From an uncultured Myxococcales bacterium (lineage in GTDB: Bacteria; Myxococcota_A; UBA9042), in contig CAJBNH010000198.1 of NCBI GenBank assembly GCA_903955385.1, forward strand, positions 1-40,238: a stretch of DNA of 40,238 nt. The letters run 5' to 3'. This document shows, piece by piece, positions 1-40,238 of this stretch (its first letter is position 1; each line of letters begins with the position of its first letter). The position numbers and the translations under genes are program-made. The notes below the pieces were generated by a model. The model did not search any database. It was given only the letters and a program-made list of their open reading frames with translations, and was not told where the DNA came from.

Positions 1-337
1 CGTGCGAGTCACGGCCGTCGCCGCCCAGCTCGGGCAGCAGAATCCAGGTGTTGGGCGAGTCCTTGGGAAAGTGGACGGTCGCGTCGATAAGCGGCAGCAA
101 CAGCGTCTTGCCGGTCTTGGGCCACGTCTGGTCGTCGGGCCACATCTTCGGGCGCGGGCCGGGCGTTGCCGTGGGCGTCGCGGCGACGGGAAGTGCGGCA
201 GCCTCTGCGGGAGCGGCGACGGCGTCGGCCTGAGCAGCAGGCGTTGCGGCCGGAGCAGCGGCGGGCGCTTCTTGGGCCAGAACGGGAACGGCAAGACCGA
301 GTCCCATCAGCGTGAAGACGAGCTTTCGAAGCAACAT
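1..337 (-). CDS. Secreted protein of unknown function, partial (N-terminus only)
   Basis: The gene runs off the left edge of the window; 112 codons are visible. I do not recognise a family. The product starts MLLRKLVFTLMGLGLAVP and has a clear signal peptide ending at AQ/EAPAA near residue 22. An Ala/Pro/Thr-rich linker follows to about residue 62. The start of a folded part, with the segments WPDDQTWPKTGKTLLLPLID and WILLPELGGDGRDSH, is then cut off. The ATG was chosen because AGGAGT lies a few bases upstream on the minus strand (341-346) and because the signal peptide begins exactly there. It is transcribed away from the lipoprotein gene at 744. Export through the Sec pathway is inferred from the signal peptide. 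Confidence 0.75.
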   Translation of the reverse strand, partial: MLLRKLVFTLMGLGLAVPVLAQEAPAAAPAATPAAQADAVAAPAEAAALPVAATPTATPGPRPKMWPDDQTWPKTGKTLLLPLIDATVHFPKDSPNTWILLPELGGDGRDSH

Positions 338-743
338 GGCACTCCTGACCGCGGGCAACCAGTGCGCGCAAAAGGTCCGCAGGTTCTCCCCTCGCCCCTC
401 GCGTGGGAGTTCGTTGGACTGCGTGAGCATCGCTGGGGGAAATGGCGAGTCGTCGCGGATCCTAGCAGGGGTTGGGGTGCGTGCCAAATTGTGACGATTG
501 GATATGTCTCAAAATGGGACTTATGGGTTGGGGTGTGCGGGTTCCCCTCGGCAGCGCGCACGTGACCAGTGCCCGGCGTAGGGCGGCGGCGTTGTTCAAT
601 CCATTGGAACACAACATGAAAACCGTTGCTTGACGGGCTGCCTGCCGGGCTGTACACGTCGCGCGGCGCATTCAGCAGTCCGTCGGACGGTCGGCGGCAT
701 GGGGTTGGAAATGGCACGCAGGTGCGGGGCGAGGTTAGTTGGC
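338..743. other. Divergent intergenic region, 406 bp
   Basis: This stretch lies between two divergent genes, a minus-strand one starting at 337 and a plus-strand one starting at 744. It must hold both promoters. It is locally more AT-rich around 490-530 and 595-630, but I could not pick out a convincing -35/-10 pair. Reading frames that cross it have no ribosome binding site or recognisable protein sequence. No RNA gene was seen. Confidence 0.5.
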
Positions 744-1757
744 ATGCAGAAATTGCAGATGCGACGGACGCAGTGGGTTGTCGGCCCTGCGAACGGGCGC
801 TGCCGGACCGTGGCGTGGCTGGCTCTGGGCTGTCTGGCGTTGGCGTGCCAACCCGAGTCGCGTCCTGCACCGCCTGCGGAAAAGGCGATGCCGTCCGAAG
901 AGTTGCCCGTTGCCGCTGCCGCGCCGGTTCCTCCGCCTGTCGCCGCTGCCGCGCCGGTTCCACCGCCTGTCGCCGCTGAGCCCGAGGCCGAAAAGCCCAA
1001 GCCGACGCGGTTGTGGGTTGTCGTCAGTGAAGAGCCGCCGACGGAGCCGGTCCGCGAGCTGCTGGCCAGCTATGACCGCAAGGGCAAGGGGCAGACTCCG
1101 TGGCATGTCGACGTCCACACCGACCGCAACGCCGCGGAATTCCCGGGTTCGGTCACCCGCGTCAAGCTTGGCTATGTGGCGGATCCGGTGGCGGTCAGCG
1201 GTGCCAAGGCCCGCGCAATGAAGGTCGAGCTGACGCTGAAGAACCAGATGACGCCGTTTGCCGGCTGCGACACCAAGCGCGGGTCGGCCACTGGCTGCGG
1301 GTGCGAGAAGATCATTCCGTACACGTACATCGCGCTTGTGCACCGACTGGCGGTGTCGACCCGGCTGGACAAGTCGAAGTACCTGTCGTTCTGGGCGAAG
1401 AGCGCCGAGCCGTTCGACTTGCAGCTGGCCTTGGGCTGCTACATCGAGCCCCGTCCCGATGCCGGCTATCTGGACGCAGCGCGGCAACACCCGGACCCGT
1501 GCTGGCTGAACCTGCGGTCGGAGCTGAAGCTGCCGGATCCCGTGCAGATCCGAGGGGATGACCAGTGGCATCGCTATCAGGTCAGGATCGACGACCTGCC
1601 GCCCAGCGAGGTTGTCGAGGGCATGTCATGCACGCTGCGCAACGTCACCCAGATCTCTTATGTGTTGCAGAAAGGCGTTTCGCCAAAGCCGGGTGAGTTT
1701 CCCGCCGATCAGGGCATGGTGGTTTTCGACGATCTGGAGGCGTTCGGCACGCCGTGA
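744..1757 (+). CDS. Lipoprotein with Pro-rich linker and possible CBM11-like beta-sandwich domain
   Basis: A 337-residue exported lipoprotein. The signal ends in a lipobox-like LGCLALAC followed by QPE, so the mature protein should be lipid-anchored. A low-complexity Pro/Ala linker follows. It includes a perfect-looking tandem of VAAAAPVPPP encoded by two 30-bp copies around 910-970. The C-terminal part (roughly residues 100-337) has patterns such as LDKSKYLSFWAKS, WHRYQVRIDDL and MVVFDDLEAFG. These resemble family 11 carbohydrate-binding or similar jelly-roll domains, where a 'lets-the-residue-change, then FDDLEV' ending is common; this is inference. The ATG at 744 was preferred over longer starts because of GAGG upstream and because the signal peptide then has normal length; 759 is an alternative. 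It converges on the caspase gene with about 25 bp between stops. Confidence 0.75.
   Translation: MQKLQMRRTQWVVGPANGRCRTVAWLALGCLALACQPESRPAPPAEKAMPSEELPVAAAAPVPPPVAAAAPVPPPVAAEPEAEKPKPTRLWVVVSEEPPTEPVRELLASYDRKGKGQTPWHVDVHTDRNAAEFPGSVTRVKLGYVADPVAVSGAKARAMKVELTLKNQMTPFAGCDTKRGSATGCGCEKIIPYTYIALVHRLAVSTRLDKSKYLSFWAKSAEPFDLQLALGCYIEPRPDAGYLDAARQHPDPCWLNLRSELKLPDPVQIRGDDQWHRYQVRIDDLPPSEVVEGMSCTLRNVTQISYVLQKGVSPKPGEFPADQGMVVFDDLEAFGTP
908..972 (+). repeat. Tandem 30-bp repeat inside lipoprotein linker
   Basis: Two near-identical 30-bp units encode VAAAAPVPPP twice in the Pro/Ala linker of the lipoprotein at 744-1757. They differ at one visible base (cct versus cca). Such a tandem can change copy number by slippage and so vary linker length. 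Confidence 0.7.
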
Positions 1758-1782
1758 TCCGCTGCCGCCGGACGGGGTTACG

Positions 1783-3996
1783 CTACAGCCGCACGCCAGC
1801 GAAGAAGCCCGGCCACATGCGCATCGACACGTCGTCGGTTAGCTGGCGCTCGCGGGCCTCGGGCAGGATGGACGGAAACGGCGCCGGCGCGCCCTTGAAG
1901 CTGAACGCTGCGTTGTAGGAAGCACCGGCAAACACGGCAAAGTGACGGCCCAGCGGCAGACCCACCGCAAGACGAGCTTGCGACAGCAGCAGGTGGTTGG
2001 CCCGCTCCCAGTCCCACCCCGTGTGCGGATTGCTGCCGGTGACGTCCATGTCCAGATAGATCGGTCCGAGATCCAGGTGGCCGCCCAGACCCACACCCAG
2101 CGTCCAGCGCTCGAGGTCACCCGCCGACATCACGCCGCCTGTGAACAGCGTGTAAACGTGCCGGCCACCCAGCTTGGCGCCCACGTTGACGGCAGCGGTG
2201 TCGCCCGACCAGACCTCGAAGTGCTTGTAGCCGTTGCCGATGATCGAGAGCAGACCGATCGCCTCACCATCGACCTCGTCCGCAATGTTCACCACGCCCA
2301 GCTGCAACCCCGTGACCTTCGACGCGATGTTGAGGGTGCCGATCTGGGCGCCGGTCAGTTCGTCGGTGATGTTGCAGGCGCCGGCGGCCTGCAGGCCCCG
2401 CGACGCTCCGGCCGAGATGTTGACGGCCCCCGCCGCTTGGACGCCACGAACGCCGGCGAAGGCCAGATTGACCGCTCCGGCCGCTTGGACGCCGTGCAAC
2501 GGGCCGGTGGCAAGATTGGTCGCCGCCGCCGCTTGCACCCCGCGCACGCCGCTGCGGGCCACGTTGACGGCGCCAGAGCTCTGGACGCCATGCACCAGCT
2601 CTTGGGCGTAGTTGAAGGTGCCGGCGGCCTGCACGCCCTCGACGCCGCCCTCGTTCATGTTGAAGACGCCAGCCGCTTGCACGCCCCGGATGCCTGCGCG
2701 CTCGATGGTGAAGACGCCGGCCGCGTCGATGCCGTGCACGCTGTGGTGCAGGTCGCCGATGATGCCGAGCGCCGCCTTGCGGACGTGCACGTCTTGCGCG
2801 TCGGGCACCGTGCCCAGGCCCGGTACGAACGAGAAGCTGACGTCGACCTCGCGCGAGGCGGTGGGCGACACGTCGTCGCCGAAACCGAGAACCGCTTCCG
2901 CATCGGCGGGTTGGCCATCCCCACGGGCGCGGGTGGCGACGGTCGGGATTTCGGTAAACAGCGCGGCGGTCACGACGACTTTCTGACCACGTGCCAGCGT
3001 CACCGTCGTCTGGTACGAGCGGCCACCGGTCGACAGACCGATCTTCCACGGACCCGCCTCCAGACCCAGCTCGATCGGCATGCCTGCCGTCTTGTCCAGC
3101 TCGGCCACCAGCCGACCGCCGCCGTCACGCACGAACAGCTTGCCCGCCAAGGCCTTGTCGAACATCAGCACTGACGACACCGGGGTCAGCTCGGTGATCA
3201 CGATGTCGCCCGACCCCGCGAGATCGAAGTCGTAGTTCGGGTGCTGGGCGCCCCGCTGCGTGGACTCGGTGCGGGCGAGTGTTTTCTGGAATGCGAACTG
3301 GTAGGCCTCTGCCAGCGTCACCCGCCGGTCGCCCGACGTGTCTGCCGCTCCGCGCAGGCCAGTGACCAGGTTGTGGGTGAAGAAGGACGCGCCGATGCCG
3401 TCCGACTCCTGCGCCGCTTCGTCGGCCGAGCTGGACGTCAGGTAGGCGTGGCCCGTCACCTGCGAAGAGGCATCCACCAGGAACGGCGCACGCTTCTGGC
3501 CGCCCTTGGCGCGCAGCATGGCGCCCGACGCACACGAGTCGAGGATGGCGATGCGTACGTCGGCTGGTTGGTCCTTCAGCGCCTTTCGCAGCTCTGGCCA
3601 ACCAAGTCGCTGGCCCGACAGCAACAAGCCGTCTTCGTCCGAGTGGCCGGAGTAGTACACCACCAGCTCCGGGCGGGCGCCACGCGCGCGCGCACGTTGC
3701 AGCTTGCCGTCGATCGTCTGCAGCGCCTGCAGGAAGCTCGCGCGGTCGGCCTCTCGCAGCAGCACCAGGTTGGCGGGATCGACGCCGCCCAGGTTGGTCA
3801 GCACCTTGGCCATGGCCTCCGCATCGCTGTTTGCATAGCGCAGCCGCACGCGGGAGGGCCCCCCGTCGTTCGAGCCGGCGATGAGGGCGTAGCGCTCGAT
3901 CGGCCCTTCGGCATGGGCGGTCAGGGGGGCCACCGCGGCAACCAGGGTCAGCAGGGCCAGCGACAGGGCGCGGGGACGAAGGAATCGTGTGTTCAT
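1783..3996 (-). CDS. Secreted caspase-family (C14) protease fused to LA_2272-type surface repeats
   Basis: A 737-residue exported protein. A signal peptide (LLTLVAAVAPLTAHA, cleavage near residue 29) precedes a caspase-fold domain at about 35-270. The domain has the His motif YYSGHSDEDG (His118) and the Cys motif ILDSCASGA (Cys155), so the catalytic dyad is intact. DTSGDRRVTLAE at about 219-230 looks like an EF-hand-type calcium loop often found in bacterial caspase homologues. After a linker, about ten copies of a 21-residue repeat with core GVQAAGxxNxA run from about 420 to 575, as in LA_2272-type surface-repeat proteins. A beta-rich C-terminus (575-737) follows, possibly an outer-membrane barrel. 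The start codon overlaps the anti-sigma stop as ATGA. Substrates cannot be told from sequence. Fusion of a caspase to surface repeats suggests a cell-surface or periplasmic role rather than cytoplasmic cell death. Confidence 0.85.
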   Translation of the reverse strand: MNTRFLRPRALSLALLTLVAAVAPLTAHAEGPIERYALIAGSNDGGPSRVRLRYANSDAEAMAKVLTNLGGVDPANLVLLREADRASFLQALQTIDGKLQRARARGARPELVVYYSGHSDEDGLLLSGQRLGWPELRKALKDQPADVRIAILDSCASGAMLRAKGGQKRAPFLVDASSQVTGHAYLTSSSADEAAQESDGIGASFFTHNLVTGLRGAADTSGDRRVTLAEAYQFAFQKTLARTESTQRGAQHPNYDFDLAGSGDIVITELTPVSSVLMFDKALAGKLFVRDGGGRLVAELDKTAGMPIELGLEAGPWKIGLSTGGRSYQTTVTLARGQKVVVTAALFTEIPTVATRARGDGQPADAEAVLGFGDDVSPTASREVDVSFSFVPGLGTVPDAQDVHVRKAALGIIGDLHHSVHGIDAAGVFTIERAGIRGVQAAGVFNMNEGGVEGVQAAGTFNYAQELVHGVQSSGAVNVARSGVRGVQAAAATNLATGPLHGVQAAGAVNLAFAGVRGVQAAGAVNISAGASRGLQAAGACNITDELTGAQIGTLNIASKVTGLQLGVVNIADEVDGEAIGLLSIIGNGYKHFEVWSGDTAAVNVGAKLGGRHVYTLFTGGVMSAGDLERWTLGVGLGGHLDLGPIYLDMDVTGSNPHTGWDWERANHLLLSQARLAVGLPLGRHFAVFAGASYNAAFSFKGAPAPFPSILPEARERQLTDDVSMRMWPGFFAGVRL

Positions 3997-4853
3997 CGCT
4001 GCACCTTCGGGAGCGTGAGGGAGTGGACTTCCAGCTCGCCGGGCAGACTAAGGTCGCCAGAGCGGGCGGTCTGAGTCGCGCGGGCGAGCTCGCGGACGGC
4101 GGCCAGCACCGTGTCGACGGCGATCGGCCTGCGCGAGGTCACGAAGAAAAAGCGCTCGAATTCAGGCGCATCGTCCAGCTCATAGGCGTGCGACAACACG
4201 TGCTGGCGGTCCCGGACCAGATCGGCGCCACCGCCAACCTCGGGCAGGTGCTGGGTCACCGCGCCGCGGCCATCGACCGACACGATGACGCCATAGGGGC
4301 GACCTGCGGCAACATAGCCCACCTGCAGCAGATCTCCCTGTCGCACTCCGGTGGTGGTCCCCAGCCGCTCTGCACCCGTGGCCGACCGGCGGAACACCAC
4401 CAGATGCGGCTCCAGACCCTTGACGCGCACGCCGTCGGTCGAGTCGGCCAACGGCGACGTCGCCTCGTCGAGGGCCACCGACGCAGTCCCCTGCGGCGCA
4501 TCGAACATCCGCAGCGCCGGGCGGGCCAGCCCCACCAGCAGCACCACGCCAGCCAGCGCAGGCACGCCCCACCGCAAGGCGACGCGGACTTTGCCGGGCT
4601 GCTGGGCCCGGGCCACCTGCTGCAGGTGCCACCGACGGTGGATGGCGGCGGCGGTCGCGTCGACCGGATGTTCTTGCAGGATCAGGCGGTTGGAGGTCTC
4701 CACCGCCGCGAGTCGCGCCGCGCCGTCGGGCTCGGCAGTCAGCCGCTGCTGAAGATCGCGCGCCTGGTCGGGCGGCAGGTCTCCGACCACCAGACGCTCG
4801 AGCAACAGCTCGGGCACCGGGCCGGACTTCGGGTGATGCATGGGTCGTGGCAT
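3993..4853 (-). CDS. Membrane-anchored anti-sigma-factor-like protein
   Basis: A 286-residue protein with one predicted membrane segment (about residues 94-110, WGVPALAGVVLLVGLA). The N-terminal cytoplasmic part of about 90 residues is rich in Arg, Gln and Leu (LLLERLVVGDLPPDQARDLQ), the usual layout of anti-sigma factors, but it lacks the HxxxCxxC zinc motif. The part after the membrane segment contains GDLLQVGYVAAGRPYGVIVS, a small beta-rich module resembling the extracytoplasmic domain of DUF4384-type proteins (inference). The ATG sits 2 bp after the sigma-factor stop and has a strong GGAGGGGG ribosome binding site. The gene overlaps the caspase gene by ATGA, so the three are translationally coupled. 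It probably holds the sigma factor inactive at the inner membrane until an envelope signal arrives. Confidence 0.75.
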   Translation of the reverse strand: MPRPMHHPKSGPVPELLLERLVVGDLPPDQARDLQQRLTAEPDGAARLAAVETSNRLILQEHPVDATAAAIHRRWHLQQVARAQQPGKVRVALRWGVPALAGVVLLVGLARPALRMFDAPQGTASVALDEATSPLADSTDGVRVKGLEPHLVVFRRSATGAERLGTTTGVRQGDLLQVGYVAAGRPYGVIVSVDGRGAVTQHLPEVGGGADLVRDRQHVLSHAYELDDAPEFERFFFVTSRRPIAVDTVLAAVRELARATQTARSGDLSLPGELEVHSLTLPKVQR

Positions 4854-4855
4854 GG

Positions 4856-5335
4856 CTAGACCCCCTCCAGCTCTTGCAGATGGCCGCGCAGGGCCCGCAG
4901 GCGCTTGCGGACGCCAGACACCGACAGGCCCACCTCATCGGCGACCTCTTCCAGCGTCAGACCGTCCAGCAGATGCAGGACTGCGATGGTTTGCGTGCTC
5001 TCCTGCTCGGCCCCGAACAGCCGTCCCAGAACCGCTTGCGCCACGGTGCGTTGCTCGGTGTCGCCAGTGTCGGCGATGCGGGCCAGCAGCTCGCCGCCAG
5101 TGACCTCGGGGCGGCGCCGCTCTGTCCGCAGGCGGTTCAGGCAGACTTGGGTCGCCATCCGGTACAACAGGCTCGACAGCCCCGTGTCGTCCAGCCGCCC
5201 GGCATGGGTCAGCAGACGAACGAAGGTGTCCTGCATGGCGTCGACCGCGCGTGCCTCGTCGCCCAGCAGCCGCCGACAGCGCCGCAGCACCATCGGACCG
5301 TGTTGGGCATAGCAGGTGGCGACGTCGACGCTCAA
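4856..5335 (-). CDS. ECF-type RNA polymerase sigma factor
   Basis: A 159-residue sigma-70 family protein with the two domains of an ECF sigma factor. Region 2 lies at about 8-75 (VLRRCRRLLGDEARAVDAMQ, with core-binding DAMQDTFVRLL). Region 4 is a helix-turn-helix at about 105-159 (LTLEEVADEVGLSVSGVRKR). I chose a TTG start at 5335, which gives MSVDVATCY and has GGAG five bases upstream. An ATG 15 codons further up (5380) is possible but adds residues atypical of the family. Together with the next two genes it forms a sigma/anti-sigma/effector operon. It could direct transcription of the caspase gene and of its own operon. Confidence 0.85.
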   Translation of the reverse strand: MSVDVATCYAQHGPMVLRRCRRLLGDEARAVDAMQDTFVRLLTHAGRLDDTGLSSLLYRMATQVCLNRLRTERRRPEVTGGELLARIADTGDTEQRTVAQAVLGRLFGAEQESTQTIAVLHLLDGLTLEEVADEVGLSVSGVRKRLRALRGHLQELEGV

Positions 5336-5414
5336 GCGGGCTCCGGGCGGCAGCAGAAGGTGGGACCGGCACGGCCCCACGTTCCTGAAACACCGGACCT
5401 GGGGAAAAGTGTCA
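5336..5414 (-). promoter_or_regulatory. Candidate promoter region of the sigma operon
   Basis: Only about 75 bp separate the metallopeptidase stop from the sigma-factor start. On the minus strand this gap contains GTGACACTTTTCCCC and, further on, GTGTTTCAGGAACGTGG. The GGAAC element resembles an ECF-type -35 box, and the pair could be an autoregulated promoter. No clear -10 was found, so this is a weak call. Confidence 0.3.
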
Positions 5415-7463
5415 CCGGCCGAGTTCGATGGCGTACACGAAGCTGGACCGCGGCTCTCGCGACAGGCGTTGGCGCACCACCTCGCGCAAATCTGCCCACG
5501 CGCCGGGGGCTTGCACGTACTTCTCGACCAGCGCCTCGGCCCCCTTGCGGTCGCCGCGCGCCTTGATGCCCGCCACCTTGGCCATCAGCTTCTCGTGTGC
5601 GGCGGGAAACTTGGCCAGATCGAACGCCAGGCAGCCCTTGTCGCGGTTGTTGGCGGCGATGGCCTCGGGCTTCCAGCTCAGCGCGCCCGTTTCCAGCAGC
5701 CAGCCGATCTGGATCGCCGCAAGCTGGCTGTACGGCTTGGGCCGCCCCTCCGGCGTCAGCATGCCTTGCGACACGTGCCCCAGCGCCCAAGCCACGTCAC
5801 CGGTATGGGCCTGGCGCCGCAGCCCGTCGTCGATGATGCCCTTGGCGGCCAGCCAATCGGCCAGATAAGCCGCCGCCTGTTGCGCCTTGAGTTCCTCCAG
5901 CGTCGCGGCAAGGCCTCCGCCAAAGCTCTCGTCGTCCGTCTTGCCCTTGACGCGATACTCGTGCGCGGGTCCCAGGTTGTGGGCGGCCTCGTGCAGCACC
6001 GTGCTCATGATCTCGGGCTCGGGCGCGGTCGTGTAGAACTCCATCGCCTCTTCGCAGAACAGCGACTCGACCTTGCGCCGGCTGGACGCCTGGCTGTCGA
6101 CGTCGGTGCCGATGTTGGTCATCGCGACCGTGCGACCGCGGCCCTCGGCGGCGACCTTGCCCCAGTTCGGCAGGCTCTGGCCCACGGTGGCGCCCAGGGC
6201 CGACCGCGCCTCGCCCGCATTCAGCACGATGTCAATGAAGTCGGGTAGATGAAACGCAACCGCGCGGGCCTTGTACGGCTTGCCCGCCAGCTTCGCGAGG
6301 GCCTCTTCCATGTCCTTGCGCACCGGGACCAGCTTGTCCTGCCAGCGCAGCGAGTCCTGGTTGATGCGCGCAAATGTCAGGTGGAACGCGGCCTTGCGGC
6401 TGCACGGCTCAAAGTACGTCTCGTCCGGACCCACCCGCACATACCACTTCGAGTTGCGCACGTTCATCGCCGCCCAGGCCTCGTCGGCCGGCTCCCACAG
6501 CCCGTCGAGCATCGACTGGGCGGCCGCGCGCAGGTACGTCGCCAGCGCCACCTCCTCCGGCCCCAGCACATCGGCGGCGGTCTGCAGGGCGCGCGACACG
6601 GCGGCCAGCTCGACCCGGTAGGCGTCCTGATACGGCACCGCCTCCAGCGCGCCGTTGGCTCCCTCGCGCACGACGGAGAACGGGGCCAGCAGCGTCTTGG
6701 CATCGGGGCGAGCGGCCAGCACCTCGCAGAAGCCGGGATCCTCTTGAATCTTGGGCGGATAGACACCAAACACGTGCTTGGGTCGCGACGGTACTCCCTG
6801 GCAGTCCGGGTCTCGCGCAGTCGCCGGTGCCTCGCACCACGGCCCTTGGTTGCGGGCGAACAGGGCGCGGCTGGCCAGATCGTCCTCGGGGATGTCGTCC
6901 TCCAGTCCCGCCGAGCCCAGCTGGCGCGCGTACACTCCCTCGATCAGGTCGGCGGCCTTCAGGATCTGCTTGACGAAGGCCTGTTCTTGCGGCGTCGAGT
7001 CGGTCAGCACCGTGTGCAGCAGCGTCGGGCGTCCCTGCTTCAGCTCCTCGAGCACCGCTTGTCGGCGCGTCCAGTCGGTGCGCGGTGCCTTGGTCAAGTC
7101 CAAGCCGTCCTTGCCGAATGCGACCATGTGCTCGTAAGCGGGGGCGAAGCTGGGGCCGAAAGCGCCCCGCACCAGCCATGAGTCGTTGCGACCGCGGCGC
7201 ATCCCCCACAGCTCGACCAGCTCATTGGCATCGACCGCGGCGTCGTGGTCGCTGTCGTCCACCCAAAACAGCGGAAGAAAGGTTTCTGCCGCCAAGCGGT
7301 TGAATTCACTTCGGGTCAGTCGGTCGAAGTGCGGTGCGGCCGGGGCAGCGACAGGCGCCTCGTTGCGGACCGCGGGCTTGGCAGGCGGCGGGACCGTCGG
7401 CTTGCGACAGGCCGGCAGGGCCGAGATCAGGAAGGCGAGGAACAGCAGGGTCTTGGCAGGCAT
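5412..7463 (-). CDS. Lipoprotein zinc metallopeptidase, M49 (dipeptidyl-peptidase III-like), with EF-hand loop
   Basis: A 683-residue lipoprotein; the lipobox SALPAC places the lipidated Cys at residue 19. A canonical-length EF-hand loop, DSDHDAAVDANE (about residues 70-81), has acidic residues at positions 1, 3, 5, 9 and 12 but Ala in place of Gly at position 6. The catalytic part has HEAAHNLGPAHEY (HExxH at about 491-495) and, some 30 residues on, LEELKAQ (Glu at about 523-524) as the likely third zinc ligand. GPDETYFEPCSRKAAFH upstream fits M49 enzymes, which release dipeptides from peptide N-termini. The motif is HExxH rather than the eukaryotic HExxxH, as in many bacterial relatives. ATG 7463 was preferred to a GTG three codons upstream. 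It probably digests peptides at the cell surface or in the periplasm. Confidence 0.75.
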   Translation of the reverse strand: MPAKTLLFLAFLISALPACRKPTVPPPAKPAVRNEAPVAAPAAPHFDRLTRSEFNRLAAETFLPLFWVDDSDHDAAVDANELVELWGMRRGRNDSWLVRGAFGPSFAPAYEHMVAFGKDGLDLTKAPRTDWTRRQAVLEELKQGRPTLLHTVLTDSTPQEQAFVKQILKAADLIEGVYARQLGSAGLEDDIPEDDLASRALFARNQGPWCEAPATARDPDCQGVPSRPKHVFGVYPPKIQEDPGFCEVLAARPDAKTLLAPFSVVREGANGALEAVPYQDAYRVELAAVSRALQTAADVLGPEEVALATYLRAAAQSMLDGLWEPADEAWAAMNVRNSKWYVRVGPDETYFEPCSRKAAFHLTFARINQDSLRWQDKLVPVRKDMEEALAKLAGKPYKARAVAFHLPDFIDIVLNAGEARSALGATVGQSLPNWGKVAAEGRGRTVAMTNIGTDVDSQASSRRKVESLFCEEAMEFYTTAPEPEIMSTVLHEAAHNLGPAHEYRVKGKTDDESFGGGLAATLEELKAQQAAAYLADWLAAKGIIDDGLRRQAHTGDVAWALGHVSQGMLTPEGRPKPYSQLAAIQIGWLLETGALSWKPEAIAANNRDKGCLAFDLAKFPAAHEKLMAKVAGIKARGDRKGAEALVEKYVQAPGAWADLREVVRQRLSREPRSSFVYAIELGR

Positions 7464-7570
7464 GGGCAGCACTCGCGGCCAACGGGGGATGCGCCGTCGG
7501 ATTGGCGTGCGAGGCTACGGCCTGAGGGGCGGCTAGGCAACCGCGGGCGTGGGGTCTTGCATGCTCGGGC

Positions 7571-7598
7571 ACGCCCCCGGACTTCAGTCCGGGGGCGT
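7571..7598. terminator. Strong 12-bp hairpin with tetraloop (terminator or REP-like element)
   Basis: A perfect inverted repeat, ACGCCCCCGGAC / GTCCGGGGGCGT, with a TTCA loop. It lies 38 bp downstream of the P-domain gene's stop (minus strand) and upstream of the metallopeptidase gene. No U-tract follows on either strand, so it is not a textbook intrinsic terminator. It may stall transcription, protect the 3' end, or be one copy of a dispersed hairpin repeat. Confidence 0.5.
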
Positions 7599-7635
7599 CT
7601 CCCAGGCACGCGTTCTTGCGACCGGCCTGTGGCGT

Positions 7636-9756
7636 CTACCAGCAGCAGGCGTACGCGTAGGCGGCGGAGTTCTGCGGGTCGTCGGCGGTCGAGCCCACGC
7701 CCACCGCCGCTTGGCTGCCGTCGTTGTCGGAGAACGAGGCGGTCCAGTTTGCGCTTGCCGTGATCTTGCCGGCCGAACGCAACACGGCGCTCTGCGAGAC
7801 CGAGCATACGTTGGCACCCAAGGCGGCGCACGCCGTCGTCGTGGTGTTCCAGTTGTAGCTGTTGGCGTTGGCGAGTTTGGCCATGCACACGCCGTCGACG
7901 TTGGTGCCACCGACGGGGCAGTCGGGGCCGGTGCGGGTGGTCGCGCAGCACGCGTAGCCGTACTTGTTGGTGGGGCTGGGGTCGTCCGAGCCGCTGCCGA
8001 TGCCCTTCTCATAGTTGGTGCTGTCGTTGTCGGAGTGGTCCGACGACCAGACGTTGACGGAGATCTTGCCGTTCTGGCGCAGCACCCAGTACTGGCTCTT
8101 GCTGCACAGGTCGGCCTGCTCTGCGGCGCAGGCAGAGACGGCTTCGTCCCACGTCTTGTCCGCAGTGTTGCGAAGGGCCAGGACGCGGATACCGGCGACC
8201 GTCTGCTCGTTCGCACCCTTTGGCGTCACGTTGTGGCAGCAGGGCGTCAGATAGATGCTGTCGGCCGAGTGGTTGTCGCCCGTACCGCCGTTGGCCGCGT
8301 TCCATTGACCGCTGTCGTTGTCCGCAAACGACGCCGTCCAGTTGGCGTTCAGAGCGGTCAGCGAGTCGCGGCGCATCAGGTACGCCTGGCTGTCGGTGCA
8401 GATGTCGGCGTTCTGCGACGCGCAGTACTTGGCCGCCGCAAGGAACGTGCGCCCCTTGGACAGGTTGGCCTTGCACATGCCGTTGGGGTCGGTCCCGGCG
8501 CAGAGCTGGAAGTCCTGGGTGCCCGCCGGGGTGGTGCTGCTGGGGGTGCCGACCGTCAGTGTGCCGTCGATGACGAGGTCGCCCTTGATGTGGATCTTCT
8601 TGCTGGACAGCGTCTGCAAGTTGACGGACCAACTCGTGATCTCGCCGTCGGTGGCGTTGTTCAGGAACGCCGTGTCGATGACCTGCAGGCGCCACTTTCC
8701 CTTGGGGTTCTTGCCCACCCAGTAGGTCAGGTCGCCCGAGATCGTCTTGGTCTGGTCGGGGTACGAGGTCTTGATTGAGTCGCCCTTCTTGCCGTTCTTG
8801 TTGAACAGCACGTACTCCTTGTTCTCCGAGTCGTAGAGGACCAACTGCAGGGCCGACATGTCCGAATTCGTGACTTCGATGCTCACGGTCAGCGATTGGG
8901 CAAAGCCGACGTCGCCGACCTCGATTTCGCTGTAGATGCCGATCGGGTTGTTGTCGAGAATCGGGGTGGCGGCCTTCGACGCAAACGCATCGACGAACTG
9001 GTTGAAGATCAGGTTGTTCGAGATCTCGTCGATGCCGTCGGGCGGCAGCTTGACGACCGGTTCCGGTAGGGCCACGCAGGTCAGCGTGCCGTCGGCCAGG
9101 ATGCCCGCGACGACCAGACCGGTGCCGCAAGCCTTGCCAAAGGTCGGAATCGCCGGCAGCCCCTGCAAGTCCTTGTACTGACCCGAGTAAGCGACCTGCT
9201 CAAAGTCGCCGGTCTTGGCGTAGGCAGCCAGGTTCGGTGTGCCGGAGAGGTCCGCGTAGCTGCCCGATAGCGCGACGTCGGACAACATGGTCGTCTTCAC
9301 GTAACCCGCCAACGCGTTGGCCGCCAAGTGGCTGGCTTGGACGCAGCCCGAGCACGCCAGCGAGTCCGCCAGACCCGCGCGCATGGCGTACAGCACCGAG
9401 TGCAGCGGCTGGCGCTCGAGCTCGGGTTCCTGCCCCACCTTGATGCCAAACCAGCCGATTGCCGGCAGGTTGGCGGCGACCAGCGGAGAGGCCGTGCCCA
9501 GCGCGGTGCCGAAGCGGCCGCCCTCGATCTTGACCTTGACCGGTCCCTCCGACCACAGCGGCGCGCCGCCCTGCTGTTGCAGGTAGATCGAGAAGATCAG
9601 GTCGTAAGAGCCGTCGGGCGCCGCGCCACCGCCGATCGCGGTCATCGCGCCTTCGACACGCACAGTGGCGGGCACTGTGGCGAGCGCCGCCCCCGCGTAC
9701 AGCGATGCGAGCAATCCCGCGATGAGCAGGCCGGTGACGGGTCGACGCGACAGCAT
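7636..9756 (-). CDS. Secreted P-domain protein with tail-fibre-like stalk and Cys-rich C-terminal modules
   Basis: A 706-residue exported protein. The signal peptide ends near residue 26 (AGAALA/TVPATV). Residues 30-135 are a beta domain of a type common in deltaproteobacterial surface proteins (GSYDLIFSIYL, PLWSEGPVKVK, HSVLYAMRAGLADSLACSGC). Residues 145-205 carry stalk-like repeats such as SGSYADLSGTPNLAAYAKTG, as in tail-fibre-type proteins. A proprotein-convertase P domain spans about 262-383 (ILDNNPIG ... GKNPKGKWRLQVIDTAF). The C-terminus (about 420-706) has three Cys-rich modules with CSKSQYWVLRQNGKI and ASFSDND patterns and ends in ACCW. No protease domain accompanies the P domain. 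Start: ATG with AGGGGG six bases upstream. It is a paralogue of the protein at 15045-17039 in its first 400 residues. The function is unknown; surface adhesion or binding is a guess. Confidence 0.8.
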   Translation of the reverse strand: MLSRRPVTGLLIAGLLASLYAGAALATVPATVRVEGAMTAIGGGAAPDGSYDLIFSIYLQQQGGAPLWSEGPVKVKIEGGRFGTALGTASPLVAANLPAIGWFGIKVGQEPELERQPLHSVLYAMRAGLADSLACSGCVQASHLAANALAGYVKTTMLSDVALSGSYADLSGTPNLAAYAKTGDFEQVAYSGQYKDLQGLPAIPTFGKACGTGLVVAGILADGTLTCVALPEPVVKLPPDGIDEISNNLIFNQFVDAFASKAATPILDNNPIGIYSEIEVGDVGFAQSLTVSIEVTNSDMSALQLVLYDSENKEYVLFNKNGKKGDSIKTSYPDQTKTISGDLTYWVGKNPKGKWRLQVIDTAFLNNATDGEITSWSVNLQTLSSKKIHIKGDLVIDGTLTVGTPSSTTPAGTQDFQLCAGTDPNGMCKANLSKGRTFLAAAKYCASQNADICTDSQAYLMRRDSLTALNANWTASFADNDSGQWNAANGGTGDNHSADSIYLTPCCHNVTPKGANEQTVAGIRVLALRNTADKTWDEAVSACAAEQADLCSKSQYWVLRQNGKISVNVWSSDHSDNDSTNYEKGIGSGSDDPSPTNKYGYACCATTRTGPDCPVGGTNVDGVCMAKLANANSYNWNTTTTACAALGANVCSVSQSAVLRSAGKITASANWTASFSDNDGSQAAVGVGSTADDPQNSAAYAYACCW

Positions 9757-9862
9757 GATTCCCCCTGAGTTGGCGGCCCTTGGGACGGGGCAGGCAAGCG
9801 AACCGCTAAGCTAACCTGAGGTTTGGGTGGGAGACAAGCTGAAGTCGAGTGGGGGGCACGCC

Positions 9863-12800
9863 TTACGGGCACTGTTGGCCCTGTACCAGGACCTTCCAAG
9901 AGTTGATCTGCCCGTCGGTGGTGTTGTTCAAGTAGTCCGCGTCGACCACCTTGAGGTACCACTTCCCCTTCGGGTTCTTGCCGGTCCAAGACGTCAAGTC
10001 ACCGGACACGGTCTTGGTCGGCGACGGATAGCTTGTCTTCAAGAGGGTTCCTGAGCCGGACTTGCTGTGGAGCACGAATTCTGCTCCCGCCGGATCAATC
10101 AGGCTGACCACGATTGCGTTGATTTTGGAGTTGGTGACGTCGACGGCAATCTGAAGATCCGTGATGGCACCTACATCCGGCATGGTGATCATGTTCGCCA
10201 CGCCGACCGGGTTGTTGTCCGGAATCTTCACACCAGCCGTTCCGGCGTAGGAGCATGACGGAAGGAGACACTTGCCAGAAGAACAAGAAGCGCCGTTCCC
10301 GCAAGGCTCACCGTTTGCCACCGCCGTGTTCTGACACGAACCCCCGTTGCACGCGTCGATGGTGCAAGCGTTGCTGTCATCGCACACCGTCGCGTCTGCC
10401 GTGTGCAGGCAGCCCTTGACCGGGTCGCACGAGTCCGCGGTGCAAAGGTTGCCGTCGTTGCAGTTGGTGGCGCCCGTCCCGACGCACTTGCCCGCCGAGC
10501 ACTGGTCCGACACAGTGCAAGCGTTGCCATCACTGCAACTGGCTGAGTTCGTGGCGAACTTGCAGCCGATCAAAGGGTCGCACGTGTCGGTCGTGCACGG
10601 GTTGTTGTCGTTGCAGGCGGTGGCGTTCGCGACGTTCTTGCAGCCCACACCAGGGTCGCAGCTGTCGGTCGTGCAGGTGTTGCCGTCATTACAGTCCTTC
10701 TCCGCCCCGCCGGCGCACTTGCCGCTGCTGCACGCATCGTTGACCGTGCAGGGGTTGCCGTCGTTGCAACTCGCCGTGTTGTAGATGTTCTTGCAGCCGC
10801 TGGCAGGGTCGCAACTGTCGGAAGTGCAGGCGTTGCCGTCATCGCAGGCCTTGAGCTGGCCGCCGACACACTTGCCGCCGCTGCAGACGTCTGGGGTCGT
10901 GCAGGCGTTTCCGTCACTGCAGGCGCCTGCCTGGGCGGTGGCGGTGCAACCGGTCAAGGGCTCGCACGCGTCCTTGGTGCACGCATTCTTGTCGTCGCAC
11001 AGAATCAGCTTGCCGCTGCAGACCTTGTTGGCGCAGGCGTCGGTCGCCGTGCACGCGTTGCCGTCGTCGCACAAGGCCGTGTTCGCCACCGACTTGCAGC
11101 CGGCCACGGGGTCACAACTGTCTGTTGTGCAGGCATTCTTGTCGTCGCACACCTTGGCTGCGCCGCCACCGCACTGACCCGACGCGCACGCCTCGCCCAT
11201 CGTGCACGCGTTGCCGTCATCGCACGGGCCGGCGACGGGAAGGACCTTGCAGCCGACCTTCGAGTCGCAGCTGTCCTGCGTACACGGGTTCTGGTCGTCG
11301 CAGATGACTGGACCGCCCATGCAGACCTTGGCGATGCAGCCGTCGTTCTTCGAGCACGCATCGCCGTCGTTGCACGGCTTGGAGTTGGCGACGCCCTTGC
11401 ACGTGCCGGTGACATCGCAAGCATCGTCGGTGCACGGGTTGCCGTCGTCGCAGGCCTTGGCTGCGCCGGGTTTGCAGGAGCCCGCCGCGCAGGCGTCGTT
11501 GACCGTGCAGGGGTTGCCGTCCTCGCAGGTCGCGGTGTTCGCCGCGTGGGCGCAAGCTCCCTGATTGTCGCAAGTATCTGTCGTGCAAGGATTGTTGTCG
11601 TCGCAGCTGCTTGCACCCTCGCCCTTGCAACTACCGCCTTGGCAAGAATCATTGACGGTGCACGCAAACCCGTCGTCGCACGGTCCCGATCGGGGTGTCG
11701 CGGTGCACCCGGTCGCGGGCGCGCAGCCGTCGTCCGTGCAGGGGTTCGAGTCGTTGCAGACCTTGGCAACGCCCGGCTTGCAGTTGCCCGCCGCGCAGAC
11801 ATCGGTGGTGGTGCAGGCATTGCCGTCGCTGCACGCGACCGTATTTGCCTTGTGCTGGCACGACCCCAACGCGTCGCAACTGTCGTCGGTGCAGGGGTTC
11901 TTGTCATCGCACGTCGAGGTCGCCTGCCCCTTGCAGGCGCCGTCCTTGCACGTATCGACCTGGGTGCAGGCGTCGCCGTCGTTGCAGGGCGCCGTGTTGG
12001 ACGTCGAGGTACAGCCTGAGGTTGGTTTGCACGCATCGTCGGTGCAGGCGTTGGCGTCGTCGCACGACTTGATGGCGCCGGGTTTGCAGTTGCCCGCGGC
12101 GCAGACATCCCCGACCGTACAGGCGTTTTCGTCGCTGCACGCGGCGGCGTTGGCCTTGAACTGGCAGCCGCCCACCGCATCGCAGCTATCGGTCGTGCAA
12201 GCGTTGCCGTCGGCGCAAGTCTTCACGGTGCCCAGACAGGCCTTGTCCAAGCATGCGTCACCGACCGTGCACGCGTCGCCGTCGTCGCACGCCGCCGTGG
12301 TGGCCGCGTACTCGCAGCCGCCAGGGGCCTTGCAGGTGTCGAGGGTACACGCGTTGCCGTCGTCGCACTTGGCGGGAGGTCCGCCCTTGCACAGACCGGC
12401 CGCGCAGTTGTCGTTCTGCGTGCAGGGATTGAAGTCGTCGCACGGCAACGCGTTCGGCGTGTTCGCGCACCCCTTCTGCCCGTTGCACGCGTCGTCGGTG
12501 CACGGATTCTGGTCGTCGCAGTCCTTGGCCACACCCTTGCACGCACCGCCCACGCACGAGTCACCGACCGTGCAGGCATCGCCGTCATCGCAGCTCGCAC
12601 TCTCGACCGTATGCACGCACCCCTTCTCGGGCACGCACGCGTCGACCGTGCAGCCGTCGCCGTCGTCGCACGGAACAGGCGAACCGTAGCCGCTACCGTC
12701 CAATTTGCACGCGAAGGCGCTGTTGGCAGCGCACGCCGTTGCCGTGCACACGTCCGGCAGGCATGTCTGCGAGGCCGTGCAGAATTCGCTTGAGGCACAA

Positions 12801-13660
12801 TCGGTTGCCTTGACGCAGTCGACACACACGCCGGCCGTCGTGTCGCAGACGCCAGGGCATTCCTTGCTCGATTTGCACGCCTTCTTGGGCGCGACGCACC
12901 GGAACGCCTCGCAAGTGCTTAGGTCGGGGCAGTCGGCGGCTGAGTTGCAGTCCACGCAAACCCCGGTCTCGCTGCACACTTGGGCGGTGGCCTTGCAGTC
13001 TTTGTCCGAGGAGCACGCCGGCTGTGGTTGGCACTGAGTTTGGAAGCAGAGTGAGCCCTTGGCACAATCCGCCGTCACCAGACAGCCCACGCACGCGCTG
13101 CTGGCCAGGTCGCAAACCCCCTTGGCGCAAGGCGTCTGGGCGTTGCACGGCAGCGCGAGCGTTGAGCAACCGTCGGCCGGATTGTGTTCGCAAGAGCCCG
13201 ACTTGCAGACGTCGAAAGTGCACGGGTCGCTGTCGTCGCAGTCGTTTTGCCCTGAGCAAGCGGCGGCGTCGACGGCGGTGTCTGGGCTCGAGTCCGGCGC
13301 GACATCCGTGGATGCGTCTTCGGTGGTGTCGGCGGCGGTGTCCTGCGCGGCGTCGGGGACGACGTCCCACTGGGCGTCGGCATCGTCCTGAAGCTCCACG
13401 TCCGCTGCCGTGTCCGGTGCCGTGTCCGGTTGGCTGTCCGGCACGTCCTGGGCGACCGCGTCGAGCGTGTCTGTCGGGGTGGTGTCGGGCGTGTCGGCAG
13501 ACAAGTCACCGGGAGGAACGTCCTTCGGAAACGTGAGATCGAGGCCGAGTGCGTCGTTGCCAGCCGCGGTCTCGGGGACAGGCTCGGCGCCGCACGACAA
13601 CAGCATGGCAGGAACGGTCGTCAGGACGGCAAGGCGTCGCAACAGCGAACCGGAAGACAT
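9863..13660 (-). CDS. Giant Cys-rich repeat lipoprotein with C-terminal P domain
   Basis: A 1265-residue lipoprotein; the lipobox is PAMLLSC, lipidated Cys at about residue 23. A low-complexity Asp/Thr/Pro spacer (DTTPTDTLDAVAQD-like) runs to about residue 130. It is followed by a few degenerate Cys units and then by about 32 half-repeats of the form CDDGNACTxDxCxxxxGC, alternating with CxDGNPCTxNDxCxxGxC, each about 25-30 residues. The last 130 residues are a P domain (IPDNNPVGVANMITMPD ... GKNPKGKWYLKVVDADYLNN). The start was set at the ATG with GGAG upstream and the signal peptide. The reading frame stays open for 1.5 kb further upstream only because it is antisense to the ADP-ribosylglycohydrolase gene. 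Paired Cys and conserved Asp suggest disulphide-rich, metal-binding rods that hold the P domain away from the cell. Binding partners are unknown. Confidence 0.85.
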   Translation of the reverse strand: MSSGSLLRRLAVLTTVPAMLLSCGAEPVPETAAGNDALGLDLTFPKDVPPGDLSADTPDTTPTDTLDAVAQDVPDSQPDTAPDTAADVELQDDADAQWDVVPDAAQDTAADTTEDASTDVAPDSSPDTAVDAAACSGQNDCDDSDPCTFDVCKSGSCEHNPADGCSTLALPCNAQTPCAKGVCDLASSACVGCLVTADCAKGSLCFQTQCQPQPACSSDKDCKATAQVCSETGVCVDCNSAADCPDLSTCEAFRCVAPKKACKSSKECPGVCDTTAGVCVDCVKATDCASSEFCTASQTCLPDVCTATACAANSAFACKLDGSGYGSPVPCDDGDGCTVDACVPEKGCVHTVESASCDDGDACTVGDSCVGGACKGVAKDCDDQNPCTDDACNGQKGCANTPNALPCDDFNPCTQNDNCAAGLCKGGPPAKCDDGNACTLDTCKAPGGCEYAATTAACDDGDACTVGDACLDKACLGTVKTCADGNACTTDSCDAVGGCQFKANAAACSDENACTVGDVCAAGNCKPGAIKSCDDANACTDDACKPTSGCTSTSNTAPCNDGDACTQVDTCKDGACKGQATSTCDDKNPCTDDSCDALGSCQHKANTVACSDGNACTTTDVCAAGNCKPGVAKVCNDSNPCTDDGCAPATGCTATPRSGPCDDGFACTVNDSCQGGSCKGEGASSCDDNNPCTTDTCDNQGACAHAANTATCEDGNPCTVNDACAAGSCKPGAAKACDDGNPCTDDACDVTGTCKGVANSKPCNDGDACSKNDGCIAKVCMGGPVICDDQNPCTQDSCDSKVGCKVLPVAGPCDDGNACTMGEACASGQCGGGAAKVCDDKNACTTDSCDPVAGCKSVANTALCDDGNACTATDACANKVCSGKLILCDDKNACTKDACEPLTGCTATAQAGACSDGNACTTPDVCSGGKCVGGQLKACDDGNACTSDSCDPASGCKNIYNTASCNDGNPCTVNDACSSGKCAGGAEKDCNDGNTCTTDSCDPGVGCKNVANATACNDNNPCTTDTCDPLIGCKFATNSASCSDGNACTVSDQCSAGKCVGTGATNCNDGNLCTADSCDPVKGCLHTADATVCDDSNACTIDACNGGSCQNTAVANGEPCGNGASCSSGKCLLPSCSYAGTAGVKIPDNNPVGVANMITMPDVGAITDLQIAVDVTNSKINAIVVSLIDPAGAEFVLHSKSGSGTLLKTSYPSPTKTVSGDLTSWTGKNPKGKWYLKVVDADYLNNTTDGQINSWKVLVQGQQCP
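10330..13260 (-). repeat. Tandem Cys-rich coding repeats (about 32 units)
   Basis: About 32 degenerate units of 75-90 bp encode the CDDGNACT-type half-repeats of the lipoprotein at 9863-13660. Alternate units differ systematically, so the true period is a pair. Because of the repetition, long open frames also appear on the opposite strand here; these are artefacts. Confidence 0.8.
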
Positions 13661-13855
13661 GGGGACTCCGAGGCTTCTCTTGGGGGGCAAGACGAACGGG
13701 GCGTGGCAAATCGTGGGCGCAAGGTTACGCCGGGGTCGGCCGGTCGGCAACGGCGCCTCGCATCGTCGGCAAGCGACACAACTTGTCGCCCCCCCGGGCC
13801 AAACTCCGCCCGAACGCCGCCCGAACCCACCAGACCGCGGCGTCTCAGGAGCCCG

Positions 13856-14962
13856 ATGCTGAACACAACACCTCCATCCGCCATCACTTCTTCCACGCCC
13901 CCCACCCCGCAACCAAGCTTGCGCAACCGCATACGCGGTTGCCTGCTGGGCGGCGCCGTCGGCGACGCCCTGGGGGCACCGGTCGAATTCGACGCTCTGG
14001 CCACTATCCGCCGTCGCTTCGGTCCGCAGGGCATTACCGCATTCTCTCCTGTGTACGGGCGTTTGGGGGCCATTACCGACGACACGCAGATGACCCTCTG
14101 GACAGCGGAAGGGCTGATTCGCGCCTGGGTTCGGGGGTCGCTCCGCGGCATTTCCTCCTTCCCGGGCTGCGTCGGCCACGCGTACCTGCGCTGGCTCCGC
14201 ACCCAGGGCAGGCGCCCGCGCCCGCAGGTCGAGATCGGCGGGGATGGCTGGTTGTGGGGCGTGCAGGCCTTGTGGAGCCCGCGGGCGCCCGGCAATACCT
14301 GCCTGTCGGCCCTGTCCTCGGCCCAGAGTTTCGGCGACTTTGCCGCCAACGACAGCAAAGGCTGCGGCGGCGTGATGCGGGTGGCGCCGGTGGGCTTCAT
14401 TCGCCCGTTCGGTCTTCCCTTCGCGGTCGGGTGCGACGTGGCCAAGCTGACGCACGGTCACCCCAGCGGCTACTTGGCCGCCGGGTACTTCGCCGCGGTG
14501 ATCGCTGCCATTGCCGATGGTTGCGACCTGCAAGCGGCGCTGGGGCGGGCCGACGCCGACCTGGACGGCTGCGACGGGCGCGACGAGGTCGTGCGTGCCG
14601 TCGCCGCGGCGCGCGCCCTGGCTGCAAACGGTCGGGCCGACGTACTGCCGGCAGAGCTCGGGGCCGGCTGGGTCGCCGAAGAGGCCTTGGCCATGGCGCT
14701 TTGGTGTGCGCTGGTCGGCCGCGACTTTCGCGACGCAGTGGTGCTCGCGGTCAACCACGGCGGCGACTCGGACTCGATCGGCAGCCTGACCGGCCAGCTG
14801 CTGGGCGCACTGCACGGACCGGACGTGATTCCCGCCGAGTGGCTGGAACCACTGGAACTGCGGGCGGAAATCGAGCGTCTCGCAGACGACTTGGCGACGG
14901 CGTTCGGCGACCCGGCGGCCGACGCCGAAGCGATGGGGCAGACAGACTACCCCGGGTGGTAG
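13856..14962 (+). CDS. ADP-ribosylglycohydrolase family protein
   Basis: A 368-residue cytoplasmic protein of the ADP-ribosylglycohydrolase (DraG/ARH) family, which removes ADP-ribose from proteins or small molecules using two metal ions. The N-terminal family motif RNRIRGCLLGGAVGDALGAP lies at about 23-42. The metal-binding motif ITDDTQMTLW is at about 73-82. The C-terminal metal motif NHGGDSDSIGSLTGQLLGA lies at about 300-318, with Asp304, Asp306 and Ser307 as ligands. All key positions are present, so it should be active. About 22 Pro/Thr/Ser-rich residues precede the fold. Start: ATG with AGGAG six bases upstream. It diverges from the Cys-rich lipoprotein gene (195 bp between starts). No ADP-ribosyltransferase is visible nearby, so the substrate cannot be named. 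Confidence 0.9.
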   Translation: MLNTTPPSAITSSTPPTPQPSLRNRIRGCLLGGAVGDALGAPVEFDALATIRRRFGPQGITAFSPVYGRLGAITDDTQMTLWTAEGLIRAWVRGSLRGISSFPGCVGHAYLRWLRTQGRRPRPQVEIGGDGWLWGVQALWSPRAPGNTCLSALSSAQSFGDFAANDSKGCGGVMRVAPVGFIRPFGLPFAVGCDVAKLTHGHPSGYLAAGYFAAVIAAIADGCDLQAALGRADADLDGCDGRDEVVRAVAAARALAANGRADVLPAELGAGWVAEEALAMALWCALVGRDFRDAVVLAVNHGGDSDSIGSLTGQLLGALHGPDVIPAEWLEPLELRAEIERLADDLATAFGDPAADAEAMGQTDYPGW

Positions 14963-14980
14963 CCGTGGGCGTCCGTCGTC

Positions 14981-15009
14981 TTGGCGTGCCCTTGCCGCGG
15001 GTCTATGCT
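14981..15009 (+). promoter_or_regulatory. Candidate sigma-70 promoter of the second P-domain gene
   Basis: TTGGCG, a 17-bp spacer and TATGCT lie 36 bp before the ATG at 15045. Each box matches four of six consensus bases at ideal spacing. This would let the P-domain gene be transcribed apart from the ADP-ribosylglycohydrolase gene that ends 18 bp earlier. Confidence 0.4.
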
Positions 15010-15044
15010 GGCGGTTCAGCGTTCGCCGGCCAACGGAGGCACAC

Positions 15045-17039
15045 ATGCAAGCGATTCTGCGAGTTCTGGGTGGCATGGTCCTGACGGCTCTTCTGTGGAC
15101 GCTCCCGGCGTTCGCGGCGGTTCCCACCTCGACCTTGGTGGAGGGTCTGCTGCAGTCGTCGGGCGGCGGTCCGGCGGCAGATGGCAAGTACCCGATCACG
15201 TTCGCGATTTATGGGCAGGCTGAGGGCGGTCAGGCCGCTTGGACCGAGGGTCCCGTCGAAATCGCAGTGGCCGGTGGCCAGTTCACGCACGCGCTGGGCA
15301 GCGTCAAGCCCTTGGATCCCAAGCTGTTCGCCGCACTCCCCGAGGCATGGATCGGCGTGAAGATCGACGCCGACCCCGAGCTGCCGCGCAAGGCGACGCT
15401 TGCCGTGCCGTTCGCCCTGCGCACGGCGCTGGCTGAAGGGCTGGACTGCAGCGGCTGCGTCACGCTTGCCAATCTGGATGCCGAGGCGCTGGCGGCGTAT
15501 GCCAAGACCGCCGACCTGGCCGCGGTCGCCACCTCTGGCGCCTATGCGGACCTGACCGGCGCCCCCGACCTTTCGGCGTTTGCCAAGACGGTGTCACTGG
15601 CCAAGGTCGCGACTTCGGGCCTGTTTGCCGATCTGGAGGGCGGCCCCGACCTCACCGCCTATGCCAAGTCGGCCGACCTTGCCGACGTCGCAAAGACCGG
15701 CGCTTACGCCGACTTGGGCAACCTGCCTGTGCTGGCCAAGGTGAACTCCGCGTGTGGCACCGGTCTGGTCGTCGCCGGACTGAAGGCCGACGGCAGTCTG
15801 GACTGCGTGGCGGCAATGACCAGCCTGCCCCCCGACGGCTTGAATGAGGTCTCGAACAACCTGCTGACCAACCAGTTCACCGACGCGACGGCCAGCGCCA
15901 AGACCCCGTTGGCTATCCCCGACAACTCGCCAGTCGGCGTCAGCGATGCCATCGACGTGCCGGACTATGGCGTTGCGCAGGGCGTGACCATCAACCTCAC
16001 GCTCTCGTCCAGCGACATCTCGCAGGTCAAGGTGGCGCTGATCGATCCCGCCAACACCGCCTACTTGCTCTACGACAAGTCCGGCACCGGCACGCAGCTG
16101 AAGACGTCGTGGCCATCGCCCACCAAGACGGTCTCGGGCGATCTCGCCGGCTGGATTGGCAAGAACCCCAAGGGCAAGTGGCAGCTGCAGGTGATCGACT
16201 CGAAGTTCCTGAACAACACGACCGACGGCAAGATCGAGGCCTGGAGCGTGTCGGTGCAGACGCTGTCGGCCAAGAAGGTGGCGGCCGGCGGCGCGTTCGT
16301 CTTCGTCAGCGCGACGACGCCACCGGTTCCCTGCAACGCCAGCAACTTCGGTGCCACCTACGGCGACCCGGTGGCCAAGGCGCTGTACGTCTGCAACGGC
16401 TCGGAATACGCGACGGTCTCGCTGCTTGTCCCCGGCAGCAAGGGCAACCCCGCGTTCTCGTGCAAGGATCTGCTGACCAAGGTGCCCACGACCAAGGATG
16501 GCTCGTACTGGATCGACGGCAACGGCGGCGACCCGGCGGACGCGCAAGAGCTGCTCTGCGACATGACCAACGGCGGCTGGACGCGACTTGCGGTCGACGA
16601 CTTCGAGGCAGCGGCAACCGGCTGGAGCATGGGCACCATGTCGTCGTGCGGCACACTCGGCAAGATCTTGGGCGGTTACAACACGTTCTCGGGCGGCTGC
16701 TTCAACCGACAGTACGATCTGGCTGGCGTCGCTCACACCGAAGCCAAGGTCTCGCTGACCTATGTCTCGATCGACTCGTCCGACGGCGAGAACGGCAGCG
16801 TGCAGCTGGACGGCGTCACCAAGTGGTCGCAGACACTGAACAATTGCGGCCTTCAGGTGGGCACCAACTGGTGCGGCGGTGGCAGCGGGCCGCCGTGCTT
16901 CGGCGACTCGAAGTACGACGTAGCGTTCACCTCCGCGCACTCTGCCGCCAAGGCGACGGTCAACGCCTGCTCGACGCTGGATCAGGTCGCGACGGACGAG
17001 AGCTTCGGCATCGACAACGTCGTGGTCTGGGTCAAGTAG
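15045..17039 (+). CDS. Secreted P-domain protein with tail-fibre-like stalk and fibrinogen-like segment
   Basis: A 664-residue exported protein. The signal peptide ends near residue 24 (LWTLPAFA/AVP). The first 410 residues have the same order of parts as the protein at 7636-9756: a beta domain to about 135 (ending EGLDCSGCVTL), stalk repeats at 150-230 (SGAYADLTGAPDLSAFAKT and variants), a CGTGLVVAGLKADGSLDC knot, and a P domain at about 285-408 (GKNPKGKWQLQVIDSKFLNN). The C-terminus differs. At about 470-516, SCKDLL, DGSYWIDGNGG and LLCDMTNGGWTRL match the N-terminal half of fibrinogen-type recognition domains. A Cys-containing beta domain of about 145 residues, unrecognised, follows. Start: ATG with GGAGG six bases upstream. 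Probably a surface or secreted binding protein; the ligand is unknown. Confidence 0.8.
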   Translation: MQAILRVLGGMVLTALLWTLPAFAAVPTSTLVEGLLQSSGGGPAADGKYPITFAIYGQAEGGQAAWTEGPVEIAVAGGQFTHALGSVKPLDPKLFAALPEAWIGVKIDADPELPRKATLAVPFALRTALAEGLDCSGCVTLANLDAEALAAYAKTADLAAVATSGAYADLTGAPDLSAFAKTVSLAKVATSGLFADLEGGPDLTAYAKSADLADVAKTGAYADLGNLPVLAKVNSACGTGLVVAGLKADGSLDCVAAMTSLPPDGLNEVSNNLLTNQFTDATASAKTPLAIPDNSPVGVSDAIDVPDYGVAQGVTINLTLSSSDISQVKVALIDPANTAYLLYDKSGTGTQLKTSWPSPTKTVSGDLAGWIGKNPKGKWQLQVIDSKFLNNTTDGKIEAWSVSVQTLSAKKVAAGGAFVFVSATTPPVPCNASNFGATYGDPVAKALYVCNGSEYATVSLLVPGSKGNPAFSCKDLLTKVPTTKDGSYWIDGNGGDPADAQELLCDMTNGGWTRLAVDDFEAAATGWSMGTMSSCGTLGKILGGYNTFSGGCFNRQYDLAGVAHTEAKVSLTYVSIDSSDGENGSVQLDGVTKWSQTLNNCGLQVGTNWCGGGSGPPCFGDSKYDVAFTSAHSAAKATVNACSTLDQVATDESFGIDNVVVWVK

Positions 17040-17077
17040 GTCTCGAGACCGCGGGCCGAGACCGGTCTCGAGACCGG
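17039..17077. repeat. Two copies of a perfect 12-bp palindrome just after a stop codon
   Basis: GGTCTCGAGACC occurs at 17039-17050, its first G being the last base of the TAG stop, and again at 17064-17075. The second copy is extended to the 16-bp palindrome CCGGTCTCGAGACCGG. Each copy can fold on itself or pair with the other, so it may act as a transcript 3' end. There is no T-run. Confidence 0.6.
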
Positions 17078-17190
17078 CGTCCGCTCCGGTTCGATCCTGC
17101 AAGTCTTCGGTATCACTCAAGTCCAGCGTAGGCACGACTTCTGCAAGGTTGGAACCTGGTTCCAGTCTTGGAGGTCGCCCTTGTCGCAAC

Positions 17191-17218
17191 GCTACCATTT
17201 CGCTACCGTCATGGTACC
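17191..17218. promoter_or_regulatory. Candidate operator of the toxin-antitoxin operon
   Basis: GCTACCAT and ATGGTACC form an inverted repeat (7 of 8 positions) with a 12-bp spacer, 26 bp before the antitoxin ATG. Ribbon-helix-helix antitoxins of the FitA type are known to bind spaced inverted repeats of this kind. A second small inverted repeat, GGAACCTGGTTCC (17151-17163), lies upstream. Confidence 0.4.
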
Positions 17219-17243
17219 AAACCCGCTGGTCGGGGAGGACGCC

Positions 17244-17483
17244 ATGCCGAACACCACACTCAAGGGCCTGCCCGTCGTCGTCTACGAGCGCTTGCGCCTG
17301 CGGGCCCAGCGCAACCGACGCAGCCTGAATCAGGAAATGATCGCCATCCTGGCCGATGCCGTGGAGGCACCGGGTCCAGCGCCGTCGCTGTCAGAGGCGC
17401 TCGAGCCGTTTCGCCAAGCATTCCGTGGGGCGCCGATCACCGACGAGGACCTGCGGCGGTGGAAGGAGGAAGGGCGCGCATGA
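17244..17483 (+). CDS. Antitoxin, FitA/VapB-type ribbon-helix-helix protein
   Basis: A 79-residue antitoxin. The N-terminus, LKGLPVVVYERLRLRAQRNR followed by RSLNQEMIAILADAV, is a ribbon-helix-helix DNA-binding fold of the FitA type: a beta strand with 'LP', then two helices with 'SLNQE'. The C-terminal tail (LSEALEPFRQAFRGAPITDE) would wrap around and inhibit the toxin. The ATG at 17244 has GGGGAGGA upstream. A start 21 codons earlier would run through the candidate operator and was rejected. The stop overlaps the toxin start (ATGA), so the pair is coupled. The toxin-antitoxin complex probably binds the inverted repeat at 17191-17218 to repress the operon. Confidence 0.85.
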   Translation: MPNTTLKGLPVVVYERLRLRAQRNRRSLNQEMIAILADAVEAPGPAPSLSEALEPFRQAFRGAPITDEDLRRWKEEGRA

Positions 17484-17890
17484 TGGTCGTCGACACCAAC
17501 ATCTTGATCTATTTGGCAATGGACATGCCTCAGACCGAAGCCGTGAAAGCATGGGCAGCGCGAGACCCGGACTGGTGCGTGCCGGGGATGGCTTGGACAG
17601 AGCTTGCCAACACGCTTGCGGGTGGTGTGCGCGCCAGCAGAATCGCCGCCCCCGTCGCCTTGGGCATTCTCCAGACGCATCGAGAACGGGTCACGACGCT
17701 GCCTGAGGCGGACACCCTCGACGTCTTGCAGACGGCCCTTGCGACAGGACTGACCGCCTACGATGTGGAATTCGTCGTCGCGGCGCGGCGTGCGGGGCTG
17801 AAGCTGCTGACCAACGACCCAGCGGTTCTGCGCGCCTGCCCGGACGTGGCCGTGGCGCTGGACTGCGAGCGGAAGTCCGCAAAGACCTGA
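17480..17890 (+). CDS. VapC/FitB-type PIN-domain ribonuclease toxin
   Basis: A 136-residue PIN-domain protein, the toxin of a type II toxin-antitoxin pair. It cleaves RNA with Mg2+ held by conserved acidic residues. All four are visible: Asp5 (MVVDTNILIYL), Glu41 (AWTELANTL), Asp95 (AYDVEFVVAA) and Asp113 (LLTNDPAVL), so it should be active. It overlaps the antitoxin stop by 4 bp and has AGGAGG nine bases upstream; a second ATG follows directly at 17483. Its stop lies 10 bp from that of the convergent barrel-thioredoxin gene. The RNA target cannot be predicted. Confidence 0.9.
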   Translation: MMVVDTNILIYLAMDMPQTEAVKAWAARDPDWCVPGMAWTELANTLAGGVRASRIAAPVALGILQTHRERVTTLPEADTLDVLQTALATGLTAYDVEFVVAARRAGLKLLTNDPAVLRACPDVAVALDCERKSAKT

Positions 17891-17900
17891 ATCAGGCAGG

Positions 17901-19319
17901 CTAATTCGGCAGGAACTGGCGAAAGCTGAACACGTCGGCGCCCACCAGTCGCGACACCAGCCGCCCGTCCTTGCCGTAGATGTCGAGCACCGGGAACCCG
18001 CCGATGCCGGGCAGGTAGTGGTCCAGCTTGGCATCGTCCCACTCACTGCCGTCCATGCGCACGAACACGAGGTCGGGGCGTTGCTTCTCGAAGGTGGCCA
18101 GCTCTTTCTCCAGCCTCTCGCACGGCTCGCACCACGTTGCGCCGTAGTCGACCAGCGTCACCCGGCCCGGCACAACCTTGGCCGCCACCTCAGGCGCATT
18201 CGGCAGGTCACCGGGTTTCGCCATGACGGGTGCGGACTTGGCAAGTGTGGGGTTGGGCTTCTCCGCCGTCGGCCCCAGGTCCAGTGCGTACTGCAGCGAC
18301 ACGTAGCCCGACGTGTTCTGTACGCCCTGCATCCCGCGCACGTCGCGCCACACCGGCACCCGCAGCGTGAACGAGCTGGACAGCGCCTGCGTCCACTCGA
18401 CCCGCACCGTGGGCGTCACGTCGAACCAGTCGCCACCGCCGCTGATGAAGTCGGTGCGCTTCAGTACGGGGGGTTCCTGGTTCACGTCGTAGACGAGCTC
18501 GGTCGCCCTGTCGCGCCACTGCCACTCGCCGGCCACCGATGCGGTCAGCCGCTGCGGGATCGCCCGCCACGAGCCCGCCACGCTGACCCGCCGCTCAGCG
18601 CCCCAGTCGAAGCCGTTTTCGGCCTCTCCCAGCGGCGTGCGGGTCCACAGCGATGCGTACCAGCCAAAACGGTTGCCGAGCGGGCCAAAGAGCTCGACAT
18701 CCCCAAGTGCCCACCACACGCCGCGTCCCAGCGATGCGTACTTGTCGGGCGGCGGAGGCGGCTCGCCCTCTCCGACCCACAGCAGCTGCTTGGAGATGTA
18801 GGGACCGGTCGGCGCCACGACACCGCCGCTGACCACCAGATGCGGCCAGCCGCGAAATGCGCGCCCCAGCAGCGTGACGGCGTCAGCGCGCAGCCGCATC
18901 TCCAGATCGCCCAACCCGTTGTCGTTCGTGGTCTTTTCCGCGTCGACCCGCTCGATGAAACCGTAGGGCAGCACGGTCCCGACACCCAGCCCGGACGAGT
19001 GGTCCAGCGACGCGTTGAACGACGCAAGGTGTAGCGTCGTGCGGAACACCTGGTCCAGCGTGACGTCTTCGGTTCCCGCAAAGAGCCGGTCGCTGTCGCT
19101 GTAGCCGTACAGCAGGCCCAAACGCAGCCGCAGCGAGGCGTCGGCAGTCCCTTGGTCCAGCGCGCGTGTCATGTCGACGTCTCCCACCGGGAGCGCGGGG
19201 TTGCCTCAGGTCGAGCACTGTGCGCCGGCCGTCCCCGAGCTCGCCGCAACGGCAAGCATGGCAACCAGCAGGACAGGGATGGCGCGATCGGCGATGGCGA
19301 GAAACGGGGTCGGGGTCAT
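17901..19319 (-). CDS. Probable selenoprotein: outer-membrane barrel-like protein with CxxU motif and C-terminal thioredoxin domain
   Basis: Read through one in-frame TGA, this is a 472-residue protein. Residues 1-33 form a signal peptide (AIPVLLVAMLAVAASSGTAGA) with GGAG before the ATG. The mature N-terminus is QCST, then the TGA (codon 38), then GNPALPVGD. Related exported proteins commonly have Cys at this place in a C-x-x-C-G-x-P motif, so TGA as selenocysteine gives CxxU. Residues 60-345 look like a beta-barrel of the MetA-pathway/'transporter' type (LRLRLGLLYGYSD, LGDLEMRLRADAV, APTGPYISKQ). Residues 375-472 are a thioredoxin fold with WCEPC (Cys397, Cys400) and the cis-Pro loop GGFPVLDIYG. 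Alternatives: a nonsense mutation, or an internal start at ATG codon 50 (GGGAG upstream), which would lack a signal peptide. It is convergent with the toxin gene. Confidence 0.65.
19181..19208 (-). promoter_or_regulatory. In-frame TGA with candidate bacterial SECIS hairpin
   Basis: The TGA codon is at 19206-19208 (minus strand). Twelve bases later, CTCCC-GGT-GGGAG folds as a 5-bp stem with a 3-base loop whose first two bases are G (19181-19193). Bacterial SECIS elements are small stem-loops with a G in the first two loop positions, placed about 16-37 bases after the UGA; this one fits at the near end of the range. The GGGAG arm could also act as a ribosome binding site for an internal ATG. 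Confidence 0.5.
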
Positions 19320-19925
19320 GGCGGCTCCGGCGTCTGGGGACGGGGGCGGCCCCACCGCCGCTCCCCAAGGCCGCATCGTGGCACGACCTTCGGCACGCTG
19401 TCATCGTCCCCGTGGCCGCGGGTGGCCACCTTGGCCGAGTCTGGCACCGGCATGAATATTGATCTGTGTCACAAATGCCACGGATTGGTTGCGATCATTT
19501 TGTGATGTCATGCAGTTGTGAAGTACGAGCCCTTCATCAGACTCTCTCGAATCCACTTGTCGCCATGGCCGAAAGTGCGTTAGCTTCTGGACATTCGCGG
19601 AAGGTGCTGCTTGAGGGCAGACCCGCCGCGTGTCAGAGGGGGACTGGGGATACATGGCTGGGGGTTCGTCCGCGGGCGACACCAGCAGATCGTGACTGGG
19701 GGATTCCGAGAACGAGAACAGCGCTGAATCAGTGCTGCCCGTTTGCGCGCTGTTGCGGTGCGTGGCCGAGTGGCAGGGGATGCGGGTCGCCTTGCGAGCT
19801 GCAAACGAGTTCTTTGCGCTGCGTGCCGGGAACCGCTCAGCCAGGGCTGGCGGATTCGCCAGCCGTCCGAGCGAACCCCGCCGAAACACACCTGCAGGAC
19901 GTCCCTGTCGCTGCATGGAGGACCC
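19320..19925. other. Divergent intergenic region, 606 bp
   Basis: This region separates the barrel-thioredoxin gene (minus) from the respiratory operon (plus). An AT-rich patch at 19450-19520 holds several GTGA/CACA elements (TGTGTCACA, two TTGTGA), suggestive of a CRP/FNR-type site but not conclusive. The rest is GC-rich and shows no credible gene; frames that cross it lack a ribosome binding site. A strong hairpin lies at 19845-19864. Confidence 0.45.
19845..19864. promoter_or_regulatory. 8-bp stem-loop in the leader of the respiratory operon
   Basis: GGCTGGCG-GATT-CGCCAGCC is a perfect 8-bp stem with a 4-base loop, 62 bp before the GTG start of the cytochrome gene. It would form in the mRNA leader if transcription starts upstream. 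It could be an attenuator or a stability element; no T-run follows. Confidence 0.4.
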
Positions 19926-21128
19926 GTGAAACAAGCTCGCAACCGTCGCATCAGGACCCTGTTGGCGTACCTGGGCGGCATCGTGTCGGCTCTCGGCTTC
20001 GGCTGGACCGTCAGCATCGGTCGGGAACAGAACGCCGCGTTGGGCGTGGCTGTGGGCCTGGCCGTCCTCACCGTCCTGCTCGTCGCCATCGGCACCAACC
20101 TGTTGCTGACGGCGCGTCGGCTTGAGGCGGGCGAGGACGTGCCTGCCTCTGACTACCGCCACACCATTCCCGTCTTTGCGGTGCTGGTGGGCGTGGTGCT
20201 GGTGGGCGTTGGGCTCAGAGGCTTGGCGGTGCCAGAGACCTTTGGTCAATTCGGCCACTTTCGCGGCGCTGCGGCGACAGAGGCACGGGTCAAGACGCCG
20301 CGCCATCTGGGCAAGGACGCCTGCAAGAAGTGCCACGAGAAGGAATTGACGCTGCACGACAAGGACATGCACGCGGCCGTGCAGTGTGAGACCTGCCACG
20401 GTGCCGGCTCTGCCCACGTCGCCGATCCGAAGAAGGTCCATCTGGTCAAGCCCAACACCAAACAGGACTGTCTGGTGTGCCATCAGGCGATGGCGGCTCG
20501 TCCCGGACGCTTCCCGCAGATCCAGTGGCGCGACCACTTCAAGTTCGCCGGCGTCGACGACGAGAAGATCGAGTGCGTGAAGTGCCACAGCCCCCACGAG
20601 CCGCTGTTCCTGGACCGCGACGTGCGCAAGGCGCGGCTGCACCCGATGATCAACCGCTGCCGCGACTGCCACGTCGGCCGCACCGACGCCACGCTCAAGC
20701 AGCCCGACGACCACCCGCCGCTGTTCCAGTGCAATTACTGCCACAAAGAGATCGCCGCGAAGTTCGCGCAGCTGCCGCACGCCAAGATCGACTGCACCAC
20801 GTGCCACATCTTCCAGCAGGTCTCGGACACGGCTGGGCGGATCGTGCGCGACGCGGACCCGCGTTTCTGCCTGTTGTGCCATGGTGCAGCGGACTTCCGT
20901 AGCAAGAACGGGCCGCCCACCATCGAGTGGCCGGCGCACCGCGACGAGATGGGCTCGGGCGAAGAGGACGCGACCAAGCGCTGCGTCGACTGCCATCAGG
21001 AGAACTACATCCACCCCGTAGGCCATGCGGCGCTGCTGCCGGCCGCGGTCGCGCCCGCCGGTGAAGTCACTGCCACGGCGCCCGCCGCCGACCCGACCGC
21101 CACCGCGGGCCAGGAGGAAACGAAATGA
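19926..21128 (+). CDS. Membrane-anchored nonaheme cytochrome c
   Basis: A 400-residue protein with three predicted membrane helices (about 11-29, 38-60 and 81-101) followed by a periplasmic part with nine CxxCH haem-binding motifs: CKKCH, CETCH, CLVCH, CVKCH, CRDCH, CNYCH, CTTCH, CLLCH and CVDCH. A Pro/Ala/Thr-rich tail ends the protein. A GTG start at 19926 was chosen because GGAGGA lies just upstream and the reading frame before it has no protein character. Its stop overlaps the next start (ATGA). With the following Fe-S and NrfD-type subunits it should form a membrane complex that passes electrons between the quinone pool and periplasmic partners, comparable in parts to alternative complex III or Nrf/Qrc-type complexes. 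The direction of flow cannot be told. Confidence 0.85.
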   Translation: MKQARNRRIRTLLAYLGGIVSALGFGWTVSIGREQNAALGVAVGLAVLTVLLVAIGTNLLLTARRLEAGEDVPASDYRHTIPVFAVLVGVVLVGVGLRGLAVPETFGQFGHFRGAAATEARVKTPRHLGKDACKKCHEKELTLHDKDMHAAVQCETCHGAGSAHVADPKKVHLVKPNTKQDCLVCHQAMAARPGRFPQIQWRDHFKFAGVDDEKIECVKCHSPHEPLFLDRDVRKARLHPMINRCRDCHVGRTDATLKQPDDHPPLFQCNYCHKEIAAKFAQLPHAKIDCTTCHIFQQVSDTAGRIVRDADPRFCLLCHGAADFRSKNGPPTIEWPAHRDEMGSGEEDATKRCVDCHQENYIHPVGHAALLPAAVAPAGEVTATAPAADPTATAGQEETK

Positions 21129-21904
21129 CCGACCGCAAGAAGAACGAGTCCGCCGCCGACCGGTCGGCCATCACCCGGCGCAAAGTGCTCAAGGCGATGG
21201 GCATCACCTCGGGCCTACTGCTCGTGCGCTGCACCCCCGCCGCCCCGCCCACGGGCCAGGCCAGCGACGGCTACGACTGGAGCAAGCACTACTGGGGCTA
21301 TGCCATCGACACAGAGAAGTGCATCGGCTGCAACGCCTGCATGCGCGCCTGCCGTGCCGAGAACGACGTGCCCGAGGGCGTGTTTCGCACCTGGGTCGAA
21401 CGCTACGAGATCACCAAGTCGGGTGAGGTCCGCGTCGATGCGGCCACGCACGACAACTTCGTGTTTGCAGAGACGAAGGGCGACGACGTGGCGCAGGCCT
21501 TCTTCGTCCCCAAGATCTGCAACCACTGCGAGAAGTCGGTGTGCAATCAGGTCTGCCCGGTGGGCGCGGCGTACCGCACGGTGGACGGCGTGGTGCTGGT
21601 CGACCCCGAGCAGTGCGTCGGGTGCGGCTACTGCGTGCAGGCGTGCCCGTACGGCAGCCGCTTCATCAACCCCAAGACGCACACCGCGGACAAGTGCACG
21701 CTGTGCTATCACCGCATCACCAAGGGTCTTTTGCCGGCGTGTGTGCAGGCGTGTCCTCGCGAGGCGCGCATCTTCGGCGACATGAAGGACCCGAAGAGCA
21801 AGCTGTCGATGCTGTTGCGGCAGAAGCGGTTCCGTCTGCTGAAGCCTGAGCTTGGCACCCACCCCAAGTGCTACTACCTGGGCCTGGATCGGGAGGTCGT
21901 ATGA
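21125..21904 (+). CDS. Tat-exported four-cluster [4Fe-4S] ferredoxin subunit (NrfC/PsrB-like)
   Basis: A 259-residue iron-sulfur protein. A twin-arginine signal, AITRRKVLKAMGITSGLLL (Arg18-Arg19), sends the folded protein to the periplasm. Cys motifs for four clusters follow: CIGCNACMRAC, CNHCEKSVCNQVCPVG, CVGCGYCVQACPYG, and CTLCYHRITKGLLPACVQACP split as in the DmsB/NrfC/PsrB family. It links the quinol-interacting membrane subunit encoded next with the multihaem cytochrome encoded before it. Both gene junctions are 4-bp ATGA overlaps, so translation is coupled. The signal also has a Cys after LLLVR; lipidation is possible but the lipobox is poor. Confidence 0.9.
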   Translation: MTDRKKNESAADRSAITRRKVLKAMGITSGLLLVRCTPAAPPTGQASDGYDWSKHYWGYAIDTEKCIGCNACMRACRAENDVPEGVFRTWVERYEITKSGEVRVDAATHDNFVFAETKGDDVAQAFFVPKICNHCEKSVCNQVCPVGAAYRTVDGVVLVDPEQCVGCGYCVQACPYGSRFINPKTHTADKCTLCYHRITKGLLPACVQACPREARIFGDMKDPKSKLSMLLRQKRFRLLKPELGTHPKCYYLGLDREVV

Positions 21905-23079
21905 ACTTCGTGTTTCCCAACGAGGTGAACGTCACCTGGTCGGTCATGATCGTGCTGTATCCGTACATCACGGGCCTTGTGGCCGGCGCGTTCATCGTGT
22001 CGTCGCTGTACCACGTGTTCGGTCGCGGGGAGCTCAAGCCCGTGGCGCGATTCTCGCTGGCCTCAGCGTTCGTGTTCCTGCTGTTCGCGCCGCTGCCGCT
22101 GCTGGTGCACTTGGGGCACCCCGAGTCGTCGTACCGGATGCTGGCGACCCCCAATTTCTCCAGCGCGATGGCAGGGTTCGGGTACATCTACTCGACGTAT
22201 CTGATCCTCGTCATCCTCGAGATTTGGTTCGTCATGCGCGGCGACTTCATCCTGCGGGCCAAGGGGGGGGGCTTTGCCGGGATGCTGTCGAAGCTCATCC
22301 TGCTTGGTAACCTGAACGAGACCGAAGCGACCCGCCACGCCGACCACAAGATCGCCACGTTTCTGGCCGGCCTGGGCATTCCGCTCGCGTGCCTGCTGCA
22401 CGGCTACGTCGGCTTTCTGTTCGGGTCGCTCAAGGCCAATCCGTGGTGGTCGACGGCGCTGATGTTCGTGATCTTCATCTTCTCGGCCATCGTGTCGGGC
22501 ATCTCGGTGCTGATCTTCCACTACTTCGTGGTGGCGCGGATCAACGGCTGGAAGGTCGATGGGATGTGCGTGCGCTCCATGGGCAAGTACCTGTGGGGCT
22601 TCATGATCATCGCAGTCGGCCTCGAGCTGCTGGAGGTGATGTCGATCGCCTACAAGCAAACCGAGGAGTGGGAGATTCTGGGCCGCCTGATCAGCGAGAA
22701 GCTGTTCTTCTCTTACGTGGTCATGCAGTTCGGCGTGCTGTCGCTGGTGCCGTTCCTGTTCCTGTCGATCGCGGCGCTGTTCCGCCTCAGCGAGCGCGTC
22801 GCCCACACCCTCATCTGGCTGTCGGCGACCATGCTGCTGGGTCAGGTGCTGCTGATGCGCTGGAACGTCGTCGTGGGCGGCCAGCTGCTGTCCAAGTCGA
22901 TGCGCGGCTTTACCGACTACTTCCCGGGAATTTGGGAGAAGGAGGGGATCATCACGGCGCTTGTCATCTTCACCGCTCCCTTCCTGATCCTTTACCTGTT
23001 CCACCGTCTTGTGCCGCTGTTCCCCCCGGCAGCGAAGCCCGCGGCTCTGTCCGCCAACACGGAGCACCAGTCCACCTGA
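21901..23079 (+). CDS. NrfD/PsrC-family polytopic quinol-interacting membrane subunit
   Basis: A 392-residue integral membrane protein with about nine or ten hydrophobic helices. The start NFVFPNEVNVTWSVMIVLYP and the pattern HLGHPESSYRMLATPNFSSA around residues 66-85 are typical of NrfD/PsrC/HybB subunits, which bind quinol at the membrane and partner an Fe-S subunit. The ATG at 21901 overlaps the preceding stop by ATGA and was preferred to a frame extension 11 codons upstream that would lie in the Fe-S gene. A run of nine G at 22263-22271 (encoding Gly-Gly-Gly) is a possible slippage site. The complex lacks a molybdopterin or other catalytic subunit in this window. Confidence 0.9.
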   Translation: MNFVFPNEVNVTWSVMIVLYPYITGLVAGAFIVSSLYHVFGRGELKPVARFSLASAFVFLLFAPLPLLVHLGHPESSYRMLATPNFSSAMAGFGYIYSTYLILVILEIWFVMRGDFILRAKGGGFAGMLSKLILLGNLNETEATRHADHKIATFLAGLGIPLACLLHGYVGFLFGSLKANPWWSTALMFVIFIFSAIVSGISVLIFHYFVVARINGWKVDGMCVRSMGKYLWGFMIIAVGLELLEVMSIAYKQTEEWEILGRLISEKLFFSYVVMQFGVLSLVPFLFLSIAALFRLSERVAHTLIWLSATMLLGQVLLMRWNVVVGGQLLSKSMRGFTDYFPGIWEKEGIITALVIFTAPFLILYLFHRLVPLFPPAAKPAALSANTEHQST

Positions 23080-23092
23080 TCCGAGGTGACCG

Positions 23093-24739
23093 ATGACGAC
23101 GGAGCGATGTCAGGGGTGTGACTTCGAGACGCTGCACAACACGGTTCACGAGCTGCAGCAGCGCGTCCACCGTCTGGAGTCCGGTACCTACCCGGTCGCC
23201 ACGGTTCCGCCGCCGGTGGTCGAGCCGCGCGAGCTGCCGTCGGATTTGCACATCGAGGGCTCGGTTTCGGCACTGCTGGGGGGCGTCGCCGTCGCAGCTT
23301 TTGTGCTGCTGGGGGCGCTGGTCCTGCGGGTGGCGTCGCAGCAGGGGATGCTCGACGCCCAGCTGGGCACGTGGCTGGGGCTGGGCTACTGCGCGCTGCT
23401 GTTGGGCGCCCACGACCTGTTGCGTCGCGCGCCGATCCTCGCCAGCCATCCGGCCGTGATGGCGCACGCGGGCGTTGTGCTGGTTCCCCTGATCGTGCTC
23501 GAGACCGTCCACAAGACCCAAGTGCTGCCGATCTGGCTTGCCGTCGTCGTGTTGGCCGTGGCCGCCGCCGGTGCCGTGGTGTCCGCCCTGAAGCACGACA
23601 AGCCCTCGCTGGCGGGTCTGGGGCTGGCGCTGGTGGTGCTTGCGATTGCCGGGCTGGGGCGCGCCGACGTGGACGCTTGGCCGCGGACCGCGACGCTGGT
23701 GGCAGCGACGACGACGGCGTTGGTCCTGGCGCACCGGCGCTGGCCGTTCCTGCGCCCGCTGGTGCTGGTTCCGGTGGGGATGGTGATGGGCTTGGCAACC
23801 CTGCTTGTCGCCAGAAGAACCGAGACCCCGCTGCTGACCGTGGTGGCGCTGGTGGCCGGGGTGGGGGCGATTGCGTCCCTGGTCCTGGGCAGCACGGTGG
23901 TTCGGCGGCAGCGCCTGTCGACGGCAGAGGCGGCGTGGTTGCCGGTGACGTTCGCTTGGGCCTTTGGTCTGCTGGCCTTTGCACACGGGCAGACCGGTGC
24001 GTGGCTCGGCGTGGGACTGGGCGTGGCCTTGGCCTTGGCCGGCACCGTGGCTGCGAGGCGAGGCGACGACCTGCAGCGGCTGGCGACGACGCTCATCACC
24101 GCGGGAACGCTGGTGGCGGGTCTGGGGTTGCCGAGGCTGGAACCCACAGGCATCGCGCTGGCTTGCGTGGGTCTGGTGGCGGTCGAGGGCACCCGGCGGC
24201 TGAAGAGTCGGCGCCTGGCCGTGCTGGCGATGCTGCTGGCGGGCACGGCGGCGGTCGTTGCGGTGGTCTGGGGGCCGGCAGACGGCGTGATGCCTTTGGT
24301 GACCGGCGTGTGTCTGGCCGCCATCCTCGTCCTGCTGGCCGTCCGCTTGAACGGTGCGGGTCTTGGCGTGTGGGGCGACTGGCTGGCACCGGCGGTGCTG
24401 GTGGCCGCGCTGGTCGTCGGGTTCGTGGCCTTGCGCGAGGGCTGCTCGCTCTTCTGCGGCAACGGGCCTGAGCTGGGCTTGGCCGAGACGCTGATTCTGG
24501 CGGTCATCTCGCTGACCGGTGTGACCTTGGGCCAGCGCGGCGTCGGCTACAAGCTGAAGATCCTGGGCTTTGTGGGGATTGGGCTGCTGGCCGTCAAGGT
24601 CGCGCTGATGGACCTGCTGTCGCTGTCGGGCGGCCTGCTGCTGGGGTCGGTGGTGGCCTTGGGCGTCGCGTTTCTGGCGGCGTCGTGGATCGTGCGCAGG
24701 TCGGGTGGGGCGGAGGCGTCGGTCCCGCCGCAGCCCTAG
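23093..24739 (+). CDS. Large polytopic membrane protein, DUF2339-like
   Basis: A 548-residue membrane protein. The N-terminal cytoplasmic part of about 50 residues begins MTTERCQGCDFETLHNTVHE and has a short heptad-like stretch (LHNTVHELQQRVHRLES), possibly a coiled coil. From about residue 55 onward it is nearly all hydrophobic, with some 16-18 helices in Val/Leu/Ala-rich sequence. The layout resembles DUF2339-type proteins, whose role is not established. It starts 13 bp after the NrfD-type gene with GAGGTG upstream, so it belongs to the respiratory operon. CQGC at the N-terminus could bind a metal, but two Cys alone are not enough to claim it. Confidence 0.7.
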   Translation: MTTERCQGCDFETLHNTVHELQQRVHRLESGTYPVATVPPPVVEPRELPSDLHIEGSVSALLGGVAVAAFVLLGALVLRVASQQGMLDAQLGTWLGLGYCALLLGAHDLLRRAPILASHPAVMAHAGVVLVPLIVLETVHKTQVLPIWLAVVVLAVAAAGAVVSALKHDKPSLAGLGLALVVLAIAGLGRADVDAWPRTATLVAATTTALVLAHRRWPFLRPLVLVPVGMVMGLATLLVARRTETPLLTVVALVAGVGAIASLVLGSTVVRRQRLSTAEAAWLPVTFAWAFGLLAFAHGQTGAWLGVGLGVALALAGTVAARRGDDLQRLATTLITAGTLVAGLGLPRLEPTGIALACVGLVAVEGTRRLKSRRLAVLAMLLAGTAAVVAVVWGPADGVMPLVTGVCLAAILVLLAVRLNGAGLGVWGDWLAPAVLVAALVVGFVALREGCSLFCGNGPELGLAETLILAVISLTGVTLGQRGVGYKLKILGFVGIGLLAVKVALMDLLSLSGGLLLGSVVALGVAFLAASWIVRRSGGAEASVPPQP

Positions 24740-25166
24740 GGGCATCGTTGGCGTTTGGTCCAGCGACGCGTCGCTTGCCTTGCGCTGCACGCCGCGCGGC
24801 CTCGCAGCGTTCAAGCCTCTCTACCGCAACGGCACCCATCGCAAGAACAGCCCTCCCATCGGGATGCCGAGCGCGCCTGCGTGCAGAGCACCGATGCTGG
24901 CGGAGGGCTCGGCGGGCTGCCAAGGGCCGCAGTGCTTGATCTCCTCGATCCCCGCGCGCAAGATCCCTTGTGTTCATCCAGTTGCCTGAGTTTGGCGGCG
25001 ACGGCTCAAGTGAGGGGACCGGTCAGGGGCGTACCCTGTTGGCGGCTCCATGCCCTCACGGACTCCCTGGGACAGCAGCACCGCGGCGCCTACGGAGCGC
25101 ACCTCGTCGGGCAGCGGCACCAAGCTCGCCGACCACCAAACCGACCCCGAAATGCGCCACCTGCGA
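24740..25166. other. Convergent intergenic region, 427 bp
   Basis: This region lies between the end of the respiratory operon (plus) and the end of the L-domain-like lipoprotein gene (minus). I see no credible gene, tRNA or obvious terminator. Frames of 80-130 codons cross it, but none has a ribosome binding site or familiar sequence. It may contain decayed coding sequence, since base composition remains as high in GC as the genes. Confidence 0.45.
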
Positions 25167-26213
25167 CTACGGCTTGCACGCCACCGGGGCACTGCAGTCG
25201 ATCCAGTTCGCGTTGGTCTGCTGGGCCTTGAACGCCGCCACCTCCGCACAGCTCACGGAATCCACGCACACGGCCACCTGGTTCAAGACCTTGATCTTGG
25301 GCAGGCCCGCCAGCGAGGCCAGCTCGGGCGCAGAGAAGATCTGCAGGAGGCCGACCTCGCCAAGCTCCGGGAACGACAACTGGGTCAGCTTTGGCAGGGT
25401 GTTGAGCTTCAGCGACTTGGCGGTCTTCAGGGCCGGGAAGCCCTCGATCTTCAAGACGTTGAGCCCCATCAGCGTCAGCTCGCCTTCGATCTGGGTCAGC
25501 GCCGGGAACTTCGGCAGCTCGAGAAGTGCAGGGCAGTTCGCGATCGTGACGGGTAAGGCGCTGTAGTAGCTGTAGGGCTTGCATGCACTCCAGTTGGCAA
25601 GGGCGGTGAACGAAGCGAGCTTGGGGTTGTCCTCGATCTGCAATCCGATCAGGTTGGTGATCTGGCTGAAGCCGCTGACGCTGACCAGCGCGGTGTTCTT
25701 GCTGATCCCCAGCGCCGCGAGGATCTGGACGCCGTCAAAGCCCGAGATCGTCTGGATGTGGTCGTTCTTCTCGACGTCGAAACTCGAGATTTCACGGAGG
25801 CTTGCGGGACCCGTCAAGTGGCTGCCGGCGTAGTAGCTGGCATCGATCTGGCCTGCCTTCTCCAGGTCGGGCAAAGCGTCCGCCAGGTCCACGCTGCCGC
25901 CCAGGTACAGGACGCCGATCACCTCCTTGACGTGGCGCAGCCGCAGCAACAGATCGGGATTGCCGTCGATGTAGACGGACCCATGGATGGTGCATTCGCG
26001 CGTAAATTGAGTGTCGCCCCCGCTACCTAGATTGCCTTTGAAGACCCCGGGCGTGCAGCTCCCTGACTCGGCATAGGCGACCAAATCGGCGTGCGCGGTG
26101 GCGTTGAGCTGCGGCGTATCGACCTCGAGCGGAAAGTCGCAGGCGGGCAGCAGCCCCAGCAGGGCGAGGCACAGGGGCGGGCACAGGTACGGGCAACGGG
26201 TGAGCGCGTTCAT
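25167..26213 (-). CDS. Lipoprotein with receptor-L-domain-like leucine-rich repeats
   Basis: A 348-residue lipoprotein; the lipobox LLPAC gives a lipidated Cys near residue 25. The body has irregular 22-25-residue repeats with a pattern such as ALGISKNTALVSVSGFSQIT, LIGLQIEDNPKLASFTAL and SLKLNTLPKLTQLSFPEL. This is the solenoid layout of receptor L domains or short leucine-rich repeats, which usually bind ligands. A Cys-containing cap (CVDSVSCAEVAAFKAQ) ends the protein. The second ATG of a pair (26213) was chosen for its GGAG at six bases and a normal signal length. An ATG at 26246 overlapping the previous stop (TGATG) is possible. It is the last gene of a three-gene envelope operon. Confidence 0.75.
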   Translation of the reverse strand: MNALTRCPYLCPPLCLALLGLLPACDFPLEVDTPQLNATAHADLVAYAESGSCTPGVFKGNLGSGGDTQFTRECTIHGSVYIDGNPDLLLRLRHVKEVIGVLYLGGSVDLADALPDLEKAGQIDASYYAGSHLTGPASLREISSFDVEKNDHIQTISGFDGVQILAALGISKNTALVSVSGFSQITNLIGLQIEDNPKLASFTALANWSACKPYSYYSALPVTIANCPALLELPKFPALTQIEGELTLMGLNVLKIEGFPALKTAKSLKLNTLPKLTQLSFPELGEVGLLQIFSAPELASLAGLPKIKVLNQVAVCVDSVSCAEVAAFKAQQTNANWIDCSAPVACKP

Positions 26214-26245
26214 CATCGACTCCAATGGGCTGAGCGAACGGGACA

Positions 26246-27046
26246 TCAAAACGGCATGAAGCCGATGCCGAGGGTCACGACCTTCTCCGAGTCGTAGCGT
26301 GTCTCGAGGGGAAACGGCTCGCGGTCCATGCCGGGCGGCTTCGTCAAACCGCCGTAGACCATGGGGTCATCGGCCACCGGCGCGCTCTCGCTGACGCGCT
26401 GGCTGTGCCGGTACTGCACGAAGAAGCGCATTCGATTCTGATAGTAGTACGACAACTTGAGCGCCGCCGCGTTGATCTCGTCGCTGGTGTTGCCGAACGG
26501 GGAGCTGACGGCATCGGGCCACCACGTACCGGCCAACTCCATGTCACCCAGGACCGGAAGCCGCATCGCAAGGGCGCTCTTGAGATACATGTACCCGCCG
26601 AGCAGGCTGACCCCCATGCCGGGGGCGATGTTCCAGCGCAGCCAGTCGTCCTTGCCATCGCCGAGATGGGCCAGGGTCACCGGGAAACCGACCCATGCGT
26701 CCGCGGCGACACCGATGTCGGCCATGTACTCGACCAGACCGGGTCGGTAGCGCTTGGGCACGCCGTCCCACCCCATTTGGAAGCCACCCTCGATGCCGGC
26801 CAGGTTGCCGATCGCGCTGGACTTGAGGTAGCCACCGCCCTCGAATTGGAGGAAGATCTGGCTGCCCCGGTCGTCGTCGCCGTAACCGGTGCCGTTGCCC
26901 AGCACGAGGTCGAACGCGGCCATGTGGCCTTTGCCGGGACCCATCGTGCCGACGAACTTCTGCTCGCCTTCATCTGCCCCGGCCGGGCAGGCGATGAGCA
27001 AGAAAGCCAAGACCGCGACTGCACAATTCCGTGTTCTGGTCTGCAT
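26246..27046 (-). CDS. Outer-membrane beta-barrel-like protein, unknown function
   Basis: A 266-residue exported protein with a signal peptide (AVAVLAFLLIACPAGA/DEG). The mature part alternates polar and hydrophobic residues in short strands (MGVSLLGGYMYLKSALAMRL, RMRFFVQYRHSQ) and ends in VVTLGIGFMPF. A C-terminal Phe is the usual signal for insertion of outer-membrane barrels by the BAM complex. The family is not recognised. The start overlaps the stop of the upstream gene as TGATG, with GGAGCG further upstream, so it is translationally coupled to the gene at 27046-27942. Acidic loops (GYGDDDRGS, HLGDGKDD) could bind calcium (inference). Confidence 0.7.
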   Translation of the reverse strand: MQTRTRNCAVAVLAFLLIACPAGADEGEQKFVGTMGPGKGHMAAFDLVLGNGTGYGDDDRGSQIFLQFEGGGYLKSSAIGNLAGIEGGFQMGWDGVPKRYRPGLVEYMADIGVAADAWVGFPVTLAHLGDGKDDWLRWNIAPGMGVSLLGGYMYLKSALAMRLPVLGDMELAGTWWPDAVSSPFGNTSDEINAAALKLSYYYQNRMRFFVQYRHSQRVSESAPVADDPMVYGGLTKPPGMDREPFPLETRYDSEKVVTLGIGFMPF

Positions 27047-27942
27047 CAGAATCGCGCTCCAAGGGACGAGGAAAAGCCGACGTCGCCCGAAAACAGCCGT
27101 GGCGTGGTGACCGCGGCCTCAAGGTACAGCCGATGGAAGACCGCAGCAGAAGCACCGACGTGCCACGGCATGTTGCGGACGTCCTGAGCCAGCGTGTCGC
27201 GAACTAGGACGTCTGCCTTGGGCTTGCCATGGCCATACCAATTCCAATCGAATTCCGCGTAGGTCAGCACGGGTCCGAGCGCCAGGTTGTAGCGCACCGG
27301 GATTCCGGCCGTGCTCGCGTGGGTCAGCAGGTGCAGACCGTCGCGCGAGGTCGCCGTCGAGACGCTGCCAAACATCAGGCCGAGGTCGAGGCGGGAGTTG
27401 GCCGTCTCAAACAGACTGAAGGCCATCAGGGTCGCGTGGTACCCTGTGACGTCGCCGCCGAGGTTCCTTGAATAGATCATCAAGTCAAACCCTTGCGTGG
27501 GCGACCCGATGACCGCCGCGGCCTGCTCGCCGCCGGCCTGCGATGCCCGCGCACGGCGCTCGTCCTTTTCTGCCTCGCTGTAGTAGGTCGTTTCTGTGTA
27601 GCGGTAGTCGCCCTCTTCCCAGGTCCGCTCGTTCTTGACGGTACCCACCGAGCCGGCGACGCGCGTGAACATCAGGATGAAGGCGCCAATCGTACCTGTG
27701 ATCATGCCGTTGCGTTCGCTGTAGCGAATGCCGGCACCGCGCGGCGCAATGCCATAATTGCTGCGAAATGCACCGTAGTCGGTGGCACCGCCTTCAAAGA
27801 ACGCGCTTGTGGTCATCGAATAGTTGTACAGAAGGCCGCGGGCATCGTCCGCATGGGCGACGGCGGGGGCCAGGCCGATCAGGAGCCCACTGGACAATCC
27901 AAGTAAGCCAATCAGTTGGCGGCAAGTGCGGGATCGCTGCAT
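27046..27942 (-). CDS. Outer-membrane beta-barrel-like protein, unknown function
   Basis: A 298-residue exported protein with a signal peptide (GLLGLSSGLLIGLAPAVAHA/DDA). Strand-like segments (YNYSMTTSAFFEGG, YHATLMAFSLFETANSRLDL) continue to the end, which is SSSLGARF with a terminal Phe, as in outer-membrane barrels. A charged Glu/Arg/Lys-rich segment (EKDERRARASQAGGEQ, about residues 125-140) probably forms a loop outside the barrel. The family is not recognised. It is the first gene of the operon that continues with the second barrel-like gene and the L-domain-like lipoprotein. A candidate promoter is at 28027-28055. Confidence 0.7.
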   Translation of the reverse strand: MQRSRTCRQLIGLLGLSSGLLIGLAPAVAHADDARGLLYNYSMTTSAFFEGGATDYGAFRSNYGIAPRGAGIRYSERNGMITGTIGAFILMFTRVAGSVGTVKNERTWEEGDYRYTETTYYSEAEKDERRARASQAGGEQAAAVIGSPTQGFDLMIYSRNLGGDVTGYHATLMAFSLFETANSRLDLGLMFGSVSTATSRDGLHLLTHASTAGIPVRYNLALGPVLTYAEFDWNWYGHGKPKADVLVRDTLAQDVRNMPWHVGASAAVFHRLYLEAAVTTPRLFSGDVGFSSSLGARF

Positions 27943-28026
27943 CAGCGCGGACCTCGAATGGGTGGCCGAGACCCAAAGGCCGCGGCGAAAACAAGATGCG
28001 ATACTTTCATCGGGAGGAGGGAGGCG

Positions 28027-28055
28027 AGGTTATGGAGGGGATATGTTCGTGTCAA
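28027..28055 (-). promoter_or_regulatory. Candidate sigma-70 promoter of the barrel operon
   Basis: On the minus strand, TTGACA, a 17-bp spacer and TAACCT precede the gene starting at 27942. The -35 is a perfect match; the -10 matches three of six bases. Confidence 0.4.
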
Positions 28056-28083
28056 GCATAATCAATTGCAGCAAATTTGACAC
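28049..28083. promoter_or_regulatory. Inverted GTGTCAA / TTGACAC pair in the divergent region
   Basis: GTGTCAA (28049-28055) and TTGACAC (28077-28083) form a perfect 7-bp inverted repeat with a 21-bp AT-rich spacer. The minus-strand half is the -35 of the barrel operon; the other half faces the CAP-domain gene but lacks a good -10. It may be a pair of back-to-back -35 boxes or a regulator binding site. Confidence 0.4.
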
Positions 28084-28212
28084 CTTGGCACGTGCAGGAA
28101 TCCTCGCTGTGCCGGGCCGTGCAGCAACGCCTTGAAGCCTATCGATGTTGCAGGTAGGGTCACAATCCATCCGTTCAATTGCAGATTCGCCGACACATGC
28201 GGGAGTGACGAC

Positions 28213-29994
28213 ATGCTGAGACCGATGTGCCTTCTCGTCGGCTTGACCCTTTCCGCCTCCGCCTTTGCCGCGCCCAAAGAGGCCGACGTGCTGCGGGAGT
28301 GGAATGCCGTTCGCGCCGATCCTCCCGGCTATGCGGCCCATCTCGAGGCACTGCTGCCGCTCTTTCAAGGGATGGAGTTCTCCGGGCCCTCTGGTCGAAT
28401 CCTGACCATCGAAGGGCCCGCTGCGGTGCGGGAGGCGATTGCCGTCCTGAAGGCGACCGCACCCATGCCGCAGCTGCAGGTTTCGGCCGGCATGACCCTG
28501 GCAGCGCGGGAGCACGCGAACGACCTGGGGCCTCGGGGCGGGCGCGGGCACGTCGGCACAGACGGCAGCACCCTCGGCGGCCGGTTGGAGCGGCACGGGC
28601 AGTGGCAAGGCACGGTGTTCGAAGCGATTGCCTTTGGCGCGACCACCGCGCAGGAGACAATTCTCGAGCTGCTGGTCGACGACGGCACCCCGTCACGCGG
28701 CCACCGCACGGCGCTGCTCTATCCGCAGGGGGCGTTTGTCGGCGTGGCGTGCGGCGAGCATCGGGACTACCGGTCGATGTGCGTGCTGGACATCGCCGGC
28801 CAGTTTGTCGAGGCAGATCAGGTGCCCAAGGCCCGGCCGGCGCCCGTCGATCCGAATCCTTTCGACGAGAGCAAGCCCTTTGCAAGCCCAACCGCGCGCA
28901 TGCCGACGGGCGCACCGACGCCGTTGGACCTGGCCGTATTCGCCGAAGTCAATGCGCTGCGCACGGATCCACAAGCCTGGGCAGCCAAGCTCGAGGCCCT
29001 GCTACCGCTGTTCGAGGGTTCGATCCTCAGGCGGCCCGGGCGCACCGCCATGTTCTGGTCGAATGCGCCAGAGTCGGTGCACCAGGCCATCGCGATGCTG
29101 AAGGCGACGGCGCCACAGCCGCCCGCCGTGTTTCTGCCAAGCCTTGCGGCGGGCGCGCGCGACTACGTGCGGGTGCGGTGGGCGCATCCGGCGTTTCTCG
29201 ACCGCAACTACTCGGCCCTCGACGCGGTGCGGCGCTATGGGTGGGGTCCGCTGTGCGGTGCGCTGACCATGCAGGGCGAGGGCGAGGCGTTCGACATCAT
29301 CGCCACTTGGGTGGTGCAAGGCCGAGGACCGAACCGAACGCTGCTGGAGACCGATGCGAGCCAGGTGGGCGTTGCGTGTGGCCCGTCGTCCGAGTACCCG
29401 CTGCGGTGCGCGTTGGTCTACGCAAAGGGCTTCAGAGACTACGACGAGGCGAGTGTCGCCCCGACGGTCGCGGCCGTGCAGCGCCTCGACGCCGCGCGCA
29501 CCGATCCGGCAGGCGAGGCCGCGCGCTGGCGCCTGCTGTTGCCCCTGATCAAGGGCGAGACGTTGCGCCTGCCGCAAGGCACGGTGCCGCTGCCGGGGGG
29601 TAGCGAGGCGCTGCGGACGCTGGTCGCGCGGCTGGCGGCAGCCAAACCGCTGCCGGCGCTCAAGTCGTCGGCCGACTTGCAAGAGCGGGCGCGCGACCTG
29701 GTGCAGGAACTGGCGCCGGGGCGAGAGCCGGGAGACGCGGGCAGTTGGCGGATGCGCCGGGCATCGAGCTACCGCCAGACGAACGAAACGGCCGACCCCG
29801 ACGAGTTGACGCTGTTCGCACCCGGAACGGGAGAAATGGTCGCACTGCGCGTCTTGCTCGAGCGCCCCGATTGGCTGCTGGCAAGAGACGAGATCAGCGT
29901 CGGGGTCTGGTGCGGAAGCCACGCGACCAAGGGGCAGGCTTGCGTCGTTGACGTCGCGGTGGGTTGGGTCGCGGCGGGTCCCGAGCTGCCTTGA
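28213..29994 (+). CDS. Secreted protein with three tandem CAP (SCP/PR-1) modules
   Basis: A 593-residue exported protein; the signal ends near residue 19 (LTLSASAFA/APK). The first CAP-like domain (about 22-200) shows the usual layout: VLREWNAVRADPPGYAAHLE at the start, RGHVGTDGSTLGGRLERHG with His113, VFEAIAFG with Glu137, and SRGHRTALLYP with His164. These are the positions of the CAP active-site or metal cavity. Two further modules follow (about 228-420 and 430-593) that begin alike (VNALRTDPQAWAAKLEALLP; RLDAARTDPAGEAARWRLLL) but have lost most of those residues. Start: ATG with GGGAGTG upstream. CAP proteins bind lipids, metals or peptides, or act as toxins; the role here is unknown. Confidence 0.8.
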   Translation: MLRPMCLLVGLTLSASAFAAPKEADVLREWNAVRADPPGYAAHLEALLPLFQGMEFSGPSGRILTIEGPAAVREAIAVLKATAPMPQLQVSAGMTLAAREHANDLGPRGGRGHVGTDGSTLGGRLERHGQWQGTVFEAIAFGATTAQETILELLVDDGTPSRGHRTALLYPQGAFVGVACGEHRDYRSMCVLDIAGQFVEADQVPKARPAPVDPNPFDESKPFASPTARMPTGAPTPLDLAVFAEVNALRTDPQAWAAKLEALLPLFEGSILRRPGRTAMFWSNAPESVHQAIAMLKATAPQPPAVFLPSLAAGARDYVRVRWAHPAFLDRNYSALDAVRRYGWGPLCGALTMQGEGEAFDIIATWVVQGRGPNRTLLETDASQVGVACGPSSEYPLRCALVYAKGFRDYDEASVAPTVAAVQRLDAARTDPAGEAARWRLLLPLIKGETLRLPQGTVPLPGGSEALRTLVARLAAAKPLPALKSSADLQERARDLVQELAPGREPGDAGSWRMRRASSYRQTNETADPDELTLFAPGTGEMVALRVLLERPDWLLARDEISVGVWCGSHATKGQACVVDVAVGWVAAGPELP

Positions 29995-30496
29995 GGCTCA
30001 GTCGTTAGCGGCGAGGGTCGGTCCATTCGGTCTCCGTGACCCAGCGCCCCGGTCGTTGCTGACCTCCGTCGAGGGCGCGGCGCCTGTGCCCGTCCTACGG
30101 CCAGGGTCACGCGGGTCAGCAAGATGGCCGACAGAATCAGCGTCTCACTAGGACCCGCTCCGTTGCGGGCTACCGCTGCCGCCACGGTCCATCGGCTCCT
30201 GTCGCGCCACTTCGGAGTCAAGCAGTCCACTTGCTTAGTGACTGCCAACCGTTCGTTCGCCTTGGCAAGGCCCCTGACGATCAAGCAGGCGGTCGACCGG
30301 CAGGACGCAGTGCCGTGCGGTTGGAGAGTCAGAATTGGGATTGCCAGCGGAGAATTCCCAATCGCTTATGTGTCTATTTGTAAAGAATCGTAAGGACCGT
30401 CAACCGCTGTCAGGCGGCGCCTCGTGATCAGCGAACCAGAGGGCCACAGTGGTTGCCGCTCGCGGGGAAGTCCCGCAGGGCGCAAAAAGGAGCAAG
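29995..30496. other. Intergenic region upstream of the four-gene secreted operon, 502 bp
   Basis: I find no credible gene. A 90-codon frame at 30124 has no ribosome binding site or familiar motif. The last 170 bp are clearly more AT-rich and probably hold the operon promoter. They include an inverted repeat at 30334-30362 and the AT-rich stretch TATTTGTAAAGAATCG near 30374-30390. Confidence 0.5.
30334..30362. promoter_or_regulatory. Candidate operator: inverted repeat ATTGGGA / TCCCAAT
   Basis: Perfect 7-bp arms (30334-30340 and 30356-30362) with a 15-bp spacer, at the start of the AT-rich promoter-like stretch before the gene at 30497. The centre-to-centre distance of 22 bp is about two helical turns, which suits a dimeric regulator. 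Confidence 0.35.
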
Positions 30497-32392
30497 ATGC
30501 GACAATCCATGATCCTGACAATGCTTTCGACAAGCGTCATGACCTTGGGGATGTGGACTTCCGGGGCACAGGCCGTCAGCCCTATCCATTCCCCCATGGT
30601 AGGTGACGGTGCGGTCTACTCAGTTACCTCTACCGGTGTGTCACGTGTGGACTACGGCCTGGTGGCTGCCGGCATGTCCAAGGCCGTCGGCCAGGACCGC
30701 CCCGTGGCGCAGGGGACGACCCAGATTCAGACCATCCGCTACGACCTCTCCGCTAAGCTGCACACCCGCGTGTTGGCGTCCGACGCCTCCGGCGTGCTGG
30801 TGGCCGCCCGCCTGCAAGACGTCTCGCTCATCGTGGACGGTTCAATGGACGCGCGGCGGGACCTGTTGGCCACGCCGTTCACCCTCCGCTACAACCGTTC
30901 GGGGCACATGGTGTCGTTTCAGTTCACGGACCGCTTTCCCCAAGACCTGCGGACCGTCATCCAGCGCTTGGTCGAGCCGATGCAGGGCGTTGCTCCGCCT
31001 GCGGGCGGCGCTGCGGCATGGTCCGCGAACGAGCGGGACAGCGACACCAGCTTCACCGCCCGGTACCAGTCCAGCGCCGTGAACCCGGCCAATGGGCTGA
31101 CGACTTGGACCAAGACCAAGACGGAAGTCCGTCCCCAGAGTGCGGACCTTGCGGCGATCCCGCTGCCTGGCGCCCCGTCTGCCCGGGTCAACCGGTCCCA
31201 GACGACCCTGACGTTTGACGCGATCCGCGGCGATCTGGCCAGCGTCCGCAGCGGTGAGAGCGTGACGACTCGCATGGGCTCGGCCTTCTTCTCAGACTAT
31301 GACACTACTTACCAGGCCGTCCGCGTGCAGGCCCCCCTTGCTCCCCTGGCCCGCACCGTCGCCGAAGCCGAGGCTCTGCGCCACGACCCGGCGTTTGCCC
31401 GTGCCAGACTGTATGACGTCGACGCCCACACGCGGCGCGCCGTCGAGGGCGTTCGCCTGACGGACATGATGGCATCCTTCCGCAGCAAGGCCCCGACCGG
31501 GGTCGCGCTCGCCGCGCACCAGCTGGGCTCGTGGCTGCGCCTGAACCCCGCCGCTTCCTTGGAAATTGCGCGTCAGATCAATGACATTGACCCCAAGACG
31601 GAGCGTTCCGCTTTCGGCTTTGGTTGGGCGGCTCTGGCCAGCGCCGGGCACCCTGAGGCCCAGAAGGCACTGGTCGCTGTGGCGACGCAGCCCGGCTGGA
31701 AGGCTCTCTCCGCGCACAAGGCCTTGGTGGCCATGATGAACCTCGACTCCCCCGAGCCTGCGACGGCGAAGCAAGTGTGGGCCCTGCGCTCCTCGATTGC
31801 TGAGCGGGGCAACTCGCAGCGGCGCTTGTCTGTGGCCACGAACGTGTACGGCATTCTCGGCGACGTCCAGAAGGGCAACCCGGCACTGACCGATCAGGTG
31901 GTGGCGAACCTTGCCGGGCTGTTGAAGCAACCGGACTCCCAGAGCCGCGTCCTGGCCCTCGACGCCCTGTCGAACGTGGGCGACCTGAACCGGGTCGCGC
32001 CGCTGGCCGCGCAGCACCTCACCTCGACGGATCTTCGCGTGCGCAACGCTGCGTTCGGGACCTTCCGCCGCATGACCGGCGACGTCGCGTTCCAGAAGTT
32101 CGCGGCTGCTTTCGCCGCAGAGATGGAGCCTGAGATGCGTCGCGAGGCAGCTTTGGTGGCGTACCAGATGGAGCCCGGCCCCGCCCGCAACGCATGGGCC
32201 ACCAAGCTTGTGACTTCCGAGGCTGACCCGAAGGTGAAGAGCGAGCTGGTCCAGATCTTGGGCCGGGGCATGAAGCGCTTCCCTGAGAACGCCCAGATTC
32301 TTCAGGATCTGCTGAGCACGACCCATGAGCGGACGGTGCGGCGCGACATCTACGCTTACGTGGCGCCCGTGACGAAGGGAGGTACCCGATGA
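30497..32392 (+). CDS. Secreted protein with vitellogenin-N-like layout (beta-rich N-terminus, HEAT-like helical C-terminus)
   Basis: A 631-residue exported protein; the signal peptide ends near residue 26 (WTSGAQA/VSP). Residues 30-290 are beta-rich. The order of segments (YSVTSTG near the start, a middle with LSAKLHTRVLASDASGVLVA, then LLATPFTLRYNRSGHMVSFQ followed by LRTVIQRLVEPMQ) recalls the N-terminal sheet of large lipid-transfer proteins (vitellogenin, MTP), where 'PF.F.....G.V' precedes a helix. From about 300 to the end it is alpha-helical with HEAT-like repeats (SRVLALDALSNVGDLNRVAP, LRVRNAAFGTFRRM), again as in that family. This assignment is inference from pattern, not proof. Start: ATG with AAGGAG five bases upstream. 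The stop overlaps the next start (ATGA). Confidence 0.6.
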   Translation: MRQSMILTMLSTSVMTLGMWTSGAQAVSPIHSPMVGDGAVYSVTSTGVSRVDYGLVAAGMSKAVGQDRPVAQGTTQIQTIRYDLSAKLHTRVLASDASGVLVAARLQDVSLIVDGSMDARRDLLATPFTLRYNRSGHMVSFQFTDRFPQDLRTVIQRLVEPMQGVAPPAGGAAAWSANERDSDTSFTARYQSSAVNPANGLTTWTKTKTEVRPQSADLAAIPLPGAPSARVNRSQTTLTFDAIRGDLASVRSGESVTTRMGSAFFSDYDTTYQAVRVQAPLAPLARTVAEAEALRHDPAFARARLYDVDAHTRRAVEGVRLTDMMASFRSKAPTGVALAAHQLGSWLRLNPAASLEIARQINDIDPKTERSAFGFGWAALASAGHPEAQKALVAVATQPGWKALSAHKALVAMMNLDSPEPATAKQVWALRSSIAERGNSQRRLSVATNVYGILGDVQKGNPALTDQVVANLAGLLKQPDSQSRVLALDALSNVGDLNRVAPLAAQHLTSTDLRVRNAAFGTFRRMTGDVAFQKFAAAFAAEMEPEMRREAALVAYQMEPGPARNAWATKLVTSEADPKVKSELVQILGRGMKRFPENAQILQDLLSTTHERTVRRDIYAYVAPVTKGGTR

Positions 32393-35157
32393 AGACGACA
32401 CACACCAAGACCCTGAGCCTCTCTCTGCTCGCAGTCGCCTTTGCCTTCGGCATGGGAAGCTGCTCGAGCGAGCCTGGGATCCAGTGCGGCCCGAACACCA
32501 AGCTGGACGAGGCCACAAACAAGTGCGTGGTGTCCATGCCTCCAGGCATGAACATCATCGTTGACGACTTCGTTGTCGGCGACTTCGAACTGACCAATGT
32601 CGACGTCCCGGAGCAACTCGAGGTAGGGTCGCCGCAGACCCGCACCTTCACCATCAGCAACAAGGGCAAGGCCGACCGTCCGGTGGTGTCGATCCGCTAC
32701 GCCATTGTTCCGATCAAGGCCAACATCTCGGAACTGCAAGATCAACTTGCCTCGATCGTCGATGGATCGGAGCTCGACGCCACCTTCCTGGGCATCACGT
32801 TCATCAAGGACCTGAAAGCCGGTGAGACGCGGACGATCTCGTATTTCCTGGCGGCGCCGAACACGGTGGTGGATGGCCTGTACGGGTTCATGTTCGCCGT
32901 GGACGAGGTTCCGCTGATCGTGACCGAAGACGGCGGCTATGCCGTGGACTACTCGGCCGCCGGCATGGGCAACGCGGACGGTAGCGCACGCTTGGGTGAC
33001 GCGGCGCTGTTGCACGCGCCTGCCTCCATCATCATCGGCAAGCCCGACCTGCCCAACTTGCGCGTCCTGTCCGCGAAGGTGGACAACAGCAGCTTCGAGC
33101 TGGACGAGACCGAGGGCAGCAAGGTCCCGATGTTCACGTTGAACGCCCGGATGAGCTCCCAGGCGATGAATTTGACCGAGCTGGTCACGGCGACGCTAGA
33201 GCTGAAGCTCCCGGGCCACACGCCGAAGACCCCGGGCAAGGATCTGGGGCGCGAGTGGTTCGAGGCGAAGAAGTTGGATTTCGACACCGCTCCGGAAACC
33301 ACCGAGTGGATGTACGACCAGAACCGGTCCTTCCCCCTGCTCTTCCAGCAGTCAGCCGGGCTGGCGGCAAGCAAGGTGTACAAGCCGAGCTGCCGGATGG
33401 AAATGGAACTCCCCGTGGACGCCACCGACACTGAGGCGGAGCCGGTCGAGGTCGAGAAGTGCGCCGTCATCTTCAACGAGGAGGGTCGGGACGATGTGTA
33501 CCGGCTTCACCTGCATCCCGGTGACATTCGCGTACTTGGCCTGACGGCGGACTTGGCCGCATTCAACCCGGACATCGACGAAAACGGCGAGATCGCGGGC
33601 AAGCTGGTCTACCATCTGGTCACTCCTGCGGCGCAGTATCAGGGCAACACGGCGGACGACACCGCCGAGATCCCGGTCGTCTTCATGGCGCCCCCGGCTG
33701 CTCCTGCCGCGACGGACAAGGACACCGACAACGGCGGAACGGACGTTGCTGCGAACGCCGCCAAGGGACCTTACTCGTACGTCGTCAAGGACGACCTCAC
33801 CCAGTCAGAAGTCGGCAACGCTTGGTTCGGCGCCGGCTATCGGCTCGAGAATGCGGCCAGCAACGAGAAGCGCTGGGATGTGACCACGGCTGGTTATCGG
33901 AACGCCGGCGGCAAGGTGTACGCCAACATCCTGAAGCAGGAAGTCATCATCTTGGGCGCCGGCGGCAAGATGGACTGGAACAAGGAGAATCCGGTCGGAC
34001 AGTGGGTGGCCGAAGCGAACCTGACCGTCTTCAACTACAAGCTGTTGAACCTGGCCTTCCTCGACAAGCTCTGCAAGACCACGGACAAGGTCACGGCGTG
34101 CCAGATCTTCGGAAACGTTGACGGGCTCGACGACTGGGACCCCAAGGAAGAGAGCGAGAAGACCGACAAGGGCGACGACGCGGACACAGAGGAAGAGGGC
34201 ACCGAGCTGAAGAAGGAGTGGGGAACCACCTTCATGGCCGGTCCGATTCCCCTCATGTTCTCGGCCGAGATCGCCCTCGAGATCGGGCTCAATTACTCGG
34301 GCAAGTTCCTGATCGACCAGTCCGACCCGGTCTTCAAGTACGGCATTGAGTTCGCCATCGGCCCCTATGCTGAGCTGAAGGCCCAAGTGTTCGGCGGCAT
34401 CAGCATTGGCATCGCGCGGGCGGGCATCGAAGGCAACTTGTCGATCATCAAGGTCGAATTCATGCCCACCATCACGTTCCTCACCAGAACGGCAGTGGAC
34501 AAGACGAAGGATTGCCTCCGCTACGGCAACACAACCCTGACCTTCGAAGGCCCCCTGACCTTGACGGGTCCCAGCGGCAACATCCAGATCGTTGCGTACC
34601 TGGGCTTCAAGTTCTGCTTCTTCGGCAAGTGCTGGAAATGGGAGATCAAGGTCTTCAGCTTCACCATCGCCAGCTTCAGTACGTTTGAGTACACGTGGAT
34701 GCTCTGGTCCGTCCAAAAGGAATGGTCCAAGCAGCCCACCGACGCCGGGATGTGCACCGACGCCTACGTACCGCCGGACAAGCTGGTGTGGAACTCGCCG
34801 ACGAGCTGTAGTGGCAAGTACTGCAACTCGTCGTCGACAGGCAAGGGCGCAAGCCGGTCGCCGGACAAGGTGTTGGCTGCCTACAAGTCGACCTACGATC
34901 TGGCCAATGTCACGTCGGGTTGTGTGGACGTCACCGTGTACGGCATCACCGAGACGAGCAACGACGTGGTCGTCTTGTACGACGCGAACGGAGTCGTGCA
35001 GAACTCGGTGACCGTCAAGGGAACGAAGGTGCCGGGATGGTCCGGTACCATCAACCAGACACTGCGGGTCTGCTCGCCCAAGGTGACCGCGGCGGTCGAG
35101 ACCGATGCCAGCAACACCCGAACGGGTGTGACCGTGACCTTTAATCCGGTGCGGTAG
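32389..35157 (+). CDS. Large lipoprotein, unknown function, coupled to the vitellogenin-N-like gene
   Basis: A 922-residue protein with a signal peptide and a lipobox-like MGSCSS (Cys25). A short Cys-paired segment (IQCGPNTKLDEATNKCV) follows. Residues 55-215 look like an Ig/CARDB-type beta domain (VGSPQTRTFTISNKGKADRP, a pattern of 'tf.isN.G'). The centre has an acidic linker (ESEKTDKGDDADTEEEGTE at about 585-603). After it come long amphipathic beta segments (IALEIGLNYSGKFLIDQSDP, YGIEFAIGPYAELKAQVFGG), suggesting extended sheets, and a Cys-containing C-terminal domain. The family is not recognised. Coupling by ATGA to the previous gene suggests the two products work as a pair, perhaps with this one forming the lipid-holding sheets (speculation). 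Confidence 0.65.
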   Translation: MKTTHTKTLSLSLLAVAFAFGMGSCSSEPGIQCGPNTKLDEATNKCVVSMPPGMNIIVDDFVVGDFELTNVDVPEQLEVGSPQTRTFTISNKGKADRPVVSIRYAIVPIKANISELQDQLASIVDGSELDATFLGITFIKDLKAGETRTISYFLAAPNTVVDGLYGFMFAVDEVPLIVTEDGGYAVDYSAAGMGNADGSARLGDAALLHAPASIIIGKPDLPNLRVLSAKVDNSSFELDETEGSKVPMFTLNARMSSQAMNLTELVTATLELKLPGHTPKTPGKDLGREWFEAKKLDFDTAPETTEWMYDQNRSFPLLFQQSAGLAASKVYKPSCRMEMELPVDATDTEAEPVEVEKCAVIFNEEGRDDVYRLHLHPGDIRVLGLTADLAAFNPDIDENGEIAGKLVYHLVTPAAQYQGNTADDTAEIPVVFMAPPAAPAATDKDTDNGGTDVAANAAKGPYSYVVKDDLTQSEVGNAWFGAGYRLENAASNEKRWDVTTAGYRNAGGKVYANILKQEVIILGAGGKMDWNKENPVGQWVAEANLTVFNYKLLNLAFLDKLCKTTDKVTACQIFGNVDGLDDWDPKEESEKTDKGDDADTEEEGTELKKEWGTTFMAGPIPLMFSAEIALEIGLNYSGKFLIDQSDPVFKYGIEFAIGPYAELKAQVFGGISIGIARAGIEGNLSIIKVEFMPTITFLTRTAVDKTKDCLRYGNTTLTFEGPLTLTGPSGNIQIVAYLGFKFCFFGKCWKWEIKVFSFTIASFSTFEYTWMLWSVQKEWSKQPTDAGMCTDAYVPPDKLVWNSPTSCSGKYCNSSSTGKGASRSPDKVLAAYKSTYDLANVTSGCVDVTVYGITETSNDVVVLYDANGVVQNSVTVKGTKVPGWSGTINQTLRVCSPKVTAAVETDASNTRTGVTVTFNPVR

Positions 35158-35160
35158 TCT

Positions 35161-36441
35161 ATGAGGATTCCTGTCCCCGGCAGGCCCGCCGTGCGGCTGT
35201 CGCCCCGGGTCTGCCGGGTGACGGGAATTCTATGGCTTCTTTCCGTGTCGTTGCCAGCCTTTGCGCTTGTGGGTGGCAGCGCCTTGCCCAATCAGGCCGA
35301 CCCTGGTGCTGCCGGGCGCCGCGCCGTCGCACCGTTGACCCGAAGCGGCACGCCGTTCTGCACCGCCTGGTTGGCCTCACCGCGACGGGCGGTCACCGCC
35401 GCCCATTGCATGTCTGAAGTGGATGACTTGCCGGCGCTCGACCTCGAGATCCTGGCGGCCGACGGCAGTCGGGTCCCGCTGCCGGTGGTCGCCGCCGAGA
35501 TCAAACCCGACGCCGACTTGGCCGTCCTGACCCTCGGGGTGGCGCCTTGGGCTGAGCTGGGGGTCGAGCCTCTGAGCTGGCGCGCGGTGGCGCCGGCCAA
35601 CAACTGGATCGGGCGACGCATCGAGGTCGCCGGAGCCGGAACAGGAACGCCAGAGGACCAAGGCATTGCCTGGGGCGGTTGCACGGTCACCGAGGTGGAA
35701 CCGACGGGAATACATTTCGTTTGCGACGATGGCGTCGGCCCGTGTCGGGGGGACTCAGGCGGCCCATGTCTGCTGGAAGCAGAAGGGGAAACCCCGGTCC
35801 AAGTGGTCGCCGTCCAGACGTCCGGCGCGCTTGATTGCGATGGTGCAGGTTGGGGCATTCGGACGGACACAACGGCGGCGTGGATTCAGGAAGCGATCGC
35901 CCGGCCGCTCCCTGCGGTTAGCGAACCCTGCGGAGACGCCCCGGACAAATGCGACGGCCGCGTAGAGTGGCGCTGTCGCGGCGGCTGGTGGCGCACGCGG
36001 GATTGTGCGCTGCTGGACGCCGGTTGCGGCGACCGCGGTTTCGGACTGGGTGCCGGGTGCTTGCCTCCGTCCTGTGGCGACTTGGACGCTCGGGGTGCTT
36101 GCGAAGCGGGCCAAGCCCACTGGTGCGGCATCGGTGGCATTCAGAATCAGAACTGCCCGGCCTTGGGGCTCGCTTGCGGTTGGGACGCGGCCGCGGGCGG
36201 TCACCGCTGTGGTCCAGCAACGGCAGATGCGGCTTCAGAGACGACACCAGACGCAACGGCGGTGGTGGCGAATGCGGACGAGCCCACGGCAGAGGGTGCA
36301 GCAGGGACCGGCGGCTGCAACGTCGGGAGGAAGCCCGCTTCGCTCGCCAGCGTCTGGATGATCGCCGGATTGCTGGGCGGTTGGATCGTTGCGACTCGCC
36401 GAAACCGCCATGAACTTGTGCAGAAGAGGAGACGAACATGA
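35161..36441 (+). CDS. Trypsin-like serine protease with MYXO-CTERM-like C-terminal anchor
   Basis: A 426-residue exported protease of the S1 (trypsin) family. The signal peptide ends near residue 35. The catalytic triad is intact: His82 (AVTAAHC), Asp119 (PDADLAVL) and Ser199 (GPCRGDSGGPC). Residues 255-350 form a Cys-rich module (CDGRVEWRCRGGWWRTRDC, then CGDLDARGACEAGQAHWC). The C-terminus has GGCNVG (Cys386), a hydrophobic helix (VWMIAGLLGGWIVA) and an Arg-rich end (RRNRHELVQKRRR). This is the layout of MYXO-CTERM sorting tails, which are cut and lipid-anchored at the Cys by myxosortase. It starts 3 bp after the previous stop and overlaps the next gene (ATGA). Substrates may include the products of the flanking genes. 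Confidence 0.85.
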   Translation: MRIPVPGRPAVRLSPRVCRVTGILWLLSVSLPAFALVGGSALPNQADPGAAGRRAVAPLTRSGTPFCTAWLASPRRAVTAAHCMSEVDDLPALDLEILAADGSRVPLPVVAAEIKPDADLAVLTLGVAPWAELGVEPLSWRAVAPANNWIGRRIEVAGAGTGTPEDQGIAWGGCTVTEVEPTGIHFVCDDGVGPCRGDSGGPCLLEAEGETPVQVVAVQTSGALDCDGAGWGIRTDTTAAWIQEAIARPLPAVSEPCGDAPDKCDGRVEWRCRGGWWRTRDCALLDAGCGDRGFGLGAGCLPPSCGDLDARGACEAGQAHWCGIGGIQNQNCPALGLACGWDAAAGGHRCGPATADAASETTPDATAVVANADEPTAEGAAGTGGCNVGRKPASLASVWMIAGLLGGWIVATRRNRHELVQKRRRT

Positions 36442-39400
36442 CGAACGCGAAGACGACGGGCCAAGGCCGGATGTGGACACTGGCAGTGGCGGTCCTGCTC
36501 ACGGCAGGCGCCTGCGGGACCAAGGCGGAAGAAGCAGCCCTTCCGACGACTGCCGTCGCGTCTGGCTTCGTCTTGAAGACCGACTCCTTCTACTTTCCCA
36601 ACTTCGGCGGGGTCAGTGCCGTCGCCTCGATGAACCCGGAGTCCGTTGCCCGCCTGTTCGGCGAGGAGGCGGCGTGCGCGTCGGTCAAGAACGACGTGTG
36701 TCTGCTGCGCCCGGTGGCCAAGACGTGGATGAAGGCGGTCAACAAGTCGATGCAAGGGGGACGCTGCGAGGGGTTCGCCGTCCTGAGCGGCTTGATGTTT
36801 CTTGGGGAAATGTCGCCAAAGGACTTCGGGGCAGACACCGTCGCGGGCTTGGGCCTGAAAGACAACACGTTGTTGGCCCGAGAGATCGCCTTCTGGTACT
36901 CAACGCAATACCTGCAGGATGTCGTGATGACGGGCTCGCTGCAGCTGTCGGCGAAGAAGACCGTGTCGTTTCTGGCCGAGGAGTTCGCCAAGCCCCTGGC
37001 CAAGCAGCAAGGCTGGCGGTTGGGCATCGTGCGCCTGGACGACGATGGCCGGGTGATGGGCGGGCACGCAATCCTGCCGTACGCCCTGGAACCGGAAGCA
37101 GACGCGGGCAAGTACCGCCTTCTCGTCTACGACAACAACCACCCGGAAAAGGAGCGGGCCATCCTGATCGACACGAACCAGAACCGGTGGGAGTACGTGG
37201 CGTCCACCGACCCGACGAACAGCGACGCGCTGTACTTTGGGGACTCCAAGAACGGCAATCCGATGTACTTGGCCCCAGTTCGCGCCAGAACGGCCAAACA
37301 CCCTTGTCCCTTCTGCACGATGGAGGAGGCAGCCGGTCAAGCCGCGTTGGCTCAGGTCTTCGGTTTCGGCAGCGCCGAGGTTTCCGTCGAATCCCCAACC
37401 GGCGAGAAGGCCGGACTGATCAACGGCCGCTGGGTCAACGAGATCCCGGAAGCCCGGGTTGAGCCGACCTTCAGCCTGGACCCCTGGGCGGACCCGATGC
37501 CGCCCGTCATGCTCGTTCCGCAGGGCGACGTCTCTGTGACCATCACCGGTCGGACCGACGGTGGGTCCGCTGGTGCGATCGTCAATGGGCCCGGGTTTGC
37601 GGCCACCGCGGAAACGACGTTCCTGCAAGGGGACAAGGGGGTTACCCACCAACTGGACGTGTCCGGTGACGGCACCACTGTGGGGTTCACGCCCGGAAAG
37701 GCCATCGACGGGGTGGTCACCGTGAGCCATGAGACGAAGTCGGGCAGCCAGCTGGCCGTGACGCTGACGTTCAAAGCGGCCGACGGAGTCTCTTCGGTCG
37801 AGATCGCCGTGGACATCGTCAAGGGCGACGCCACCTTGGGGGTCAAGGGCGAAGGCGACATGAACTTGACGATTGAGATCACCAAGTCCAGCAAAGACGG
37901 CGAGGACACCCTGAACGGCACCGTGGTCAACCCCGCTGGTGGGACGGTGACCGTGGACGTCGAGAACTGGAACGGAAGTGGCACCCCCATGCCCGTGGAG
38001 GTCGACATTGACGGAGACGGCACCCCGGACCAGTCCAGTCAGATCGAGGACCTCGGCCCGCCTGAGGACTGTGCGAACAGCCAGAAGGACAACTCGGAGA
38101 CCGACATCGACTGCGGTGGCGCGTGCACCACGAAGTGTGTCGACGGGCGCGGCTGCCTGATTGCGGACGACTGCCTCTCCGGATTCTGCAACGCCACGAC
38201 CAACGTGTGCGTCGCGACGTACTGCGAGGACGCGACCAAGAACGGCGGCGAAACCGACAAGGACTGCGGTGGCGGCTGCGCGAAGAAGTGCGACGCGGGC
38301 CAAGCCTGCGCCGCCGATGGGGACTGCTCGACCGGAATGTGCAACATGCAGTCGCATCGCTGCAGCGCAACCGCGTGCGAGGACGGCCGCAAGGACGGGG
38401 ACGAGACCGATAGCGACTGCGGCGGTGCCTGCGGCGAGAAATGCAGCCTGGGCAAGGGGTGTGCCAAGGGTGATGACTGCAAGTCCGGGTTCTGCAACCC
38501 AACCACGCTGGCATGCGTGGCATCCCACTGCCTCGATGAGGTGGTGGACGGCGACGAGACGGGCATGGACTGCGGCGGCTCCTGCCAGAAGAAGTGCCAA
38601 CCAGGAGTTGGCTGCGTGGTAGGGGCCGACTGCGCATCGACCTTCTGCAACACGCAGACCCACCTGTGCGTGGCGACGCAGTGCGAAGACGGCGAGCAGG
38701 ACGGTGACGAGACGGGCGCGGACTGCGGCGGGGCGTGCGCGACGAAGTGCGCCGAGGGTCAGGGCTGCCAGACCGGCGCCGATTGCGCGTCGACCTTCTG
38801 CCACACGACGAACCTTGTGTGCGTGGCGACCGAGTGTGACGACGGCAAGCAGAACGGCCAAGAGACAGGGGTGGACTGCGGCGGGACGTGTGCGACGAAG
38901 TGCGCCGTCGGCGAGAGTTGTGCGACCAGCGCAGACTGCGCATCGGCCAACTGCAGCGTGCAGAATCTCTTGTGCGTTGCGAGCGAGTGTGACAACGGCA
39001 AGCAGGACGGCAAGGAGTCAGGCGTCGATTGCGGAGGGGAATGCGTGTCGAAGTGCGCCGACGGCATGGGATGCATGACAGGGGGCGACTGCGCGTCGAC
39101 TTTCTGCCACGCGCAGACCCACCTCTGCGTCCAGACGCAGTGCGACGACGGTCAGCAGAACGGGCAGGAGTCCGACGTCGACTGCGGCGGCGACACCTGC
39201 CCGACGCAGTGCACCGACGGTCAGGGCTGCGCAAGCGGCTCCGATTGTGCGTCCACTTTCTGTCACGCAAAGGGCCACATGTGCGTGGAGACCGAGTGCG
39301 ATGACGGCGTAAAGAACGGGCAAGAGACGGGCGAGGACTGCGGTGGCGGTACCTGCTCGACGCAGTGCGCCGTCGGCCAAGGCTGCGTGACCGGTGCTGA

Positions 39401-40238
39401 CTGCGCGTCGACCTTCTGCAACGCTCAGTCCCAATTGTGCGTGACGACGCAGTGCGACGACGGCAAGCAGAATGGCAAGGAGACCGGACAGGATTGCGGC
39501 GGGCCCTGCGCGGCAAAGTGCGCGGAGGGGAACGGCTGTCAGACTGGCGCCGACTGCGTGTCGACCTTCTGCAACGAGCAGACCCACTTGTGCGTGGCGA
39601 CCCAGTGCGACGACGGCGCGAAGAACGGTCAGGAAACCGGCGCGGACTGCGGCGGTACTTGCGCGACGAAGTGCGCTGACGGACTGGGGTGTGCGACAGG
39701 CGACGACTGCAAGTCCACGTTCTGCAACGCGCTGTCCCAATTGTGCGTGGCGACGCAGTGCGAAGACGGTCAGCAGAACGGCCAGGAGACCGGCGCGGAC
39801 TGCGGCGGGATTTGCGCGACGACGTGCGCCGACGGGCTGGGCTGCGCGAAGGGTACCGACTGCAAGTCCACCTTCTGCAACGCGCAGTCCCAATTGTGCG
39901 TGGCGACGCAGTGCGACGACGGCCTGCAGAACGGGCAGGAGACCGAGGTGGACTGCGGCGGGATTTGCGCGACGAAGTGTGCCGACGGGCTGGGCTGCGC
40001 GAAGGGCGACGATTGCAAGTCCACCTTCTGCAACGCTCAGTCGCAATTGTGCGTGGCGACGCAGTGCGACGACGGCGCGAAGAACGGTCAGGAAACCGGC
40101 GCGGACTGCGGCGGGACCTGCTCGACGAAGTGCGCTGACGGACTGGGGTGTGCGACAGGCGACGACTGCAATTCCACCTTCTGCAACGCTCAGTCGCAAG
40201 TGTGCGTGGCGACGCAGTGTGACGACGGCGCGAAGAAC
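36438..40238 (+). CDS. Lipoprotein with papain-like cysteine protease domain and long Cys-rich repeat array, partial (3' end missing)
   Basis: At least 1267 codons, open at the right edge. Lipobox LLTAGAC (Cys26). Residues 45-280 carry a papain-like pattern: Cys110 in GGRCEGFAVLSG, His210 in MGGHAILPYALE, and Asp232/Asn233 in LLVYDNNHPE, the order and spacing of a Cys-His-Asp/Asn protease. Residues 340-535 are beta-rich, possibly two Ig-like domains, ending in a calcium-type DIDGDGTPDQ. From about residue 545 a 51-residue repeat runs 14 times and begins a fifteenth. Its consensus is CDDGxxNGxETGxDCGGxC, then ATKCADGxGCxxGxDC, then xSTFCNAQSQLCVATQ. Start: ATG overlapping the protease stop (ATGA), with AAGAGGAGA upstream. 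It would be anchored by lipid with the repeats as a rigid stalk. Confidence 0.85.
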   Translation, partial: MTNAKTTGQGRMWTLAVAVLLTAGACGTKAEEAALPTTAVASGFVLKTDSFYFPNFGGVSAVASMNPESVARLFGEEAACASVKNDVCLLRPVAKTWMKAVNKSMQGGRCEGFAVLSGLMFLGEMSPKDFGADTVAGLGLKDNTLLAREIAFWYSTQYLQDVVMTGSLQLSAKKTVSFLAEEFAKPLAKQQGWRLGIVRLDDDGRVMGGHAILPYALEPEADAGKYRLLVYDNNHPEKERAILIDTNQNRWEYVASTDPTNSDALYFGDSKNGNPMYLAPVRARTAKHPCPFCTMEEAAGQAALAQVFGFGSAEVSVESPTGEKAGLINGRWVNEIPEARVEPTFSLDPWADPMPPVMLVPQGDVSVTITGRTDGGSAGAIVNGPGFAATAETTFLQGDKGVTHQLDVSGDGTTVGFTPGKAIDGVVTVSHETKSGSQLAVTLTFKAADGVSSVEIAVDIVKGDATLGVKGEGDMNLTIEITKSSKDGEDTLNGTVVNPAGGTVTVDVENWNGSGTPMPVEVDIDGDGTPDQSSQIEDLGPPEDCANSQKDNSETDIDCGGACTTKCVDGRGCLIADDCLSGFCNATTNVCVATYCEDATKNGGETDKDCGGGCAKKCDAGQACAADGDCSTGMCNMQSHRCSATACEDGRKDGDETDSDCGGACGEKCSLGKGCAKGDDCKSGFCNPTTLACVASHCLDEVVDGDETGMDCGGSCQKKCQPGVGCVVGADCASTFCNTQTHLCVATQCEDGEQDGDETGADCGGACATKCAEGQGCQTGADCASTFCHTTNLVCVATECDDGKQNGQETGVDCGGTCATKCAVGESCATSADCASANCSVQNLLCVASECDNGKQDGKESGVDCGGECVSKCADGMGCMTGGDCASTFCHAQTHLCVQTQCDDGQQNGQESDVDCGGDTCPTQCTDGQGCASGSDCASTFCHAKGHMCVETECDDGVKNGQETGEDCGGGTCSTQCAVGQGCVTGADCASTFCNAQSQLCVTTQCDDGKQNGKETGQDCGGPCAAKCAEGNGCQTGADCVSTFCNEQTHLCVATQCDDGAKNGQETGADCGGTCATKCADGLGCATGDDCKSTFCNALSQLCVATQCEDGQQNGQETGADCGGICATTCADGLGCAKGTDCKSTFCNAQSQLCVATQCDDGLQNGQETEVDCGGICATKCADGLGCAKGDDCKSTFCNAQSQLCVATQCDDGAKNGQETGADCGGTCSTKCADGLGCATGDDCNSTFCNAQSQVCVATQCDDGAKN
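38073..40238 (+). repeat. Tandem 153-bp Cys-rich coding repeats (14 complete, continuing past the edge)
   Basis: Fourteen complete units and the start of a fifteenth, usually 153 bp. Early units (38.1-38.6 kb) are divergent. The last four or five (from about 39.6 kb) are nearly identical; for example the CDDGAKNGQETGADCGG coding stretch near 39.6 kb recurs about 459 bp (three units) later, near 40.06 kb. This gradient points to recent expansion or gene conversion at the 3' side. Confidence 0.85.

Follow-up and report, generated by a model that had tools for sequence, protein, structure and literature searches.

The locus studied here raises the question of whether a bacterium can encode, as two separate but coupled genes, the halves of a lipid carrier of the large lipid transfer protein (LLTP) type. 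The literature describes LLTPs as animal proteins that serve lipoprotein assembly and yolk, and our literature search for bacterial LLTPs found no description. The window, i.e., the whole stretch of 40,238 nucleotides that was analyzed, derives from an uncultured Myxococcales bacterium and contains two adjoining genes, here called P1 and P2, for which such a relationship had been suggested in a first-pass annotation (Table 1).

Table 1. Coordinates of P1, P2, their parts and the genes that follow them in the window.
Feature	Position	Strand	Basis or remark
P1, secreted homologue of the LLTP N-terminal module (N-sheet and HEAT helices)	30497..32392	+	631 aa; profile, AlphaFold, Foldseek
P1 residues 38-277, N-sheet-like beta domain including helix 149-162	30608..31327	+	AlphaFold model; MTP N-sheet matched by profile and by hhalign
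P1 residues 288-619, HEAT-like helical region	31358..32353	+	HEAT_2 match; AlphaFold model
P2, probable lipoprotein	32389..35157	+	922 aa; ATGA overlap with P1
P2 signal peptide and probable lipobox Cys25	32389..32463	+	sequence reading
P2 residues about 50-435, probably CARDB/Ig-like domains	32536..33693	+	weak: CARDB E 0.16, residues 65-140
P2 residues 462-798, amphipathic long-strand (sheet) domain, common to genes adjoining P1 homologues	33772..34782	+	profiles, model, Foldseek
Trypsin-like serine protease, downstream of P1-P2	35161..36441	+	beside P1-P2 in 4/4 P2-type loci
Lipoprotein ORF, runs off the window	36438..40238	+	residues 26-541 also conserved in two further loci, close to P1-P2

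The P1 frame opens with an ATG at 30497, preceded by AAGGAG at 30487-30492, and closes with a TGA at 32390-32392. The ATG of P2 (32389) lies inside this stop region, giving a four-base overlap (ATGA), and a GGGAGG site for P2 sits within the 3' end of P1. The order P1-P2 is kept in three other genomes, namely an uncultured Myxococcales MAG (G040), a Deltaproteobacteria MAG (G032) and an Archangium MAG, with identities of 38-57% for P1 and 46-62% for P2. Because the pair is conserved at 38-62% identity in these genomes, we regard P1 and P2 as real genes. A scan of genome contigs for P2 returned three relatives only. The window's own genome also carries a second P1 paralogue (L047:10522-12483; G000:C138), and the giant protein upstream of it ends in a strand domain.

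Downstream of the pair, the trypsin-like protease and the second lipoprotein may act in maturation. The conserved region of this lipoprotein is papain-like in look (GRCEGFAVLS ... GHAILPYAL ... YDNN) and is followed by many Cys-rich tandem repeats. Upstream, at 28132-29994, a secreted protein has a single CAP domain by Pfam (5e-14) and apparently three tandem CAP-like segments; it was not found in the other P1-P2 loci examined. Elsewhere in the window, two secreted proteins with similar N-termini (7636-9756, VPATVRVEGAMTAIGGGAAPDGS; 15045-17039, VPTSTLVEGLLQSSGGGPAADGK) flank a large ORF on opposite strands.

By homology, P1 belongs with the N-terminal modules of the animal LLTPs. Its AlphaFold model (pLDDT 87.7, pTM 0.79; 36-row alignment) shows an N-terminal beta barrel with a central helix and, directly after it, HEAT-like helices, collinear with LLTPs. 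This is the segment order that the first-pass annotation had read in the 631-residue secreted protein: the PFTLRYNRSGHMVSF strand pair falls at residues 128-132 and 138-142, the helix at 149-162 follows, and Pfam recognizes HEAT_2 in P1 at E 4.8e-8. When the model was compared to the PDB with Foldseek, ranks 1-7 were all MTP, lipovitellin, apoB or vitellogenin (E 1e-13 to 3e-6). Among them, MTP reached 1.1e-13, lipovitellin 1.3e-12, apoB 7e-11 and honey bee vitellogenin 1e-8, while the first HEAT or ARM protein appeared below these named LLTPs, at 6e-6. A Foldseek match to lipovitellin or MTP, which the first-pass annotation had named as support, was thus obtained for P1. TM-scores to LLTPs were low, at 0.35-0.48 for P1 (full-length matches) and 0.18-0.28 for the strand domain of P2, and therefore curvature, packing and detailed arrangement differ from those of LLTPs. 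The P1 chain ends after the helices, and the candidates for the lipid-enclosing C- and A-sheets, which LLTPs carry on the same chain, are found on P2. Given this absence of C- and A-sheets from P1, we class it as a split homologue and not as a canonical LLTP.

Sequence profiles also link P1 to this family, as the earlier annotation had anticipated for an HMM-HMM-type comparison with vitellogenins. The P1 family profile (36 sequences) matched lipovitellin 1lsh at E 5.8e-16 (profile 145-522 against chain 90-506) and MTP 8eoj/6i7s at E 1.3e-7 (profile 61-524 against chain 29-514), each alignment being a single stretch through sheet and helices. Vitellogenin_N (PF01347) scored 15.6 bits on P1 itself, below its gathering cut-off of 24, and matched 15 of 25 P1 relatives at E<=0.01. 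The cut-off was passed by the relatives L055 (45.7 bits), P0007 (37.4) and L048 (28.1), so automatic annotation may already name a few P1 relatives vitellogenin-domain proteins. Ten ordinary HEAT proteins of the window's own genome, whose HEAT scores were in many cases far higher, gave no Vitellogenin_N match at E<=1. A PF01347 search across this genome gave no match, but its controls were equally silent, which makes the result uninformative.

With the full P1 profile, HEAT-only designed proteins outscored LLTPs, and the beta domain was therefore tested alone. Searched against the whole PDB at E<=10, the beta-domain profile found two matches only, both MTP chains and both weak (E 1.9 and 2.2). 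The alignment with MTP is collinear and covers the strand-pair motif as well as a W..E.D..G....Y motif set against MTP TNEVDISGNCKVTY. By hhalign, the P1 beta domain scored 32.2 against the MTP N-sheet (E 1.6e-4); 100 shuffles reached 15.4 at most, and the reversed sequence scored 10.5. The LLTP N-module carries the motif E-x-D-x-x-G-x-C-x-x-x-Y, whose Cys takes part in a disulfide. In P1 this motif is recognizable as W..xE.D..G....Y but is Cys-less, and the whole protein is without cysteine. A beta module is conserved in the P1 family, whereas an ordinary HEAT-repeat protein would have no such module.

In P2, the strand domain is followed by a further C-terminal domain, and the C-G-x-x-T...C motif of the protein is common to lipoproteins in the relatives' loci. 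The annotation had described a 922-residue lipoprotein with long amphipathic strands, and such strands are indeed predicted, with a hydrophobic alternation that exceeds that of shuffles (p = 0.001). The model of the strand domain (pLDDT 80.2, pTM 0.61; 32 rows) folds as a meander, with about thirteen long antiparallel strands grouped at model residues 1-112 and 140-319. Its only PDB matches by Foldseek at E<=1e-3 were MTP (1.4e-5, prob 1.00) and lipovitellin (1.7e-4, prob 0.94); next came vitellogenin and another entry for MTP, interspersed with pore-forming proteins (prob about 0.1). The stretch of MTP matched could be its C-terminal sheets or its N-sheet. By sequence, hhalign of the domain against the MTP C-terminal sheets scored 12.4, the same as shuffles, and comparisons with the MTP N-sheet, the PDB and Pfam gave nothing above chance. 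Pfam vitellinogen sheet families matched one of 66 members at E 0.2; this Vit_open_b-sht match is at chance level and was discarded. NCBIfam, PHROGs and a tblastn search of plasmids gave nothing useful. The suggestion that P2 could form the lipid cavity is supported within limits: MTP and lipovitellin are the sole fold matches at this threshold, about 337 of the 922 residues are involved, and sequence similarity to LLTP sheets was not found. Since sequence similarity is missing, TM-scores are low and the MTP region is ambiguous, the tentative assignment of P2 as an LLTP-like sheet rests on fold and gene linkage.

This linkage extends across Myxococcota. Using an iterated profile built from the P2 region, we detected a strand domain at <=2.5 kb from P1 in 64 of 76 P1-family loci (upstream on the same strand in 56, downstream in 6 and otherwise placed in 2). 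Four of the 12 exceptions lack flanking sequence, and in L119, L121, L138 and L140, also among the 12, the C-terminus of the upstream protein is similar by eye. Co-occurrence, which is largely a consequence of linkage and was counted over phylogenetically non-independent genomes, was complete across the 52 genomes of the class (25 with both P1, scored at E<=1e-12, and the strand domain, these being the same 25 genomes, and 27 with neither), and among 379 Myxococcota genomes P1 was found in 56 and the strand domain in 81, with both in 52 of the 56 P1 genomes. Genomes that had at first counted as domain-only supplied 20 loci for a check; a P1 homologue adjoins the domain in 17, and two of the remaining three reach a contig end. 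The strand domain forms, in most relatives, the C-terminus of a variable secreted protein (up to >3000 aa) just upstream of P1 and, in some, the whole of a secreted protein of about 290 aa. P2 of the window and of three relatives has it internally, not at the C-terminus. Together with the profile and fold matches of P1 and the fold match of P2, this phylum-wide linkage supports the earlier proposal of two halves encoded as separate coupled genes.

Some loci of this set merit separate mention. Two of them (L108 and L110) were considered as natural fusions of both parts and rejected, as the extra length is out-of-frame noise ahead of P1. Four others (L049, L050, L056 and L063) share a conserved order of four genes, in which a giant secreted protein and then a P1 homologue precede two lipoproteins, the first of ~730 aa and the second of ~820-1020 aa (called at 1352 aa in L063). 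The motif C-G-x-G-T lies close to the N-terminus of the mature protein in both of these lipoproteins, which also have Cys-rich CxGKxCGxDGCGGxCG repeats, as seen in L049.

We consider it probable that P1 and P2, as products of separate genes, make up an LLTP-like complex that binds lipid in the cell envelope of the bacterium. We infer the complex, its lipid cavity, its cargo and its location by building on the homology of P1, the fold match of P2 and their linkage. The C-sheet (604-717) and A-sheet (722-886) of MTP hold its lipid cavity between them, and a further packing contact joins the A-sheet to the N-terminal barrel (PMC10907164). Exported P1 would supply the N-sheet and HEAT-helix cradle, like the N-terminal module of MTP or vitellogenin, and P2, probably lipid-anchored, would supply the long amphipathic strands that pack on P1 and enclose lipid in the manner of the MTP C- and A-sheets. 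Because the sheet domain ends a variable passenger in relatives, the pair may load this surface or secreted passenger with lipid, or use lipid to seat it in a membrane, comparable to the action of MTP on apoB.

The arrangement in relatives is also what one would expect if P1 were a dedicated periplasmic chaperone or export partner that shields an amphipathic C-terminal sorting domain during transit to the surface and carries no lipid, the variable N-terminus of its partner being the passenger. The domain there ends secreted proteins with variable N-termini directly upstream of P1, whose frame overlaps or abuts that of the partner. We regard such a role as the main rival, though rather unlikely, given that the domain is internal in P2 of the window and three relatives, that the whole fold of P1 is that of a lipid carrier, and that the nearest solved folds of the strand domain are lipid carriers as well. 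Partners with adhesin-like or Cys-rich repeats in many relatives, and the trypsin-like protease adjoining P1-P2, would suit a structural or adhesive surface part in which P1 is still an LLTP N-module homologue but the cavity has lost its lipid function. The hydrophobic alternation retained in the P2 strands argues against this, and it appears quite improbable.

Least credible of all is that P1 is an ordinary HEAT-repeat protein whose LLTP matches reflect repeat-family cross-talk, with the P2 match reflecting generic long-strand similarity. The high rank of designed HEAT proteins with the full profile and the want of a sequence signal in P2 are in its favor, but the beta domain alone matches MTP, LLTPs rank above all HEAT/ARM proteins by fold, and the HEAT controls show no Vitellogenin_N match; as a reading of P1 it is largely refuted.

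Set beside the MTP large subunit (6i7s, 8eoj), the proposed LLTP-like complex is alike in the N-terminal beta barrel with strand pair and helix, then HEAT-like helices, which correspond to P1, and in the sheet domain of P2, for which MTP is the best fold match and comparable in size (the two sheets given above, PMC10907164; P2 domain 337 aa). It is unlike MTP in being encoded by two genes where animals have one chain, in the lack of cysteines in P1 and of sequence similarity in the sheet part, and in its likely location in the bacterial envelope as opposed to the ER; a PDI partner is not known for P1-P2. As to vitellogenin and lipovitellin (1lsh; honey bee Vg 9ens/9enr; PF01347), the P1 family profile spans sheet and helices of 1lsh and several relatives exceed the Pfam cut-off, whereas P1 falls below it, has no yolk regions and has its lipid sheets encoded separately. 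The N-terminal (beta-alpha1) region of apoB-100 (9bd1) is a fold match of P1, and the relatives' sheet domain, too, is part of very large secreted proteins. In apoB, however, N-module and amphipathic sheets form one chain and MTP is needed as a second protein, while here the N-module is itself a separate protein. Ordinary bacterial HEAT-repeat proteins share the HEAT_2 repeats of the second half of P1 but have no N-sheet barrel, no Vitellogenin_N match and no linked sheet domain.

More tentatively, Myxococcota may possess a widespread and old system of two proteins for lipoprotein assembly: a protein like the N-module of MTP would load lipid, and the amphipathic sheet domains that receive it would belong to variable proteins, either secreted or at the surface. 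We see this as possible but doubtful. If true, animal LLTPs would represent a late, fused version of a fold that bacteria also have in split form, or would have descended from the split form. A bacterial two-gene LLTP would alter the view of the origin of this fold, and the pair would be a simple system for studying the cooperation of N-module and lipid sheet. It would also suggest an unrecognized myxobacterial route for moving or displaying lipids at the cell surface.
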